Source: Rhizobium tibeticum | GTDB lineage: Bacteria; Pseudomonadota; Alphaproteobacteria; Rhizobiales; Rhizobiaceae | Length of the DNA stretch: 64,000 bases | Assembly: GCF_900110205.1 (NCBI RefSeq) | Contig: NZ_FOCV01000017.1 | Location: 62,001 to 126,000 of the forward strand | Reading direction: 5' to 3' | Notes under the pieces: model-generated | Database searches by the model: none | Told to the model about the DNA's origin: nothing | The model's input: the letters and a program-made list of their open reading frames with translations, nothing else | In this document: one piece after another, positions 1 through 64,000 of the stretch | Numbering within the stretch: position 1 is the stretch's first letter | How the letters are laid out: every line of letters starts with the position of its first letter | Translations under genes and position numbers: made by a program

Positions 1-509
1 CGGGCAAGCGCGGGAACCGCAAGTTGGGGCTCGGCGCGGCCGTCGGTGGGGGAATGCACGCCGCCGAGCCAGTTGCGACTGTTTCCAGGCAAGAGGGCAG
101 CCGTCTCCGCACTCGTCAGCAGGCGCGTATCGACGTCGAAAACACGAGCAATCTGGCCCCATTTCTCCCAACTTGCGATATCTGCTGGGTTGCCAGAAGC
201 GTAAACGAGACCCGTGCGGCGAAAGCCGGTTTCTTCGCCGAGTTCAGCATTCAGTCCCGCCCAGATACGCATCGCGAGCTGGGCGAGCGGCAGTTCGCGC
301 GGATCGCGGTTCTGCTGGCGACACCATCCCCAATTGCGGCTCGATTGCTCGCCCGAAACCAGGCCTTTCTCGATGATGGCGACAGACGTTCCTCGGCGCG
401 CCAGTTCATAGCCGGCTGCCACGCCGGCCATGCCGCCACCAATGACGACGACGTCGGCACGGGATGGAATTCTGGAAGAACTGGAAACGGAGCTAACCGG
501 AGGCGACAT
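1..509 (-). CDS. FAD-dependent oxidoreductase, DadA-like (3' part cut by window edge)
   Basis: The reverse strand is open from an ATG at 509 to the window edge, giving the first 169 residues of a longer protein. Residues 20-40 form a classic Rossmann beta-alpha-beta unit with GGGMAG at 24-29, followed by a glutamate-ending second strand (AIIEKG), which is the FAD-binding start of the D-amino-acid dehydrogenase/glycine oxidase superfamily. The following SSRNWGWCRQQNRDPREL stretch fits the flavin-contacting segment of rhizobial gamma-glutamylputrescine- or DadA-type oxidases. The expected product oxidises an amine or amino acid in the cytoplasm or at the membrane. It is divergent from the acetyltransferase gene at 779. 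The substrate cannot be told from this fragment. Confidence 0.8.
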   Translation of the reverse strand, partial: MSPPVSSVSSSSRIPSRADVVVIGGGMAGVAAGYELARRGTSVAIIEKGLVSGEQSSRNWGWCRQQNRDPRELPLAQLAMRIWAGLNAELGEETGFRRTGLVYASGNPADIASWEKWGQIARVFDVDTRLLTSAETAALLPGNSRNWLGGVHSPTDGRAEPQLAVPALA

Positions 510-605
510 CTCTAATCTCTTAACTTCTCACGGCGGTGTCGCCGGCTTGAGCCTGTTTCGTTGAGTCTAGACATCAACCCAGGCGTTACATGCCGAAATC
601 GCGGT

Positions 606-663
606 CGATTTGGTCGATTGTTGTGTTTGCAGTAGCCGCACAAGCAATTTCTATCGATTGTTT
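606..663. promoter_or_regulatory. Direct repeats in the divergent promoter region
   Basis: Read on the minus strand, two similar blocks occur exactly 40 bp apart: AAACAATCGATAGAAATT (663-646) and ACAACAATCGACCAAATCG (624-606). The shared core is ACAATCGA-NNN-AAAT/C. They lie between the oxidoreductase start (509) and the acetyltransferase start (779), so they may bind a regulator of one or both. AAACAATCGAT also occurs in the nod-box consensus, but the remainder of a nod box is absent. This is inference from pattern only. Confidence 0.3.
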
Positions 664-778
664 TCGCATATCTTTAAGTCGACCTGCCGATGCGAGATAT
701 CGCGTTCGGCGTGAAGATCGGTGTTCGGGAGAAACGCACGTGGTCCCAAGGGAATCGAGAGTTGTCGATAGTTTCGAT

Positions 779-1636
779 ATGCGCATTGCCGATCTCAACA
801 CCACAGATCTCGATCAGCTGCATGCACTATCGATTTCTGTCGGATGGCCGCACCGCGCCGAAGACTGGCAGTTCCTGCGGGACGTCGGCGAGGGCATCGT
901 TGCGATGGACGAAATCGGCCGCATAATGGGCTCTGCGATGTGGTTTCCCTATGATGAGCATTTTGCCACGATCGGTATGGTGATTACCTCTCCGCGCCTG
1001 CAATCCAACGGTGCGGGGCAATGGCTGATGGGCAATGTGTTGGATCGGGTTGCAGGACGGGACCTTGGACTCAACGCCACGCGAGCGGCGCGGCGTCTGT
1101 ACCTCTCCCTGAACTTCACCCGAGAGGCGACCGTCTACCAGTGCAATGGTGAAGCCATCGCTCCGCCGGAACTCGATCCACCCGCCGGCGCCGTGCCGCG
1201 GGTGTTGGAGCCCAGGGATCTGAATGCCATCGGCGAATTGGACAAGGCCGCCTTCGGTGCGGATCGCAGGATATTGCTGGCCCGACTGCTGACATGCTCT
1301 AAGGGCATCGGGCTGATACGCGGCGGCAAGATGGAAGCCTTTTCGCTTTGTCGGCCGTTTGGGCGTGGCCACGTAATCGGCCCGGTGGTGGCCGCCAACG
1401 ACGAGGATGCAATCGCCGTGGTTCATCCGCACGCCGTCCGACATGCAGCCTCCTTCCTGCGGCTCGATACCCGCGAGAAGGATGGCAGATTTTCCGATTT
1501 TCTGTCGCGCTGCGGTCTCCCAGTTTACGACACCGTGACAACTATGTCGCTGGGGCGGCGTTGGCTGAAAGTACGTGAAGGTGACGCGCCACGCCAACCA
1601 AGAACCTATGCGCTCGCCAGCCACACACTCGGCTGA
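779..1636 (+). CDS. GNAT family N-acetyltransferase (two-domain, YitH-like)
   Basis: A 285-residue protein starting at ATG 779, with the purine-rich AAGGGAATCGAGAG upstream. The N-terminal half is a GNAT fold: the IGMVITSPRLQSNGAGQWLM segment is strand 4 plus the pyrophosphate-binding loop (Q/R-x-x-G-x-G/A type) for acetyl-CoA. The C-terminal half ends with GHVIGPVVA, typical of the second domain of YitH-like acetyltransferases. A longer frame reaches back to 590, but those 63 extra residues look like untranslated leader. It is divergent from the FAD oxidase gene. Amine acetylation would fit that neighbour, but the substrate is unknown. Confidence 0.8.
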   Translation: MRIADLNTTDLDQLHALSISVGWPHRAEDWQFLRDVGEGIVAMDEIGRIMGSAMWFPYDEHFATIGMVITSPRLQSNGAGQWLMGNVLDRVAGRDLGLNATRAARRLYLSLNFTREATVYQCNGEAIAPPELDPPAGAVPRVLEPRDLNAIGELDKAAFGADRRILLARLLTCSKGIGLIRGGKMEAFSLCRPFGRGHVIGPVVAANDEDAIAVVHPHAVRHAASFLRLDTREKDGRFSDFLSRCGLPVYDTVTTMSLGRRWLKVREGDAPRQPRTYALASHTLG

Positions 1637-2151
1637 TTCAATCCAATCTGGGCAATCCAGCTTGCTCAGGCCGATCTGTCGGCTGCGGCAGGTCAAAAGC
1701 GGCGTAATCCGCCTCGGCGAAGACGATGTCTTAACGCCGTCGCGTGCGGCAATCGCCCGCCGCGTCGCCTTCGTCGAGTAGCAGTCGACGACTGATACGC
1801 AGCTCACCGTGCGCGATGTTGTCCGCCTCGGCCGCACGGACGGATGGCGTCGCTTGTGCCGACATAACGGATCATGCCGATCGCCAGCGTCATTCCCGTT
1901 CGACAGTGCTGGTGAAGCCCCCACGGCCTCTCTTTTGGCTGGTCTGGCGCCGGTCCGTCCTTGGCCTGCAACGGCTTCTCCGACCTTCTTCCCCTGCGGC
2001 TTCGCCACATTCCTCGCTGGCCAACAAGCTCGGCTGCCGCCGTCCTCCGCTCGCGCTACGGCCCATGGGGTGCAGTCATCCGGTCCGTCGCCTAACGACC
2101 GCTATCGAGACCGCATGGGGCGGCTTCGACGAACAGTCAGGAGATAAGACA
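1637..2151. other. 515-bp stretch without a supported gene
   Basis: Several short frames are open here because of high GC, but none has a recognisable family, a credible ribosome site or alpha-proteobacterial codon bias. The long forward frame through this stretch (from 1744) merges into DUF736 and is only its in-frame leader. It could hold decayed plasmid genes. Confidence 0.4.
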
Positions 2152-2451
2152 GTGGCTCAGATCGGTACTTTCACCCGCGATGAAAACGGCACCTACACCG
2201 GTGCGATCAAGACCCTCGCATTCAACATCAAGGCCAGTATCAAGCCCTGCGACCGAGATAACGACAAGGCCCCCGACTTCCGTGTCACCGCAGGTGGCGT
2301 CGAACTCGGCGCAGGCTGGAGCCGGATAGCTCGGGAAACCGGCGCTGAATATCTTTCGCTCAAGCTCGACGATCCGTCCTTCACGGCTCCGGTCTACGCC
2401 TCATTGGTCCAGGGCGAGAAGGGCGAACACAAGCTCATCTGGTCACGATGA
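2152..2451 (+). CDS. DUF736 family plasmid protein
   Basis: A 99-residue protein starting at GTG 2152, chosen because AGGAGA lies 7 nt upstream (2139-2144) and because the family begins at this point (V/M-AQIGTF). DUF736 proteins are small, about 100-residue cytoplasmic proteins found almost only on rhizobial and sphingomonad plasmids near conjugation genes; their biochemical role is unknown. The conserved family features IGTFTR, GAGW and SLKLDDPSF are all present. It is followed immediately by a strong hairpin and stands upstream of the convergent traG. Function is not assigned. Confidence 0.85.
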   Translation: MAQIGTFTRDENGTYTGAIKTLAFNIKASIKPCDRDNDKAPDFRVTAGGVELGAGWSRIARETGAEYLSLKLDDPSFTAPVYASLVQGEKGEHKLIWSR

Positions 2452-2460
2452 TCGCCCAGG

Positions 2461-2485
2461 GGCGCCCCGCATCTGGCGGGGCGCC
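2461..2485 (+). terminator. Perfect 10-bp hairpin after DUF736
   Basis: GGCGCCCCGC (2461-2470), loop ATCTG, GCGGGGCGCC (2476-2485). It begins 9 nt after the DUF736 stop and separates that gene from leftward traG. There is no T-run, so it may act as a factor-assisted terminator or as a 3' stabiliser for transcripts from either side. Confidence 0.55.
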
Positions 2486-2490
2486 AACTG

Positions 2491-2598
2491 TCAAGACGAG
2501 CCACTCAGCGGTGCCAAACGCAAATTGACGATTGGATCCTCACGCGAGGCCGCTCGATCGTCGTCCTCTTTCAGATAAAGATCGATCATTGCTCTCAT
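2491..2598 (-). CDS. Candidate 35-residue small protein downstream of traG
   Basis: A short frame starts at ATG 2598 (preceded by AGGTG) and ends at TGA 2491. It begins MRAMIDLYLKEDDDRAA and ends APLSGSS, an acidic then neutral composition without low-complexity artefacts. It follows traG by 107 bp on the same strand and could be co-transcribed. I do not recognise the family, and chance is a real alternative for a frame this short. Confidence 0.25.
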   Translation of the reverse strand: MRAMIDLYLKEDDDRAASREDPIVNLRLAPLSGSS

Positions 2599-2705
2599 CA
2601 CCTATGCCATGAGGGTCGTTTTCGTCAGTCGCCCTCCAGTTCGTGAGATTATAGTCCTCCTGGCACTCTTCCGGTCTCGCGCCTGAAGACCAATCGTCAA
2701 GCCAG

Positions 2706-4379
2706 TCACTGTGGATCGAACTTCCACTTGAATTCAGGATCACGGTAGTAGTGCAACTTGCGGCCGATGATCGGGTGCTGCCCTGCCAGGAATAGCAGCA
2801 CGGCATCTCTCGGCAGATTGCGAACCTCGTCTGGGGTTAGCAGCGGTCGCGCAACGTGCTGCTCACTGAACGAAAGTCCGGATTTTTCGACATCGGGAGC
2901 GCGACCCATCGTCTGGAAGACCACGGTCTCCTGTCCGAGCAGATCTGAGACGAGGCGGGCGCTGTCGTTGTCGTTGACGCCGAACACCTGCAGGACGCCA
3001 GCGTTCGACAGGAAGGTGCCGGCGCGCTGCCCATACGTGGCGCGAAGCTGATGGATGTCCTGAAGGATCGGCCAGAGCTGGACGCCGTAGCCAGCCATTA
3101 GCCCCATCGCGCGCTCGACAGCGGGGAGATGGCCGAGGGAGGCAAACTCGTCGAGTATGTACAGCACCGGAAGGCCAGGCTTGTCCATCGTTCGGGCCAT
3201 ATCGAGCAGGCCCTGGGTGACGAGCAGACGAAGCCACCGCGAATAAGTGGAAAGCCGATCAGGTGGCAAGACCAGAAAGACCGTCCCATTGTCTTTCTTG
3301 AGATCGGCGAAGCAGAAGTCAGAGCGGCCGAGCACCCTGGTCATGCGAGGGCTGTCGAGGAAATGGGTATGGCGCTGCGCGGCCGAGAGAACGCCCGCTG
3401 CCTCGCGGTCGGACTTGCCGAGGTGGCGATTGGCGGCGCGAGCAATCAGGCCTTCGGCCTCGCTGATCTCCTGCATGCGCCGAAGGAGCGCCGCGAAGTC
3501 CTCTGGCGGCTGCGTCAGATATGCGCGCAGCGTCGGTAGATTGCGCTGGCTACTGGTCTTCCGCATGACGATCATCAGCAGGATGCCGGCGATCAGGGCC
3601 TTGGCTTCCTCGTTCCAATGCGCCTCTCCGGCCATCCCCGGTTCGTCATAAACGAGCGCCTCCGCCAGTGTGCTTGCATCCTCCGCGACGTCCAGACTTT
3701 CGGAATCGACGCCATCCAACGGATTGAATGCCGCTGTCGGTTCCGACGTCACTCCAAAGGGATCGAGGACATGCACGGGACCGAAAGCGCGGCGGGCGCG
3801 GCGGGCGATTTTTGCGTTCTCGCCCTTGGGGTCGATGCAAATCACCGATCGATCAGCGGTCAGCAGATTGGGAATGATCGTGCCGACGCCCTTGCCGGTG
3901 CGGGTCGGAGCGATCGTGAGCAAATGGGACTGGCCGCCATAGTGGATGAGCTTGCCGGATTTTGGATCGCGGCCAATCAGCAGGCCTTTGCCGGCCGTCG
4001 CCCGCGTCAGAGCGGCGACGTCCGATTTGCTGGCAAAGCGTGCGGTGCCATGGGTGTCCGATTCCAGATATCCGAAATGATTAATCAGCGGCGTACTGAT
4101 GAGGCGGAAGAGAACCAGCAGGACGAACAGCGTGAAGGCGATGTTGCCGATGTGCCAGAGGAATTCGCCTTTCTCTATACCGGCGAGGTCGTGCAGCAGA
4201 TATTGCAGGCCAAAGCCAGTTATGAGGACGATGACGACAAAGCCGATGACAGTCTTCACAAGATATTCGGCATGGCGAATGGGAGCGGTAGCCAAGGCAA
4301 GCATGGCCCATAGTGGGTCTCGGATCGCTGCTCGCAACATACTGGCAAAGGCGGCACCGGCGGACGCCAAGCGATTCAT
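2706..4379 (-). CDS. traG: TraG/VirD4-type conjugal coupling protein
   Basis: A 557-residue inner-membrane ATPase that links the relaxosome to the type IV secretion channel during conjugation. Two N-terminal transmembrane segments lie at about residues 42-61 and 79-98. The Walker A motif is APTRTGKGVG at 157-166, followed by the family's CIDPKGEN. Walker B (YILDEFASLG) lies at about 405-413. It is somewhat shorter than the roughly 640-residue Ti-plasmid TraG, mainly at the C-terminus. The start overlaps the stop of the upstream small mobilisation gene as ATGA (4376-4379), implying translational coupling. No mating-channel (trb/virB) genes are inside the window, so the channel must be encoded elsewhere. 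Confidence 0.93.
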   Translation of the reverse strand: MNRLASAGAAFASMLRAAIRDPLWAMLALATAPIRHAEYLVKTVIGFVVIVLITGFGLQYLLHDLAGIEKGEFLWHIGNIAFTLFVLLVLFRLISTPLINHFGYLESDTHGTARFASKSDVAALTRATAGKGLLIGRDPKSGKLIHYGGQSHLLTIAPTRTGKGVGTIIPNLLTADRSVICIDPKGENAKIARRARRAFGPVHVLDPFGVTSEPTAAFNPLDGVDSESLDVAEDASTLAEALVYDEPGMAGEAHWNEEAKALIAGILLMIVMRKTSSQRNLPTLRAYLTQPPEDFAALLRRMQEISEAEGLIARAANRHLGKSDREAAGVLSAAQRHTHFLDSPRMTRVLGRSDFCFADLKKDNGTVFLVLPPDRLSTYSRWLRLLVTQGLLDMARTMDKPGLPVLYILDEFASLGHLPAVERAMGLMAGYGVQLWPILQDIHQLRATYGQRAGTFLSNAGVLQVFGVNDNDSARLVSDLLGQETVVFQTMGRAPDVEKSGLSFSEQHVARPLLTPDEVRNLPRDAVLLFLAGQHPIIGRKLHYYRDPEFKWKFDPQ

Positions 4380-4681
4380 GGGGCACCATTGCGATTGCTT
4401 GCGTTATTGACGGCTGCACAGGACGGCTGAAGGATGTCCGCAAACAGCGCCTTGTCTGCATCTCTGGTTAGAAAGGGCGGTAGCTCGCGGCGCAGGCAAT
4501 CGGCGAGGCGGCGGGAAAACTCTTCGTGACCATCATTCGTCAGCCGGTCCAGGATGAAGGCGCCAAGCAGGACTTTGCGCCGGGTGTCAGCGGCCCGTTC
4601 CTGTTTGGTGAGACGGGCTTGAAGTGCCTTCTTTTGCGCTTCGAGCTGAGCGAGCCGCTCTTCAATCGTCTTTCGTGCCAC
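4376..4681 (-). CDS. traD: TraD/MobC-like relaxosome accessory protein
   Basis: A 101-residue, highly charged protein. Residues 1-35 form a predicted coiled coil rich in Glu, Lys, Arg and Gln (ERLAQLEAQKKALQARLTKQ), followed by RRKVLLGAFILDRL, the segment typical of the small TraC/TraD/MobC auxiliaries of Ti-type transfer systems. Such proteins help the relaxase open the origin of transfer. Position supports this: it sits between oriT and traG, overlaps traG by 4 bp and points away from traA, as in the Ti-plasmid traCDG arm. Only one small gene is present where Ti plasmids carry two (traC and traD), so the exact orthologue is uncertain. Confidence 0.75.
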   Translation of the reverse strand: MARKTIEERLAQLEAQKKALQARLTKQERAADTRRKVLLGAFILDRLTNDGHEEFSRRLADCLRRELPPFLTRDADKALFADILQPSCAAVNNASNRNGAP

Positions 4682-4864
4682 GGTGCTCCTCCTTCTGACG
4701 TTTCCTCTCTGGTGGATGCAAACGCCTCGCGGTGATTAAGGGTCGATCATTTCAGTTGAGTGTTTATGCGGAGATTGAGGCCTGTTTGCAAGTATAAGGA
4801 GTAAAAAAGTCTCATGCCACTTGCGCGTTCTATGTGATTGGCGGTAGGTTGTGCGCGTTCGAAG

Positions 4865-4899
4865 GGCGCAAATACGGGTTGTTGCACAACCCTTGCGCC
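4865..4899. other. Candidate origin of conjugal transfer (oriT)
   Basis: A near-perfect nested palindrome fills the traD-traA gap. Outer arms are GGCGCAA (4865-4871) and TTGCGCC (4893-4899); inner arms are GGGTTG (4876-4881) and CAACCC (4887-4892), with loop TTGCA. Read on the minus strand, the outer left arm gives TATTTGCGCCCTTC, which resembles the TAATTGCGCCCT / TAAGTGCGCCCT nick regions of Ti-type and RSF1010-type origins. The GCTGACGCGG that follows resembles the sequence next to the Ti oriT core. The exact nick base is inferred, not shown. Confidence 0.7.
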
Positions 4900-4928
4900 G
4901 CTGACGCGGTCGAAAGAGGTCGAGAGCA

Positions 4929-7900
4929 TTGGCCATATTCTATTGCCAGATGACGCCCATCTCCCGCTCCTCCGGCCGCAGTGCGGTTGCCGCCGCCGCT
5001 TATCGTGCCGCAGAAAAGCTGACGAACGCGTGCGACGGGCTCGTGCATGACTACCGCAAACGCCAAGGCATCGATCATTCTGAGATCGTGTTGCCGGAGG
5101 GCATCGAGGCGGAATGGGCGTACAACCGATCGGCGTTGTGGAACACCGTCGAGAAGCGCGAGTTCCGCAAGGATAGCCGCGTGGCCCGCGAATTCGTGCT
5201 GGCGCTTCCGCATGAGTTGTCGGAGGAGAAGCGGCTTGGGCTGACGCGAGCCTTCGCGCAGGACCTCGCCAATCGTTACGGGGCAGCAGTGGATTTTGCC
5301 ATCCATGCGCCGCATCCAATGGGCGACGTCCGTAATCATCATGCGCATATCCTGATGACGACGCGGCAGGTGACGGCGGGGGGGCTTGGCGGCAAAACCT
5401 ATCTGGAGCTTGCCAACAAGGAGCTGCTGCCCTGCGGTCTGCCGACGACGCAGATGCAACTGGTCGATATCCGACGTTCCTGGGAGCATATGGTGAACCG
5501 CGAACTGGCGATCGCCGGCCTCGATATCCGCATCGACCATCGGTCGCATGCCGAACGCGGGCTTGAGATTGAGCCAACGGAGCATATGGGTGTCAGGGCG
5601 ACGAACGTGCAGCGGCGCGGCGGGCCGGTGGAGCGGGCGCGGATCGACAGCGGGGCCGCGCGGCGGAACGCCGAGCTCATCCGCGCTAAGCCGGAGCAGA
5701 TCCTCACTCTGTTGACGCATGAGAAGAGCGTTTTTGATCGTCATGATGTCGCGCGGATCCTGCATCGTTTCATCAGTGATGATGTGCAGGCATTCCAGAA
5801 CGCATTTGCGGCCGTGATGGCGTCGCCGGCACTGGTTGAGCTTCAGGCGGAGAAGCGGCATGGCTCGGAAGTCTCCGAGCTTGCCCGCTACACGACGCGG
5901 GAGCTTTTCGAGCTTGAAGTGGCGCTGGCCAGAACCGCAGTCGGGCTTGCGGAGACGCAGACCCACCGGGTCGATCGTCATCATGTGAAACAGGCGATCG
6001 AACGGCAGGACATGGCCATTCGCAGGAGCGTCGCCAGCGATACTGGCGGCAAGGTCGAGCGCGGCGAGATGGATGTCGGCGAGCGTCAGCGGCAGGTTCA
6101 GGCGGCGCGGCTATCGGACGAGCAGCGGCATGCGATCGAATATATCACCGGCCCGGAGCGCATCTCGGTGGTTGTCGGCTTCGCCGGTGCGGGCAAATCC
6201 ACGATGCTTGCCGCTGCGCGCGAGGCCTGGGAGGCGCAGGGTTACACGGTTCATGGCGCCGCCTTGTCGGGCAAGGCGACCGAAGGTCTGGAGGAATCCT
6301 CCGGGATCACGAGCCGCACATTGGCGTCCTGGGATCTGCGCTGGCATTCGCCTGGCGGGGAGGCGGGTCGCGACCAGCTCCACCGCAACGACGTATTCGT
6401 CATCGATGAGGCCGGCATGGTCGGAAGCCGCCAGCTTTCGCGTTTCGTTGATGAGGCGCAGGCGCGTGGCGCGAAGATCGTGCTTGTCGGCGATCACGAG
6501 CAGCTGCAGGCGATTTCGTCCGGCGCGCCCTTCCGGGCGATTGCCGAGCAGGTCGGTCATGCGGATCTATCGGAGATTCGCCGCCAGCGCTCAGACTGGC
6601 AGCGGCAGGCCTCCGTCGCCTTTGCTACGCATCGGACGAGGGAGGGGCTTGCCAACTACCGTGGGCATGGCGCAATCCGATTCAGCGACGGCATCGAGGA
6701 GGCACGTGCGAGGCTTGTGCGCGATTACCTTGCCGATCGCGATCAGCATCGCGACGACAGCCGCGTGGCAATGGCTCACCGGCGCGCCGATGTCCGTGCT
6801 ATCAACGAGGCGATCAGGACGACGCTACAGGAACGCGGAGCGCTGGCGAAAGGCGAAGAGGAGAACGGCGCCGACCGACCGGCGCGCGAGATCAGCTATC
6901 AGACGAAGGACGGCATGCGGTCGTTTGCGGCAGGCGATCGGATCGTGTTCCTCCAGAACGATCGCGATCTCGGCGTCAAAAATGGGATGCTGGGAACTGT
7001 CTCGGCCGTCGAGCCAAACGCGATACATGTGAAGATCGACGGCAAAGTGCTTGAAGCGGGAATGGAAGCTCGTTCCGTCTCCATACCGGTCAATGCTTAC
7101 CAGTCCTTTGATCATGGCTACGCCACGACGATTCACAAGAACCAGGGCGCGACGGTCGACCGCGCCTTCGTGCTCGCCTCAAGGACCATGAACCGGCATC
7201 TCACCTATGTGGCGATGACGCGCCACAGGGATGACGTGAGCCTCTATGCCTCCCGTGACGAGTTCACCGACCGGCGGGGTGGCCGCCTAATCGCGCACGG
7301 CAGGGCGCCTTTCGAGCACAAGCCGAACAGCCGCGACAGCTATTACGTGACGCTGGAAAACGACCGCGGCCGCACGCACACGATCTGGGGTGTCGATCTC
7401 GAACGGGCGATGAAGGATGCGACGCCCGCGCCCAAAATCGGTGCCAGGATTGGCCTTGAGCATGCCGGTTCAAAGATGGTGCGGCTGCCCGATGGCACGA
7501 CCGCAGAGCGGAACATCTGGAAGGTTCGTAGTGCGGAGGAGCTCGCTTATGGACAACTGTCGGAACGGCTTTCGCGGTCCGGCGCCAAGGAGAGCGTCAT
7601 CGACTATGTGAAGGACTTCGCGGAGCGGCGCGGCGTTGCAGAGCATTTCGGTGTTCGCAGCGAAATCGATCTGCCATCGGCGCCTCAGCAGGCGCGGGGG
7701 AGCGGCTCTCTTTCGCCGGACCATGGACGCATTGGTCGACAGCGGTCAACAGAGGCCGGGACGCGACATCGCGGGATGTTCGATGGCTTGAAGCTCGGAC
7801 CGGGCGCAGCGGTCCGGCAGAGCGCAGAAAGAGAAGAGGGTGGCGAAAGATCACCTGTCGTGGAGCAGAGGGTCGGCGAGGAGAGGCAATCCCAGTGCTT

Positions 7901-8462
7901 GCGACCACCATCCGATATCGAGTGGGCCGTCGATCGCTACGCGCGGACCTTCGCTGCAGCAGATCGAAACCTGCTGGCGGGTCTGCCGATGCTCGAAACG
8001 CAGAAGCAGGAACTGCAGCACGCAGGCCGCGAACTCGACCACCTTCGGCCGGGAGCGGCGGCGCTGATGGCGTCGGCCCTCCAGCATGACCCCGAAACAT
8101 TGCGGGCGATGACCGAGTTCTCCGGCCGGCAACGCGCCGGTCACCTCATCGACGGCATGGAGCGCGAACGTGCCGCGCTCGCCGACCCGGACATTCGCGC
8201 CGATCGCTTCGTGCAGCGATGGCGGGAGCTGCAGCAGGAGCGACGGGAACGTCACGGTTGGCAGCATGGGGCTGCGCGCGACAAGGTTGAAGCCTTGATG
8301 CGGGGCATGGCCAAGGGTCTCGAAGGGGACCCGCAGGTCGAACTCATTCTTCGCAACCGAAGCCGGGAACTTGGCATCAGCCATGTCAGCCGCGAGCAGA
8401 TCATCACCCGCGAGATCGAGCAAAGCCTGTCGCGCGGGCGCGGCCAGGAGCGCGAACGATAG
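4929..8462 (+). CDS. traA: Ti-type conjugative relaxase/helicase TraA
   Basis: An 1177-residue bifunctional enzyme that nicks oriT and unwinds the plasmid strand. The first about 230 residues are a MobA/MobL (MOBQ) relaxase domain: ISRSSGRSAVAAAAYR (11-26) is motif I and the metal-binding histidines are in NHHAHIL (136-142). From about residue 385 a RecD-like helicase follows, with Walker A GFAGAGKST at about 416-424, then DEAGMVGS and GDHEQLQ. Near 745 TIHKNQGATVDRAFV is the RecD/UvrD C-terminal motif. The start is TTG at 4929, preceded by AAGAGG; no in-frame ATG lies upstream, and MAIFYCQMTPISR matches where the family begins. It is transcribed away from traD/traG across the palindromic oriT. 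Confidence 0.93.
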   Translation: MAIFYCQMTPISRSSGRSAVAAAAYRAAEKLTNACDGLVHDYRKRQGIDHSEIVLPEGIEAEWAYNRSALWNTVEKREFRKDSRVAREFVLALPHELSEEKRLGLTRAFAQDLANRYGAAVDFAIHAPHPMGDVRNHHAHILMTTRQVTAGGLGGKTYLELANKELLPCGLPTTQMQLVDIRRSWEHMVNRELAIAGLDIRIDHRSHAERGLEIEPTEHMGVRATNVQRRGGPVERARIDSGAARRNAELIRAKPEQILTLLTHEKSVFDRHDVARILHRFISDDVQAFQNAFAAVMASPALVELQAEKRHGSEVSELARYTTRELFELEVALARTAVGLAETQTHRVDRHHVKQAIERQDMAIRRSVASDTGGKVERGEMDVGERQRQVQAARLSDEQRHAIEYITGPERISVVVGFAGAGKSTMLAAAREAWEAQGYTVHGAALSGKATEGLEESSGITSRTLASWDLRWHSPGGEAGRDQLHRNDVFVIDEAGMVGSRQLSRFVDEAQARGAKIVLVGDHEQLQAISSGAPFRAIAEQVGHADLSEIRRQRSDWQRQASVAFATHRTREGLANYRGHGAIRFSDGIEEARARLVRDYLADRDQHRDDSRVAMAHRRADVRAINEAIRTTLQERGALAKGEEENGADRPAREISYQTKDGMRSFAAGDRIVFLQNDRDLGVKNGMLGTVSAVEPNAIHVKIDGKVLEAGMEARSVSIPVNAYQSFDHGYATTIHKNQGATVDRAFVLASRTMNRHLTYVAMTRHRDDVSLYASRDEFTDRRGGRLIAHGRAPFEHKPNSRDSYYVTLENDRGRTHTIWGVDLERAMKDATPAPKIGARIGLEHAGSKMVRLPDGTTAERNIWKVRSAEELAYGQLSERLSRSGAKESVIDYVKDFAERRGVAEHFGVRSEIDLPSAPQQARGSGSLSPDHGRIGRQRSTEAGTRHRGMFDGLKLGPGAAVRQSAEREEGGERSPVVEQRVGEERQSQCLRPPSDIEWAVDRYARTFAAADRNLLAGLPMLETQKQELQHAGRELDHLRPGAAALMASALQHDPETLRAMTEFSGRQRAGHLIDGMERERAALADPDIRADRFVQRWRELQQERRERHGWQHGAARDKVEALMRGMAKGLEGDPQVELILRNRSRELGISHVSREQIITREIEQSLSRGRGQERER

Positions 8463-8470
8463 GAGGCAGC

Positions 8471-9238
8471 ATGACGCATGAAACGCCGCAGTTCGAGCGG
8501 CGACAGCAGGAGGATGGTGATCCGGCACAGGCATTCGACGCCCTGCGGCTGACCGTCGAGACGTTGGTGCGTGAGCTTGGCAGTGAAATGACCATCATTC
8601 GAAAGGGCGTGGAAACGGCGTTCGAGGAGTTCGAGCGATTTCAGCAGCCTGCCGACTACGGCCCCGACCTCGGCCGCATCGTCCAGCAGCTCGGCATTGT
8701 TGCGGAACGCCTCGATACCATCGAGAAGTCGCCAGCGCTGAGAAACGGTGTGGATCATCATGCGCGGGTGCTTGAGAGTGTCGCTGATCGGGTTTTGGCG
8801 AATGCCGGCCGGATGCTCGACGCAAGAGGCGGCGATCTCGAGCACATCTCGGCAGAGCTTGGCCACTATATCAGGAGCGTCCGGGATCGGCGCTCGCAGA
8901 ATTGGCGGATATTGGGCGCAGGCGCAGCCGGCCTGCTGCTCGGTAGCCTCGTTGTGCTGTTTGCGCCGCGCATGCTGCCCGGGCCCGTCGATGTCAGCCT
9001 CGCCGCAATCATCATGAATGCCGATCGCTGGAATGGCGGAATCTCGCTGATGCGGTCCGGAAGCCCGGAAGACTGGAGCAATCTTGTTGCGGCGAGCAAC
9101 CTCGTGCGGGCCAATCAGGAGGCATTGGCCGTCTGTGCGGAGACTGCCGCCCGAGCGATGAAAGATCAGAGCTGCGCGATCAATGTTTCGGCGCCGGCGC
9201 AGCACAGATCGGCATCCCATTTAGGGGCGCGCGATTGA
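8471..9238 (+). CDS. DUF6118 family protein, single-pass membrane protein next to traA
   Basis: A 255-residue protein whose ATG is 8 bp after the traA stop, with a perfect AGGAGG at 8461-8466 overlapping the end of traA; the two are surely co-transcribed. Residues 1-145 are polar and helical (predicted coiled coil about 20-135), residues 147-166 form one hydrophobic transmembrane segment (ILGAGAAGLLLGSLVVLFAP), and the remaining 90 residues are soluble and end with two cysteines. This topology and the place after traA fit the DUF6118 family carried on rhizobial transfer regions. Its role is unknown; it could tether or regulate the relaxosome at the membrane. Confidence 0.75.
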   Translation: MTHETPQFERRQQEDGDPAQAFDALRLTVETLVRELGSEMTIIRKGVETAFEEFERFQQPADYGPDLGRIVQQLGIVAERLDTIEKSPALRNGVDHHARVLESVADRVLANAGRMLDARGGDLEHISAELGHYIRSVRDRRSQNWRILGAGAAGLLLGSLVVLFAPRMLPGPVDVSLAAIIMNADRWNGGISLMRSGSPEDWSNLVAASNLVRANQEALAVCAETAARAMKDQSCAINVSAPAQHRSASHLGARD

Positions 9239-9538
9239 CGACGACCAACACGTCACGTGCGACAGCAGCGCCTGCACCACTCATCGTCGGTGCCCTGGCG
9301 TTTCGACAAGCGTAACGAACCTGAGATGTCTTCTCGCAAGCCGCTGTGTGCCTGGCGGTAAATTGCGGGGCTCCCGATTGATATCGTTTCAAAACCAGCA
9401 GCGGTGCAGTTCTTCGACCTTTCCCATGATCGTCAGTATCTGGCTTTCGCAGGTGGGCAGTCAGCGATGCGTAGCACTTGTCTTGACACCGCCTTTCACT
9501 AGGTCGAAAGGTGGCTTGACTACAGAGGGAGATAGCTG
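9239..9538. other. 300-bp intergenic region upstream of the first SyrB-like gene
   Basis: No gene is supported. The only structure seen is a hairpin at 9489-9514: CCGCCTTTC, 8-nt loop, GAAAGGTGG (nine pairs, one of them G-U), 12 nt before the AGGGAG ribosome site of the next gene. It could be a terminator for the traA transcript or a leader structure of the SyrB-like gene. Confidence 0.35.
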
Positions 9539-9985
9539 ATGGCTGACGAGAATAATCCAGACTTGATTGCTGAAGTTGTCAAGAACGATGCCCCGGTAAA
9601 AACGCCCGCGTCGTCCAAGAAGCAGCGTGCACCACGGCGTCAAAAGACGGCTGTCGTACCGGTTCAATCTTCAAAGGCGACGAGTGCGAAGACCCCGACT
9701 GTAAAACCCGGGAAGCGTGGCGAACAAGATAGAGCAGGGAAGCTCAAGTCGATCGCGACGAAAGTCACTGAAGGCGCGAGCACGCTCAACTCCACCATCA
9801 AGAGTGCCGGAAGGAAGAAGGCTGCGAAGCATATTGAACAAACGGCAAAGTCGTCTGTTCTGGCAATCGATGAGATGGCAGATCTTGTTCAACTCGAAGA
9901 GGAGAACCAGAGGCTTCGAAGAACGCTGGCGGAAAAGTTGCGTAAGGAGAATTCCGAGCTACGCAAGCGGCTTGGACTCGATTAA
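9539..9985 (+). CDS. SyrB-like protein, copy 1, with 8-residue deletion in the HTH
   Basis: A 148-residue basic protein with AGGGAG 7 nt before the ATG. It aligns without gaps to copy 2 (10931-11401) over residues 1-91 and over the last 33 residues (116-148), which form a predicted parallel coiled coil (LVQLEEEN...RKRLGLD). Between them copy 1 reads SAG-RKKAAK where copy 2 reads KAG-ISEQTYYLW-KRAAK. Exactly eight residues, most of the HTH recognition helix, are missing, and this accounts for the whole length difference (148 versus 156). SyrB of Sinorhizobium meliloti is known as a repressor of syrM in the nodulation network. With this helix gone, copy 1 probably cannot bind DNA in the usual way but could still pair through its coiled coil. 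Confidence 0.75.
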   Translation: MADENNPDLIAEVVKNDAPVKTPASSKKQRAPRRQKTAVVPVQSSKATSAKTPTVKPGKRGEQDRAGKLKSIATKVTEGASTLNSTIKSAGRKKAAKHIEQTAKSSVLAIDEMADLVQLEEENQRLRRTLAEKLRKENSELRKRLGLD

Positions 9986-10148
9986 CCAGCCAGTGGGGCA
10001 GGTGGCCGGGTCGTGAGAACGACCTCGGGCACTGCATTTTCGGCAGGAAAATTCACCGCGTTCACCTCGTGAGCCGGCGGCGGAACGACGCATCAGGTTG
10101 TTGGAAGCTGCAGCGGCATTGCGGTGCAGTTTGCAAGGTTGAAACACG

Positions 10149-10757
10149 ATGAAATCACCATGGAAATATCTTGTTGGCTTCGGGTCGCGGCGACGACAGG
10201 CAGAAGCACAAGAGAGCTCGATTGGGGATGATCCGGTCTCCGAGGCTTTCGACAGCGAAATCGAACACCTGTCGGTGCTGCCTTCGAATTCAAGGGAAGC
10301 GTCCGGCAAACCTGAGCACAATGGGGACGTCCCAGTTGATCAAATGGCGACGGCTTCAAATGAAGCTGAGGGCGATCTCGATGTCGCACGAGCTGTACTG
10401 CCATCAGCCAGTGTTGAGGAACTTCGCATATCGAACAGTGATCAGGCCGATCATCCAGGTGCTGAAGCGCATGCGTTCGTGCAGGGAAGTGAGACACGCG
10501 TACTGTCTCCACGAGTACCGCGAAACAAGCGTCCAGAACGCCCGAAGCGAACCCGCGTCCGGGAGGCCACGCAGAGCGCCGTTGACATAAACGAAGATCA
10601 AAGCGCTCAATCCTTGACTTTCAAGGAGCCTAGCCTCTTCGATGAAGTGGCGGGCCTCGATGAGGAAATCAAGCAGATGAAAAGGCTATTGGCTCAAAAG
10701 CTCTATTTGCAGAACCTTCAGCTTAAGAAGATGCTTGAGCGGTTTGATGTGTCGTGA
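10149..10757 (+). CDS. SyrB-associated coiled-coil partner protein, copy 1
   Basis: A 202-residue protein 163 bp after the SyrB-like copy 1. The start MKSPWKYLVGFGSRRR is basic. Residues 20-115 are acidic and low in complexity, probably disordered. A basic patch (KRPERPKRTRVR) lies at about 130. The final 34 residues (169-202), from LDEEIKQMKRLLAQKL to MLERFDVS, form a heptad-like helix that aligns without gaps to the C-terminal coiled coil of the SyrB-like proteins and to partner copy 2. There is no HTH. I know no function for this family. The shared helix suggests it dimerises with SyrB-type proteins and modulates them. Confidence 0.6.
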   Translation: MKSPWKYLVGFGSRRRQAEAQESSIGDDPVSEAFDSEIEHLSVLPSNSREASGKPEHNGDVPVDQMATASNEAEGDLDVARAVLPSASVEELRISNSDQADHPGAEAHAFVQGSETRVLSPRVPRNKRPERPKRTRVREATQSAVDINEDQSAQSLTFKEPSLFDEVAGLDEEIKQMKRLLAQKLYLQNLQLKKMLERFDVS

Positions 10758-10930
10758 GCCTGCCTTCACCGCGCTTTTTCGATTGGCGCAAGGTGCAGGT
10801 GCTGTTGGCTGAGCTTTTGGACACGAGAGACATATTGGCTTGAAGGTTTCCCTGGCGAACTTTGGGTGGGGCTTCATTGACTCTTTGGTTCACTGGGATG
10901 AAAAGAAACGTCTTAACGAGGGAGTTGTTG

Positions 10931-11401
10931 ATGGCTGACGAGAGTGAAACCGGACCTATTGCTGTAATGGCGGACACTGATGGCGAGGTGAAAATACCGG
11001 CGCCCAAAAAAGAACGATCGCCACGTGGCCAGAAAACAGCTGCGCAATCGCCTCACGAAGCCACCCAAGCCCCGGCTCCAAAGGCGCCAGCAGCCAAGCC
11101 AAGGAAGCACACTGACAAGGAAAAAATCGAGAAGCTGAAGCTAATCGAGATGCAAGCCTCCGGGGGCAGCGGTACGCTCAAGGACGCCATCAAAAAAGCC
11201 GGCATTTCGGAGCAGACGTACTATCTGTGGAAACGAGCCGCTAAGCCTGTCCAGCAACCCGAGCAGAAGTCAGTTGCCGCTGTCGATGCGTTCGAGGATC
11301 TCGTTCAACTCGAAGAGGAGAACCTTAAGCTTCGCAAGGCGCTGGCTGCAAAGTTGCGGACGGAAAACGCTGAATTGCGCAAGCGTCTCGGGTTAGACTG
11401 A
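10931..11401 (+). CDS. syrB: SyrB family transcriptional regulator, copy 2 (intact HTH)
   Basis: A 156-residue protein. ATG 10931 is chosen because AGGGAG lies 6 nt upstream and the MADES start matches copy 1; the frame is open further back to 10862. Order of parts: Pro/Ala/Lys-rich tail (20-62); a helical HTH of the transposase-OrfA type (EKLKLIEMQ at about 67-75 through TLKDAIKKAGISEQTYYLWK at 82-101); a short linker; then a coiled coil in the last 33 residues ending RKRLGLD. SyrB is known in Sinorhizobium as a negative regulator of syrM and hence of exopolysaccharide and nod gene control. Whether this copy has that target is unknown; syrM is not in the window. Confidence 0.75.
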   Translation: MADESETGPIAVMADTDGEVKIPAPKKERSPRGQKTAAQSPHEATQAPAPKAPAAKPRKHTDKEKIEKLKLIEMQASGGSGTLKDAIKKAGISEQTYYLWKRAAKPVQQPEQKSVAAVDAFEDLVQLEEENLKLRKALAAKLRTENAELRKRLGLD

Positions 11402-11505
11402 GGTTGGTTTGGATTGCTACCGCGCTTTGTGTCGTTGCTGGAGCGCTGGCTTGAAAATGATGGGTCTTTCAACCTCTACAACATTTGGGCTTGGCGGGGT
11501 CTTAC

Positions 11506-11532
11506 AATGACGGCCCCTGCGAGGCCGTCATT
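11506..11532. terminator. Perfect 10-bp inverted repeat between copy 2 genes
   Basis: AATGACGGCC (11506-11515), loop CCTGCGA, GGCCGTCATT (11523-11532). It lies 105 bp after the SyrB copy 2 stop and 130 bp before the partner start. No T-run follows, so it could be an attenuating hairpin, an RNA-stability element or a protein-binding palindrome. Confidence 0.4.
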
Positions 11533-11661
11533 CCGTAAGGGCTTTTGCGTAGCCCCACCCTTCTTGAATGATCCTGCCTGGTTCTGTATTCGGCAGAAGG
11601 CAGGGCTTTAAGGGGCGCTAGTCGGCGCCGGTCGTGCGATATGCTCGGGACACTAGACAAT

Positions 11662-12273
11662 ATGAAAACAAGACAACGCCAGTTCGTGGTAGAGATCAAG
11701 GGAGGACGACGACTGCCGAAGGCGCAGGCGGCATCAATTTGGGGCGGCACGGACCTCAAAGCGTTGACCCGCGAGGTGGAAGACGGGGCACCGCATCTGT
11801 TTTCGTCGGCTGAAGCGCCGCACACGCAGGTCGCAGCGGAAGGCCGGCCTACCCAGCTCCATACAGATTCGGTTTCTGGACATGTCAGGGACGCTGACGG
11901 CAGGGCCCAAGGTATGCCTTCAGCTGCAAGGATTGGCGCTGAAGGGACACCGTCACAGAAGGCCGAGGATGCGAACAAGGTCGGTGTTGCACAGATGCCC
12001 GCGAGCGGGGATGCATTGGAGCCACAACCAACATCGAAGAAAGCCGATGGAAAATCTCGAACACGCAAGCCGGCTCGTGAGACTGGCCGCATGAAGAGGG
12101 GCAAGACGACGGATTCGCGTGAGAAATCCGAAGCCATTCAGAGTTCGATCTCCCTTGATGAGGTGATTGCCCTTGATGCTGAGAACAGACGGCTCAAGCG
12201 GTTATGGGCAGAGCATCTTCTTCGGCAGAACCTGCAACTCAAGAGGATGCTTGGGCGGTTTGGTGTCGTTTAG
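11662..12273 (+). CDS. SyrB-associated coiled-coil partner protein, copy 2
   Basis: A 203-residue protein if started at ATG 11662 (MKTRQRQFVVEIKGGRR), almost the same length as partner copy 1; an ATG at 11641 is a longer alternative. Residues 1-50 (VVEIKGGRR..SIWGGTDLKALTREVE) look folded, about 55-120 are polar and probably disordered, a basic patch (KSRTRKPARETGRMKRGK) follows at about 130-147, and residues 170-203 (LDAENRRLKRLWAEHLLRQN...) form the same C-terminal helix as partner copy 1, including QNLQLK-MLxRFxV. It has no HTH. The N-terminal half differs from partner copy 1, so the two partners share mainly the helix. Function unknown. Confidence 0.6.
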   Translation: MKTRQRQFVVEIKGGRRLPKAQAASIWGGTDLKALTREVEDGAPHLFSSAEAPHTQVAAEGRPTQLHTDSVSGHVRDADGRAQGMPSAARIGAEGTPSQKAEDANKVGVAQMPASGDALEPQPTSKKADGKSRTRKPARETGRMKRGKTTDSREKSEAIQSSISLDEVIALDAENRRLKRLWAEHLLRQNLQLKRMLGRFGVV

Positions 12274-12594
12274 AGCGCATAAGTAACAACAAGCGTAAGT
12301 AAGAGTTGACGTTTGAACATGCGCTCGGAGTCCTGGCTATTTCGTGACTTCCGCTGCCTCGAACCGAGAACCACGTGTTGCGAGTTTCGCCCATGAGACT
12401 GGGCTTTAGGCTTCACGACCTGCGTCGATATTCGGCCACCAAAGCTGAGGCCGGTCGACCTGACCAACGCTTACGCACCGCCGAACCATCGCAATGTCGC
12501 GGGCAAGGTTTTGGCGTCCAGCGTCGCCGATCCTGCGAGGCTCAGATGTCACGGGATGAGATACCGAGATAAGGCATCGAAGGGTTCGCCGCCA
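12274..12594. other. 321-bp region without a gene, ending in a short repeated sequence
   Basis: No coding frame is credible. Positions 12546-12590 resemble 27606-27652: both share TGTCA, TGAGATACCGAG and CGAAGGGTTCGCC / TGAAGGGGTTCGCC at the same spacing. This looks like a degenerate copy of the same short element or remnant gene end. Confidence 0.35.
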
Positions 12595-13896
12595 TCAATC
12601 CTCCACGACAGATGTCAGCTTACTCCATCCGGTCGGCAACGATGCAGGACGCTGAATGTCGATATCGTCTAGCGTCAGCTTTGTGACCTTGTGTGCAAAG
12701 AATGTCGGCATCCCGCCGGGATAGTCGAAAAGCCCGACTATCTTTCCGTCGGCGCCACGCAGCCACGCGTTGCCGCGCCCCACCACATTCTCCGGAGGTG
12801 TCAGATCGGCGTTGGTCGGGCGAAGATCGTATTGTCTGGCCGTTCCCAACGGACCTTCGTCCATTTTCAGATGCACATTTCGAAGCGTGACCCCATGGAT
12901 GCCTCCGGCTTTTTCGGCAAAGAGGTTAATCGCGCCATGGCAGCGGCCGGTGATGTTCTCCACCCGCACGTTTCGAACGATTCCCGCTGGCAATTCCGGG
13001 CGACGGTCGAGCTGGGTGATCGTCAACGGCTCACCCGAGCCCCAGAAGCCGTCGGGAGTCTCGTGGCAGTCGACCTCTATATCCGAAAAGACAACATCTT
13101 CGATCACTCCGCCATCACGGGAGAAAATGCCGAGGCCGCGGTTTGATTCCTGAATTTTGGAACGCGTAAAACGAACATCGCGGATATCGCCAAAACTCTC
13201 GGTACCTATTTTCAATGCGCAACTCTTACTCTCAACGATGCAATCTGCGACTTCTATCTTCTCGCAGCGTCCGATGCCCATTTCACTTCGGCTCGTCTTC
13301 AGGCAGATTCCGTCGTCGGCAGTGCGGATGACGACATGGTTCACGGCAACGTTGCTGCAGCTGTCGATGACAATCCCGTCCGTGTTCGGGAGTTGGCGAT
13401 TGTTGAAGACTTTGGTGTTCTTGAGGGTCACATCGTGGCAGCGGACGAGGTGAACCGTCCACATAGGAGAGTCCTCGATAGTAAAGCCTTCGAGCCTGAC
13501 ATTGTTGCAATCCTCGAACACAAGGACTCTCGGGCGCTTCTCGCTCGGTGTGAAGGTGCCGACCGTTTCATCGAAGCCGGTACTGAAAGCGTGGCCTGAG
13601 GCAACGATCTTTCCCTCGCCGACGATCGCGATATCACGCGCACCATGCGCCACGATATAAGCACGGTTGGACCCTTCCGCGATCACGCTCACCGAATTTC
13701 CGCTGTAAAGCTCATAGTCAGGCACGAATTCGAGTATCGCCCCCTCGGGAATCAACAGCGTTACGCCACTGGCAAGCCGGATCGGCCCCATGAGGTGCCG
13801 TCCTGCCTGCAGCAGAAGAGTTCCGCCGCCGGCGGCAGCCAACCTGTCGATGAATTGCTGCAGATCAGTGCCATTTGCTTCGACGGAAATGTCCAT
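12595..13896 (-). CDS. Glycoside hydrolase family 28 (polygalacturonase-like), cytoplasmic
   Basis: A 433-residue right-handed beta-helix enzyme. GH28 signatures: NTDGI (171-175), ADDG (193-196, two catalytic aspartates with D173), GTES (231-234, replacing the usual GHG) and NRGLGIFSR (252-260, replacing the RIK region). Family members cleave galacturonic-acid or rhamnogalacturonan linkages in pectin. No signal peptide is present, so it should act inside the cell on imported oligosaccharides, as an exo-type enzyme would. It is divergent from the ABC transporter at 14113, with a 17-bp palindrome (13941-13957) 44 bp upstream of its start that recurs at the other units of this locus. The altered GHG motif leaves the exact glycosidic bond uncertain. 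Confidence 0.85.
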   Translation of the reverse strand: MDISVEANGTDLQQFIDRLAAAGGGTLLLQAGRHLMGPIRLASGVTLLIPEGAILEFVPDYELYSGNSVSVIAEGSNRAYIVAHGARDIAIVGEGKIVASGHAFSTGFDETVGTFTPSEKRPRVLVFEDCNNVRLEGFTIEDSPMWTVHLVRCHDVTLKNTKVFNNRQLPNTDGIVIDSCSNVAVNHVVIRTADDGICLKTSRSEMGIGRCEKIEVADCIVESKSCALKIGTESFGDIRDVRFTRSKIQESNRGLGIFSRDGGVIEDVVFSDIEVDCHETPDGFWGSGEPLTITQLDRRPELPAGIVRNVRVENITGRCHGAINLFAEKAGGIHGVTLRNVHLKMDEGPLGTARQYDLRPTNADLTPPENVVGRGNAWLRGADGKIVGLFDYPGGMPTFFAHKVTKLTLDDIDIQRPASLPTGWSKLTSVVED

Positions 13897-13940
13897 TTCG
13901 TCTCCTTTCGCTTTGCCAACATTTAAGGCGCACGATTTTA

Positions 13941-13957
13941 TTCGTCAACAGGACGAA
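13941..13957. promoter_or_regulatory. Predicted ROK operator, site 1
   Basis: TTCGTCAACAGGACGAA: TTCGTC and GACGAA arms around 5 bp. It is one of four 17-bp sites of the form TTCGTCANNNTGACGAA in this locus and lies just upstream of the GH28 gene. Confidence 0.65.
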
Positions 13958-13986
13958 CTAAGTGCCATCAGTCGACTTGTTTATGT

Positions 13987-14014
13987 TGACACCATCGAAA
14001 ACTCGTATTTAATT
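13987..14014 (+). promoter_or_regulatory. Predicted sigma-70-type promoter of the sugar ABC operon
   Basis: TTGACA (13987-13992), 16-bp spacer, TTTAAT (14009-14014). The spacing and the position 99 bp before the substrate-binding gene fit a housekeeping promoter. Operator site 2 starts at the last base of the -10 element, so a bound repressor would block initiation. Confidence 0.55.
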
Positions 14015-14030
14015 CGTCATGGTTACGAAC
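14014..14030. promoter_or_regulatory. Predicted ROK operator, site 2
   Basis: TTCGTCATGGTTACGAA, matching the TTCGTCANNNTGACGAA consensus at all but one position. It covers the expected transcription start of the transporter operon. Confidence 0.65.
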
Positions 14031-14112
14031 AAACAATCGGCTTCAAGGGAGCGAAACGGTAGGCCGATTGTTGGCAGAGTTCTAAAAATGAGGAGCCAAA
14101 AAGGGGAACCCT

Positions 14113-15354
14113 ATGAAACCGCTCAAGACATTGATGATGGCAGCAACTGCCATGGCGATGACGATTTCGCTTGCAGCAGCATCCGAGCTAAAGATCGTCT
14201 GGTACGTCGACAACGATCAGGAAGAGGCGAACACGCGCGCCCTGCTCGACCAGTACACGAAACTGCACCCCGACACGACCTTCGACCTTGAGATCACTCC
14301 TTATGATGGGATGATCCAAAAATTCCAGCAGTACGCGGCCTCCGGCATCATGCCGGATTTGTCACTCACGTCTTCCATGGAGCCAGTCATTCGTCCCTTC
14401 CTCGTCGATCTCAACAAAGAGATCGGGCCCGAATGGATCAATGACTTTGTCAAGGGTTGGGGCGATGGTGCCAAACTCGGCGACAAGGTGATCGCCGCAC
14501 CGCTCCGAGTGACCTCGACCGGCGTCTTCTTGAACGTCGACGCTTTCAAGAAGGCGGGCGTTGCGATCCCAGATCAGGCGACCGGCTGGACCTGGGATGA
14601 ATTTATTCCGAAGATCAAGGAAGTCGCCGAAAAGTCCGGCACGCGCTATCCGCTGGTCTGGGACGTTTCGGCAAGCCGCTGGATCGTCCACGAGTATCAA
14701 TACGGCAACCATATCTATACCGAGAAAGAACCGGTGAAGGTCGTCATGGACGAGGCAGCGTGGACGACCACGCTCGACAAGTTCATCGACATCACCAAGG
14801 CTGCCATGCCGCCCGGCCTGTGGTCCGGTGCAAGCTCGGACAACCCGAAGGAACTTTTCACCGCCGGTCAGGCTGTAGCCTATATGTCGGGAAGCTGGCA
14901 GATCGCCGGATTGGCGGACAATGCACATTTTGCATGGCAAGCCGGACCGACACCGCGCGGCACCGTGGCGTCGTCGATCTATGGCGGTGACTATCTCGTC
15001 GCCTTCAATACTAGTCAGCATCTTCCGGAAGCGGTCGAATTCATAAAGTGGATCACCTCACCGGAAATCCAGGCGCAGTACGCCAAGACCTTCGGCACGA
15101 TTCCAGCAAGTCTGAAAGCGCCGGCTGTCAAGTATGACAATCCGGCAGCGACCGAAGCGATCAAGGCGATGCAGAACGAACTGAACGCCAGCCCGGCTTA
15201 TGCGGCAACCGACCAGGCCTGGCCGCAGATGCAAGCCGTCTGGGGCACCGTAAAGACGGCTGTCACTCAGGCCGTCGCCGGACAGATCTCCTCCGCAGAG
15301 GCCATTTCACAGATCAAGAAGGCGGCCGACGCCTCACTTGAGGCCAGCAAGTGA
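14113..15354 (+). CDS. Sugar ABC transporter, extracellular substrate-binding protein (family 1)
   Basis: A 413-residue periplasmic binding protein of the MalE/UgpB class. A Sec signal peptide (MKPLKTLMMAATAMAMTISLAAA) precedes SELKIVWYVDN, the usual first strand. It delivers an oligosaccharide to the two permeases that follow. The next gene overlaps its stop by 4 bp. The transcript has no ATPase gene; the only MalK-type ATPase nearby is at 21558, under the same palindrome. Its neighbours (GH28 and an (alpha/alpha)6 glycosidase) suggest a plant cell-wall oligosaccharide as substrate, which is inference. Confidence 0.9.
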   Translation: MKPLKTLMMAATAMAMTISLAAASELKIVWYVDNDQEEANTRALLDQYTKLHPDTTFDLEITPYDGMIQKFQQYAASGIMPDLSLTSSMEPVIRPFLVDLNKEIGPEWINDFVKGWGDGAKLGDKVIAAPLRVTSTGVFLNVDAFKKAGVAIPDQATGWTWDEFIPKIKEVAEKSGTRYPLVWDVSASRWIVHEYQYGNHIYTEKEPVKVVMDEAAWTTTLDKFIDITKAAMPPGLWSGASSDNPKELFTAGQAVAYMSGSWQIAGLADNAHFAWQAGPTPRGTVASSIYGGDYLVAFNTSQHLPEAVEFIKWITSPEIQAQYAKTFGTIPASLKAPAVKYDNPAATEAIKAMQNELNASPAYAATDQAWPQMQAVWGTVKTAVTQAVAGQISSAEAISQIKKAADASLEASK

Positions 15355-16304
15355 CTGCGGTCATGATAGAAGAAGGCAGTTCGGCATTGGGTCCTCACCC
15401 AGTGCCGAAAGGCCGTCGAGTCGGTCTGGGGAGCCTCGGTTGGCCATATTTGCTCATGCTGCCGACGATGGTTCTCCTCATCACATTCACGCTCTATCCG
15501 TTGGTCCAAGGCCTGCTCATGGCCTTTTTCAAGCGCGGAGTGGTCGTCGTTCCACAGGTGCCGAATACCCTGCCGCAATATGTGGGGTTTGAAAACTTCA
15601 TCGGGCTTCTCAGTAACGGCGATCTCCAGAATTCGCTTCTTAAGACCGTCCTCTTCGTCGTCATCGCCGTTCCGCTTAACATCGTTGTCTCGCTGTCGCT
15701 GGCACTTCTTCTGGCACCGCAGACCAAGCTGTTCGCCCTCGTCCGCACGGTCGTCTTCTTTCCTTCCATGATCAGTCTGCTGATCATCGGCGTTGCCTGG
15801 CGGTGGCTCTTCGGTCTCAACAACGGCTTGGTCAACTACCTGCTTTCACTGGCTGGCATCGCCCCGATCCCCTGGCTGGAGCAGGACACGATGGCACAAG
15901 TGGCGATGGTCATAGCCTGGGTGTGGGCGCAAGCCGGCTTCAACATGATGATCTTTATCGCCGGTCTAACCGCAATTTCCAGCGACTATTACGAGGCCGC
16001 GTCAATCGACGGCACCAGCAAGTGGCGGCAGTTCACACACATTACGCTTCCGCTTCTCAAGCCAACGCTGGCAGTCGTTTTGGTGTTGTCTTCGATTGAG
16101 GCCTTCAAAGTCTACGAGCTGGTCGTATCGCTGACTGGAGGTGGCCCGGGCAAGGCGACGGTCTATCTCATTCAGACGATTTATGACACCGCCTTTCAAA
16201 AGCCGATGCAGGCAGGCGTCGCCGCCGCGCAATCGATGGTTCTGTTCATCATTCTCCTGCTTCTGACCGTCTTCCAGCTGCGTGTATCGCGGGGTGAAAA
16301 ATGA
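15351..16304 (+). CDS. Sugar ABC transporter permease, MalF type
   Basis: A 317-residue inner-membrane permease with six or seven transmembrane segments beginning at about residue 30 (YLLMLPTMVLLITFTLYPLV). The cytoplasmic EAA loop is present (YEAASIDGTSKWRQFTHITLPLLKP), where it contacts the ATPase. The GTG start at 15351 overlaps the binding-protein stop by 4 bp; ATG 15363 is an alternative. It pairs with the permease at 16301. Confidence 0.9.
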   Translation: MTAVMIEEGSSALGPHPVPKGRRVGLGSLGWPYLLMLPTMVLLITFTLYPLVQGLLMAFFKRGVVVVPQVPNTLPQYVGFENFIGLLSNGDLQNSLLKTVLFVVIAVPLNIVVSLSLALLLAPQTKLFALVRTVVFFPSMISLLIIGVAWRWLFGLNNGLVNYLLSLAGIAPIPWLEQDTMAQVAMVIAWVWAQAGFNMMIFIAGLTAISSDYYEAASIDGTSKWRQFTHITLPLLKPTLAVVLVLSSIEAFKVYELVVSLTGGGPGKATVYLIQTIYDTAFQKPMQAGVAAAQSMVLFIILLLLTVFQLRVSRGEK

Positions 16305-17119
16305 CGCGGATCTACTCTCCCTGGCGACTGGCCTTCGTTGCCCTCACCCTGTTTGTCTTTTTGATGCCGCCGGTCTGGCTCTTCCTTTCGTCGCTGAAGT
16401 CGCAACAGGAGATTTTCCAGTGGCCGCCGACCATTTTCCCGGCTCAGCCGACGCTTCAGAACTTCATTGATACCGTGTCACGCGCGAAGTTCCTGATTTT
16501 CTTCCGTAACTCGGCCGTCGTATCCGTGCTCTCGGCGCTCCTTTCCGTCACCATCAGCGTCATGGCCGGTTATGCGCTGGCGAAATTCAGGTTCAAGGGC
16601 GATACGCTCTTCTTCCTGCTCATCATGTCGTCGCTGATGGTGCCGCTGCAGATCGTCATGATCCCCGTCTTTCTGGTACTGCGCGATCTCAACCTTCTTG
16701 ATACACTTGCAGGTATCATCATCGCGCCGGCAGCGACGCCCACCGGGGTCTTCCTGATGCGGCAGTACATCACCAACATTCCCGACAGCCTTCTCGAGGC
16801 AGCACGCCTCGACGGGACGCCGGAGTGGCGCATTCTCTGGCGGATCATCGTGCCGCTTGCCATACCTGCGATCGGCACGCTGCTCGCCTTCAATCTCGTA
16901 TGGCGCTGGAATGATTATCTCTGGCCATTCCTGATCATCAGCGATCAGGACAAATGGACCGTCCAGGTTGCGCTTGCAAATACGGTCGGGCGTTTTGGCA
17001 TCAACTGGCCACGGCTATTGTCCATGTCCGTGCTTTCTGTGTTGCCCGTCCTTGTAATGTTCACCGCCCTGCAACGGATGCTGATGAGCGGTTTGATGGC
17101 GGGCGCGACGAAGGAATAG
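16301..17119 (+). CDS. Sugar ABC transporter permease, MalG type
   Basis: A 272-residue permease overlapping the preceding one by 4 bp. Six transmembrane segments start at residue 8 (LAFVALTLFVFLMPPVWLFLSS). The EAA loop LEAARLDGTPEWRILWRIIVPLAIPA is intact, and the C-terminal GLMAGATKE ending is the usual MalG-type end. It is the last gene of the operon and is followed 25 bp later by a strong terminator. Confidence 0.92.
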   Translation: MTRIYSPWRLAFVALTLFVFLMPPVWLFLSSLKSQQEIFQWPPTIFPAQPTLQNFIDTVSRAKFLIFFRNSAVVSVLSALLSVTISVMAGYALAKFRFKGDTLFFLLIMSSLMVPLQIVMIPVFLVLRDLNLLDTLAGIIIAPAATPTGVFLMRQYITNIPDSLLEAARLDGTPEWRILWRIIVPLAIPAIGTLLAFNLVWRWNDYLWPFLIISDQDKWTVQVALANTVGRFGINWPRLLSMSVLSVLPVLVMFTALQRMLMSGLMAGATKE

Positions 17120-17143
17120 GGCAGGGCCTGCGTTGAACTCAAG

Positions 17144-17167
17144 AGCCGCCTTCGGGGCGGCTTTTTT
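17144..17167 (+). terminator. Rho-independent terminator of the sugar ABC operon
   Basis: AGCCGCC (17144-17150), loop TTCGG, GGCGGCT (17156-17162) and a run of six T. It sits 25 bp after the MalG-type permease stop. Confidence 0.85.
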
Positions 17168-17190
17168 GCGTCGATGATTCGGCAGGTGGC

Positions 17191-17216
17191 AAAAAAGAGG
17201 CCGCCTGATGGCGGCC
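17191..17216 (-). terminator. Rho-independent terminator of the leftward glycosidase transcript
   Basis: On the minus strand GGCCGCC, loop ATCA, GGCGGCC, then CTC and six T (17196-17191). It lies 14 bp after the glycosidase stop codon at 17230, back-to-back with the forward terminator. Confidence 0.8.
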
Positions 17217-17229
17217 AGTCGGGGAAAAC

Positions 17230-18972
17230 TCAGCGGATCGTCGCCGGCAGCTTGTCCTTATAGGCAAGAGCGGCGGCGGCCGGCATGCTGCTCCAACCCT
17301 GTAACAGCGAACCGCGTCCCCAAGGTGGCGAGAAGTATTCAACCGCTCCCATCCAGCCATTCTCGAGGCAGGTCTTCCACCAGCGCAAGAGCGGGTAGTC
17401 CGCCTCGCCCAGCCCATAGGCGAGGCGCTGCTCCGCGTAGAGACCCGAGAGGTACGGCCAGTCCGAACCATTATGGTAGCGGTACGCAAAATAAGATTTT
17501 TCGCGCGTGTCCTTTGGGCGCTTGAACGGTGGGAAGGCGCAAAGCACGCCCCAATCGCCATAGGGCTGCTCGCTGTTGTTGCGGCTTTCCAGGGTCTCCT
17601 GCACCCGGGTGAGCACGGCTTTCGCCCTCTCCGGCGATACTGCATCGAAACGAAGGAGCGTAAGGCTATCCAGCGTCAGGTGATCTTCGACGAAATCCGT
17701 CTTCGTTCCGTAGTCTGCGTAGGTGCCGCTCGGTTGCAACAGCGCCTCGTCCAGCGAAGCGCGCGCTTTTTTCGCCACGGCGGCCGCGTCGAAGGCGACC
17801 GACGGGTCAACCAAGCCGCCATGCTGCGCAATGACGTCGAGCGCTCCAATCCACAGGCCGAGATCATAGGCAACGTATCCATGGCGGTAGACGTTGTCGG
17901 CCCAATCACGGTCGTGGCGCGGCTTTACTGGCAAGCCGTTTCCAGTCTCGTCGAACCCGCAATAGCGGTTGAAGATCGTTAGCACCTTGCTCCAGTGAAG
18001 AGACAGCGGAGAACTGTCGCCGGTTGCGCGGATATAGTCGCCGATCGTCAGAATAAAGAACAGCGGGCTATCGAAGTGATCACTCCACCAGTCGCCGGAT
18101 CGCAGGTGCTCCTCTTTGATCCGCGGATCCGACTGCCGCACCTTTTCCCATTCCTCGGCTTGGGCCGGCCCTGTCAGAATGACGCCGCTCGGAGCCTCTC
18201 CGTTCGGCTGGATACCACGCGCGAGAAGATCGATCTGAGCCCGTACTGCTTCTGGTTCACGCTCAAGCAGCGCCTGAAGCGTCCAATAGCCATCACGATA
18301 ATAGGTTCGTGCTGGCGCGCTATAGGCCTGACCTGCCGCAAGGCCGGCAAAGTTGCCGTGCTCATCCTGCCGGATGCTGGAAAGGGCCGCATGCAGGCTC
18401 TGCGAGATCATGCTGCGCATCAGCGGGGCAGCCTCTGGCATCGCATCGCAACGGGTCACATAGGCATTCGCCTCGGCGATCAGCGTTGCCTGGTCCAGAT
18501 CAAACGCCCTCTGAGCTTCATCGAGTGTCGCGCCAGCGGTCACGAATATCCCGTCGGGTCTTTGTTCCGCGATCACGACGCCCCAGCCGGTACGGGCAAT
18601 CCTGCGATCGCGCAGCCGTTCGACCCGTTCTCGCTTTGCCAGGCTGCCCCACCAGGCGCAGCGCCGGGCAGGGATCAGGGTCCGTAGCGTCGCACCTTTC
18701 AAGAAGAGTGCAGGCGCCGATTGCGCCACATAGAGCCCTCCGCCGTCCGTCTCCACACGGTTCGGAGCATAGGTGAAGGGTGCGTTCCAGCCGGTAAAGG
18801 TGAGATTTGCCAGCCTGCCGGAGCCCCACAGAGAAAGCTCGATCTTGCCTTCAGGTCGGCAATCGCCTTGCAGGCGCGGAGCCATGAAGGGCACGAGGAC
18901 GGGCTCCACGGTCCGAAGTTGTCCGTCGGTGAGGGGTGTCAGAACTTGGGGTTTCGCTTGCGGTGCTGTCAT
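17230..18972 (-). CDS. (alpha/alpha)6-barrel glycoside hydrolase, GH63/debranching-like
   Basis: A 580-residue protein. The N-terminal about 170 residues are beta-rich (SLWGSGRLANLTFTGWNAPF), then an alpha-helical barrel carries YYRDGYWTLQALL at about 222-234, a substrate-binding signature of six-hairpin glycosidases, and RYHNGSDWPYLSGLYAEQRL near 525, typical of the C-terminal catalytic end of GH63/GH15-like and amylo-1,6-glucosidase-like enzymes. No signal peptide, so cytoplasmic. Its ATG overlaps the stop of the ROK kinase-like gene (ATGA, 18969-18972). It probably trims imported oligosaccharides together with the GH28 enzyme. The exact family and linkage are not resolved. Confidence 0.7.
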   Translation of the reverse strand: MTAPQAKPQVLTPLTDGQLRTVEPVLVPFMAPRLQGDCRPEGKIELSLWGSGRLANLTFTGWNAPFTYAPNRVETDGGGLYVAQSAPALFLKGATLRTLIPARRCAWWGSLAKRERVERLRDRRIARTGWGVVIAEQRPDGIFVTAGATLDEAQRAFDLDQATLIAEANAYVTRCDAMPEAAPLMRSMISQSLHAALSSIRQDEHGNFAGLAAGQAYSAPARTYYRDGYWTLQALLEREPEAVRAQIDLLARGIQPNGEAPSGVILTGPAQAEEWEKVRQSDPRIKEEHLRSGDWWSDHFDSPLFFILTIGDYIRATGDSSPLSLHWSKVLTIFNRYCGFDETGNGLPVKPRHDRDWADNVYRHGYVAYDLGLWIGALDVIAQHGGLVDPSVAFDAAAVAKKARASLDEALLQPSGTYADYGTKTDFVEDHLTLDSLTLLRFDAVSPERAKAVLTRVQETLESRNNSEQPYGDWGVLCAFPPFKRPKDTREKSYFAYRYHNGSDWPYLSGLYAEQRLAYGLGEADYPLLRWWKTCLENGWMGAVEYFSPPWGRGSLLQGWSSMPAAAALAYKDKLPATIR

Positions 18973-19973
18973 CGAGCGACCTCCTGTTGTCCACTATTCT
19001 CGAGACTTGCAAGGTTGCTCAGGCCGAGCATGAGAGCCCCGAGCATACCGGCTTCCGGTCCGATTCCGGTGGCCTCTATCTGCGCGGCAAACGGCAGCAA
19101 TGCAGACATATGCCGTGTCACGGCCTCGACAAATTCCGTACGTGAGCCGATGCCGCCACCCAGTACGATAAGGGCGGGATCAAAGAGAGCCTGCACCGAG
19201 GCTATGCCAAGCGAAGCCGATTTTGCGAGCGTCTCGATGACAGCGGCAGCATCCGGTTCTCCCACCGCCGCGCGGGCGAAAATCTCACTGACTGGCACGG
19301 TCCCATCGCGATACAAACCGCGCACCGCAGGCGAATCGACCTGGTCCTCAAACAGACCGGCCCGGGCCTGCGGCGCAGCTTGATGCGGATCGGCGCCTAG
19401 CGGCAACAAGCCAAGTTCGCCCGCCCGCCCGTGACAACCGCGGAAAAGCGCTCCACCAACGACAAGCCCCATGCCGACACCGGTTCCGAAAGCGATGAAT
19501 GCGAGGGAATCGCGGTTGCGCCCCTTGCCAAGAGTGGCCTCCGCAAAAGCCGCAAGATTCACGTCGTTTTCCACCACGACAGGACAGGGCAGGTTCCGCG
19601 CGAGAAGTCGGGCGAGGGGGCGATCGGCGGGAATAGCCAGGTGCGGTGAAAGCGAAGCAAGCCCCGTCGACGGCGAGACCGCGCTCGGTATGCCGACAAC
19701 TGTCTTGCGCAAAGGGCCCTGATCGCGATGGCGCTGCAGTAGGGATAAAACCATGCGCGGAATCTGCGCGAGGACAGGGGCATCGGCACCGTGCTCGGTC
19801 GGCTCTTCGACCGTTGCCAGAATCCGCCCCTGAAGATCGGCAAGGCCCGCAAGGACTTTCGTGCCACCCAGGTCCACGCCGGCAACGACACCCTGAACCG
19901 CACTTGCCCCGTCTGCCCGATGGCTGCGATCTGCCTGTCGCAAGCCGTACGCAATGGTTGAAATATTTGACAA
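18969..19973 (-). CDS. ROK family sugar kinase-like protein without zinc motif
   Basis: A 334-residue protein if started at TTG 19973, which has AAGGA 6 nt upstream; the frame runs back to 20186, but that would overlap the divergent regulator and the operator, so the shorter form is preferred. ATP site VDLGGTK (33-39), catalytic aspartate in VENDVN (D137), then GTGVGMG and GELG (185-188). The cysteine zinc motif (CxCGxxGC) that follows in most ROK kinases is replaced by PLGADPHQAAPQ, much like PFGADPYAEE in the neighbouring ROK regulator. There is no HTH. It would phosphorylate a released monosaccharide, although a kinase-derived sensor role is possible. Confidence 0.75.
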   Translation of the reverse strand: MSNISTIAYGLRQADRSHRADGASAVQGVVAGVDLGGTKVLAGLADLQGRILATVEEPTEHGADAPVLAQIPRMVLSLLQRHRDQGPLRKTVVGIPSAVSPSTGLASLSPHLAIPADRPLARLLARNLPCPVVVENDVNLAAFAEATLGKGRNRDSLAFIAFGTGVGMGLVVGGALFRGCHGRAGELGLLPLGADPHQAAPQARAGLFEDQVDSPAVRGLYRDGTVPVSEIFARAAVGEPDAAAVIETLAKSASLGIASVQALFDPALIVLGGGIGSRTEFVEAVTRHMSALLPFAAQIEATGIGPEAGMLGALMLGLSNLASLENSGQQEVAR

Positions 19974-19995
19974 ACCTAGTCCTTTGCGATATTTG

Positions 19996-20012
19996 TTCGG
20001 CAGGTTGACGAA
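19996..20012. promoter_or_regulatory. Predicted ROK operator, site 3
   Basis: TTCGGCAGGTTGACGAA, one mismatch to TTCGTCANNNTGACGAA. It lies 23 bp upstream of the kinase-like start and 115 bp upstream of the divergent ROK regulator, so it may serve both directions and give autoregulation. Confidence 0.6.
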
Positions 20013-20127
20013 TTTATTATTGCCGCGCCCCTGAACTGTCAACAAGCAGTTTGAAATCCGCGGGCTTTCATGGAAAAAGCAAGCACCAGTGCAACGATGA
20101 AGACGGATCTGGCGAGATAGCTCGAAT

Positions 20128-21330
20128 ATGGCATTAACCGAAAACGCGCCGCCCGTATTGCGGCAGATCTCCGTTCGCGCTGTCATGGATGTTCTGCTTC
20201 ACGCCGGCCCCACTTCGCGCGCGGAACTTTCCAAGATCACCGGCCTTTCCAAGCAGACGATGTCCGAGGTCATCCGGACGCTGGAGGAGGGTGGCTGGGT
20301 TCGAGAAAAAGGGGTTACCAGCGGCCGCATCGGCCGCACTGCCATTACCTATGAGGTCAATGGCGACGCCGGCTACGCCGTCGGTGTCGACATGGGCGCG
20401 ACGACAACGCGCATCGTTCTTGGCAATATTGTCGGAAATGTTGTTCATGAAATCGACTTTCCGTCCGACTGCCGTGGCGGCTATCACCTGATCGATCAGG
20501 CCGAGGCAATGCTCTCGAAACTGCTTGCGGATATGGGCATCGCCCGGAAGCTTATGCTCGTGACGGCGATAGCGACACCCGGTGTCGTTGATCCAGCCAC
20601 GGGTGCGCTCTCCATGGCGCCGAACCTAGCCGATATCGGCGGCATCGATATCGGCAGGACGCTGAGCGAAAGACTTGGCTGTCCCGTCGTGCTTGAAAAC
20701 GATGTTAATGCAGCGGTGATAGGCGAGTCCTGGCAGGGATGCGCGACAGCGATCGATACGGTCGCTTTCATATCGCTGGGGACAGGTATCGGACTGGGCG
20801 TGCTGCAGGATGGCAAGCTGATGCGCGGCGCAAGCGGAGCCGCCGGTGAAATCTCCTATATGCCGTTTGGCGCAGATCCCTATGCTGAAGAAAGCCTTGA
20901 ACGCGGCGCCCTGGAATGCGCGATCGCGGCTCGGGGGATCAGCGACCTCTATGCTCGTTCCGGCGGTGCCAAGGACACCTCTGTACGTGACATTCTGGCA
21001 CTTGCCGACAAGGCCGATCCGCTCGCGATGGACGTCATTGGCAAAGCGTCCGACATCGCCGCACTTCTTGTTGTGTCCGTCAATGCAATCGTGGATCCGA
21101 AGGCCGTCGTTCTGGGTGGTAGCATTGGCCGCCATCCACTGATCGTCGAGCGTGTTCGGCAGGGTATTGCAAAAGCGAGTCGTCGCACCATCGATGTCAA
21201 AGCCAGTGTTCTTGGCGGCCGTGCGACCCTCCTGGGAGCGCTTGCCATCGGTCTGAACCACGTTCACAATCTGCTTTTCTCCCCTCAGACCCTGCCGGAG
21301 CTGCGACGCCTACCGCCGCCGCCGCTTTAA
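20128..21330 (+). CDS. ROK family transcriptional repressor (NagC/XylR type)
   Basis: A 400-residue regulator. A winged HTH at residues 14-75 includes SRAELSKITGLSKQTMSEVIRTLEEGGW. The ROK sugar-binding domain follows: VDMGATTTR (87-95), VVLENDVNAA, SLGTGIGLG and GAAGEISYMPFGADP. The usual zinc cysteines after GEIS are absent. Family members repress uptake genes until a sugar or sugar phosphate binds the ROK domain. It is divergent from the kinase-like/glycosidase operon and lies amid four copies of a 17-bp palindrome, the obvious candidate operator. The effector is not known. Confidence 0.88.
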   Translation: MALTENAPPVLRQISVRAVMDVLLHAGPTSRAELSKITGLSKQTMSEVIRTLEEGGWVREKGVTSGRIGRTAITYEVNGDAGYAVGVDMGATTTRIVLGNIVGNVVHEIDFPSDCRGGYHLIDQAEAMLSKLLADMGIARKLMLVTAIATPGVVDPATGALSMAPNLADIGGIDIGRTLSERLGCPVVLENDVNAAVIGESWQGCATAIDTVAFISLGTGIGLGVLQDGKLMRGASGAAGEISYMPFGADPYAEESLERGALECAIAARGISDLYARSGGAKDTSVRDILALADKADPLAMDVIGKASDIAALLVVSVNAIVDPKAVVLGGSIGRHPLIVERVRQGIAKASRRTIDVKASVLGGRATLLGALAIGLNHVHNLLFSPQTLPELRRLPPPPL

Positions 21331-21437
21331 TCCTCAGGCCAATCTCCGCCTGGAGCGCGACCAACCGGGCATATTTTGCACGAGAATATCCCTGCGCTTT
21401 TAGAGAGCGCGCTGACCAGCTTTCGGAGAAAATTACG

Positions 21438-21454
21438 TTCGTCATCTTGACGAA
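21438..21454. promoter_or_regulatory. Predicted ROK operator, site 4
   Basis: TTCGTCATCTTGACGAA, the perfect palindrome of the set (TTCGTCA-TCT-TGACGAA, extended by G...C on the outside). It lies 104 bp before the transport ATPase gene at 21558. Confidence 0.7.
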
Positions 21455-21557
21455 CTAATTGGTTCCACGCAAACTGCGGTCAATTTTGAGGGAGGGCATC
21501 CGACAAATCGGCGTGCCTATGCCTGCCTCCAGATGGTTGCATTGAAGGAAGAGTTTC

Positions 21558-22673
21558 ATGGCCGGTCTCCAATTGAACGACATCAAGAAGAGCTTCGGCC
21601 ATCATGCCATCCTTCATGGTATCGACCTCGATGTACGCGAGGGTGAGTTCGTTGTGCTCGTTGGCCCTTCCGGTTGCGGTAAGTCGACATTGCTTCGGCT
21701 TATCGCCGGTCTTGAAAGCGCCAGCTCCGGTCAGATCATCATTGGCAACGACGACGTCACGATGGCGCCCCCAGGCGATCGCGGGATTGCGATGGTGTTT
21801 CAATCCTATGCCTTGTACCCGCACATGACGGTTGCGAAGAACCTTTCCTTCGGGCTCGAGAACCTCAAGATGAGTCGCGCAGAGATCGATCAGCGGGTGA
21901 TGGAAGCGGCAAGGATGCTGGCGATCGAGCCTCTCCTCGATCGACGCCCTAAGCAGCTCTCGGGCGGTCAACGGCAGCGGGTGGCTATCGGCCGCGCGAT
22001 CGTCAGGAATCCCAAACTGTTCTTGTTCGATGAACCGTTGTCCAATCTAGATGCTGCGCTTCGCGTGCAGACGCGCGGCGAGATCAGCCGCCTGCACAAG
22101 CGGCTGGGCGCGACGATGGTCTATGTGACGCACGACCAAATTGAGGCCATGACGATGGCGGATCGCATCGTCGTCCTGAATGCCGGTCACGTCGAACAGA
22201 TCGGCACCCCACTGGAACTATTCGAGGCGCCGGCCAACAAGTTCGTTGCGGGCTTCATCGGCTCGCCGCAGATGAACTTTTTCGAGGGCACGCTGCTTTG
22301 CTCGGGACCGGGTGGCGTCGCGGTGGAAGTGCCGGGCTTCGAGGTCGTAAATTTGCCTGTCGAAGCTGCAAATGCGGTGCCTGGACAAGCCGTTATCCTA
22401 GGCGTGCGGCCGAGCCATTTTCGACTTGCCACGGATGGCGTGGCAAACGGGCTTGCGGTCCGTTTCAACGTCGACTACGCCGAGAGTATTGGAACCGACA
22501 CCTATGTCTACGGCAAGCTCGAAGGAAGCGAGACTGCGACGATCGCCCATTTGTCGGACCACGTCGCAATCGAAGATCACTCGTCCCTCGCGCTGGTTGT
22601 CCAGCCTCAACGGGTTCATCTTTTTGATTCAGAAAGCAGCGTCAATCTGAACAGGACGACTTTTGACGGTTGA
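21558..22673 (+). CDS. Sugar ABC transporter ATP-binding protein, UgpC/MsmK type
   Basis: A 371-residue cytoplasmic ATPase. Walker A GPSGCGKST (36-44), Q-loop FQSYALYPHMTV, signature LSGGQRQR (134-141), Walker B LFLFDEP (154-160), and a C-terminal TOBE/OB regulatory domain from about 240. GAAGAG lies before ATG 21558. Such ATPases energise MalFG-type permeases. The permease pair at 15351-17119 has no ATPase of its own, and the shared 17-bp operator makes this the likely partner, though it is about 4.4 kb away. It could also serve other sugar permeases. Confidence 0.92.
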   Translation: MAGLQLNDIKKSFGHHAILHGIDLDVREGEFVVLVGPSGCGKSTLLRLIAGLESASSGQIIIGNDDVTMAPPGDRGIAMVFQSYALYPHMTVAKNLSFGLENLKMSRAEIDQRVMEAARMLAIEPLLDRRPKQLSGGQRQRVAIGRAIVRNPKLFLFDEPLSNLDAALRVQTRGEISRLHKRLGATMVYVTHDQIEAMTMADRIVVLNAGHVEQIGTPLELFEAPANKFVAGFIGSPQMNFFEGTLLCSGPGGVAVEVPGFEVVNLPVEAANAVPGQAVILGVRPSHFRLATDGVANGLAVRFNVDYAESIGTDTYVYGKLEGSETATIAHLSDHVAIEDHSSLALVVQPQRVHLFDSESSVNLNRTTFDG

Positions 22674-22858
22674 TGCTCCGCCGCGATGTCGCAGGACCAC
22701 GTGGCGATTGTGGCCTTTCACTGTTGTGGCGCTCAAATCAACAGGACGTCTGGTCGGAAAATCAAAATCAACCAACCCGCAGCAATACGTAGGGCGCAGT
22801 CTCAAGGCTTGATGCGTGATGGCCATTGGCCGAAGACCGATCGCGAATTGCCCTTCTC

Positions 22859-23350
22859 TCATGCCTTCCCATCGGAATGATCGCCGGCGTTCAGCGGCAC
22901 GAACAATCCGAGTTTAACATCCCTCAACACTACATTGGTGTGCATGCGGCGGATCTGGGGATTTTCCTTCATGATCAAGGCGGCGATGTCGTCGTAGTGT
23001 TCGACGTCCCGGGCCGTGATGATCGCGATCAAATCCACGGCTCCGGTCACATAGTAGACCTGCTGAATATGATCCTGCTTCTCTGCCCAAAGACGGAACT
23101 TCGCCAGCGCATCGTAATTGTCCCGCTCGATCTCCATCCCGACGATAAACACCATCGATGTTCCCGTCGCCTTCCGATCGACCACGGCAACCTCAGCTCT
23201 GATGATTCCATCTTCGCGCAGGCGCTTCAATCGCCTCTGCACGGCTGAGACAGACAGTCCGACCTGTTCGGCAATGGTTTCGGCTTTAAGCTGACAGTCG
23301 CGCTGAACGATATCAAGAATGTCACGGTCGAAACGATCCAATTGTTCCAT
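22859..23350 (-). CDS. Lrp/AsnC family transcriptional regulator
   Basis: A 163-residue regulator. N-terminal HTH (residues 4-50: LDRFDRDILDIVQRDCQLKAETIAEQVGLSVSAVQRRLKRL) then the RAM/AsnC ligand-binding beta-alpha sandwich (about 70-150, with VYYVTGAVDLIAII). Members sense an amino acid and bind palindromes near their own gene. It is divergent from the amino-acid ABC operon, and the 23-bp palindrome at 23418-23440 is between them. Predicted to autoregulate and control uptake of an amino acid in that operon. Confidence 0.92.
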   Translation of the reverse strand: MEQLDRFDRDILDIVQRDCQLKAETIAEQVGLSVSAVQRRLKRLREDGIIRAEVAVVDRKATGTSMVFIVGMEIERDNYDALAKFRLWAEKQDHIQQVYYVTGAVDLIAIITARDVEHYDDIAALIMKENPQIRRMHTNVVLRDVKLGLFVPLNAGDHSDGKA

Positions 23351-23417
23351 TGCTTCCAGTCCAATTCTCGCCGCGGGACATCATGTATTCTGCCGTAGTT
23401 GACGCACGAGAAAGATT

Positions 23418-23440
23418 ATTTTGCACAAATTGTGCAAAAT
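23418..23440. promoter_or_regulatory. Perfect 23-bp palindrome, predicted Lrp-type operator
   Basis: Arms ATTTTGCACAA (23418-23428) and TTGTGCAAAAT (23430-23440) around a single A, all 11 pairs matching. It lies 67 bp before the regulator start and 73 bp before the ABC ATPase start. Its presence also argues against using the TTG at 23421 as the ATPase start. Confidence 0.75.
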
Positions 23441-23513
23441 AGGTGAAAAATTCGCGAAAAAGCCGCGCAATTTTATCATTATCCTCCGCAATTCAATGCA
23501 GCCGGAACCCCTC

Positions 23514-24293
23514 ATGTCAGATCAACCCTTTCTCGCTCTTCGCGTCGATGATCTTCATAAAAGCTTTGGCTCGCAAGAGGTTCTCAAGGGTGTCTCGGCG
23601 CGGGCCCATAAGTCGGATGTGATTTCGATCATCGGCTCGTCGGGCTCCGGCAAGAGCACGTTTCTCAGATGTATCAATTTTCTCGAAACGCCAGACCGTG
23701 GCCGTATTGCGGTGAACGGTGAGGAGATCGCGCTGAAGATGGGTCGGGGCGGCCGGCTGCAGCCACGCAGCTGGCGGCAGATCGAACGGCTGCGGACTGG
23801 ATTGGGGATGGTCTTTCAGAGTTTCAACCTATGGGCCCATCGCACGGTCCTGGAAAATGTCATCGAGGCGCCGGTGCACGTCATGGGCATTTCGCGCCGC
23901 GAGGCCATCGAAAAGGCTGAGGCCCTGCTTCACAAGGTTGGGCTCTTTGAAAAGCGCGACACCTACCCCGCTTTCCTCTCCGGCGGTCAGCAGCAGCGCG
24001 CGGCGATTGCCAGGGCGCTATGCGTAGATCCCGCGGTCATGCTGTTCGACGAGCCGACATCGGCACTTGATCCGGAGCTCGTTGGCGAAGTCCTTAAAGT
24101 CATCCGCGATCTCGCAGAAGAAGGCCGAACAATGCTGATTGTCACGCATGAAATGCGCTTCGCGCGGGATGTATCGAACCGTGTTCTCTTTCTGCATCAG
24201 GGACGGATCGAGGAGGAAGGCCCGCCGGAGCAAATATTTGGAGCGCCCGTTAGCGCCCGCTGTCGGGAATTCACCGGCTTGCGCGCCCAATAG
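23514..24293 (+). CDS. Polar amino-acid ABC transporter ATP-binding protein (HisP/OccP type)
   Basis: A 259-residue ATPase from ATG 23514 (GGAA upstream); ATG 23496 and a frame to 23421 are longer alternatives, the latter inside the operator. Walker [11 protein letters not shown]-loop [16 protein letters not shown], signature LSGGQQQR, Walker [16 protein letters not shown]-loop [11 protein letters not shown]. These are the markers of the histidine/octopine/arginine uptake family. It heads an operon of binding protein, two permeases and a methyltransferase. Confidence 0.93.
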
Positions 24294-24340
24294 CGCGAAC
24301 CGAGCTGTCGTCGATAACACAAACCAGGAGAATCCTGCGA

Positions 24341-25114
24341 ATGAAACTGCTCCCCACGCTTCTCGCCGGCGCAGCGCTTGCGCTTTCCGCCATCACGGCG
24401 CAGGCAGAAGTCCGCTTCGGCGTCATGAATGAATCCTATCCGCCCTTCTTTGCCAAGGATGCCTCGGGCCATTGGCAGGGATGGGAAATCGACCTTATGG
24501 ACGCTGTCTGCGAAGCAATGAAGGAGAAATGCTCGATCGTCGACATTTCATGGGATGGTCTTATTCCGGCTCTTGAGAGCAAGAAGTTCGACGTGATCTG
24601 GTCATCGATGTCGAACACCGCAGAACGCTCGAAGGTGATCGACTTCACCGACAAGTACTACAACACGCCGAGCAGCCTGATCGGTCCCAAAGACCAGAAG
24701 CCGGGCGTAACTGCCGATGACGTGCAGGGAAAGACCATTGGCATTCAGGTGTCGACGATCCAATCGGAATACTACAAGAAGTACTTTGCCAAGGTTGCAG
24801 AGGAAAAGACCTACCAAACACTCGACGAGGCTTTTCAGGACCTCGCGTCCGGCCGCATCGACTATGTCTTTGGCGATTCCCTGGCGCTTGACGCTTTCCT
24901 TAAAACCGACGGGGGCAAGGATTGCTGCGCCAGGATGGGGGACGTCACCGACGACAAGGATGTTCTCGGAGCTGGAGTTGCAGGTGGTTTGCGCAAGGAC
25001 GACACGGAGCTGAAAGCCAAGTTGAATGCGGCCATCGCCGCGGTCCGTGCCAGCGGCAAATATGACGCCATCACCAAGAAATACTTCGATTTCGACATCT
25101 ACGGCGCAAAGTAA
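24341..25114 (+). CDS. Amino-acid ABC transporter periplasmic binding protein
   Basis: A 257-residue family 3 binding protein. Signal peptide MKLLPTLLAGAALALSAITAQA, then EVRFGVMNESYPPFFAKDASG, the expected first strand and ligand loop. SWDGLIPALESKKFDVIWSSMSNTAERSKVIDFT is the family core. RBS AGGAGAA lies upstream. Binding proteins of this type take histidine, arginine, ornithine, opines or related amino acids; the ligand here is not evident from sequence. Confidence 0.93.
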   Translation: MKLLPTLLAGAALALSAITAQAEVRFGVMNESYPPFFAKDASGHWQGWEIDLMDAVCEAMKEKCSIVDISWDGLIPALESKKFDVIWSSMSNTAERSKVIDFTDKYYNTPSSLIGPKDQKPGVTADDVQGKTIGIQVSTIQSEYYKKYFAKVAEEKTYQTLDEAFQDLASGRIDYVFGDSLALDAFLKTDGGKDCCARMGDVTDDKDVLGAGVAGGLRKDDTELKAKLNAAIAAVRASGKYDAITKKYFDFDIYGAK

Positions 25115-25126
25115 GCAATCTGAACG

Positions 25127-25852
25127 ATGGCGACCACGCAACAGAGTGTTCTGGACCTGCTATCTCCCTATCCTCCGGGATGGGGTGGAGTTCTCCTGGC
25201 AGGTGCCGCCTCCACGGTCGCCATCTCAGCATGCGCCTTCGCCGTCGGCCTGTTGCTCGGCACGGGCGGCGCGATTGGAAAGCTCTCGGGCAATCGCATC
25301 TTCCGCCTGCTGCTCGATCTCTATACCACGGTGATCCGCGCTGTTCCCGAGCTGATCCTGATCGTCGGGCTCTATTATGCGGGCACGGATGGGCTTAACC
25401 GGCTCCTGGCTGCGTTGAACCTGCCGCCAATCACTGTGAACGGTTTCATCGCAGCCGTCGCTGTCCTGGGCTTCGTGCAGGGTGCCTACATGACTGAGGT
25501 GCTGCGCGGCGCGATCCTCGCCATTCCAGCTGGCCAGATCGAGGCTGCCAAGGCCTTCGGCATGGGACCCGTGTTGAGGTTTCGCCGCGTCTTGCTGCCG
25601 GCGCTTTTGCCAAACGCGCTGCCAGGTCTTGCCAATTTGTGGATGTCAATCACAAAGGACAGTGCGCTGGTCGCGGTCGTCGGCTACCAGGAACTGGCGC
25701 TCGCCACCCGTCTTGCCGGGGCAAGCACCAAACATTACTTCGTCTTTTTCCTTGCCTCAGCCCTTCTTTACCTCGCCATCACGCTCGCCTCCAATGTCGC
25801 CTTTAAACTGGTAGAGGGGCGGGTACGGCAGGGACAACCACGCCTTGTCTGA
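25127..25852 (+). CDS. Amino-acid ABC transporter permease (HisQ type)
   Basis: A 241-residue permease, 12 bp after the binding protein. It has five predicted transmembrane segments and the loop GQIEAAKAFGMGPVLRFRRVLLPALLPNALPG, the EAA motif that docks on HisP-type ATPases. It works as a heterodimer with the permease that follows. Confidence 0.92.
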   Translation: MATTQQSVLDLLSPYPPGWGGVLLAGAASTVAISACAFAVGLLLGTGGAIGKLSGNRIFRLLLDLYTTVIRAVPELILIVGLYYAGTDGLNRLLAALNLPPITVNGFIAAVAVLGFVQGAYMTEVLRGAILAIPAGQIEAAKAFGMGPVLRFRRVLLPALLPNALPGLANLWMSITKDSALVAVVGYQELALATRLAGASTKHYFVFFLASALLYLAITLASNVAFKLVEGRVRQGQPRLV

Positions 25853-25862
25853 AGAAAGCGCT

Positions 25863-26552
25863 ATGAGTTTCACCTGGATCTCTTCCTACTTTCCGCTGCT
25901 TCTGACGGGCGCCTGGCAGACTGTTTCGTTGCTGGCGATCTCCGTGGTGTTCGGGTTCATCATTGCCATAGGTCTCGCCTTCGCGCAGGTCAGCGGCGGC
26001 AGAGTTGCGCGGCTCTTCGCCCGCAGCTACTGCACCTTTTTCCGCGGCACGCCGTTGCTGATACAGCTATGGCTCCTCTACTATGGGATCGGCTCGCTAT
26101 TGCCCATGGTCCCCGGCATCCGCCAAAGCCTTTTCTGGCCAATCTTGCGCGAGGGCTTCTTCTTCGCAGCCGTAAGTTTTACGCTGAACTATGCCGCCTA
26201 TGAGGCGGAGGTGTTGCGCGGTGCACTGCTTGCCGTTCCCAAAGGCGAGCTCGAAGCCGGCCGAGCCTTTGGCCTGTCGCCCTGGACGCTCACCCGCCGC
26301 ATCTGGCTGCCGCGCGCTATCCGGATCGCCCTGCCAACCATAGCGGGAGAGATCGTCATGCAGCTCAAGGCGACGCCGCTCGCTTTTACGGTTACGGTGA
26401 TGGATCTCTACGCCGTGGCAAACAAGGTTCGACAGGACACGCTGCTCGTCTACGAACCGTTGCTCGTCGTCACCCTCTTCTATCTCGCTCTGACCGCATT
26501 GATCTCCCGCGTCTTTCGAGTTGTCGAAGGGCAGGTGCCGGTTCGACGTTAG
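25863..26552 (+). CDS. Amino-acid ABC transporter permease (HisM type)
   Basis: A 229-residue permease from ATG 25863, 10 bp after the previous stop; a TTG at 25845 would overlap the previous gene. EAA loop GELEAGRAFGLSPWTLTRRIWLPRAIRIALPT. FFRGTPLLIQLWLLYYG is the standard second segment of His/Gln permeases. It completes the heterodimeric channel. Confidence 0.9.
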   Translation: MSFTWISSYFPLLLTGAWQTVSLLAISVVFGFIIAIGLAFAQVSGGRVARLFARSYCTFFRGTPLLIQLWLLYYGIGSLLPMVPGIRQSLFWPILREGFFFAAVSFTLNYAAYEAEVLRGALLAVPKGELEAGRAFGLSPWTLTRRIWLPRAIRIALPTIAGEIVMQLKATPLAFTVTVMDLYAVANKVRQDTLLVYEPLLVVTLFYLALTALISRVFRVVEGQVPVRR

Positions 26553-26674
26553 GTCACACGAAAAGGCACTGGCCCTGATCCCTTGCGCGCCGACGCGAAC
26601 CACGCACACCTCACTCACTTTGTTATGAAAAGCTCGCCGCCGATAACGGCGATCGCCTGAATGGAGACCTCCTC

Positions 26675-27583
26675 ATGAGCACAACGCGAATTCTCGATGG
26701 CGGCATGAGCCGCGAGCTCCTGCGACTTGGCGCCGAACTGAAACAGCCGGAATGGTCGGCATTGGCGCTGATCGAGGCGCCCGATATCGTGCGCAAGGTA
26801 CACCAGGAATTCATCGCCGCCGGGTCGCAGGTCGTTACCACCAACAGCTATGCGCTTGTGCCCTTTCATATCGGCGAGGACCGGTTCCACACGGAGGGTG
26901 CTGCGTTGATACGCCTCGCTGGTCGCCTAGCGCGCGAAGCCGCCGATGCCGTCGACGATCGGAAGGTGCTGGTCGCCGGTTCGCTGCCGCCGATCTTCGG
27001 CTCCTACGAACCACAGAACTTCCAGCCGTCACGCGTGCAGGACTATCTCAAGGTGCTTGTCGAAAACCTCAGTCCTTTCGTCGATATATGGCTCGGCGAG
27101 ACGTTGAGCCTGATCGCGGAGGGAGAGGCTGTCCGCAAGGCCGTTGCAACCACCGACAAGCCATTCTGGATTTCGTTCACACTGGCAGATGACGAGGCAA
27201 ACATCAGGAGCGACGAACCGAAGCTTCGCTCCGACGAAAGGGTCGAGGACGCGGCATTCTGGGCGGTTTCGTCTGGCGCCGAGGCCCTGTTATTCAATTG
27301 CAGCAAGCCTGAGGTCATGAAGGCAGCGGTGGAAACGACAGCGCGTGTGTTTCGGAAGATGGACGCTCACATCGAAATCGGCGTCTACGCCAATGCCTTT
27401 GAAGGGGAGCAAGGCGGAGCAGCCGCCAATGAAGGCCTGCACGACACCCGCAACGACCTGACCGATGATACTTATTCGCGCTTTGCCTGTTCATGGGCCG
27501 AAGCAGGTGCGACTATAATCGGCGGTTGCTGCGGCATCGGCGCTGGCCATATCCATAGGCTCAAGAAAACCTTGCTGGGCTGA
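26675..27583 (+). CDS. mmuM: Homocysteine S-methyltransferase family protein
   Basis: A 302-residue cytoplasmic enzyme. Zinc ligands are visible as LLFNCS (C209) and IIGGCCG (C285, C286), and the N-terminal ILDGGMSRELLRLG is the family start. MmuM-type enzymes move a methyl group from S-methylmethionine (or a similar donor) to homocysteine, giving methionine. It lies 122 bp after the permease and is probably in the same operon, which suggests that the transporter may import S-methylmethionine or a related plant sulfonium amino acid. That substrate is inference. Confidence 0.82.
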   Translation: MSTTRILDGGMSRELLRLGAELKQPEWSALALIEAPDIVRKVHQEFIAAGSQVVTTNSYALVPFHIGEDRFHTEGAALIRLAGRLAREAADAVDDRKVLVAGSLPPIFGSYEPQNFQPSRVQDYLKVLVENLSPFVDIWLGETLSLIAEGEAVRKAVATTDKPFWISFTLADDEANIRSDEPKLRSDERVEDAAFWAVSSGAEALLFNCSKPEVMKAAVETTARVFRKMDAHIEIGVYANAFEGEQGGAAANEGLHDTRNDLTDDTYSRFACSWAEAGATIIGGCCGIGAGHIHRLKKTLLG

Positions 27584-27932
27584 GCCTATGTGTGGCGAAG
27601 GTGAACTGTCATGACGGTGAGATACCGAGGCAAGTCACTGAAGGGGTTCGCCTGTCTATTGAGTGGCGAGCCCTTCTCCGTAAGCTTATTCAAAGCAGCA
27701 CGCTGACCGCCAACTCAGCGGCGCCAGGATCCACCGACTATAGGTCTTTGGCTGGCACCTTCGTCGCAGTGCCAATCACGGCGCCTGAAAGGATTGATGG
27801 GTTGCGTTCTGGCGTTTACTTGACCTGCGCCCCTCGGATCGCGCGTCCGCTCGAGACAAAATCGCGGTTGGCCATTTATTGGGGAGCAGATTTGCCTTAG
27901 ACCCGGCCATATACGCGGCCATCACCAGGCCG
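27584..27932. other. 349-bp gap without a supported gene
   Basis: No convincing frame. Positions 27606-27652 resemble 12546-12590 (shared TGTCA, TGAGATACCGAG and GAAGGGGTTCGCC blocks). A 32-codon frame starting at 27611 (MTVRYRGKSLKGFA...) passes through it and has a weak counterpart in the other copy, so a remnant coding end is possible. Confidence 0.35.
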
Positions 27933-29171
27933 ATGAAAGTCATTATGGATAGTGTTCAATACCGGCAGGAAAGCGTCCTGCGACATCCCGGCTACCTCAA
28001 CTTCGCCGCATCCCGCGTGTTGTCCTCGCTAGCATTTCAATCGATCGCCGTTGCGATGGGCTGGATGATCTATGACCAAACGCATAGCGCATTTGCACTG
28101 GGTCTTGTTGGTCTCTGCCAATTCCTTCCCATGGTCATGCTCACGTTCGTCGTCGGGCAGGTGGCGGACCATTTCGACCGCAGGCGGATCGGTCTCATAT
28201 GTCAACTGGTTGAGGGCGTCACCGCGCTGTTTCTGGGACTGGCTGCCTGGCAAGGCATATTGAGCGCGAGCGGAATCCTCGTTGCGGTTGCCATTCTCGG
28301 TGCGGCACAGGCGTTCGAGCGACCGACCATGGCAGCTCTGCTTCCCACTGTCGTTCCCGCAAGCCTCCTGCAGAAGTCGATCGCTACCACGACTTCGATG
28401 ATGCAGACCGCCCTTGTGATTGGCCCATCGTTCGGGGGGCTGCTCTATGGTGTCGATGAAGTGGCACCGTTTGTCCTCTCGTTCGTCCTGTTTCTCATAG
28501 CCAGCATCAATGTAATTTCGATCCGCACGGAACGACCTGCCGCAGTTCGCCAGCCAGTGACCCTTGCATCGGTATTTGCCGGCGTGTCATTCATTCGCGG
28601 CAAACCTGTCATACTTGGCACGATTTCACTCGATCTCTTTGCTGTGCTTCTTGGGGGCGCCACTGCGCTGCTGCCGATGTTTGCTCGCGACATCTTGCAT
28701 GCTGGGCCATGGAGTCTCGGGCTGCTTCGGGCGAGCCCAGCAATTGGCGCCGTCGTGATGTCGATCTATCTTGCACGCTATCCGTTGAAAACCGACGCCG
28801 GCCGCAAGATGCTCTGGGCTGTGGCAATCTTTGGCCTTGCGACCATGGTCTTTGCGCTCTCACAGAACATTGCCCTTTCGATCGGCGCTCTCTTTATCGT
28901 CGGCGCGTCCGACACCATTAGCGTTGTCGTGCGCAGTTCGCTGGTGCAACTCTTGACGCCCGATGAGATGCGCGGTCGCGTCAACGCCGTCAATTCGCTA
29001 TTCATCGGGACCTCGAACCAGCTTGGAGAATTCGAATCCGGCATGGTCGCGGCCTTGCTCGGGCCGGTGATAACCGGGATCGTCGGCGGCATCGGTACGA
29101 TTGTTGTCGTTGTGCTCTGGATCCGGCTTTTTCCGGATCTCGCACGCGTAAAGACTCTGTCGGGAGACTGA
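27933..29171 (+). CDS. MFS transporter, EntS-like (MFS_3) exporter
   Basis: A 412-residue membrane protein from ATG 27933 (ATG 27945 and TTG 27879 are alternatives). Ten to twelve hydrophobic segments span it; GQVADHFDRRRIGLI is the MFS loop 2-3 motif, and the late segment has TPDEMRGRVNAVNSLF, characteristic of the enterobactin-exporter-like group. Such proteins export siderophores or drugs by proton antiport. There are no siderophore genes nearby, and it seems monocistronic, so the substrate is unknown. Confidence 0.85.
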   Translation: MKVIMDSVQYRQESVLRHPGYLNFAASRVLSSLAFQSIAVAMGWMIYDQTHSAFALGLVGLCQFLPMVMLTFVVGQVADHFDRRRIGLICQLVEGVTALFLGLAAWQGILSASGILVAVAILGAAQAFERPTMAALLPTVVPASLLQKSIATTTSMMQTALVIGPSFGGLLYGVDEVAPFVLSFVLFLIASINVISIRTERPAAVRQPVTLASVFAGVSFIRGKPVILGTISLDLFAVLLGGATALLPMFARDILHAGPWSLGLLRASPAIGAVVMSIYLARYPLKTDAGRKMLWAVAIFGLATMVFALSQNIALSIGALFIVGASDTISVVVRSSLVQLLTPDEMRGRVNAVNSLFIGTSNQLGEFESGMVAALLGPVITGIVGGIGTIVVVVLWIRLFPDLARVKTLSGD

Positions 29172-29283
29172 GGACCGCCCCGATCGGGCTAAGACGACGT
29201 TTGGGCTGGTTGCCGACCGGACGACGAGAACACGCGCGACAGCGGTGTTTTACATTGGCGTGCGTGGCCGAATAGCGCTGGCC

Positions 29284-30423
29284 TTATGGGTAGGCTGTCG
29301 CGCCGTCCGGCTTGCGGGTGATCTTGCGCTCCCAATGTACGTAGTCTTCCTTGATGAGCGCCTTTTCGTCAATTTCGATGCCCCAGCCTGGTCGGTCCGG
29401 TCTCAGCTCCATATGCCCGTCGACGGGCATATATGGATCGGTCGCCCAAGGGGCATATTCATGCGGCTTAAACTCCAGAATCTTGAAGTTCGGCTGCGCC
29501 GCACAGAAATGAATATTGACCGCAGTGGCCAGCGGCCCCATCGGATTGTGCGGTGCGACCGTCACATAGTGTGCCTCCGCAATGGCGGCGATGCGGCGCA
29601 TTTCGGTGACGCCGCCGACCACGCAGATGTCGGGCTGGATAATGTCGGCGCCGCGCGCGCTCAACAGCGACAGAAATTCGAAGCGTGAGTAAAGTGATTC
29701 ACCCGTTGCAAGCGGCACCGTCACCTTCGATTTTAGCTCCGCCCAGGCGGGAATGTGTTCCGGGCGGATCGGCTCCTCGTAAAAAAGCGGATCGTACGGC
29801 GCGATCGCGGCAGCGAGCTGGGCGGCCTGATAGGGCTCATAGATCTTTGCATGGGCATCGAATGCGAATTCGAAATGCGACGGCGTGAGGTCCCGGATTT
29901 TGCCGAACCAGTCGCCCGTTTCTTTGACTAGCTCACCCCACCGGCCCGCATGCAGATCGCGCCGGTAGGGGCTGAGCTTGAAAGCCGTATAGCCATAGGT
30001 CTCATTCAGCTTGAATGTTTGGTCGCGTGCGGCTTCCGGGTCGGGTGCGGTATAGACGCCGCAATAGACACGCACTCGGTCGCGCACATTTCCGCCGAGC
30101 AGCATATACACCGGAAGGCCGGCCGCTTTTCCTGCAGTATCCCATAATGCATGATCGATCGCCGAAATTGCCGCCAAACCCAAGGCGCCTGGCGGAAAGC
30201 GGCATTGCTGGTTGAGCTTGAGCACCAGGAACTCAACGCGCCGCGGGTCTTGTCCCTCTATCTGGTGAAAGAGATAGTCGAGTAGGGGAGGCAGGGACCA
30301 GTCAGGTCCATGGTTGTAGGCTTCTCCCCAACCGGAAATGCCTTCGCTCGTTTCGATCTTGACCAGCAGGCGCGGGCGATCGTCCACCCTCTGCATGTAG
30401 GTCTTCAGGGCAGTGATGTGCAT
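29284..30423 (-). CDS. Enolase-superfamily sugar-acid dehydratase (galactonate dehydratase-like)
   Basis: A 379-residue mandelate racemase/muconate lactonizing enzyme relative. Metal and catalytic motifs in order: AFDAHAK (D-x-H, first metal aspartate with catalytic His), FYEEPIRPE (second ligand), ATGESLYSR (third ligand), IIQPDIC and APHNPMGP (catalytic His). This set is that of D-galactonate/mannonate-type dehydratases, which remove water from sugar acids to give 2-keto-3-deoxy acids. The DapA-family gene upstream on the same strand could cleave or dehydrate the product. It lacks the longer signature of true enolases. The precise sugar acid is not resolved. Confidence 0.85.
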   Translation of the reverse strand: MHITALKTYMQRVDDRPRLLVKIETSEGISGWGEAYNHGPDWSLPPLLDYLFHQIEGQDPRRVEFLVLKLNQQCRFPPGALGLAAISAIDHALWDTAGKAAGLPVYMLLGGNVRDRVRVYCGVYTAPDPEAARDQTFKLNETYGYTAFKLSPYRRDLHAGRWGELVKETGDWFGKIRDLTPSHFEFAFDAHAKIYEPYQAAQLAAAIAPYDPLFYEEPIRPEHIPAWAELKSKVTVPLATGESLYSRFEFLSLLSARGADIIQPDICVVGGVTEMRRIAAIAEAHYVTVAPHNPMGPLATAVNIHFCAAQPNFKILEFKPHEYAPWATDPYMPVDGHMELRPDRPGWGIEIDEKALIKEDYVHWERKITRKPDGATAYP

Positions 30424-30435
30424 GTCGTTGTATCC

Positions 30436-31356
30436 TCAGGCTGCGCGGCTAAGCTCGCTGACGCGTGCAACGATAGTCTCGAGTTCGGCGCGTTCTGCTT
30501 CCGTCAGCGCTTCAACGCCCGGAATGCGAACTGGCCCGACGTCGTTACCAAGCATACCGAGCGCCTCCTTCACCACGGTTACGTTGGCGCCGTTCAGATA
30601 CTTCGTGCGCATGGCCTCGAATCCGGCAATGTCATCGATAAGCGCACGCGCGCCAGCATAGTCCTCCCTTTCCAGCGCTTGATGGATTGCGTGCGATCGC
30701 TCGGGGAAGACGTTGACGAGGCCCGAGGTAAAGCCCCGCGCGCCCATGGCATAGAAAGCAGGTGCCCATCCCTCTGCAAGACCGCAGACCCAGATCGCAG
30801 ATGCATCCTTCGTCGCGCGGATTACCTCGGCGAGAAGCATGAGGTTGCCGGAGGCGAACTTGATGCCGGCAATGTTCGGATGAAGGGCAAGCTTTCGGAA
30901 GTCCGCCACCGAGAATGTATCGCTTCGAACATAGGCAATGACGGGGACACTCGAGGCTTCCGCAAGCTCCAGGAAATACTTGGCCTGGTAGCTTGGACCT
31001 GCAAATGGGTCCATCGGGTGATGGCCCATGATGGCGTCTGCACCATCGGCAATCGCCTCGCGTGCTAGCGCCTTGGCATCGCTGAGAGAGCGACCGACGG
31101 CCGCGCTCACAAGGGATTTCCCGTCGGCTGCCGTGATCGTTGTTGCGTGAACATGACGGATCTCTTCCAGCGTCAGCGTAAAGAATTCTCCGGTATTGCC
31201 AGCGGCCATCAGATTGTGAACGCCGGCGCCTGCAAGGCGGCTGATGAGGGCCGACAACTTGGTGCTGTCAATCCTGCCATCCTTCTGATAGGGCGTCACG
31301 GGAACGCCTGAAATGCCCGTCAGAGCCTTGCGGATTTTCTTCATTGCCTCGGTCAC
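30436..31356 (-). CDS. DapA-family lyase/dehydratase (sugar-acid type)
   Basis: A 306-residue TIM-barrel Schiff-base enzyme. GTG 31356 is taken as start (AGGA about 8 nt upstream, adjacent to the regulator stop); ATG 31344 is possible. AAGNTGEFFTLTLEEI is the substrate-carboxylate loop, close to the GTGEFFSL of 5-keto-4-deoxyglucarate dehydratase. VPVIAYVRSD holds the catalytic tyrosine and IAGIKFASGN the Schiff-base lysine. It lies between the GntR regulator and the sugar-acid dehydratase, so it likely handles that enzyme's keto-deoxy product. True dihydrodipicolinate synthase is less likely from context. Confidence 0.85.
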   Translation of the reverse strand: MTEAMKKIRKALTGISGVPVTPYQKDGRIDSTKLSALISRLAGAGVHNLMAAGNTGEFFTLTLEEIRHVHATTITAADGKSLVSAAVGRSLSDAKALAREAIADGADAIMGHHPMDPFAGPSYQAKYFLELAEASSVPVIAYVRSDTFSVADFRKLALHPNIAGIKFASGNLMLLAEVIRATKDASAIWVCGLAEGWAPAFYAMGARGFTSGLVNVFPERSHAIHQALEREDYAGARALIDDIAGFEAMRTKYLNGANVTVVKEALGMLGNDVGPVRIPGVEALTEAERAELETIVARVSELSRAA

Positions 31357-31357
31357 G

Positions 31358-32095
31358 TCAAATGTCCTCGTTCTTCTCGAATACGATTTTGAGGTAAGTC
31401 TCACCGGAGCGCACGACGTGGTCGCGCATCACACGCTCGGCCTTGTCGCTGTTGCCGGACATGATGGCTGCAGCGATCGCGGCATGTTCTGACAGGGCCT
31501 TGTCGCGCTCTTGCGGATCGGAGTGAATGACGCGTCGGATGCTTGCGTCATAGAACTGCTGCCGTTCGATCATCCGCGCTAGATACTTACACCTCGACGA
31601 CACATGGATCTGGTCGTGAAACGTCTCGTTGAGCGCAATCAACTCGTCTGGAGATCCCGCTGCGGTCGCAGTTTTCATCTGCGCCACGATCGCTTCAATT
31701 GTGTCAGCCTCATTCTTGGAAATCCTCTTCGCGGCCAGATGCGCGATCATCGACTCCAAAGCTGCGCGGGCAAGGATCATCTCCTCTGCCCAACCCGAGT
31801 TGAACCGGATGAGCACTCCGCGCCGGGGAAGGGTTTCGACAAGACCTTCGGTTTCGAGCTGGCGTAGAGCCTCTTTGATGGGCGTGGTGCTGACGCCCAG
31901 CTGGTCTGCGAGCTGGCGTTCGTTGACGCGCTCGTTTGCCGCAAAGCGTCCGGAAAGAATGGCCGAGCGCAATGTGCGATGCACGTGATCGCGCAGTGTC
32001 GTCAGGAAGCGGGGGTCGAGCTTCTCGATCCGGTCCCCACCCGGTGCCGGAAGCGCTTCTTTCTGCATCACCTGAAAATCCCCCGTTGACGGCAA
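31358..32095 (-). CDS. GntR family regulator, FadR subfamily (FCD domain)
   Basis: A 245-residue repressor-type protein. Winged HTH at about 35-105 (VNERQLADQLGVSTTPIKEALRQLETEGLVETLPRRGVLIR) and an all-helical FCD ligand domain at about 115-235 with conserved histidines (NETFHDQIH, HAAIAAAI, RDHV) that usually hold a metal and an organic acid. It is the first gene of the leftward sugar-acid unit and is divergent from the Dpp-type transporter. The operator candidate at 32110-32125 lies between. Probably induced by the sugar acid or its keto-deoxy product. Confidence 0.9.
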   Translation of the reverse strand: MPSTGDFQVMQKEALPAPGGDRIEKLDPRFLTTLRDHVHRTLRSAILSGRFAANERVNERQLADQLGVSTTPIKEALRQLETEGLVETLPRRGVLIRFNSGWAEEMILARAALESMIAHLAAKRISKNEADTIEAIVAQMKTATAAGSPDELIALNETFHDQIHVSSRCKYLARMIERQQFYDASIRRVIHSDPQERDKALSEHAAIAAAIMSGNSDKAERVMRDHVVRSGETYLKIVFEKNEDI

Positions 32096-32109
32096 AATCG
32101 TTTTGTGAG

Positions 32110-32125
32110 ATCTGATATACCAGAT
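32110..32125. promoter_or_regulatory. Predicted GntR/FCD operator
   Basis: ATCTGATATACCAGAT, palindromic in 14 of 16 positions, with the CTGNTATANCAG type of core seen for FadR-subfamily repressors. It sits 15 bp before the gntR start and 66 bp before the binding-protein start. Confidence 0.55.
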
Positions 32126-32190
32126 TTCAGATCGATGTCGATATGAAAAATGCGCGCTTGACGCGATTGCAGCGCTCCAGGGAGGAACGA

Positions 32191-33792
32191 ATGGGCATTC
32201 AAAGACGCAGCTTCCTAATTACCTCGGCCTTCATCGCCGCAACGCTTTCGATGCCGCTCTCGGCACAGGCGGCAACGCCCAAGGACCAGCTTGTCGTTGC
32301 GATGAACATGTCGTCCATGCGTGGATTGGACCCGAATGAACTGAATCAACTCGAGGCGGCAGAGATCGTAGCCAATCTCTACGAGCGTCTCATTGCTCTG
32401 CCCGCAGATGACATCACCAAGCCGATGCCTGGCCTGGCCGAAAGCTGGACCGTTTCGCCCGATGGCAAGACCTTCACCTTCAAGATACGCTCCGGCGTGA
32501 GCTTTCATTCAGGAAATCCTCTGACTGCCAAGGATGTCGAGTGGTCGTTGCGTCGACTGGTCAAGCTCGGGCTTGCGCCTTCCGTCGACCTGCGCCAGTG
32601 GGGCTTTACTGACAAGAATGTCGACAGCCTGATCAAGGCAAGCGATGACACCACGGTTGTCTTGGAAACGCCGGAAGTGTGGAACCCGAACCTGATCTTC
32701 TATTCGCTAGCGAGTTTTTCCACTTCCATCCTCGACAGCAAGCTCCTGGCCGGGAAGGAAAAGAATGGCGATATGGGTCGGGAATTCCTGCAAACCGCTG
32801 ATGCCGGCTCCGGGCCCTATTCGCTGCGGACGTGGCGTGTCAATGATCTGTTGATTGCCGACGCTTTCAAGGATTATTGGGCCGGCGCGCCCAAGATGCG
32901 TCGCGTCATACTGCGCCACATTCCGGAATCGTCTGGCCAGCGTCTGCAGCTAGATGCGGGTGACGTCGATGTTGCAACACGCCTCTCGTCGACAGATCTC
33001 GCTGCCGTTCAGTCAGGCGGGAAGGCCGACATCCAGAAGACGCCGGGATTCGGGTTTTACTATCTGGCGCTTAACCAGAAGGACGAGATTCTCGCCAACC
33101 CGAAGGTTCGCGAAGCCTTCCGCTACCTCATTGACTATGATGGGCTGGCAAACACGGTCATGAAGTACTACGGCATCAAGCAAGAGACGATTGTCCCGTC
33201 TGGCCTGCCGGGTGCCAGCGATGCCGCTCCCTACAAACTCGATATCGACAAGGCAAAGCAACTGCTTGCCGAGGCCGGCTATCCGAATGGATTTTCAAAA
33301 GTCTATTATGCGACACCGGTGACGCCGGAATATGAAGTGGCCCAATCCCTTCAGGCCAATGCCGCCAAAGCGGGCATCAAACTTGACCTGCAAGGGGGCG
33401 ACCATATCGGCAAGTTTCGTAACCGTGAGTTCGAAATCTTTTCTGCCCGTACCGGCGAACGTCTCCCCGATCCGCATGCCGTTCTGGCCTCCTACGCGAC
33501 CAATCCCAACAATGCGGACGATGCAAAGCTGAGCGGCCTGATCGCCTGGCGCACCGCCTGGGACGTTCCGAAGGATATCCAGGATATGGTGACGGCGGCA
33601 GCGCACGAGACGGACCAGGAGAAGCGCGATGATCTCTATGCGAAGGTCAACCAGGCCTATCTCAAGGCTTCTCCGGCTCTCATCACCTCGTTCCAGCGCA
33701 CGGACGCAAAGGCTGTGCGCAAGGACATCAAGGGCTACATTGGTCATTCAACCTGGCTGACACGTTGGGACACGGTCTCAAAGGATCAATAG
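32191..33792 (+). CDS. ABC transporter substrate-binding protein, family 5 (peptide/opine/sugar type)
   Basis: A 533-residue periplasmic binding protein. ATG 32191 has GGGAGGAAC just upstream; 48 nt of extra frame is ignored. The start MGIQRRSFLITSAF...AQA is a twin-arginine-type signal (RRSFLI), cleaved near residue 27. PGLAESWTVSPDGKTFTFKIRSGVSFHSGNPLTAKDV is the family 5 signature. Proteins of this class bind di- and oligopeptides, opines or some oligosaccharides. The neighbouring enzymes point to sugar-acid-bearing compounds, which is inference. Confidence 0.92.
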   Translation: MGIQRRSFLITSAFIAATLSMPLSAQAATPKDQLVVAMNMSSMRGLDPNELNQLEAAEIVANLYERLIALPADDITKPMPGLAESWTVSPDGKTFTFKIRSGVSFHSGNPLTAKDVEWSLRRLVKLGLAPSVDLRQWGFTDKNVDSLIKASDDTTVVLETPEVWNPNLIFYSLASFSTSILDSKLLAGKEKNGDMGREFLQTADAGSGPYSLRTWRVNDLLIADAFKDYWAGAPKMRRVILRHIPESSGQRLQLDAGDVDVATRLSSTDLAAVQSGGKADIQKTPGFGFYYLALNQKDEILANPKVREAFRYLIDYDGLANTVMKYYGIKQETIVPSGLPGASDAAPYKLDIDKAKQLLAEAGYPNGFSKVYYATPVTPEYEVAQSLQANAAKAGIKLDLQGGDHIGKFRNREFEIFSARTGERLPDPHAVLASYATNPNNADDAKLSGLIAWRTAWDVPKDIQDMVTAAAHETDQEKRDDLYAKVNQAYLKASPALITSFQRTDAKAVRKDIKGYIGHSTWLTRWDTVSKDQ

Positions 33793-33815
33793 CCTGACCT
33801 CTCGAGGAGAATGAC

Positions 33816-34877
33816 GTGACGATCGTACAGACAACCGCAACCGGGCCGAGCCGCGGTACGGCAGCGCTTGCGGCATTGCAAAAGGTGGCGGCGTCCTTTG
33901 CCGTCATCCTGACCACGCTTTTAGGGCTCCTGGTGATCACCTTCGTTGTCGGGCGGATGGTGCCCGCCGATCCGGTCATTGCCGTGATCGGCGATCAGGC
34001 CGACCACGAAACCTATGAGCGCGTCTACAAACAGATGGGCCTTGACCAGCCCGTCTATGTGCAGTTCGCGACCTATCTCGGAAACGTCGCTCATCTCGAC
34101 TTCGGCCAGTCGCATGTTACGAAGAATCCCGTCGCCAGCGACCTTGCCCGCGTGTTTCCGGCGACGCTGGAGCTCGCGACCCTGGCAACCATCATCGGTG
34201 CAAGCCTCGGCATTCCTCTCGGCATCATCTCTGCTGTCAGGAAGGGCACCTGGGTCGACCACGTTGCGCGCATCGTTGGACTTCTCGGGCATTCGACGCC
34301 GATCTTCTGGTTGGGAACGATCGTCATCCTCGTCTTCTACGCGAAATTCGGCCTCATCCCAGGAAGTGGTCGTCTGGATGTCTACAATGAGGGTCTGGTG
34401 GAAGGGCCGACGAACTCGATCCTGGTCGACGCGATGCTTGCCGGCGAATGGGAGGTTTTCCGCGACGCGCTTTTGCATGTGGCTGCGCCTGCACTCATCC
34501 TCGGCTACGCCGCGATGGCTTATCTCAGTCGGATGAGCCGCAGTTTCATGCTCGAGCAGTTGCGGCAGGAGTACGTGTTAACCGCGAAGGCCAAGGGCCT
34601 CGGGCAACGCGCCATCATCTGGCGTCATGCATTCCGCAACATCCGGGTCCAGCTTTTGACGATCGTCGCCCTTGCCTACTGCGGTCTGCTCGACGGCACG
34701 GTTCTCATCGAGACAGTCTTTGCCTGGCCAGGACTTGGTCAGTATCTGACTTCTGCGTTGTTCTTTGCGGACATGAATGCCGTCCTCGGCAGCGTGCTTC
34801 TGATCGGCATCATCTCGATTGCCATCAATCTGCTGTCGGACCTCACCTATCGCTTCCTCGATCCGAGAACCCGGTGA
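33816..34877 (+). CDS. Dpp-type ABC permease (DppB)
   Basis: A 353-residue permease from GTG 33816 (GAGGAGAATGAC upstream). The first transmembrane segment TTLLGLLVITFVVGRMVPADPV is the DppB start. EYVLTAKAKGLGQRAIIWRHAFRN is the EAA loop. It is predicted to pair with the permease at 34882. Confidence 0.92.
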   Translation: MTIVQTTATGPSRGTAALAALQKVAASFAVILTTLLGLLVITFVVGRMVPADPVIAVIGDQADHETYERVYKQMGLDQPVYVQFATYLGNVAHLDFGQSHVTKNPVASDLARVFPATLELATLATIIGASLGIPLGIISAVRKGTWVDHVARIVGLLGHSTPIFWLGTIVILVFYAKFGLIPGSGRLDVYNEGLVEGPTNSILVDAMLAGEWEVFRDALLHVAAPALILGYAAMAYLSRMSRSFMLEQLRQEYVLTAKAKGLGQRAIIWRHAFRNIRVQLLTIVALAYCGLLDGTVLIETVFAWPGLGQYLTSALFFADMNAVLGSVLLIGIISIAINLLSDLTYRFLDPRTR

Positions 34878-34881
34878 CATC

Positions 34882-35793
34882 ATGGCGACACGCTATTTCA
34901 ACGATCTCCACAATTGGCTGATCAACGAGGATTTTTCCTCGATGCGTCAGGCTCGTCTGCACAAGGCCTATGTGCTGTGGCTTAGCCTTATCGCCAATCC
35001 ACTTGCCTTCGCCGGATTTGTGGTCGTCGCCGCATTGATCGCAATTGCAGTCCTTGCGCCGCTGCTGGCAAATCACGATCCAATTCTGCAGGATCTCACC
35101 ATGGCCCTGAGGCCGCCGTCGGCGCTGCATTGGTTTGGGACAGACGAGTTTGGCCGCGACGTCTATTCGAGGTTGATCTATGGCGCGCGCACCACTCTTT
35201 ATATCAGCATCCTTGTCACCGTCATCGTCGCTCCGATCGGCTTTGCGATTGGTGCAACGGCCGGCTACCTCGGCGGCTGGGTCGATGTCGTCCTCATGCG
35301 CATCACCGATATTTTCCTGTCCTTTCCAAGTCTCGTGCTCGCGCTAGCCTTCTCCGCCGCCCTTGGGCCCGGTATCGAGAACGCCGTCATTGCCATAGCC
35401 CTGACGGTGTGGCCGCCAATCGCACGTTTGGCGCGGGCTGAGACGTTAACGTTTCGCTCAGCCGATTTCGTGGTCGCTGCCGAATTGCAGGGTGCAGGCA
35501 TGGGCCGTATCCTCTTTCGCCATATCGTGCCGCTTTGCGCGCCGTCCATCATCATCCGTTTGACGCTCAACATGTCGAGCGTCATCCTGACGGCGGCGGG
35601 CTTGGGATTCCTTGGGCTTGGCGCGCAACCGCCGATGCCGGAATGGGGCGCCATGGCGGCATCCGGTCGGCAATATCTCCTCGATGCCTGGTGGCTTACA
35701 ACGGTTCCAGGCATTGCAATTCTCCTTGTCAGTCTCGCCTTCAACCTGCTTGGCGACGGACTGCGCGACATCATGGATCCCCGAAATGCCTGA
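34882..35793 (+). CDS. Dpp-type ABC permease (DppC)
   Basis: A 303-residue permease from ATG 34882, 4 bp after the DppB-type stop. The N-terminal cytoplasmic tail is longer than usual (about 50 residues) before FAGFVVVAALIAIAVLAPLL. HWFGTDEFGRDVYSRLIYGARTTL is the hallmark of DppC/OppC proteins, and FVVAAELQGAGMGRILFRHIVP is the EAA loop. The next gene starts 8 bp before its stop. Confidence 0.92.
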   Translation: MATRYFNDLHNWLINEDFSSMRQARLHKAYVLWLSLIANPLAFAGFVVVAALIAIAVLAPLLANHDPILQDLTMALRPPSALHWFGTDEFGRDVYSRLIYGARTTLYISILVTVIVAPIGFAIGATAGYLGGWVDVVLMRITDIFLSFPSLVLALAFSAALGPGIENAVIAIALTVWPPIARLARAETLTFRSADFVVAAELQGAGMGRILFRHIVPLCAPSIIIRLTLNMSSVILTAAGLGFLGLGAQPPMPEWGAMAASGRQYLLDAWWLTTVPGIAILLVSLAFNLLGDGLRDIMDPRNA

Positions 35794-36634
35794 CCTTTTT
35801 CAGCCGATCCTCTCGGTAAAGAATATGTCGGTCCAGTTTCCGACCTTGTCGGGCGCCGTGACGGCCGTGAAGGATATCTCGTTCGACGTCGGACGGGAAA
35901 AGGTCGGCATCATCGGTGAATCCGGTTCCGGCAAGAGTACCACCGGGCGCGCCATCATGCGCCTCCAGCCGGCAAACGCGCGCGTCGTGGCCGAGGAGAT
36001 GCGTTTTGAGGAGGTGGATCTGCTTGGCGCCAGCGAGGCCGACATGCGCGCGATCCGCGGCCGACGCATTTCGATGATCCTTCAGGACCCGAAATATTCG
36101 CTCAACCCGGTGATGACGGTTGGCGAACAGATTGCCGAAACGGTCATTCTGCACGAGCGCATCGGGCGGCGCGAAGCACGTCAACGCACGCTCGCCATGC
36201 TCGAGCGTGTCAATATTCGTGACCCTGAGCGCGTCTTCAATCTCTATCCGCACGAGGTTTCGGGCGGAATGGGCCAGCGCATCATGATCTCGATGATGCT
36301 GATTTCGTCGCCATCTCTCATCATTGCCGATGAACCGACATCCGCTCTTGACGTGACCGTTCGCCAGCAGGTGCTCTCGATCCTCGATGACCTGATCGCC
36401 GAACGCGACATCGGCCTGATCTTCATCTCGCACGATCTTAATCTGGTAAAGAGCTTCTGTGATCGCGTGATCATTATGTATGCGGGACGCATCGTGGAAA
36501 CGCTCGAAGCCTGCCGCCTCGACCATGCAACGCACCCCTATACCCGCGGTCTTCTGGAAGGCCTGCCAAGCCTCGATCACCCGAAGGACAGGCTTCAGGT
36601 CTTACGACGCGAAGCGAGCTGGGCGGAGGTATGA
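35786..36634 (+). CDS. Dpp-type ABC ATPase (DppD)
   Basis: A 282-residue ATPase from ATG 35786, overlapping the permease by 8 bp. Walker [10 protein letters not shown], signature SGGMGQR (with M where most ABC proteins have Q), Walker [15 protein letters not shown], and the C-terminal [13 protein letters not shown] that begins the oligopeptide-ABC tail. It lacks most of the cysteine-bearing tail, being shorter than the usual 320-330 residues. Confidence 0.9.
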
Positions 36635-36635
36635 G

Positions 36636-37403
36636 ATGACGATGATATCCGTTAGCAATCTCGCCGTTTCGTTCGACAGTGGTCATGCGCGCAAGCACGT
36701 CGTCAAGGATGTTTCCTTTGATGTCGATCCAGGCGAGACATTCGGCCTCGTGGGGGAAAGCGGCTGTGGCAAGTCGACTGTTCTTGGAGCGCTCGCCGGC
36801 AGAATCAAAGACTGGAGCGGCACTATCGGTGTCGATGGAGAGGCTATTTCCCGAAAGCGCTCGCCTCAGCAGCTGGCAAAGCAACAGATGGTGTTCCAGG
36901 ACCCGTTTGGCTCACTCCATCCACGCCACACGATCGGCCGCACCCTGCTCGAGCCGTTGGAGATTCACGGTCTTGACCAGCGCCAAGAAAGGGTAGAGGC
37001 AGTCCTACGCGACGTTGGGTTGCCGGCGTCCTTTCGCCATCGATTCCCGCACCAGCTGTCGGGCGGACAGCGCCAGCGAGTCGCGATCGCGCGTGCATTG
37101 ATCTTGAGGCCCCGCATCCTGCTTCTCGATGAACCGACGTCGGCTCTCGACGTGTCGATCCAGGCAGAGATCCTCAATCTGCTGAAAGATCTGCGTGAAA
37201 GAGAGAAACTGACCTATCTTCTCGTCAGTCACGACATGGCCGTCATAGCGCATCTCTGCAACCGTGTCGCGGTCATGCAAGACGGCGTCTTCGTCGAGAT
37301 CGCCACCCGTGAGCAGCTTCTCAGAGGGCAGGTCGCGCACTCGTATACAAGAACATTGCTTGACGGCAGTCGCGGATACGTGCCCACCCGTGAAAGAAAT
37401 TAA
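36636..37403 (+). CDS. Dpp-type ABC ATPase (DppF)
   Basis: A 255-residue ATPase from ATG 36636, 1 bp after the DppD stop. Walker A GESGCGKST, Q-loop FQDPFGSLHPRHTI, signature LSGGQRQR, Walker [15 protein letters not shown]. It ends soon after HSYTRTLLDG and so lacks the C-terminal oligopeptide domain of full DppF. It forms the ATPase heterodimer with the preceding gene and closes the five-gene operon. Confidence 0.9.
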   Translation: MTMISVSNLAVSFDSGHARKHVVKDVSFDVDPGETFGLVGESGCGKSTVLGALAGRIKDWSGTIGVDGEAISRKRSPQQLAKQQMVFQDPFGSLHPRHTIGRTLLEPLEIHGLDQRQERVEAVLRDVGLPASFRHRFPHQLSGGQRQRVAIARALILRPRILLLDEPTSALDVSIQAEILNLLKDLREREKLTYLLVSHDMAVIAHLCNRVAVMQDGVFVEIATREQLLRGQVAHSYTRTLLDGSRGYVPTRERN

Positions 37404-37615
37404 GCCAACCATCTCGCTTGTACGCTGTTCGAATTCGCGAGCGACGCATTTCTGCGACGGCTGTTGGACTTTCCTTTCCGTTGTCGATCTCGTGGGAGGT
37501 ACAGAAAAGCGTGCGCCGACCAGAGCCCAAGCGGCATCCATGGTACATCTGACAGGCCTCTATGATTGTTGTTGGTCCGATCTGGCGAAATCATGACTGT
37601 GGTTCGAACTGGTCA

Positions 37616-38770
37616 TCATCCACTCGGCGATCGCTCGAAGTCGAAGATGCTTTGCGTAGCCAACGCTGCAGCTCCTCTTGCCCAGGAGCTCGGAACCCAA
37701 TCCGTTTGAAGTTCCGGTCGTGAGAAAAATAGGAATTCGTTCATCGATCGCTTGAGGGGGCCCAATAGCGCTTCACCGAATTGAACAGCTTCTCCTCCCA
37801 CGACAATAATCTCGGGATCGAATAGATTCACCAAGTCGGCCAAGTGTCTGCCGATACGTGATCCTGCTTCCTGTAGAATTGCAACGGCAGTTTCCTCGTC
37901 CGCCTCGGCGGCGGCCACGAAATCGGTCCGGGTAGCCGGTTTACCCCGTTTGCGTCCCCATTCAGCGATCATGTATGGTTCCGCAGCATGGGCCATGAGA
38001 CATCCGCGGCGTCCACATTCGCACAGATCACCTTGCGGTATCGTTGTAATATGGCCCAATTTGCCTGCCGCGCCGTTGCTGCCATGGTATATTTCCCCAT
38101 TCAGGACGAGTGAACAGCCAATCCCAGCGCCGATGGCCAGGGCAGCGAAATTCCGGTGGTTGCGGCCCGCCCCAAATAGCTTTTGGGCGATAGCGAAAGC
38201 GTTGACGTCATCGTCTATCCAGACGGGCACACGCACACGTTCGGCCAGGAGCTCGGCGAAGGGAAGGTCATACCAACCAAAGCGTGGACTTTGCAGGCAC
38301 ACCCCTTTCGTTGGGTCGACTTCGCCCGGAATCGACACGCCTATACCCATTATATCCCGCTCTTCACGACCTGCTTCCGCCAACAGGCGCGGGATCGCAT
38401 CCTTGATCGCCTCAATCATTCCCTCGGGGGAGGTGTCCACGACGGCTGTTTCCATCGTGGCTAGTGGGATGGTGGCGAGATCAGTCAGCACACAGTCGAT
38501 GCTGCTTCGATTGAGCTTGAAGCCCAGGGCGAGGTGAGCCTCGTAGTTAATGTCTACGGGGATCGGACGGCGACCGTTTGAGCTTGTGACGGCCTCCCGC
38601 TCTACAAGGAGCCGGTCTTCAATCAATTCGGTGACGACAAATGTTACGGCCGCCGGACTGAGACCAGTGATCAATGCCAGCTCGGCGCGAGATACGGGAC
38701 CCCGGTTTCGCAGCAAGTTCAAAATCAACCGCCTGTTCATGGCGCGTGACGTGCTTGCATTGCCTTTCAA
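37616..38770 (-). CDS. ROK family transcriptional repressor with zinc motif
   Basis: A 384-residue regulator. HTH at about 26-50 (PVSRAELALITGLSPAAVTFVVTELI). The ROK domain has lost the ATP-binding DxGGT (here GFKLNRSS), keeps IDDDVNAFA and GIGC, and carries the zinc motif CECGRRGC at about 249-256. It is divergent from the ABC/GH42 operon, and a 29-bp palindrome lies 18 bp from its start. Predicted to repress the galactoside operon until an inducing sugar binds. It is clearly distinct from the ROK regulator at 20128, which has no zinc cysteines. Confidence 0.9.
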   Translation of the reverse strand: MKGNASTSRAMNRRLILNLLRNRGPVSRAELALITGLSPAAVTFVVTELIEDRLLVEREAVTSSNGRRPIPVDINYEAHLALGFKLNRSSIDCVLTDLATIPLATMETAVVDTSPEGMIEAIKDAIPRLLAEAGREERDIMGIGVSIPGEVDPTKGVCLQSPRFGWYDLPFAELLAERVRVPVWIDDDVNAFAIAQKLFGAGRNHRNFAALAIGAGIGCSLVLNGEIYHGSNGAAGKLGHITTIPQGDLCECGRRGCLMAHAAEPYMIAEWGRKRGKPATRTDFVAAAEADEETAVAILQEAGSRIGRHLADLVNLFDPEIIVVGGEAVQFGEALLGPLKRSMNEFLFFSRPELQTDWVPSSWARGAAALATQSIFDFERSPSG

Positions 38771-38787
38771 ACTCTACCTCCTCAATG

Positions 38788-38816
38788 AGAGTTAGTTTAT
38801 TTCGTAAATTAACTCT
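38788..38816. promoter_or_regulatory. 29-bp palindrome, predicted operator of the zinc-type ROK regulator
   Basis: Arms AGAGTTAGTTTA (38788-38799) and TAAATTAACTCT (38805-38816) pair at 11 of 12 positions around TTTCG. It lies 18 bp upstream of the regulator and 165 bp upstream of the binding-protein gene. AT-rich arms like these are typical of ROK operators. Confidence 0.7.
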
Positions 38817-38980
38817 TGTCCTAACTCAGAAGGTAGGTTAGCTTTTCGGCGTTGGCAATGAGGAGGAGACCGCGGCGCGAGATTTTTCTGGCCCGCATGT
38901 TCTCAAGCAAATTCACGTTCAAGAAGCCCGACCGCTGGTCGGTTCGGGCCCGGCGAAGCTTTGTCCTGGGAGGATTCTGA

Positions 38981-40261
38981 ATGACACCGAAAGACATAAC
39001 CACTCTGCTTACAGGGGCGCCTTCGTCCCGACGCCAATTCCTAATCGGAGCCGGGACGGCACTCGCTGGAATGTCACTGAGCGCTCCCGCACTTGCCCAG
39101 AGCAAGGAAATGACGATCATCTCCAATATCGGCAACGCTTCGCAGCGCGACGTCCTGCAGCGCATTGCCAGCGAGTACGAGAAGACGAGTGGCGTCAAGG
39201 TGACCATCAACAACATGGATCACGAGGCTCACAAGACTGCTATCCGAAGCTATCTTGTGGTCGGTGCGCCGGACATCTGCTTCTGGTTTTCGGGTAACCG
39301 CATGAAGGCCTTCGTCAAGCGAGGGCTCTTCGACGATATCTCCGATCTCTTTGAACGTGAGAACTACAAGGCGGTGCTGGGCCCGACATTGAATGCCGTG
39401 ACTGTCGACGGAAAGCAGTATGGCTTGCCCCTCGGCGGGCTGCTGTGGGGGCTCTTCTATCGCAAGGACGTCTTTGCTGAGAAGGGGTGGGCACCCCCGA
39501 AAACGATCAACGACCTGCTTGGGCTGGGCGAACAAGCCAAGTCCGCAGGAATGGTACCTGTGAGCATGGGGACCAAGGAGATGTGGCCCGCGGCCGGCTG
39601 GTTCGACCATATGAACCTGCGCATCAACGGCCTAGAAAAACACATGGCTCTGATGGATGGCAGGATGTCTTACACCGATCCTGCGATCCTGCCTGTCTTC
39701 GATAAATGGGCAGAACTCATCAACGCTGGGATGTTCAGTGCCAACAGCACGTCGTTTGGCTGGGAACAGGCGTCTGCAGCCTTGGCGCAGAAGAAAGCGG
39801 CGATGATGGACCTCGCAGGATTCATCAAGTACGGCTTCCCCGAGGGTCAGCAGGATCAAATCGCGTTCACACCGTTTCCGCAGATTGTGGATGGCATGGC
39901 GCGCTACGAGGACTTTGCCCTGAATTCGATCCACGTCCCGAAGAATGCCAAGAACAAGGAAAGCGCGCGTGACTTCCTTGCCTACTTCTACAAGCCCGAC
40001 AACCTTTCAGCCTTCCTGGAGACCGAAAGTGCCGTGCCGCCTCGCAGCGACTGCCCGCCGAGTAAAGACCCGCTCGTGAATGCGGCGGTAGAGTCTCTCA
40101 AGACCGTCGAGGGCTCCGCGCAGTACTACGACCGGGATACCGACCCGGATATGGCACAGGAAGGTCTTAAGGGGTTCCAGGAGTTCATGGCCAAGCCGGA
40201 TCGGCGCGACCAGATTCTGGAACGGCTCGAAGGTACGCGAAAACGCATCTTCAAGACGTAA
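38981..40261 (+). CDS. Sugar ABC transporter substrate-binding protein (family 1), Tat-type signal
   Basis: A 426-residue binding protein. The twin-arginine signal SRRQFLIGAGTALAGMSLSAPALA (RR at 17-18) predicts export of a folded protein. It continues KEMTIISNIGNASQRDVLQRIASEYEKTSGVKV, the family 1 start. GGAGGAT lies 9 bp before ATG 38981. The downstream beta-galactosidase suggests a beta-galactoside ligand; this is inferred. Confidence 0.9.
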   Translation: MTPKDITTLLTGAPSSRRQFLIGAGTALAGMSLSAPALAQSKEMTIISNIGNASQRDVLQRIASEYEKTSGVKVTINNMDHEAHKTAIRSYLVVGAPDICFWFSGNRMKAFVKRGLFDDISDLFERENYKAVLGPTLNAVTVDGKQYGLPLGGLLWGLFYRKDVFAEKGWAPPKTINDLLGLGEQAKSAGMVPVSMGTKEMWPAAGWFDHMNLRINGLEKHMALMDGRMSYTDPAILPVFDKWAELINAGMFSANSTSFGWEQASAALAQKKAAMMDLAGFIKYGFPEGQQDQIAFTPFPQIVDGMARYEDFALNSIHVPKNAKNKESARDFLAYFYKPDNLSAFLETESAVPPRSDCPPSKDPLVNAAVESLKTVEGSAQYYDRDTDPDMAQEGLKGFQEFMAKPDRRDQILERLEGTRKRIFKT

Positions 40262-40306
40262 GCCTATCGCGGTCGCCTGTTTCTCCCCGGAGCTGTACCG
40301 CACGAC

Positions 40307-40337
40307 GGCAGGGCTGCTGATTAGCGGCAGTCCTGCC
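40307..40337 (+). promoter_or_regulatory. RNA hairpin between binding-protein and permease genes
   Basis: GGCAGGGCTGC and GCGGCAGTCCTGCC can pair around TGATTA with a G-U pair and a bulge. It sits 45 bp after the binding-protein stop and 62 bp before the permease. Such hairpins often protect the upstream mRNA and keep binding protein in excess over permease. Confidence 0.45.
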
Positions 40338-40399
40338 TTCTCCGAGCCAACCCAACGTCTGGGGCTTGGACCCATTAACATTTCCTGGAGTAGTCCTGG

Positions 40400-41284
40400 A
40401 TGTCCACTCTCTGGCGACGCCATCGACATTGGATAACGCCGACATTGTTCATCGCGCCGGGTGCCCTGTTGTTTGGGGTGGTGATCATTGTCGCTTCCAT
40501 CGAGACGATCTGGGTGTCGTTCTTTGAATGGGACGGCGTTGGCGTAAAACAATGGGTCGGTCTGGCTAACTATGTTCAGCTACTGAATGACCCGCAGTTT
40601 TACATATCGCTCAAGAACAACCTCATCTGGCTCGCAATGTTCATGCTAGCGCCACCGCTCGGACTAGCGCTTGCGTTGCTCCTGAACCAGCCTATCCGCG
40701 GCATGCGGATCATGAAATCTCTGTTCTTTGTGCCGCTGGTGCTCGCATCTGTTACGGTCGGCGTTGTTTTCACTTGGGTCTATGATCCGAGCTTCGGACT
40801 TCTCTCGCTTATCTTCGGATACTTCGGGGCGAGCGCACCCGCGTTGCTTTCCGACGAGCATTTCGTGACTTTCGCGGTCGTGGTCGCGGCCTTGTGGCCA
40901 CAGGTGGCCTTCTGCCTCGTACTATTTCTGGCGGGCCTCAACAATCTCAGCGAAGACCTGATTGGGGCTGGGCGCGTCGACGGTGCGCGGGGCTGGCCGA
41001 TGCTGTTTCATGTCGTTCTTCCCCAATTGCGCGAAGTCAGTTTCATCGCTTTGGCGGTGACGGTCATCGGCGCGCTTCGGTCATTCGACATGGTCGCCGT
41101 GATGACGTCCGGAGGGCCGTTCGGCTCCTCCACCGTCCTCGCGTATCAGATGTACGAGCAGTCAATCTTTTCATACCGTTTCGGCTATGGCGCGGCGATC
41201 GCGACGGTACTTTTCGTGATCATGGCGGCCTTTATCACCTGGTACTTACGCACTCTTCTCAGGCCGGAAAGGGAGGGCCTCTGA
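40400..41284 (+). CDS. Sugar ABC transporter permease (MalF type)
   Basis: A 294-residue permease. The first segment is TLFIAPGALLFGVVIIVASIETIWVSFFEWDG; the EAA loop is LIGAGRVDGARGWPMLFHVVLPQLREV. TSGGPFGSSTVLAYQMYEQSIFSYRFGYGAA is the usual MalF C-terminal region. Its stop overlaps the next start (TGATG, 41282-41286). Confidence 0.92.
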   Translation: MSTLWRRHRHWITPTLFIAPGALLFGVVIIVASIETIWVSFFEWDGVGVKQWVGLANYVQLLNDPQFYISLKNNLIWLAMFMLAPPLGLALALLLNQPIRGMRIMKSLFFVPLVLASVTVGVVFTWVYDPSFGLLSLIFGYFGASAPALLSDEHFVTFAVVVAALWPQVAFCLVLFLAGLNNLSEDLIGAGRVDGARGWPMLFHVVLPQLREVSFIALAVTVIGALRSFDMVAVMTSGGPFGSSTVLAYQMYEQSIFSYRFGYGAAIATVLFVIMAAFITWYLRTLLRPEREGL

Positions 41285-42135
41285 TGTACCCAAGGTCCAT
41301 ATCGGAAGACTTGCCGGTTCGGCGGTTCGCGTATGTTGCGATGGTCGCTTTGATCCTCGCTCTCTGGCTCCTCCCGCTGCTGGCAGTCATGGCCACGTCC
41401 CTTCGATCATTCGAGGAAGTGATGGCGGGCAACTATTGGGGTTGGCCGAGGAGCTTCAATTTCATTGAGAACTACACGGCTGTGTTCACACAGACCGCCA
41501 TGGCGCGATACTTCCTTAACAGCCTGATCGTGACATTGCCGTCGGTGGGCGGCGTACTCGTTCTCTCCACGCTGACAGGCTTCGTGCTTTCTCGCTACCG
41601 CTTTCGCGGGGCGAATGTGATGTTCGCGCTATTCGTCGGGGGGAACTTCCTTCCAGCCCAGATCATGATGATCCCGGTCAGGGATTTGATGGTTTCCATC
41701 GGACTCTATGATACCTACTACGCGCTCATTGTCTTCCACGTGGCCTTCCAAACGGGCTTCGCAACCCTCTTCATGCGCAACTTCATCGCCGCGCTTCCAG
41801 ACGAGCTTTTCCAAGCGGCCCGCGCAGAAGGCGCGTCGCCGTGGCAGACACTTTGGCACATTGTTCTCCCATTGATCCGACCGGCGTTGGCAGCACTCGC
41901 GATCCTGACATTCACCTTTGTCTGGAACGATTATTTCTGGGCGATCGTGTTGACGCAGAGCGATGCGGTAAAGCCCGTGACCGCCGGCCTTAGCAACCTG
42001 CGAGGCGAGTGGGTGTCTGCGTGGAATCTCGTCGCCGCGGCAACGATCATGGTCGCAATTCCTCCAGTCGTAATGTTCTTCCTCATGCAGCGGCACTTCA
42101 TTGCTGGCCTGACCGTCGGTGCGATCAAGGGCTGA
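41284..42135 (+). CDS. Sugar ABC transporter permease (MalG type)
   Basis: A 283-residue permease. ATG 41284 overlaps the previous stop by one base; the frame is open far upstream inside the previous gene, but that part is a shadow. Six transmembrane segments, with the first at YVAMVALILALWLLPLLAVMATSL. EAA loop FQAARAEGASPWQTLWHIVLPLIRPA. It ends HFIAGLTVGAIKG, the usual MalG-type ending. Confidence 0.92.
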   Translation: MYPRSISEDLPVRRFAYVAMVALILALWLLPLLAVMATSLRSFEEVMAGNYWGWPRSFNFIENYTAVFTQTAMARYFLNSLIVTLPSVGGVLVLSTLTGFVLSRYRFRGANVMFALFVGGNFLPAQIMMIPVRDLMVSIGLYDTYYALIVFHVAFQTGFATLFMRNFIAALPDELFQAARAEGASPWQTLWHIVLPLIRPALAALAILTFTFVWNDYFWAIVLTQSDAVKPVTAGLSNLRGEWVSAWNLVAAATIMVAIPPVVMFFLMQRHFIAGLTVGAIKG

Positions 42136-42159
42136 GGCGAAACTCAAGGAATACATAAG

Positions 42160-43296
42160 ATGGTCAGTGTCGAACTTATCAACATCGAGAAGCATTATGG
42201 GGGCTACCATGCCCTTAGGGACGTCAACCTGGTCATCGAGGAAGGTGAGTTCGTCGTCATGGTCGGGCCGTCGGGATGCGGCAAGTCGACCTTGCTGAAG
42301 ACCATCGCTGGCCTTGAGACGACCAGTTCGGGAAAGCTCCTGATCAGGGGGAGGGATGTGACCAGATTAGAGCCTGGCGACAGAGGCATTGCCATGGTGT
42401 TCCAGTCCTATGCGCTTTACCCGCACATGACCGTCGCTGAAAACATGGGATTCGGCCTCAGAATGGCCAAGCGACCGAAGACCGAAATCGATGCCGCGGT
42501 TGCCCGCGCCGCCACAATTCTTCGACTTGAAGAGCAACTTGAGAAGAAGCCGAAGCAGCTGTCCGGCGGGCAGCGGCAACGTGTCGCCATTGGCCGTGCC
42601 ATCACACGCTCGCCCGACGTCTTCCTGTTCGACGAGCCTCTTTCCAATCTCGACGCCGCCTTGCGCACTCAGATGCGGGTCGAGCTGTCGACGCTCCACT
42701 CCCGGCTCGCATCAACGATGATCTACGTCACCCATGACCAGGTTGAAGCAATGACAATGGCGAGCCGGATCGTTGTGCTCAATCAGGGCAGAATCGAACA
42801 AGTCGGCGCGCCGCTCAGTCTCTACAAGAACCCCGACAACCTGTTCGTCGCTGGGTTCCTTGGTGCGCCCCGCATGAACTTCGTCGCGGGGCAAGTGGCT
42901 GAAACCAACGGATCGGGTGCGCGGATTATAGGCGCCGGCGGTCTGGAGCTTACATTTGACCGGCTCACCGACAAGGTTTCTGTAGGTGATACAGTCACGG
43001 TCGGTATTCGGCCGGAACAGCTTCGGCTCGACGACGGCCTGGCCGAAATCCGTTTTCCTGGAAATGTGCGTCTGACGGAGTATCTGGGACGAGAAACGAT
43101 CGTTTACGTCGACGCCGGACCACTGACCACGACAGGATCGGACAGCGGCACGACCGTTTTCACCGTTCAGATCGCGGACGTCAAACCCTTTCAAAACGAT
43201 CGCTCGGTGTCGGTCGGCTTCGATCCAGCCGATGCCTACCTTTTTGGGCCCGGCGGCAAAACCATCACCCCTCCCAAGGCCGTCGCGACAATCTAA
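42160..43296 (+). CDS. Sugar ABC transporter ATP-binding protein, UgpC/MalK type
   Basis: A 378-residue ATPase. Walker A GPSGCGKST (36-44), signature LSGGQRQR (134-141), Walker B VFLFDEP, then a C-terminal TOBE domain with the VGIRPEQLRL segment. It is 24 bp after the permease and 17 bp before the beta-galactosidase, in one operon. It aligns closely with the ATPase at 21558 over residues 1-160. Confidence 0.93.
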   Translation: MVSVELINIEKHYGGYHALRDVNLVIEEGEFVVMVGPSGCGKSTLLKTIAGLETTSSGKLLIRGRDVTRLEPGDRGIAMVFQSYALYPHMTVAENMGFGLRMAKRPKTEIDAAVARAATILRLEEQLEKKPKQLSGGQRQRVAIGRAITRSPDVFLFDEPLSNLDAALRTQMRVELSTLHSRLASTMIYVTHDQVEAMTMASRIVVLNQGRIEQVGAPLSLYKNPDNLFVAGFLGAPRMNFVAGQVAETNGSGARIIGAGGLELTFDRLTDKVSVGDTVTVGIRPEQLRLDDGLAEIRFPGNVRLTEYLGRETIVYVDAGPLTTTGSDSGTTVFTVQIADVKPFQNDRSVSVGFDPADAYLFGPGGKTITPPKAVATI

Positions 43297-43313
43297 GCAA
43301 GGATGAAACAGTC

Positions 43314-45449
43314 ATGAAGCGTACCCCTCCTGCGCCGCTTTCGGTTTGGCGCACTCTCAATCTCGATGACTTTCTCCTGGGCGTTCCACACTATCCGGAG
43401 CACGTTGACGAGAGTTATTGGCTGCGTGATGCCCAGCGAATGGCGGCAGCCGGTTTCAACGTCGTCCGCCTCGGCGAGTTTGCATGGCACCTGATCGAAC
43501 CTCAGGAGGGGCATTTCGACTTTTCGCTGTTTGATCGGGCCATCGATGTCTTGGCCTCCGAAGGTATCAAGACGATCTTCTGCACGCCGACTGCGACGCC
43601 ACCGCGTTGGCTGACATCAACCTATCCTGAGGTGCTGCGCACGGACGAGACCGGCCGCACTGCGTCGCATGGCTCACGCCAACACGCAGACACGAACAGC
43701 CCGGTCTACCGTATTCACAGCCGACGCATCACGGAGGCTTTGGCCCGGCACTACGCAGGCAATTCGAACGTCATCGGCTGGCAAACCGACAATGAATTGA
43801 ACACGACTGTGTCGACGTCATACTCCGAGGCGACCGAACGGGAGTTCCGGCGCTATCTTCGGGATCGCTATGAAACCATTGCGGCGTTGAATTTCGCGTG
43901 GGGCGGGAATTTCTGGGCGCTGGCCTACGACAACTTTGACCAGATCGCGGTGCCTCGAAAGGACAATCCGGGTTTTCCTGCTCCAGGGCACATGCAGGAC
44001 TATCATCGGTTCTTGGCGCATGCGACTGCTGTCTTCCAGCATGACCAGGTGGAAATTCTCCGTCGAGCGAACTCCGACTGGTTCATCTTCCACAATCTCG
44101 GCCGTCTTGAAGACATCGATTTCCGTGGTCAGTTCGGTCAGGACCTCGACTTCCTTGGCTTCGACGTTTACCCGATGCTCTACGACGAGATGAGACGGAG
44201 CGGTGGTCATCCCGCTACTCAAGCCTTGCATCTCGACATCTGCCGCGCCTATTCAGGCAATTTCATCGTGCCCGAACAGGCTTCAGGCTTCGGTAGTCAA
44301 CCTGGTTTCTCGACTATGACTCCTGAGCCGGGTGAGATGCGCCGGATGGCACTCAGTTCTGTCGCCCGCGGGGCCGACGGCCTCCTGTTTTTCCGCTGGC
44401 GTCCAGCACATTTCGGCGCCGAAATTTACTGGATGGGTATCATTGACCACGATGACATGCCCCGTCGCCGCTACCAGGAAGCCGTCCAGTTCGCCGGCGA
44501 TATCAACAAGATAAAGCCGCACCTGCTTGGTACGACTGTGCGTATGGACGTCGCCATCGCCGGCGCGGACTTCGATAATCAGGAGGCCTATAAGACTTAT
44601 CCAATGGGTATGCCAAGCCCCCTGGAAGACGGACGGCTTCTACATCGCTACTGCTATTCCAAGGGTATAGCGTGTGGCTTCATCCATCCGGAAGACGACT
44701 TGTCGCGTATCAAGGTCCTATATGTGCCGCATTGGGTAATGTGGAGACCGGAATGGAACGAGAATGTGGAAGCGTTCATCAAGGATGGCGGGACCTTGAT
44801 TGTCGGTGCGATGACGGGCACCAGAGACGAGAACAACCATATTCCAACCGAACTCGCTCCGGGACCGGGTCTATCCAGACTATGCGGCGTTCGCGTCGAG
44901 GAGTTCGGCCGCGTCGCAGAGCCGGGTGCCGATGGGCTCTTCGGCCTGCACGGAACTGAGTACGGCCTCCACAATCCAGCGAACCGTCTGCCGGCGAGTT
45001 CGGCGACCAGACGTTACAGTTTCAGTCTCGGCAACCAGGAGTACGACGCAGCGCATTTGTACGAGCTTCTTGGGCTCGACGATGATGTGAAGGTAATCGG
45101 GCGATGGACAAACCGATTCGCCAGCGGTCGACCAATGGTCACAGTCCGCAGAGTTGGTAAAGGTCGGGCGGTATATGTCGGAACGTATCTAACGGAGTCG
45201 CTAGTCGAAGCCTTGGCGACCCAATTGTTCGGAGAAAGCCATGTTCAACCTCTTCTCCAGGACTTGCCGCAGAATGTGGAAGTCACAATGCGGGAGGCCG
45301 ATGACCGCAAGTTGCTATTCGTCCTAAATTGCGAGGCCGAAGCAACGGAAATCAAAACTCCTCCGCAAGGTATCGATCTAATCACCGGTCAGCTTGTCGA
45401 AGGAAATTTGACGCTAGGCCCGCATGAATGCGCTGTGATTCAATTATGA
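43314..45449 (+). CDS. Beta-galactosidase, glycoside hydrolase family 42
   Basis: A 711-residue cytoplasmic enzyme. TIM-barrel domain with acid/base glutamate in TDNELNT (E161) and nucleophile glutamate in VPEQASGFG (E321). The opening LGVPHYPEHVDESYWLRDAQRMAAAGFNVVRLGEFAWHLIEP is classic GH42. A trimerisation and C-terminal beta domain follow from about 390. No signal peptide. It ends the ABC operon and would release galactose (or, in some members, arabinose) from imported beta-galactosides. The zinc-type ROK repressor probably controls it. Confidence 0.93.
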   Translation: MKRTPPAPLSVWRTLNLDDFLLGVPHYPEHVDESYWLRDAQRMAAAGFNVVRLGEFAWHLIEPQEGHFDFSLFDRAIDVLASEGIKTIFCTPTATPPRWLTSTYPEVLRTDETGRTASHGSRQHADTNSPVYRIHSRRITEALARHYAGNSNVIGWQTDNELNTTVSTSYSEATEREFRRYLRDRYETIAALNFAWGGNFWALAYDNFDQIAVPRKDNPGFPAPGHMQDYHRFLAHATAVFQHDQVEILRRANSDWFIFHNLGRLEDIDFRGQFGQDLDFLGFDVYPMLYDEMRRSGGHPATQALHLDICRAYSGNFIVPEQASGFGSQPGFSTMTPEPGEMRRMALSSVARGADGLLFFRWRPAHFGAEIYWMGIIDHDDMPRRRYQEAVQFAGDINKIKPHLLGTTVRMDVAIAGADFDNQEAYKTYPMGMPSPLEDGRLLHRYCYSKGIACGFIHPEDDLSRIKVLYVPHWVMWRPEWNENVEAFIKDGGTLIVGAMTGTRDENNHIPTELAPGPGLSRLCGVRVEEFGRVAEPGADGLFGLHGTEYGLHNPANRLPASSATRRYSFSLGNQEYDAAHLYELLGLDDDVKVIGRWTNRFASGRPMVTVRRVGKGRAVYVGTYLTESLVEALATQLFGESHVQPLLQDLPQNVEVTMREADDRKLLFVLNCEAEATEIKTPPQGIDLITGQLVEGNLTLGPHECAVIQL

Positions 45450-45816
45450 AGAAGAGCAACATCCTGCCAAGATGCTTCGAAACTTGAATTTGCAAGCTTG
45501 GCTCAGCAACCAGCGCGAGCTCGCAAGTTCGATTTCTCAAAAGGCGACTACCTGGCGAGGCCATTACGCATATCGCAGTTGATTGAACCGACGCCAGCAA
45601 AGGTGCTGACTTCATTTTCCGGAAGTTGGGCCGCACCGTGACCTACCATTTGAGGAGGACCCTCGACCAGGAAGCGGGGCGGCCCAGCACGGAGCGATGA
45701 CTTGGCAGATGGGTGCCCGGGATCGCGGCGACGAACCTTTGCAGCCACGCCATGAAAATGGGACGAGGACTTGTCGATCGAGGATGCCTGCCAACGGCCA
45801 GAGGCACGCATTTAGG
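45450..45816. other. 367-bp convergent gap without a gene
   Basis: Lies between the beta-galactosidase stop and the end of the leftward AraC gene. No frame, hairpin with T-run or repeat stands out. Confidence 0.4.
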
Positions 45817-46956
45817 CTACCCTTGCAACCGTCGAAGAAGCACGCCCAATCGCTTCTCGGATGGGCAATCCTCAAGATCTGGGCGAACCGGTATGCCACC
45901 CCCTCCACGGTTCCTCACTTCGCTCGGGCTGTAACCGAACGCTCGCTTGAACGCGCGGCCAAACTCGGCGCCGTCGCTGAAACCGCGCTCTTCGGCAATC
46001 TGGAATATCAGACGCCGATCGTTGGGGTCGGTCAACGCGGCATAAGCACTCAGCAACCGACGATGCTGAATGTAATGCATCACCCCGCCGAAGGGCTCGA
46101 ATAAGTTGTAGAGGCGCGTGCGCGAGATCCCGAGCTCCCGTCGCACTAACTCACTTCCGAGTTTCGGGTCGAGCAACCGATTGTGCACAAATTGTCGCGC
46201 CCTTTCGAGAAGCACATTGGCAATAGGTCCTTCGGCCGCCTCGATATGGTCTGCAGACGGCGACACACAGGCAAGGATCATTGCACGTGTGGCTGCTGCG
46301 AGCCCTGGCAGATCGGCCTGGGCGAGCATCGGCAGACGATTGGCGACGTCAATCAGGTAGTCCGAGAACAATCGTCCCATACCTGTCCCAAGTGTCGAAA
46401 ATTCCGCCGAGCCAAGCGTGGCCGCCGTCTCAAGCGAAAGATCACGCGGCACGAACAGTACGAGCATTTCGCTTTTGTCGACGACGCCGGTGAAAGAGCG
46501 ACCAAGCGAATGAATCTGGACCTCACCGGGACCCGCGGTAAACGCATTTCTCGCTGCATCGGTCCGGATCTTTCCCGACAGCAGGATTGTCATTGTCCAG
46601 TGATCAACCGGATCCCGCCTGAGATGTCCCGGTAGGCTGGAAAATGCGAGGCTGTCAGTGCTGATTTGGGCAAGTACAAGACTGCCAAGATCCCAAAGCT
46701 TCTGCCGGCCGTTAAAGGCGGCGGTCGTTGGGTCGATGTCAGCCAGTTCGAGCATAGGCTCGAAACTATTGTGCCATGCCGCAAACTGATCCGGTCGCGG
46801 CAACCCTGAGGTCGAAAATTCAAAGGAGGGCAGGAACGATGCCCTCGCGTCCACCGACACCGCATCATCTGCCTCGAGATTCGGGCTTGCAAGGTTTTCG
46901 TCTTCCAACTTCCGCGCCAGCAACCTGACGGGCGCTATGCCGCCTTCGGTCCTCAT
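45817..46956 (-). CDS. AraC family transcriptional regulator
   Basis: A 379-residue protein if started at ATG 46956 (MRTEGGIAPVRLLARKLEDEN); the frame is open to 47268, but the extra 104 residues are basic and do not look like protein. Residues 60-240 are the AraC_binding_2-like cupin region (DHWTMTILLSGKIR, GPGEVQIHSLGRSF), and 260-365 hold the double-HTH domain with ELGISRTRLYNLFEPFGGVMHYIQHRRL and GFSDGAEFGRAFKRAFGYSPSEVR. No target gene stands next to it; the DNA upstream is decayed. Confidence 0.88.
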   Translation of the reverse strand: MRTEGGIAPVRLLARKLEDENLASPNLEADDAVSVDARASFLPSFEFSTSGLPRPDQFAAWHNSFEPMLELADIDPTTAAFNGRQKLWDLGSLVLAQISTDSLAFSSLPGHLRRDPVDHWTMTILLSGKIRTDAARNAFTAGPGEVQIHSLGRSFTGVVDKSEMLVLFVPRDLSLETAATLGSAEFSTLGTGMGRLFSDYLIDVANRLPMLAQADLPGLAAATRAMILACVSPSADHIEAAEGPIANVLLERARQFVHNRLLDPKLGSELVRRELGISRTRLYNLFEPFGGVMHYIQHRRLLSAYAALTDPNDRRLIFQIAEERGFSDGAEFGRAFKRAFGYSPSEVRNRGGGGIPVRPDLEDCPSEKRLGVLLRRLQG

Positions 46957-47994
46957 CGCATCGACCTCCAGTGGGCCGATGTCATGGCGCGACCAGCTGC
47001 TGGTATCGGAAAATTCGCCCCTAAAGACGTGGACTTTGAGCGCAAAGTCCGACGCGCGCAGTCGTGCTGCCGCGTGATTTTCGCCCGTACCACAAGCGCG
47101 GCCGCACTGTCGGTTTGGCCGCCAAGCATATTGCGGCCGTCGTTGCAGGGTATCGTTTTGTGATCGGTGTCGAAGCTGTTCCAGCGATGAGAATAAGCGC
47201 TGGCTGAAGTGCCGGGTTTGCGCGGAAAGCGACCACTCGAAATGGTGACGATCCTCTCGAGGGTGCATATCTGTGCGAGGCCTGACGCGATGGAAAGGCT
47301 GGTTGAGACAACAGAAAAAAATGTGCAGTTCATTCGTACTCTCCTCTTGGGCCTATAAGCGAGGGCCAGGTGACGTTTGAATGATGCAAGCGAACTGTTT
47401 TCTGCAGGCTTCCAGGACAGCCCGTCATTCGCACGCCGCGAATGCCGAATATTCGGCATTCGTCACGGCAAATGGCGGCAAGCCCCTGTGGTGGCATTCC
47501 CTCCCAGCTGCAATCTAGCCTTTCCGATGCGGCTTCTCAACCCTCAGATGCATGACGAGCCAGCGACTTCGCTGTACGAAGGCCTTAAGTTGTCTTCGCA
47601 CTGCTGCTCCTGGTTCACGATCGACCTCGGCCTTTGAACGGCGCGACAGAAACGTGGCAACTCACGTTCCCGGGGATGTGCCCGCGCAATCAACGATGTA
47701 CACAATAAGGATAGGCACGCCGCTGGACGGCGAGGCCGTGCCCTTCAGGCATTTTGTCCAGTCTACATAGATCGTCTGAAAACGGTCAGCGTTGACGAAG
47801 AGCCATTGCGCAAGCTTGCCGAACCCTCATGCCTCCGAGGCGCCGATGGCGGCAATGACGACCACGGTGACGCTCACTGTGAAGCCCCAGGAGCTTCGGG
47901 AGCCAGCGCAGCAGTGTGGCCTGACACGACCGCGCGCAGTGCTATTACATTGACATTGGCCATATGCTTTTGGGCGACGTCGGCCGGAAAGCTG
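46957..47994. other. About 1-kb gene-poor, decayed stretch
   Basis: Between the AraC start and the RND remnant no intact gene is supported. Around 46960-47340 all three minus-strand frames have short protein-like runs, as expected from a frameshifted gene, but I cannot name a family. Around 47640-47770 a minus-strand run is also suggestive but too short. Confidence 0.4.
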
Positions 47995-48774
47995 TCATCC
48001 CCCAGCTGCAGCCGGCTCCGGCGCTGAGACTTCCACATTGTCGGGTGCAGTCTCGGCCGGAATGCGGAACCACAGCACATAGAGCACCGGCAAGAAGATC
48101 AGTGTCAACCCCGCAGCCACCACCAGACCGCCGATGACGGTAAAAGCGAGCGGTGACCAGAAGGGATCGCGGATGATCGGCAGCATTCCAAGGACCGTCG
48201 AGCCCGCCGTCAGAAAACGACGCCGGCAGCGTTTGCCTTCAGTACGCGGTTGTCGAGATTGGTCTGGGCGATCCGCAGACCGGCTTGGGCAGCATCGACA
48301 CCAGCTTGCGCCATACTCGCCTGAGCGATGGCGGCCTCGAAGGCCTGTCGGGTGGAAGTGCGCGGGTAAAGCTGCTGCTGCCGTGCCCGCTCGGTCTCTG
48401 CGTTCTGGAACTGGGCCTGGGCCGAAAACAGGTTTGCTTCGGCCTTACGCATGGCGTCCTGTGCATCTTCGGCATCAAGACGAGCGAGAACGGCTCCCAC
48501 CTCCACAAGATCGCCGACGTCGACATCGCGCTCTCGGATCTCACCGCCCTGTCGGAAGCTGAAGCTGGTCTCGATGCGCGGCCGAATCTCTCCGACAAGC
48601 GACCCGTACGTATCCTCGGGATTGAATGAAACGGCAATCGTTCTGACTGGCCTCGGCGGCCGCTCCGCAGTGTCATCCTCGCGCTGGCAGCCCGATCAGG
48701 AAAAAGGCAGCCAGCACTGCGGCGGACAAGTGGAACGTTGCGGGGGATCTCGATGCAGCAAGGCGTATTCTCAT
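47995..48774 (-). pseudogene. RND efflux remnant: membrane-fusion protein 5' half joined to RND pump 3' end
   Basis: Reading leftward, ATG 48774 opens a membrane-fusion lipoprotein (MRIRLAASRSPATFHLS...FFLIG), but a one-base shift near 48697 breaks it at the lipobox; the right frame resumes at CQREDDTAERPPRPVRTIAV and continues through VGDLVEVGAVLARLDAEDAQ and a long coiled-coil hairpin to VLKANAAGVVF, then stops at 48210. Directly after, out of frame, begins GMLPIIRDPFWSPLAFTVIGGLVVAAGLTLIFLPVLYVLWF, the last segment of an AcrB-type pump, ending at 47995. So the fusion protein's second half and nearly all of the pump (about 3 kb) are deleted. Not functional. Confidence 0.8.
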
Positions 48775-49401
48775 CGGCGCCCGAATGCTCACCGTCGCGA
48801 CAGCTCGCCGGCACGCGTGGATGATGGCGGAAATGAAAGGCAATCAATAGGATACATCCACCTCATAAGATTGGACGCGTCGTCATGTCCCACCGCGCGC
48901 GCTGCAAAGCTCATCAGAGACACAAAAATCGACCTGACCGACACGACGGCTTTGGCGAAACAACGGGGCGATGAAGAAATGCGCCCGTCATTCATCAATC
49001 CATCTGCCGGAGTGATCAGCGCCACTGGTAGAAATCCTGAGTAGGAACTCAAGTGACGGTGCTCCCTTAAACGCCCTATCGGCTTGCGCTTGCCACCGAA
49101 CCCGGAGGCGCACTTCTCCATTGGGAACTATAGAGCGGTTTAAGAAGCGAAGTGATCAGCACTGAATCCCGCAAACAGGCCTGCCGTCCATAGGGGAACG
49201 GGTCTCTGTTCGTCGGACGATTGAAACACCGTCCATTCGCCGAGACTGCGAGCGCGCTCAGAATTCCTCTACCGAACCTGGCGCGGATAGCCTAGAACTA
49301 CGAAATGCTTCGCCTCATGCGTGTAGGTCGCGTGAGAGATTGTCCACGAGACACTTTGCTGTTGACGATTTGAACAGCTCGCCAGGGATTAAGACCGAGC
49401 C
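48775..49401. other. 627-bp region without a supported gene
   Basis: Probably decayed DNA upstream of the lost efflux operon. A 110-codon leftward frame (49121-48789) is open but has no family features. GTGATCAGCACTGAATCC at 49152-49169 closely resembles GTGATCGGCACTGAATCC at 56361-56378. Confidence 0.4.
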
Positions 49402-50553
49402 ATGTCCTCAATGCGATTGTCGGTCATTGTGATCATGCTATTGGCTCTTCTCGGCTGTGGCGGACCACGCGCGGTGCTCGGCCTTCCCGTGGCATCGTCA
49501 TCGGGAGCAGAACCACGGTCAATCGTTCCGATCTACGTCGCTACCACGCGCGCGCGGTCCGACAACCTTTCCCTGCCTTATTCGGCTGAACGGTCGAAGA
49601 CGCTGAATTTTGCGAAACTCGAGATTGGAATTCCAAGAAACCACGTTCCTGGCCGCGTCGAGACAAGCGGGCGCCTGCCCGATCCCAGCCGGCACTTTTC
49701 GGCGCGAACCTACCAGCCGATTGCCGAGCGACAAGAATTCATCAGGCGGCTGAATACCGCCCTGGCGCAGCGTGCGCCCGAAAATCGCGAGATCTTGATC
49801 TTCGTCCACGGATACAACAACAACTTCGCCGACAGCGTCTTCCGTAATGCTCAGATCACCTACGACTACGATATCAAGTCGGTCTCGTTGCACTATGCCT
49901 GGCCGTCAGGAGCGTCCGTCCCTCTCTACGTCTTCGACCGCGATAGCGCCCTTGTCGGCCGGCGGGGACTTGCCGAGACGATCGAAATCGCTGCACAGAC
50001 GAATGCGACGAGAGTGATCCTGGTCGGTCATTCAATGGGCGCCTATGTCGTCACCGAAGCCTTACGCGATTTGGCCCTTAGAGGCCGCACCAGCACTCTG
50101 AAGCGTCTGGGTGGAGTGGTGCTCGCGGCCCCGGACATCGACGTGGACGTCTTCCTGAGCCAGCTTGACGATATCGGGGAAATCCCGCGACCGTTTACAA
50201 TCATCGTTTCACAGCGCGATCGAGCGCTCGGGATTTCCCGGCGATTGGCGGGCGGCCGCCCGCGCGTCGGCAGCGGCTCGGATGTCGCGATTCTTCAAAA
50301 AAGGGACATCGCCGTTATCGATGTCTCTGACATCGATGGCGGTAGACACAACGTCTTTGCCAGTTCACCGACGCTCATGGACATTGTCAGCAACAATGCC
50401 CTGATGCGCAGCGTGCTCCGAGAGGACCAAGGTCCCGTTGGCCAGACCATGCTGGCAGACGGAGCATCGGTGATCGAGGGTGCTGCAACCCTGGTGATCT
50501 TTCTTCCAAGCCGCATTCTGGGTGGGCTTGCGCAAGCAGCCGCTGGGCAATAG
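49402..50553 (+). CDS. Alpha/beta hydrolase of the DUF900 type, predicted lipoprotein
   Basis: A 383-residue protein. The lipoprotein signal MSSMRLSVIVIMLLALLGC ends with lipobox LLGC (C19), so it should be anchored in the membrane facing the periplasm. IPIYVATTRARSDN-like opening, LIFVHGYNNNF (oxyanion region), nucleophile GHSMG (S211) and a C-terminal His in GGRHNVF (H316) fit the DUF900 esterase/lipase-like family. ATG 49411 is an alternative start. It stands alone between decayed DNA and the convergent antiporter cluster. The substrate is unknown. Confidence 0.85.
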   Translation: MSSMRLSVIVIMLLALLGCGGPRAVLGLPVASSSGAEPRSIVPIYVATTRARSDNLSLPYSAERSKTLNFAKLEIGIPRNHVPGRVETSGRLPDPSRHFSARTYQPIAERQEFIRRLNTALAQRAPENREILIFVHGYNNNFADSVFRNAQITYDYDIKSVSLHYAWPSGASVPLYVFDRDSALVGRRGLAETIEIAAQTNATRVILVGHSMGAYVVTEALRDLALRGRTSTLKRLGGVVLAAPDIDVDVFLSQLDDIGEIPRPFTIIVSQRDRALGISRRLAGGRPRVGSGSDVAILQKRDIAVIDVSDIDGGRHNVFASSPTLMDIVSNNALMRSVLREDQGPVGQTMLADGASVIEGAATLVIFLPSRILGGLAQAAAGQ

Positions 50554-50622
50554 CGGAGTTTGTGCAGGTCGAACCCAGATCGCCGAGACGTCACCCGTTC
50601 AGCGGCACGCATTGACCGCATA

Positions 50623-53600
50623 TCAAGCTGCGAGAAGGCCTAGGGTGCCCAACAGATATAAGGCGATAACATAGTAGAGCACGTGCAGCGCGTATGTTTG
50701 GCCATTGCCGGTGTAGACTCTACGCACCACTCCCGCCGCACCGACAGTCAGATCGCAGAGGCCGTCCCAGACGAAGTTTGCAAGTGGCGTAACGAGCGGG
50801 GCAAACATTGATCGATAGAAGGCGTAGAAATGCGCGGTAGTGACAGGAATGGAGCGGCCCCGCCAGATTATATAGATCAACAGGAACAGCCCAAGCAGAA
50901 CCGTTGCGATCGCCACGCTGACGGCCATGACAGGGAAGGGGTTCCAGTAGCCATAGATGGTCTCCAGCGACATGCCTTGCCAGACCAGCGTCGATGCGAA
51001 GTATGGATCGATCGCGGCGGACACGGGATCCATCACCAGCTTCGGGAAGAATGACAGCAGGAGAATTGCCAGAACCAGAACGAATTGCGGCACCAGCAGC
51101 GCCAAAGGCGCTTCCGTGATTTCGTCGTGCGCTGGCTTTCGCTGCCCCAGGAAGATCGCATAGGCAAAGCGAAACATGTAGAGGAAACCAATGAAGGTCG
51201 CGAGCACAGCAACGATCGCAAGGCCGTACCAACGTCTGTCCACCATCGCACTCAAAAGCAGCCATTTTCCGCCGAAGCCAGCGAGCGGCGGCAGACCGGA
51301 CATCGAGACAAGAGCAATGACCACCGAAGCAAAGGTGAGCGGCATCTTTCGGGCGAGGCCCCCGATCTCGTCGAACAAGCGCGTGCCGGTGCGCAGGATC
51401 ACGGCGGCTGCGGCAAGAAAAAGGATGCCCTTCACCATCAGATGGTTGGCAACCAGGTAGAACGCCGTGACCCAGCAGAGATGGCTCATCAATGCGATCG
51501 CCGTGATGATGTAACCGATCTGGCTCATGCTGGAATAGCCGAGCATGCGCTTCAGGTCGCTTTGCTGAAACGCCATCACTGCACCAGCGATGGTCGTCAC
51601 AAGTCCGATCCAACCCATCACATGCGCCATCTCGAGCCCAACCTTTGAGCGAATGGCGAGATAAGTCACCATAAACAAGCCGAAGACCGCCACCTTGCTG
51701 ATGACGGCGGAGAGCATCGCCGAGAGGTCATCATCGGCCTCGGCATAGGCGCCGGGCAGCCAGACATGGACGCCAACCGCCCCGGCCTTGATTAGAAAGC
51801 CGATCGCGAGGAACATGAAGGCCGGCGCCGCATCCGAGCCAGCCGTGGCAAACGCTGCAAGCGCCGTGCTGCCGTTGGCGCTGGTGGCAACGCCGAAGCC
51901 CGCGAGCAGGCAAAACGCCGACACCAGAGAAAACAGCAGGAACTGCAGCACATAGGGGTGGGCGCCGGGCCGCTGCGCGATCAGGAAATAGGAAGAAAGG
52001 GTGATGATCTCCCAATGGAAAAAGAACTCGAGGCTGGTGGCGGCGCGCAGCAGACTGGCGATCGACAGCAGCAGGATCGCCATCATCGGATAGAAGCCTC
52101 GCCGACAATCGGAGCGATAGAGGCTGGCGAAAGCAATGACCATACCGCCTGCGAGGAGAAGTACGGCGAATAGTCGGCGCAAACCTTCGATATCATCGGT
52201 GATCCACAGACCGACAACCAGCACCGCCGCTAGCATTAGCACGCACTTGATCCGCCCGGGAAGCCTGTCGAGAAGGCACAGAACGCCACCGACGCAAAGC
52301 GGTCCGACAAGCCACAGCGACGCCGCGCCGGAAAAGGTCGCCGCCACATGGCCACTCACAAACAGTAGAACGGCGCTGGTCATCACTGGAACCAACCTGG
52401 TTAGCGGCAGCCTGATGGGCGTCAGGTTGCCAGCCGACAAACCACTGTCTAACTGGCTCGGCATTGGCCGCGTCGCCTGCTTGAACCAGCGGAACATATA
52501 GGCTGCCTCAAGCAGCGACCCGACCAGAATGACGGCAATCCAGATATATCGCTCGCCCGCCGCCGCCTGCATCACGAGCTCCCATTTCGCCCAGAAGCCC
52601 GGAAATGGCGGCAAGCCGGCGATCGCGACCAGAAACACAGCAAGGATGGAGAGCACAAGACGATTGCCTGCGACATCCGCCCAACCGCCGATCTCACGAC
52701 GCTCGACAAGGCCGGCAAGCCAGAACAGACCGGCCTTCGCGAGTAGATGGTTGATGAAGAGGCCCCCGACCACCAGCGGCAGCGACTGCTCGGCCCCAAG
52801 CTGATGCAGCAGCGCCAGCGCAAGCATCAGAAGCCCCATCTGCGCGACGGAGGAATAACCGAGCATCCGCTGCACGCTCGTCTGGTTCAGCCCGACGAGA
52901 TTGGAGAACAGGAAGGTGATCCCACCCGATACGGCGAGGATACCCAGGTGATCGCCAAAAAGCGGCAGCAGCTTGAAAAGCGTAAAAAACACACCCGCCG
53001 ACACCCCGACTGAGACAAGCGCCGCGACGCCGCTGGCCGCCGTCTCGTAGACGTCGAGCCCCCACCCATTGGCCGGGAACGGCTTCAGTTCCAGCACGAG
53101 GCAGGCAAGCACGAACAGCAGCGCGGTCACGCCGATCGGGCCGGTGATTGCCGCCCGGTTGGTGATCATGTCGTCGATGTTGAGCGTACCGGTCACATGG
53201 TAGAGAAGTCCGGCTCCCAAAAGGAAGAAGGACGAGGCAAGCACCGTCGCCATGATGTATTTGAAGCTGGCCGCAAGCGCTGCGAGCGTCCGTTCAAGTC
53301 CGAGAAGCCCATAGGTCCCGATCGACATGATCTCCAGGAAAACGAACTGGTTGAACAGATCGCGAGTCATGACCATGCCGTTGATGCCCATGATCAGGAT
53401 CAGGTAGAGCAAGAGCGCCGGATAGCTTGAGCGCAAGCGCCCCCAAAGGTGCCAGGCGCCGAGCAGCGCGACGACATTGACGCAAAACGAGAAAAACCCC
53501 TCCCACGGACCAAAGCGCAGATTGATCGAGAATGGCGGCACGCTGCCCGCAGTTAAGATCTCGAAGGTCGGCCCGCCATTGTGGATAGCCCAGAGGCAGA

Positions 53601-53748
53601 CGCATGAAATACTGGTCATGCCCAGAAGTGCTACGACAAAGCCCACCGCCGCAAACGGCTTGGCGATGCGGTAGAGCAGGGGAATGAGGAATCCACCGCC
53701 AAGGCCAAGCAGGAAGATGTTCAGTGGCTGGAGGAGGCTGTCTACCAT
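50623..53748 (-). CDS. Fused double antiporter subunit of an Mrp/Mbh-like complex
   Basis: A 1041-residue polytopic protein holding two proton-pumping modules in tandem. Module 1 (about 1-430) has LEIMSIGTYGLLGL, RMLGYSSVAQMG (about 294) and GLPPFPGFWAKW. Module 2 (about 500-960) repeats the series: HWEIITLSSYFL, RMLGYSSMSQIG (about 732) and GLPPLAGFGGKW. These are the NuoL/M/N-type signatures shared by MrpA and MrpD. In ordinary Mrp systems the two modules are separate proteins. It is the last gene of the cluster, overlapping the MrpC-like gene by 7 bp. It should conduct protons in exchange for Na+ or K+ together with the small subunits. Confidence 0.85.
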   Translation of the reverse strand: MVDSLLQPLNIFLLGLGGGFLIPLLYRIAKPFAAVGFVVALLGMTSISCVCLWAIHNGGPTFEILTAGSVPPFSINLRFGPWEGFFSFCVNVVALLGAWHLWGRLRSSYPALLLYLILIMGINGMVMTRDLFNQFVFLEIMSIGTYGLLGLERTLAALAASFKYIMATVLASSFFLLGAGLLYHVTGTLNIDDMITNRAAITGPIGVTALLFVLACLVLELKPFPANGWGLDVYETAASGVAALVSVGVSAGVFFTLFKLLPLFGDHLGILAVSGGITFLFSNLVGLNQTSVQRMLGYSSVAQMGLLMLALALLHQLGAEQSLPLVVGGLFINHLLAKAGLFWLAGLVERREIGGWADVAGNRLVLSILAVFLVAIAGLPPFPGFWAKWELVMQAAAGERYIWIAVILVGSLLEAAYMFRWFKQATRPMPSQLDSGLSAGNLTPIRLPLTRLVPVMTSAVLLFVSGHVAATFSGAASLWLVGPLCVGGVLCLLDRLPGRIKCVLMLAAVLVVGLWITDDIEGLRRLFAVLLLAGGMVIAFASLYRSDCRRGFYPMMAILLLSIASLLRAATSLEFFFHWEIITLSSYFLIAQRPGAHPYVLQFLLFSLVSAFCLLAGFGVATSANGSTALAAFATAGSDAAPAFMFLAIGFLIKAGAVGVHVWLPGAYAEADDDLSAMLSAVISKVAVFGLFMVTYLAIRSKVGLEMAHVMGWIGLVTTIAGAVMAFQQSDLKRMLGYSSMSQIGYIITAIALMSHLCWVTAFYLVANHLMVKGILFLAAAAVILRTGTRLFDEIGGLARKMPLTFASVVIALVSMSGLPPLAGFGGKWLLLSAMVDRRWYGLAIVAVLATFIGFLYMFRFAYAIFLGQRKPAHDEITEAPLALLVPQFVLVLAILLLSFFPKLVMDPVSAAIDPYFASTLVWQGMSLETIYGYWNPFPVMAVSVAIATVLLGLFLLIYIIWRGRSIPVTTAHFYAFYRSMFAPLVTPLANFVWDGLCDLTVGAAGVVRRVYTGNGQTYALHVLYYVIALYLLGTLGLLAA

Positions 53749-54110
53749 TTAGACTCCGTCAGCACGTCGATCGAAAGAGTTTTCCTGACGGCATGAAGCC
53801 GGATCGCGAACGACAACATGATCGCGGTGACGGAAAAGCCGATGACGATAGCAGTCACGACCAGTGCGGCAGGAACGGGATCGACCGCGTGCGCCGAAGC
53901 ATCTGAAACGCTGAGCGCCTCGTCGACGATCGGCGCCGTCCCGCCGCGTACATAGCCGGTCGCCACCAGAACGATGTGCATGCCGGTATCGATCAGCGAA
54001 AAGCCGATGATGATGCGCAGGATGTTGCGATGCCTGAGCATGCCCCAGAAGCCGATGAGCACGAGAAGAAATCCCGTGGTGAGAAGTATCTGTGATATAG
54101 GCAGCCCCAT
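53742..54110 (-). CDS. mnhC: Mrp antiporter subunit C (NuoK-like)
   Basis: A 122-residue protein with three transmembrane segments: ILLTTGFLLVLIGFWGMLRHRNILRIIIGF, LIDTGMHIVLVATGYV, and VVTAIVIGFSVTAIMLSFAIRLH. The pattern is that of NuoK/MrpC, with the loop VDPVPAALVVTAIVIG before the last helix. It overlaps the antiporter gene by 7 bp and lies 22 bp after the MrpB-like stop. Confidence 0.88.
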   Translation of the reverse strand: MGLPISQILLTTGFLLVLIGFWGMLRHRNILRIIIGFSLIDTGMHIVLVATGYVRGGTAPIVDEALSVSDASAHAVDPVPAALVVTAIVIGFSVTAIMLSFAIRLHAVRKTLSIDVLTESKW

Positions 54111-54132
54111 CGCGCTCCCCGTCTCTCGTCAT

Positions 54133-54825
54133 TCAACTGCGAAACCGGTCGATGATGACGCTCAGTTCGGCGCCGACCTTGATACCCAGCAGAGCCGATA
54201 TCAGCGGAATGGCCCCGGCACTGAAGAGCGTCCCGAAATTACCGCGCGGCAGAATATGGCTGTCGAGAAAACCGCCGCCAAAGACAATGCCGACAATGCC
54301 GATCGAGACATAGAAAACGCCTGCGAGCGATTCCGTGATGCTGAGGAACGCACGATGGATCGGTGCTGAGGGATAGGCGAGCATCAACAGCATCACACCG
54401 GAGGCAACAACCGCGCCACCCTGGAACCCACCACCGGCCGACAAATGGCCGTTCATGATAACATACGCACCGAACAGGAAGATAAGAGGAAGCACCACCT
54501 CTGCGCCGTTGCGCACCAGTTCGCTCGGCCCCTGTGTCTCGCCAACAGGCCTGGAAAATGACTTCTCATCCGCTTCACTTGCCAAGAGCAAGCCGACGTT
54601 CGCGGCCACCATGAACAGCACTGCAACCTCTCCCAATGTGTCGAAGCCGCGAAAAGTGATCAGAATTCCGGTCACAACATTGGGGGCGCCAAGATCCGCC
54701 GGCACCTGCGTCAGATAATGCACCGCCAAGGCAGAGAGCGTCTGGCGTTCGTCATAGTCGCTGACAAGTCCAGCAAAGATGACGCCGAATGCCAGCACGG
54801 CGAGCAGGCTGAACGCGCGCCTCAT
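54133..54825 (-). CDS. MrpB-type subunit fused to an MbhE/MrpA C-terminal module
   Basis: A 230-residue protein. Residues 1-90 (LSALAVHYLTQVPADLGAPNVVTGILITFRGFDTLGEVAVLF) are the segment usually at the very end of MrpA or as MbhE. Residues 100-225 are MnhB: VVLPLIFLFGAYVIMNGHLSAGGGFQGGAVVASG is the hallmark of MrpB. Thus the last module of MrpA is joined to MrpB. It overlaps the MrpG-like gene by 4 bp. Confidence 0.85.
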   Translation of the reverse strand: MRRAFSLLAVLAFGVIFAGLVSDYDERQTLSALAVHYLTQVPADLGAPNVVTGILITFRGFDTLGEVAVLFMVAANVGLLLASEADEKSFSRPVGETQGPSELVRNGAEVVLPLIFLFGAYVIMNGHLSAGGGFQGGAVVASGVMLLMLAYPSAPIHRAFLSITESLAGVFYVSIGIVGIVFGGGFLDSHILPRGNFGTLFSAGAIPLISALLGIKVGAELSVIIDRFRS

Positions 54826-55166
54826 ACGGAGCCCTCTTCGGCAGCGCTGTCGTTCTCGTCGCGCAGAGCGTCGACGATGGTCGTGGCCGCCATCGGTGTG
54901 CGGATTGCATGCGCGGCCCGCGACAGCGCGTGTGACGACAGCGGATTGGTCATGAGCACGAAATAGGCGATGATCAGCAGCTTCAACGACCAGTCCGGAT
55001 GATAGATTCCGAGGCCGGCAAGGACCAGGATATTGCCGAGCGTCGAGGCCTTGGTACCCGCCTGGATGCGCGTGAAGACATCGGGCATACGCAACAAACC
55101 GACACCCGCCGAGAAGAGGAAAAACGCACCAACGAGGATAACGAGACTGCCAATCAGATCACTCAT
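54822..55166 (-). CDS. mnhG: Mrp antiporter subunit G
   Basis: A 114-residue protein from ATG 55166 (MSDLIGSLVILVGAFFLF). GLLRMPDVFTRIQAGTKASTLGNILVLAG is the characteristic MnhG/PhaG signature, followed by a third helix. It overlaps the preceding gene by 8 bp and the following one by 4 bp. Confidence 0.9.
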   Translation of the reverse strand: MSDLIGSLVILVGAFFLFSAGVGLLRMPDVFTRIQAGTKASTLGNILVLAGLGIYHPDWSLKLLIIAYFVLMTNPLSSHALSRAAHAIRTPMAATTIVDALRDENDSAAEEGSV

Positions 55167-55410
55167 CGACAGGTCCTCCGCCTCTTGTCTTGCGTATCGC
55201 ATAAAGGAAGATCAGCGTTGCAAGGCCCGACCCGATCGCCGCCTCGGCCATGGCGACGTCAGGCGCAGCCAGCAGCACATAGGACGCTGCTGCAAACAGG
55301 CTTGCCAGCCCGGCGCTGACCATCGCCGCCATGAGATTGCTGAGCACGACGGCCAGCACTGCGCTCACCAGGATGCTGCCGCATACCAATAGGATCAGCA
55401 TCTCCAGCAT
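55159..55410 (-). CDS. MbhD-like subunit (DUF4040; normally part of MrpA)
   Basis: An 83-residue, three-helix protein from ATG 55410 (MLEMLILLVCGSILVSAVLAV). The segment SYVLLAAPDVAMAEAAIGSGL is the DUF4040/MbhD motif, which in standard Mrp systems lies inside the C-terminal part of MrpA. Here it is a free-standing gene, 4 bp after the MrpF-like stop. Confidence 0.85.
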   Translation of the reverse strand: MLEMLILLVCGSILVSAVLAVVLSNLMAAMVSAGLASLFAAASYVLLAAPDVAMAEAAIGSGLATLIFLYAIRKTRGGGPVDE

Positions 55411-55414
55411 CGCG

Positions 55415-55675
55415 CTACAGCCCCTTTTCCAGAAAGCGGGCAATGGCAAGGACCGCCAGAAAGCTCAAGAGACCGTAGACAAGGGCGACGTCGATATAGA
55501 CGAAGCGCCCGGATATGTGGGCGTAAAGCGCGATCAGCGCGATCGTGACGACTGTCAGCATATCGATGGCCACCACCCGATCGATCGCTGTCCGGCCGAT
55601 TATCAGCCGCAGCACGCCGAAGACGATGCTGAAGAAGATCAAGACGACGGAGACCTGCAGGATGATGTCAGCCAA
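55415..55675 (-). CDS. mnhF: Mrp antiporter subunit F
   Basis: An 86-residue protein with three transmembrane helices. LRLIIGRTAIDRVVAIDMLTVVTIALIALYA is the MnhF signature and FVYIDVALVYGLLSFLAVLAIARFLE the final helix. It overlaps the MrpE-like gene by 8 bp. Confidence 0.9.
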   Translation of the reverse strand: MADIILQVSVVLIFFSIVFGVLRLIIGRTAIDRVVAIDMLTVVTIALIALYAHISGRFVYIDVALVYGLLSFLAVLAIARFLEKGL

Positions 55676-56198
55676 AGACCACCCCCAAGTGCCTTTCGAA
55701 AGGCCCGATGATCATTCGTGCCGCGCCCTCCGGATCGGTCGTCTTGACGTCGAGCCAATGAATGAAGAGTGCATCGCCTCTGAGATCCATCACCAGCGAG
55801 CCCGGCGTGAGCGCGATCGAATTTGCGAGCGCCAGGCGTCCGATCGGTGACTTGAGCGGCATCCTGACCTTGACGATCCCCGGACGAATGTCGATGCGTG
55901 GCGCGTAGACATAGCGAAGCATGTTGACGTTCGCCTTCACCAATTCGACCAAGAATACGCCGGTATAGGCAATGAAATGAAAGATCTTGCTAGGCGTCAC
56001 TTTGATGCGCCAGACATCGCCACGACGCATGAAAATCACCGCCACGACCAACGATACCAGCGCGCCGACGCCCACGATCGGCGGTTCCACAGATGAATTG
56101 ATCACCAGCCAGACGACGAACAGGAAGCTCCAGAGGAGGATCAGGCCCTGTGGCAATCCCGATGCGCGTGACTGCGGTATTGCGTGGTCTTCTGGCAT
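55668..56198 (-). CDS. mnhE: Mrp antiporter subunit E
   Basis: A 176-residue protein from ATG 56198 (MPEDHAIPQS); a frame to 56267 is open, but the extra residues are unlike the family. Two helices (LILLWSFLFVVWLVINSS and PPIVGVGALVSLVVAVIFM) precede the soluble part with LVELVKANVNMLRYVYAP, LANSIALTPGSLVMDL and FIHWLDV, all MnhE features. First gene of the seven-gene cluster. Confidence 0.9.
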   Translation of the reverse strand: MPEDHAIPQSRASGLPQGLILLWSFLFVVWLVINSSVEPPIVGVGALVSLVVAVIFMRRGDVWRIKVTPSKIFHFIAYTGVFLVELVKANVNMLRYVYAPRIDIRPGIVKVRMPLKSPIGRLALANSIALTPGSLVMDLRGDALFIHWLDVKTTDPEGAARMIIGPFERHLGVVFG

Positions 56199-56783
56199 CG
56201 CGCAGGCTTTCGACGGGTTAGGATGGAGGAATAGCACGCAGTCCCCGCAGGCCAACTGACCATGCATGCCCCTGCAGGGCCTGATTTGTATCCGGCCTTT
56301 TCACCGGTCGCATTGGCCGTGATGCGTCCTGGCGACATTTTAGCATCGCGTATGTCGGGCTGTGATCGGCACTGAATCCAGAAACTATGCTTCTGGTCCG
56401 ATATGCCGCCCCATCAGCGCGCATTTCGGCGACACCTCTTGACCAACACTCAAAAACGGCGAAATCAATCACGCGACGGGTCAGTCACGCGGCTGGAAAA
56501 TGCCGCCCCGGTCGCATTGCCAAGGCAGCGCCGAACCCGATGTCGTTGGAACGTAGGTCTTGCGGAATCGACCCGTTTGATTGGTGGCTTGGGCACGATC
56601 GCGTTGTGGTAAGACACGCTGATCGGCCAGGATCGGCGCGAACGCCATGATGGAGGAGACCGATCCTATGAATTGCCACGCCTCTCTTGCCGATCGACCG
56701 GTGTGCAAATTTGGCAGATTTCCTCTCTGGCAGAACAGTGTTCGATCAATATCGGCAGCCGAACCCAAACGGATACCGGTTTC
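56199..56783. other. 585-bp divergent region without a gene
   Basis: Separates the antiporter cluster from the rightward beta-helix gene and should contain both promoters. GTGATCGGCACTGAATCC at 56361-56378 is nearly the same as the block at 49152. I see no other clear element. Confidence 0.4.
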
Positions 56784-58508
56784 ATGAATCAAACGGCCTC
56801 GCAATCGGGATCTGCTGTTCCCGTCGTACCCAGCCTTGCTCAGTTTCACCCGCTCAGCGCGGCTGAAGCGAAGGTGGTTGCACATCTGCAGCTGGGAGAC
56901 TTCGACCGATTGGGCGACGGTCTACGACCGGAACGGGAAGACCCCGAGCGAACGGTGCGGGCGGACCTTTTGCGCTGTCTCATCCTCGGCAGCGATGGTT
57001 ACCGTTTGCATGAAAAAGGGCTGAGGTTGAGCGGAGCCTGGATAACTGGTATTCTCGATCTTGAAGGATGCCGGATTCCTCGCGACATCGGTCTCAAGGA
57101 CTGCCACTTCGAAGCCTCGCCGGTGTTGCGCTCCGCCATCATCGACAATCTCTTCCTGGACGGCTCGGCTTTACCCGGCTTTCAGGCAGATAGGCTCGAA
57201 GCGCGCGGCTGCCTTTCGCTTCGTGGCGCGATCGTAACAGGCGAAATCCGCCTTCCCGGTGCGCGGATCGGCGGCAGCGTAGAGGCGGACGGCGTTTCGA
57301 TCGCTTCGCCCGGCGGGATCGCACTCGACGCCGATGGATTGGAAACCCGAGGCGGCGTTCTGCTACGCGGTGCCGATGTGCGTGGCGCCATCAATCTTTC
57401 CGCGGTTCGCCTTGGTGGCGACGTCAACGCGGTCGGTGCCCGGTTTGAACGCCCGGGTGAAGTCGTTTTCAACGGTGACGCGATCGTAGCTGCAGGCGAC
57501 CTCGCCTTGCGGGGAGCAACCATTATCGGCGAGACCCGCCTGCTGGGTGCCCGTTTCGGCGGCGACGTCGATTGCACCTCGGCGTCACTTTCGCAGCCGG
57601 GCGGTTATGCGCTGCGGCTCAATCGAACCACTATCGACGGCGCATTCTTCCTGCGACAGAACGCAACCGTCGAGGGCGCGCTGGACCTGACTGCCACAAC
57701 GATCGGTGCAATCGACGACGAACAAACGAGCTGGCCGAAGACCGGCGACCTGCTTCTCAATCGCTGCCAGTATGGGGCCTTCATCGGCGGGCCGGCTGAC
57801 GCGGAAAGCCGGCTCGACTGGCTGTCGCGCCAAACGCCTGACCGTTGGAAGGCGGACTTCTGGCCGCAGCCCTACGAGCAGTTGTCGATGGTATTGCGGG
57901 AAATGGGGCATGACGAGGATGCCCGCGCCGTCCTAATCACCAAGGAACGACTGCAACGGCGGGCACGTCGGGCGCGCGCCAAAAATCCGATACTGCGCGC
58001 ATTCCTGGGGGTCGTGGATGCCGTCCTTGCCGTGACCCTACGATACGGGCGGCAACCCCTTCTGGCGCTGGTCTGGCTCATGCTCTTTTGGGCGATCGGC
58101 ACCGGAGTCTTTGCTATCGCCTATCGCAGCGGCGCAATGAAACCAAACAGTCCTGTCGTCCTGCGTTCGCCGGAATGGACGATGTGCGATCTCCAACGAA
58201 CCCAAAGCCGCTTCATGCCATCAAGCGGACAGGATTTGACGGGACGTGCCGAGGTTGGTGAGAACCAGCTCACCTGTTTCCGCAATCAACCGGAAGCAGC
58301 CAGCTACCCAGAATTCAGTGCGCTGATGTATTCCTTGGATGTTCTTCTGCCGGTGGCGTCGATCGGGCAAAAGGACTACTGGCGACCGGACTCGATGAAG
58401 CCAAATGGCACGTTCACCTTGAAATACTATTTCTTCCAGTCGGTGATTGGCTGGGCCCTCAGCCTTCTGGCTGTCGCCGGTTTCTCGGGGCTGGTGAAAT
58501 CACAATAG
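56784..58508 (+). CDS. Membrane protein with a predicted pentapeptide/bactofilin-like beta-helix
   Basis: A 574-residue protein from ATG 56784. Residues about 78-335 are a repeat of short strands, each with a Leu/Ile-x-Leu core and a Gly-Ala turn (such as LRLSGAWITGILDLEGCRI, LSLRGAIVTGEIRLPGARIGG and LLGARFGGDVDC), predicting a right-handed beta-helix. Then YEQLSMVLREMGHDEDARAVLITKE (364-388) is a helical hairpin found with such proteins, a strongly basic patch (QRRARRARAK) follows, one transmembrane segment lies at about 425-447 and another at the C-terminus (about 551-571). Homologues are often loosely labelled oxidoreductases, but no cofactor motif is visible. Function unknown. Confidence 0.75.
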   Translation: MNQTASQSGSAVPVVPSLAQFHPLSAAEAKVVAHLQLGDFDRLGDGLRPEREDPERTVRADLLRCLILGSDGYRLHEKGLRLSGAWITGILDLEGCRIPRDIGLKDCHFEASPVLRSAIIDNLFLDGSALPGFQADRLEARGCLSLRGAIVTGEIRLPGARIGGSVEADGVSIASPGGIALDADGLETRGGVLLRGADVRGAINLSAVRLGGDVNAVGARFERPGEVVFNGDAIVAAGDLALRGATIIGETRLLGARFGGDVDCTSASLSQPGGYALRLNRTTIDGAFFLRQNATVEGALDLTATTIGAIDDEQTSWPKTGDLLLNRCQYGAFIGGPADAESRLDWLSRQTPDRWKADFWPQPYEQLSMVLREMGHDEDARAVLITKERLQRRARRARAKNPILRAFLGVVDAVLAVTLRYGRQPLLALVWLMLFWAIGTGVFAIAYRSGAMKPNSPVVLRSPEWTMCDLQRTQSRFMPSSGQDLTGRAEVGENQLTCFRNQPEAASYPEFSALMYSLDVLLPVASIGQKDYWRPDSMKPNGTFTLKYYFFQSVIGWALSLLAVAGFSGLVKSQ

Positions 58509-58656
58509 GCGAGAACGTGAGCATCTACCGCCGTTTCCACCGGTCGCCTGCAGTCCGTTCCCCATTCCGCTATGTGCCCAACGGTGTCGCCTGAAAGACC
58601 TGAGCAGGCGCGTCCGTGTGATCCGGATGGTCGCGCCGACCGTCATGCCGGCAATC

Positions 58657-60492
58657 TTAGAAGCGCCAGATTAAGGGCACGATGAATACTGAAACGACAA
58701 AGAACCAGATCAACAAGGGCAATCCAAGTTTCCAGTAGTCGTTGAAGGCATAGCCGCCGGGCCCCATCACCATCAGGTTCGTCGGTGTCGCGATCGGCGT
58801 CAGGAAGGCAGCCGCTGCAGCTACAGCTGTGCTCATCAGCACCGGACGCGGAGAAATCCCCATGGCCGTTGCCGCCGCCACGCCGATTGGGATGACGATC
58901 AGTGCCGTTGCAGTGTTGCTGATCAGCTGCCCCATGATCGCCGTCAGGATAAACAGTCCGGCGAGCAGGGCGACTGGACCTGCATCACCAACGAGGTTTA
59001 CGAGATGCTCTGCCATCAGTTTCGCTGCACCTGTTTGCACCATGGCAGTCGAAAGCGGCATCATCGCGCCAACGAGGATGACAGTCGTCCAGCCCACAGC
59101 GCGATAGGCTTGCTCGACACTCATGATCCCTGACAGGATGATCGCGCCAGCAGCAACCAGACCAGCGACCGCCGGCGGCACGATGCCGGTGGCAAGCAGC
59201 AGAACCATCGCGATCAGGATCATGACTGCCTGGCGAGCGCCCGGCCCCATCGGGACAGCCTGACGGCGGACAAGCTCAGGCGAATTGACAACCAGAACGT
59301 CCGGGTCATTGAGGTGAACATCGAGTGCCTTCCAGGTTCCCTGCAGCAGCATCGTATCGCCTGCCTGCAACGCGATGCCGCCTGCATCCTTGGTGGAACT
59401 GCCGGGCGCGATCGCGGCGCCGGCGCGCTGTATCGCCAGAATGATCAGATCGCCGCTGTCGGTGACCATGCCAGGAAATACCGTTTCGCCTATGAGCCCC
59501 GAGCGCGGCGGGATGACGACCTCGGCAAGACCCGAGCTGCGATTGAACAAGGTTTCCTCGCCGTGACCGGTTGCCTTCTCGTCGCGAAAGGCGAGATGCA
59601 TCGCGGCTGCGAATGCGGCTGCGACGTCAGGCTCGCCACGCAGCAGAAGATGATCCCCCTCGGCGATATGAGGTCTTCGGAGCGGGCCGGCGGTCTCCCC
59701 CTCCTGAATGGCGACAAGCTGCAACCCCTGATGCGCTAAGAGATCGACCCCGGCGGGTGCGAGGCCGACAAAAGGCGAGCTCGCGCGCACGCGCATCTGG
59801 TATATGCCGCTCGCAAGCCCGTATTGCTCGACAAGTGTCTTGGCATGATGGCTGAAATCGGCGGGCATGGTCGCGCCGTTACGTTCGGGAAGCAGCTGCT
59901 TTCCGAACAATATGATGATTGCCATAGTGCCCGCCAAAAGCGGAATACCGACGAGCGCAAATTCAAAGAACCCGAAGCCACCGGCGCCCGCGTCGATGCC
60001 TGCCTCCGACACCAGCACGTTCACCGGGGTTCCCGTCAGCGCCAGCATTGAACCTGCATGCGCGGAAAAGACCAGCGGCATGAGCAGCTGCGACGAGTTT
60101 CGCCGCAGGCGAACAGCGATGACGACCACGACCGGCAAGAGGGCCGCGACTGCGCCGTTGACGCTGATCAGTGCGGTGAGCAGCGACACCAGCGCCATCG
60201 TCAGAAGGAGAAGGCGCGTCCGGCTTTCCTCGCCGGCGCCACGGATCAGCAGTTGTCCGGCCCAGGCGGTCACACCGGTGACCTCAAGTCCGGAGCTGAC
60301 GACGAAAAGCGACGCGATGAAGATGACAGCCGGATCACCGAAACCGCCGAGAGCTTGGCCGATTGTCAGGACACCGCTCGCCCACAGGGCAAGCGCAGTC
60401 AGCATGGCCACCAAGACGACCGGCAACTTGTTCCAAACAAACAGAACGACGGCAACGGCGATGATAGTCGCTGTGTATGCTATGGGACTCAA
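58657..60492 (-). CDS. SLC13-family permease with two TrkA-C domains
   Basis: A 611-residue inner-membrane transporter. An N-terminal transport half (NKLPVVLVAMLTALALWASGVLTIGQALGGFGDPAVIFIASLFV, SAHAGSMLALTGTPVN) is followed by two soluble RCK/TrkA-C domains (about 205-300 and 305-390) and a second transport half with NTATALIVIPIGVAAATAMG and ATPTNLMVMGPGGYAFNDYWKLG. The TP-N motifs at the two re-entrant hairpins are those of DASS/CitT-like transporters. It would carry sulfate, dicarboxylates or another anion with Na+ or H+. It is 198 bp after the peptidase gene and may be read with it. Confidence 0.88.
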   Translation of the reverse strand: MSPIAYTATIIAVAVVLFVWNKLPVVLVAMLTALALWASGVLTIGQALGGFGDPAVIFIASLFVVSSGLEVTGVTAWAGQLLIRGAGEESRTRLLLLTMALVSLLTALISVNGAVAALLPVVVVIAVRLRRNSSQLLMPLVFSAHAGSMLALTGTPVNVLVSEAGIDAGAGGFGFFEFALVGIPLLAGTMAIIILFGKQLLPERNGATMPADFSHHAKTLVEQYGLASGIYQMRVRASSPFVGLAPAGVDLLAHQGLQLVAIQEGETAGPLRRPHIAEGDHLLLRGEPDVAAAFAAAMHLAFRDEKATGHGEETLFNRSSGLAEVVIPPRSGLIGETVFPGMVTDSGDLIILAIQRAGAAIAPGSSTKDAGGIALQAGDTMLLQGTWKALDVHLNDPDVLVVNSPELVRRQAVPMGPGARQAVMILIAMVLLLATGIVPPAVAGLVAAGAIILSGIMSVEQAYRAVGWTTVILVGAMMPLSTAMVQTGAAKLMAEHLVNLVGDAGPVALLAGLFILTAIMGQLISNTATALIVIPIGVAAATAMGISPRPVLMSTAVAAAAAFLTPIATPTNLMVMGPGGYAFNDYWKLGLPLLIWFFVVSVFIVPLIWRF

Positions 60493-60690
60493 TCGCCTTG
60501 CTCCCTGTTTGTGCCTCTAACCGTCCAAACCACCAGTCACGCCCAATCGTGCCACCATTGCTAGCTCCAAGCTTCCGTCACCCTCGGCCCGGATCGACCG
60601 AGACTGGCTGAGGCGCGATGACTGCAGCCAAGTGCAGCATGACAGCCGGACCTGCTGCAGCCGTCCAAGGCATACGGCCCTGCGAACCCA

Positions 60691-61902
60691 TCAATCGTCG
60701 AGTGTCGCCATAAGCACGCCCAGACGGCAGCCCTTCTCGTATTCCTTGAGGTTCACATATTCCTTGATGGTGTGAATCTCGGCTTGTCCGGCCCCAATGG
60801 TGATGGTGGGAACGCCATGCTTGTCGAGCCAATTGGCATCCAACCCCCCGTTCGAAAAGACATACACTGGCTTGATATCGAGCATCTGCAGCGCCTTCGT
60901 CGCGCGTTTCACGATTGGCGTGTCTTTGCCCAATTCAAAGGGCGGATAGGATGCCTGATGGCTGAATTTCACCTCGGCCTTGTCGCCCTGATCGTCCGTC
61001 ACCTCGCTCTGAGCCTTGGCAAATGCTTCCTTGTAGCCGTTCGCAATCTTCGTCGCGAACGTCGCCTCAGGGCTGCGTGCCTCACCCTTGATGAACGCAT
61101 AGTCGGTCACGACATTGGTCGCATCGCCAGCAGGCTTGTTGCCCTTGCCACCAAAAATGCCGACGTTGCTGGTGCCTCGACCGTCCGGTTTGACCACCTT
61201 GCCGAACCAGCCGCTCTGCTTTGCTTCGGCCAAAGCCATGGCGCCGACCAGTGTTGCCGAAATACCCTTCTCCGGCGCAACACCTGCGTGCGAAGCACGG
61301 CCTGTGATCTCGACTTCCCAGTTTTCCTGGCCGACGGCGCCGACAATCAGGTCCGAGGCCATTTGGCCATCGACGTTGATGCACATCACCGCGCCGTTAA
61401 GATCAGCGGGGTTGAGCTCACGTGCCCCGTGCAGCCCACTTTCCTCGCGTACCGTGAACAGCAGCGTGATCGGCGGGTGTGGCAACTTGTGTTTGATCAG
61501 CGTCTCGGCAACCACGACGAGGACCGCCACGCCGGTTCGGGCATCTCCGCCCAAAGCGGTGGTACCGTCGGAGACGATGCGGTCGCCCTCGCGCCGAGGC
61601 TTGGCGCCAGCGCAAAGTGGCACCGTGTCAAGGTGCGTGGAAAAAAGAAGCCGCGGACCCGGCCGCGTTCCTGGAATATCTACAATCAGATTGCCTGTCT
61701 CGGTCGGCAACGGGATGCGCTTGTTGGCATCGTCGAAGCGAATGGCCGATTCCGGGACGCCGATCTTCCTCAGAGCGTCGCACACGGCAAGGCCAATGTT
61801 CTTTTCCTGTCCGGTGACGCCCTCCACCGATAAGAAGCGCATCAGATGGTCTTGCGCGGCGGCGACGTCGAGAGGGATAGAGGTGTTGCTCATGATATCC
61901 AT
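60691..61902 (-). CDS. pepT: PepT-like M20 peptidase
   Basis: A 403-residue metallopeptidase. Di-zinc site residues: STHLDT (H90, D92), GGDARTG (D120), REESGLHGA (E153-E154), NVDGQ (D178) and a final His in AEIHTIKEY. The spacing is that of peptidase T/M20B tripeptidases. ATG 61893 is an equally good start. It lies 45 bp after the AbgT-type transporter gene, hence probably hydrolyses the imported peptide or N-acyl amino acid in the cytoplasm. A strict tripeptidase role is not shown. Confidence 0.88.
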   Translation of the reverse strand: MDIMSNTSIPLDVAAAQDHLMRFLSVEGVTGQEKNIGLAVCDALRKIGVPESAIRFDDANKRIPLPTETGNLIVDIPGTRPGPRLLFSTHLDTVPLCAGAKPRREGDRIVSDGTTALGGDARTGVAVLVVVAETLIKHKLPHPPITLLFTVREESGLHGARELNPADLNGAVMCINVDGQMASDLIVGAVGQENWEVEITGRASHAGVAPEKGISATLVGAMALAEAKQSGWFGKVVKPDGRGTSNVGIFGGKGNKPAGDATNVVTDYAFIKGEARSPEATFATKIANGYKEAFAKAQSEVTDDQGDKAEVKFSHQASYPPFELGKDTPIVKRATKALQMLDIKPVYVFSNGGLDANWLDKHGVPTITIGAGQAEIHTIKEYVNLKEYEKGCRLGVLMATLDD

Positions 61903-61947
61903 CCGTTCATTCGAGTGTTTATTCGTTCACGGTTGCCGCATCGAACG

Positions 61948-63495
61948 TTACAGGCCCCACGGCAGTCCGAGGGCCTTCCAGACCGCAAAGAGACCCGTCC
62001 ACAGCACGAAGATCAGCACGACATAAGGAAGCATCAAAGAGACGATCGTGCCGACACCGGCGGACTTGTCGTATTTCTGGGCAAAGCCGACGACGAGCGC
62101 GAAGTAGGCATTGAGCGGCGTGATCGCATTCATCGGTGAATCGCCGACGCGATAGGCGGCAAGCACGGCTTCCGGCTCGACGCCGAGCTTCATCAGAAGC
62201 GGCACGAAAACCGGAGCGAAGATCGCCCACTTGGCAATGGCGCCCGTCAACAGCAGATCGATGATTGCAACCACGACGATAAAGCCGATCAACAGGGGTA
62301 ACGCTCCGATGTTGGCGGCCTGCAATACGCCCGAAAGGCTAAGCGCCATGACGGTGCCGATATTCGTGTAGGTGAAGTAGGCAACGAACTGGCTAAGCAC
62401 GAAGAACAGGAAGATGGTTCCGCCCATATTCTTGATCGACTTCTCGATCGCCGCGATGACCTCGGCCAGTGTCTTCAGCGTGCCGGCGCCGATGCCGTAG
62501 GCCCAGCCCGTCACCAGGAAGATCAGCATGATCAGGGCTATCAGGCCGTTCATGAAGGGTGAATTGCCGATGAGCTCGCCGGTATCGGGGTTGCGCAACG
62601 GCGCGCCGCTGGGGATCGTCAAAAGCAGGAAAACCACGAGAAGACCGATCAAACCATAGAGCGCGAACCGCAAACCGCGCGATTCCTGCTCGGAGAGCGT
62701 CGCGCCCTGAGCCTGCACGCCGCCCTCTGCGGTTGCGGGATCATACTCTCCCAGCCGAGGCGCGATCATGCGATCGGTGATGAACGCAATCAGCACCGTC
62801 AGAAAAAGGACCGAGACAATGGAAAACCAGACGTTGGATGCCAGACCGATCGACCGCGCGGGATCAACAAGATGCGCCGCATCATTGGTGAATTCGACGA
62901 GCACCGCATCGAGTGGCTTGATCAGCATATTGACCGTGAAGGCGCCAGCCACGGCAGCAAAGCCAAGCGCAAGGCCCGCCAGAGGGTGGCGCCCGACCGC
63001 CAGATAGGCAACGCCCGCAAGCGGTATCAGCACGAGATAGCCGGCATCCGCCGCGATACTTGCGAGGATGCCGACGAAAGCCAGAATATAGGTCAGCGCC
63101 CAGCGGGGTGAGACAATGACGAGCTTGCGGATCAGCGCCGTGACCAGGCCGGATTCCTCTGCGACGCCCGCGCCGATCATGGCAGCGATCATCAGCCCGA
63201 CAGCCGTAAAGCTCATGAAATTGGGAATGAGCGATGAATATAGAAAGCGGATGCCCTCCACATTCACCAGGCTGCGGATTGCTGTCGACGCCTGCTCAAT
63301 CTCGTGCGTGTCAGGATTGATGCGCTCGTAGCTCACCGCCGCTCCGAAAGCGCCGAGCACGGCCGACAAGATGATGACGATGCCGATCAGAATAAGGAAG
63401 ATGATGACGGGATGGGGAACCATGTTTCCCACCTTCTCAACGCCGTCGAGAAATCTCTGCATCGTGGTCTTTGACGCGGCATTGGCAGTGGCCAT
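61948..63495 (-). CDS. abgT: AbgT family transporter (p-aminobenzoyl-glutamate type)
   Basis: A 515-residue membrane protein with about 11 transmembrane segments. VEKVGNMVPHPVIIFLILIGIVIILSAVLG is the AbgT start, VGLMIAAMIGAGVAEESGLVTALIRKLV and ADAGYLVLIPLAG the conserved core, and YRVGDSPMNAITPLNAYFALV the second hairpin. Members import p-aminobenzoyl-glutamate or export sulfonamides. With the M20 peptidase behind it, use of amidated or peptide-linked compounds as nutrients is likely here. Confidence 0.9.
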   Translation of the reverse strand: MATANAASKTTMQRFLDGVEKVGNMVPHPVIIFLILIGIVIILSAVLGAFGAAVSYERINPDTHEIEQASTAIRSLVNVEGIRFLYSSLIPNFMSFTAVGLMIAAMIGAGVAEESGLVTALIRKLVIVSPRWALTYILAFVGILASIAADAGYLVLIPLAGVAYLAVGRHPLAGLALGFAAVAGAFTVNMLIKPLDAVLVEFTNDAAHLVDPARSIGLASNVWFSIVSVLFLTVLIAFITDRMIAPRLGEYDPATAEGGVQAQGATLSEQESRGLRFALYGLIGLLVVFLLLTIPSGAPLRNPDTGELIGNSPFMNGLIALIMLIFLVTGWAYGIGAGTLKTLAEVIAAIEKSIKNMGGTIFLFFVLSQFVAYFTYTNIGTVMALSLSGVLQAANIGALPLLIGFIVVVAIIDLLLTGAIAKWAIFAPVFVPLLMKLGVEPEAVLAAYRVGDSPMNAITPLNAYFALVVGFAQKYDKSAGVGTIVSLMLPYVVLIFVLWTGLFAVWKALGLPWGL

Positions 63496-64000
63496 GTCTT
63501 GCCTCCAAGTTGAACCGAGGTATGTCTCACCCCAGGCGTGCTCAAATGAGCTTGGGTTGGCACGTTGCCGTGACAGCGGTTGATCTGCGAATTGGCATGG
63601 ACCTCAACGTGCGATTAGCCGCGCGTACATGCCTTGTGTATCAACCGTTCTTGCCCGCCAACGGTGGCCGACCGCACCGCCTTTGAACGCACGAAAATTG
63701 CGATGTAATTCAATATATTAATGTAGTTTCCTGCCCATTCCGTATGACCGCAGGCGCATCGGCCAGAATTCAGCAACGATCGGGGAGAGGGAAGGATAGA
63801 TATCGCAAAAGAGCACCCTGCTTTCGGAAGCCCGCGTGCAAATTACTGGCGCGTTACCCGCTGGCGCGAATGACACCGACCGCGATTTCATGTTCATCAC
63901 CCGTTATCGCGGGCAAGCTGCAATATAGCGCCGACCATTGCGATCTTGAAACTCGCACTGCCCTGGACGACCGGCCACGTTGCCGATCACAGCGCCGGAA
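63496..64000. other. 505-bp end region without a supported gene
   Basis: Should contain the abgT promoter. An AT-rich patch (TTCAATATATTAATG, 63709-63723) stands out in otherwise GC-rich sequence. A 60-codon leftward frame (63900-63718) has no family features, and I do not call it. Confidence 0.4.

Follow-up and report, generated by a model that had tools for sequence, protein, structure and literature searches.

A SyrB-type gene cassette of Rhizobium tibeticum with candidate dedicated partner genes

Introduction

Does a SyrB-type regulator work alone or together with a partner encoded beside it? SyrB has been described as acting as a single gene product, and Barnett and Long reportedly found in 1997 that syrB negatively affects syrM. 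In our judgment, it is a named, little-studied repressor in a nodulation and exopolysaccharide circuit. A review (PMC9957244) states that SyrB regulates SyrM negatively in S. meliloti and places it among the direct MucR targets in S. fredii, and a table excerpted from PMC12542648 equates syrB3 with SMa0806. A literature search that returned mainly listing-level records contained no mention of a SyrB partner.

In the window, which is the whole 64,000-nucleotide stretch of Rhizobium tibeticum DNA analyzed here, two SyrB-like reading frames are each followed by a further gene. The preliminary description took this arrangement for one gene pair present twice as a tandem duplicate and for a working unit of a DNA-binding protein and a modulator. 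If SyrB works with a dedicated partner beside the pSymA genes, single-gene studies would have missed half of the unit; if the reading proposed below is true, the family would clearly illustrate how a protein of insertion sequences became a regulator of several parts.

Results and discussion

Organization of the cassette

The sequence confirmed the four reading frames of 148, 202, 156 and 203 codons that had been described between positions 9539 and 12273, all on the (+) strand. The encoded proteins were named by the class of their front ends: S for the first regulator, K for the first partner, H for the second regulator and W for the second partner (Table 1). The assigned starts of K, W and S agreed with those of relatives, as did that of H by its Sn module. 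A MobA/MobL relaxase-helicase gene and a DUF6118 gene are located upstream of the cassette; downstream, a family-28 glycosyl hydrolase gene (Glyco_hydro_28) on the opposite strand is followed by a solute-binding protein gene. The closest relatives were carried by plasmids from Rhizobium sp. T136, T1470 and T1473, where the match coordinates gave the same four-gene order, and the T136 locus was also read directly.

Table 1. Positions of the four genes and their protein features in the window
Feature	Position	Strand	Remarks
S-class regulator, 148 aa	9539..9985	+	SyrB paralogue without recognition helix; front of the HTH region kept
S junction, 8 residues missing (ISEQTYYL in H)	9809..9814	+	From the S/H alignment; position counted by hand
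S C-terminal coil, residues 111-146	9869..9976	+	
K-class partner, 202 aa	10149..10757	+	MKSPWKYL N-terminus, variable middle, coil
K C-terminal coil, limits approximate	10638..10742	+	Ile for Asn at the first core position
H-class regulator, 156 aa	10931..11401	+	SyrB type, intact IS3-OrfA-like HTH (PF01527)
H three-helix HTH, residues 60-103	11108..11239	+	Pfam and structure model
H C-terminal coil, residues 117-153	11279..11389	+	Structure model
W-class partner, 203 aa	11662..12273	+	N-terminal module, disordered middle, coil
W N-terminal module, residues 1-50	11662..11811	+	RQFVVEIK..RR..SIWGGTDLKAL; also the front part of fused genes elsewhere
W C-terminal coil, residues 165-200	12154..12261	+	Structure model

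Comparison of the two regulators

S and H showed 50% identity over their full length, and the first 91 residues aligned without gaps, as previously described, with 31 of the 91 identical. Directly after residue 91, S is without the ISEQTYYL segment (H residues 92-99), and the absent residues represent most of the third HTH helix, which spans residues 94-103 in the H model. The Pfam model HTH_Tnp_1 (PF01527) matched H with 31.5 bits against a cut-off of 24.1, whereas S reached 8.0 bits; with a custom HTH model, H scored 84.1 bits and S 27.9 bits (median 67.3). A tree built from 118 regulators placed S among the HTH-less S and W-S proteins (support 100/99 for this set of 41 rows) and H outside this group; the finer position of the window S within its clade is weak (86/40). 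S and H thus lie on opposite sides of the 100/99 branch and are therefore long-diverged regulators. Judged by the alignment and the tree, S is a member of a separate clade and not a second SyrB. The description of two SyrB-like regulators accordingly stands for H and falls for S with its HTH-less relatives, and the idea of two DNA-binding proteins is not retained, as the intact HTH is present only in H. In the public records opened, intact H genes are labelled 'transposase' and HTH-less ones 'SyrB-like regulator', annotation that would hide a regulator-partner unit.

Other S proteins contain a basic stretch in place of the HTH-region front, with a median pI of 11.5 for the middle part of 23 S proteins. 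A loose home-made AT-hook pattern was matched by 13 of 23 S and 15 of 16 W-S proteins, compared with 2/64 H, 1/20 W-H (WH), 5/50 K and 4/46 W, and Pfam gave no match up to E 0.1 for the S protein of locus L054 or the W-S protein of locus L069. In most members, the S middle appears basic, may be AT-hook-like and may itself bind DNA.

Comparison of the two partners

K and W were approximately 31% identical and showed different N-terminal modules; by this comparison, they are two partner classes and not two copies of one partner. At the DNA level, the main similarity within the cassette was a stretch of 155 nt at 70% over the 3' ends of both regulators. A recent tandem duplication of one pair was consequently rejected, since the regulators are split by the 100/99 branch and the partners belong to different subfamilies. 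A membrane helix at the K N-terminus was also considered and rejected, as the hydrophobic moment there scarcely exceeded that of shuffled sequences (mean z 0.32). Free W genes had weak ribosome sites at their assigned starts (median -3.4 kcal/mol), and the medians for K, S and H ranged from -6.6 to -6.95 kcal/mol.

Structure predictions cover W and H, and both models are weak overall, with pTM values of 0.24 and 0.27, respectively. The H model revealed three helices and a long C-terminal helix. In the W model, most of residues 52-135 fell below pLDDT 50, and the C-terminal helix of residues 165-200 was predicted confidently (block means 85-98), which bears out the disordered middle and C-terminal helix that had been suggested, here for the second partner. 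A Foldseek search with the H model gave no match at E 0.001 or better, and a PDB sequence search with the H protein and a W profile gave none up to E 1.

The shared C-terminal coil

A C-terminal coil is common to all four proteins. Regulator-partner comparisons of the C-terminal parts gave z values of 7.3 to 10.8, and none of 2000 shuffles scored as high. Additionally, iterated profile searches started from each of the four proteins had 173 ORFs in common because of this coil. Two core positions, 15 residues apart, could be compared between the classes. The first was Asn in all 169 sequences of S (23/23), H (64/64, including the S copies of the window and T136), W (46/46), WH (20/20) and WS (16/16), whereas all 50 K sequences contained Ile (44) or Val (6). 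The second was Asn in every class, although the anchoring favored Asn there. Asn at both positions in S, H, W, WH and WS fits mutual pairing, and the signature speaks for putative pairing of W with H or S; the Ile or Val in the K core is evidence against simple coil pairing of S with K.

Gene order across genomes

The neighbors of the family genes were compared in 297 genomes of the Rhizobiaceae, the family to which the window belongs. Profile matches were present for W in at least 38, for K in at least 24 and for H in at least 82 of these genomes, with the best 9-12 candidates per genome scored, such that matches can be missed; many of the H matches in the last set resemble IS orfA. All 67 regions holding W matches were read. 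Six module models were applied to 135 loci and yielded, before the removal of duplicates, 55 K, 49 W, 66 H, 26 S, 20 W-HTH-coil and 17 W-S or W-coil ORFs. Among the 66 H, 27 carried the Sn module, and the S copies of the window and T136 were counted there because of their HTH remnant. Two fragments (G047:C70 and G029:C1682) lie outside the locus set, and L107 and L154 showed no family architecture.

After deduplication, by rules that differ slightly per count so that totals differ a little, the gene orders were H-W (16), S-K-W (12), WS-K (10, plus 3 without the Sn module), S-K (7) and K-H-W (6), together with rarer forms. The four-gene S-K-H-W type was found at three loci: the window, T136 (typed H K H W) and R. 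rhizogenes pC5.7c. At least 24 H and at least 20 WH genes stood alone, minimum counts that take in all but two of the listed matches down to approximately E 1e-6 that extend to the end of the coil.

The preliminary description had proposed counting how often partners lie beside syrB homologues, and the counts turned out in its favor. Of the 30 free W genes, 29 adjoined another member of the family (23 beside H and 6 behind K in S-K-W triads): 17 W genes directly followed H, 6 followed K, 6 were divergent from H and 1 was alone, this sole isolated W being located 71 nt from a contig end. The W counts leave out 12 ORFs with a W module and no coil, some of them cut by contig ends. Of the 34 K genes, 31 had a regulator, in one case a regulator remnant, as neighbor: 14 followed W-S, 11 followed S, 1 followed the window S, 4 preceded H and 1 preceded an S remnant, with 3 alone. 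Thus, K was found directly after an HTH-less regulator in 26/34 cases and after an intact H in 0/34. One lone K gene precedes an H at a distance of 2.4 kb (L070); a second one is found again, likewise alone, on a 13-kb stretch in a different genome (L075 and L076). From the side of the regulators, all 11 S genes in the sample were followed by K, as were 14 of the 16 W-S fusions, with one more followed by a K fragment. S and W-S form one clade, so the S-K link represents one evolutionary association and not dozens.

In contrast to the partners, H was without an adjoining partner in 24 of 51 cases (the tabulated 52 takes in the window S), and WH in 20 of 20. This asymmetry indicated that the partners need regulators far more than the reverse, and the solitary H and WH genes imply that the HTH subunit can act alone. 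Clustering of the neighbors outside the family revealed no gene specific to a single cassette type; the most widespread clusters covered 13 loci in mixed contexts. A search of twelve K loci of Sinorhizobium and others found no S remnant just upstream of K on the same strand, and a few weak matches appeared elsewhere (L044, L057, L075, L076 and L159; E 1e-4 to 0.007 with composition correction off).

Beyond the sampled genomes, 292 plasmid records contained a W-like sequence, of which 215 were predicted to be conjugative. Two of the 292 were from Roseibium (Stappiaceae), and the match listing also gave two Roseibium records matching H; the family therefore seems nearly, not wholly, confined to the Rhizobiaceae. 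A phage origin was rejected, as neither H nor W matched any of 50,697 phage records at E 0.001.

On pSymA of S. meliloti 1021, three genes, which we take to be the named syrB genes, were 67, 60 and 59% identical to H over residues 1-156. They are located near 442, 880 and 958 kb and are followed by a W, a W remnant and a W, respectively, the order near 957 kb being K-H-W; a fourth, partial H match lies near 464 kb. As a W or W remnant follows each of the three full-length genes, the type organism likewise carries a partner.

Fused genes and the internal start

W was found fused to H (W-HTH-coil) in 20 genes and to S in 16 genes. In these genes the W module comes first, and the regulator begins at an internal Met approximately 70-90 residues in. 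Split loci are mostly ordered regulator-W, and loss of a stop codon would therefore not by itself have produced the fusion. HTH_Tnp_1 scored above the Pfam cut-off in the two WH proteins that were scanned.

In all 16 W-S fusions, the internal MADE-type ATG was preceded by AGGA, GGAG or GAGG ending 4-10 nt before it, compared with 5 of the 58 remaining in-frame ATGs and 247 of the 3657 remaining codons; overall, GAG was not the favored Glu codon (139 vs 161 GAA). In the W-H fusions, the motif preceded 15 of 19 internal ATGs, 13 of 45 other ATGs and 560 of 4846 other codons. The fusion rows are related, and no probability is therefore attached to these counts. Among the codons of the same gene, the pairing-energy rank of the internal start had a median of 0.06 for W-S (7 of 16 below 0.05) and 0.22 for W-H (1 of 17 below 0.05; 3 of the 20 W-H genes are without the internal-Met motif, two of which have a near match), such that the internal start was less distinct by pairing energy than by motif. 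The conserved ATG with its Shine-Dalgarno-like motif in 16/16 W-S genes makes it likely that these genes yield a long W-regulator and a short regulator; the case is strongest for W-S and weaker for W-H. Taken with the adjacency counts, the fusions support the working unit that had been proposed.

Proposed mechanism and alternatives

The architectures, the adjacency, the gene fusions, the coil signature and the internal ATG, conserved together with its motif, can all be read from the genomes compared. From them, we infer translation from the internal start, assembly, DNA binding, a docking role and effects on target genes. The reading we prefer, with belief and doubt in about equal measure, is that the cassette encodes a modular, coil-assembled SyrB-type transcriptional regulator with a dedicated partner. 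H would be the sequence-specific DNA-binding subunit, with an IS3-OrfA-type HTH and a coil as in SyrB. W, which has no HTH, would be its dedicated partner: a conserved N-terminal putative docking peptide (FVVE.K..RR..SIWG.TDLKA) is connected by a flexible acidic linker to a matching coil, through which W would join H, or S at other loci, and provide the promoter bound by H with a contact, such as one to RNA polymerase or a further regulator. S and K would form a side branch whose regulator has lost the recognition helix and, in most members, acquired a basic AT-hook-like middle, and in which one coil core residue of K has changed; S-K probably tunes or competes with H-W. In the fused W-regulator genes, the internal start would still supply a short regulator, giving long and short subunits, and mutation of this start permits a direct test. 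That related genomes keep these genes adjacent or fused points to a dedicated partner for an already known repressor of nodulation genes; the pair may act as a regulator plus a modulator, as first described.

More tentatively, the genes may form a combinatorial system of interchangeable front ends on one coil type, in which a coil code sets the pairings, the genes are adjacent or fused with nested starts and the HTH-less pair is a brake. The front ends in such a system would be the sequence-reading HTH, the basic HTH-less part, the W docking peptide and the K peptide, and the code would be Asn in S, H and W and Ile/Val in K.

An alternative, which we consider unlikely, is that S-K is a built-in antagonist whose coil complexes take H or W out of action, by analogy with Id and bHLH proteins. 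It would account for the HTH-less clade formed by S and W-S, for the absence from the window S of just the recognition-helix residues, for the H-type coil with both Asn that S retains and for the position of S-K directly before H-W in the window and two other loci. However, S-K occurs without an adjoining H in many loci (the S-K, S-K-W and WS-K orders above) and therefore has a job away from H there; moreover, the strongly basic S middle may itself bind DNA, and the K coil core differs.

K and W could also be decaying regulator duplicates kept by hitch-hiking on plasmids, although this appears very unlikely. In the one pair compared, the full-length dN/dS was high for K (0.87) and W (0.59), with values of 0.31 for S and 0.086 for H, and the coil-less ORFs with a W module, including those cut by contig ends, would be explained in the same way. 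Decay does not agree with the conservation of the K and W N-terminal modules and coils across genera while the middle varies, with coil core residues that are constant within each class or with the recurrence of adjacency and fusion.

That the genes are transposon remnants, IS3-type orfA pieces as the public label implies, is highly improbable: it draws on the HTH_Tnp_1 match of H, on the out-of-family matches listed for the fused protein, which begin at query residue 97 or later, cover only the HTH-coil part and are mostly short ORFs of approximately 80-150 codons like IS3 orfA, and on the weak score (15.6 bits) that the L070 ORF taken as a real IS3 orfA obtained with the same models, but no orfB (DDE transposase) is present between or after the cassette genes, H reached only 21.1 bits with the IS3 transposase model NF033516 (cut-off 160) and appears to be under purifying selection in the single pair compared, and the gene orders recur. 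No strong pair of terminal inverted repeats framing the cassette was listed, although gapped repeats could be missed. The W module was not covered by any of the matches listed outside the family (297 genomes of the order, best 9 candidates each).

Comparison with known systems

The IS3-family OrfA proteins (HTH_Tnp_1, PF01527) resemble the cassette regulators in having an HTH followed by a coil, and the Pfam match is above the cut-off in H and WH. The cassette differs from them in the missing orfB, the long N-terminal extension, the W module added in the fusions and the two regulator classes with partner genes.

In Id-type HLH inhibitors and similar decoys, a paralogue keeps the oligomerizing part without the DNA-reading part. 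S is similar in that it is without the DNA-reading part and is encoded beside the DNA-binding H. No homology is claimed, however; in most S proteins the middle part is itself basic, and antagonism here would be by analogy.

Genes with nested in-frame starts give long and short isoforms, and the W-S fusions resemble them in the internal ATG and Shine-Dalgarno-like motif of every member. They differ in that the short form is predicted from sequence, and the W-H signal is weaker.

With respect to SyrB of S. meliloti, H is homologous from end to end and shares the HTH and the coil, whereas the S copy in the window is without the recognition helix. Unlike the description of SyrB as a single gene, W or its remnant follows H both in the window and on pSymA.

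Surroundings of the cassette and related genes

A family-28 glycosyl hydrolase gene borders the cassette on its downstream side, and beyond it we found a gene for a solute-binding protein and further ORFs resembling an ABC transporter. The Rhizobium tibeticum genome also carries a second cassette on contig C71, and a short ORF with the N-terminal W module on contig C147.

Features and their coordinates (L, fetched locus; S, HTH-less SyrB-like regulator; H, SyrB-type regulator with intact HTH; K and W, partner classes)
Feature	Position	Strand	Remark
Family-28 glycosyl hydrolase	window 12598-13896	-	directly downstream of cassette
Second cassette	L058:6187-7962		S-K-W triad
57-codon ORF, C147	L087:1613-1786		W module only, no coil
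57-codon ORF	L083:6479-6652		W module only, no coil
K-H-W cassette near repABC	L159:2018-10585		IS3 transposase and ProQ/FinO family gene in between

Family genes in other loci

A ProQ/FinO gene also lies 3' of W in L001. In L088, L091 and L108, H and W are divergent and are followed by another ORF bearing a partner-like coil, which spans about 240-250 codons as called. Multiple H genes per genome, each without partners, were observed in L111-L150 (genomes G086, G165, G226 and others), and some of these sit on a contig as large as a chromosome (G165:C1, 5.7 Mb). Matches resembling W and H were present in Roseibium plasmid records, beyond Rhizobiaceae.

In public annotation, SyrB-type genes with an intact HTH are labeled 'transposase' (plasmid records L001, L003, L159 and L163), HTH-less genes 'SyrB-like regulator' (L003, L157 and L158), and some W-type matches 'transcriptional regulator'.
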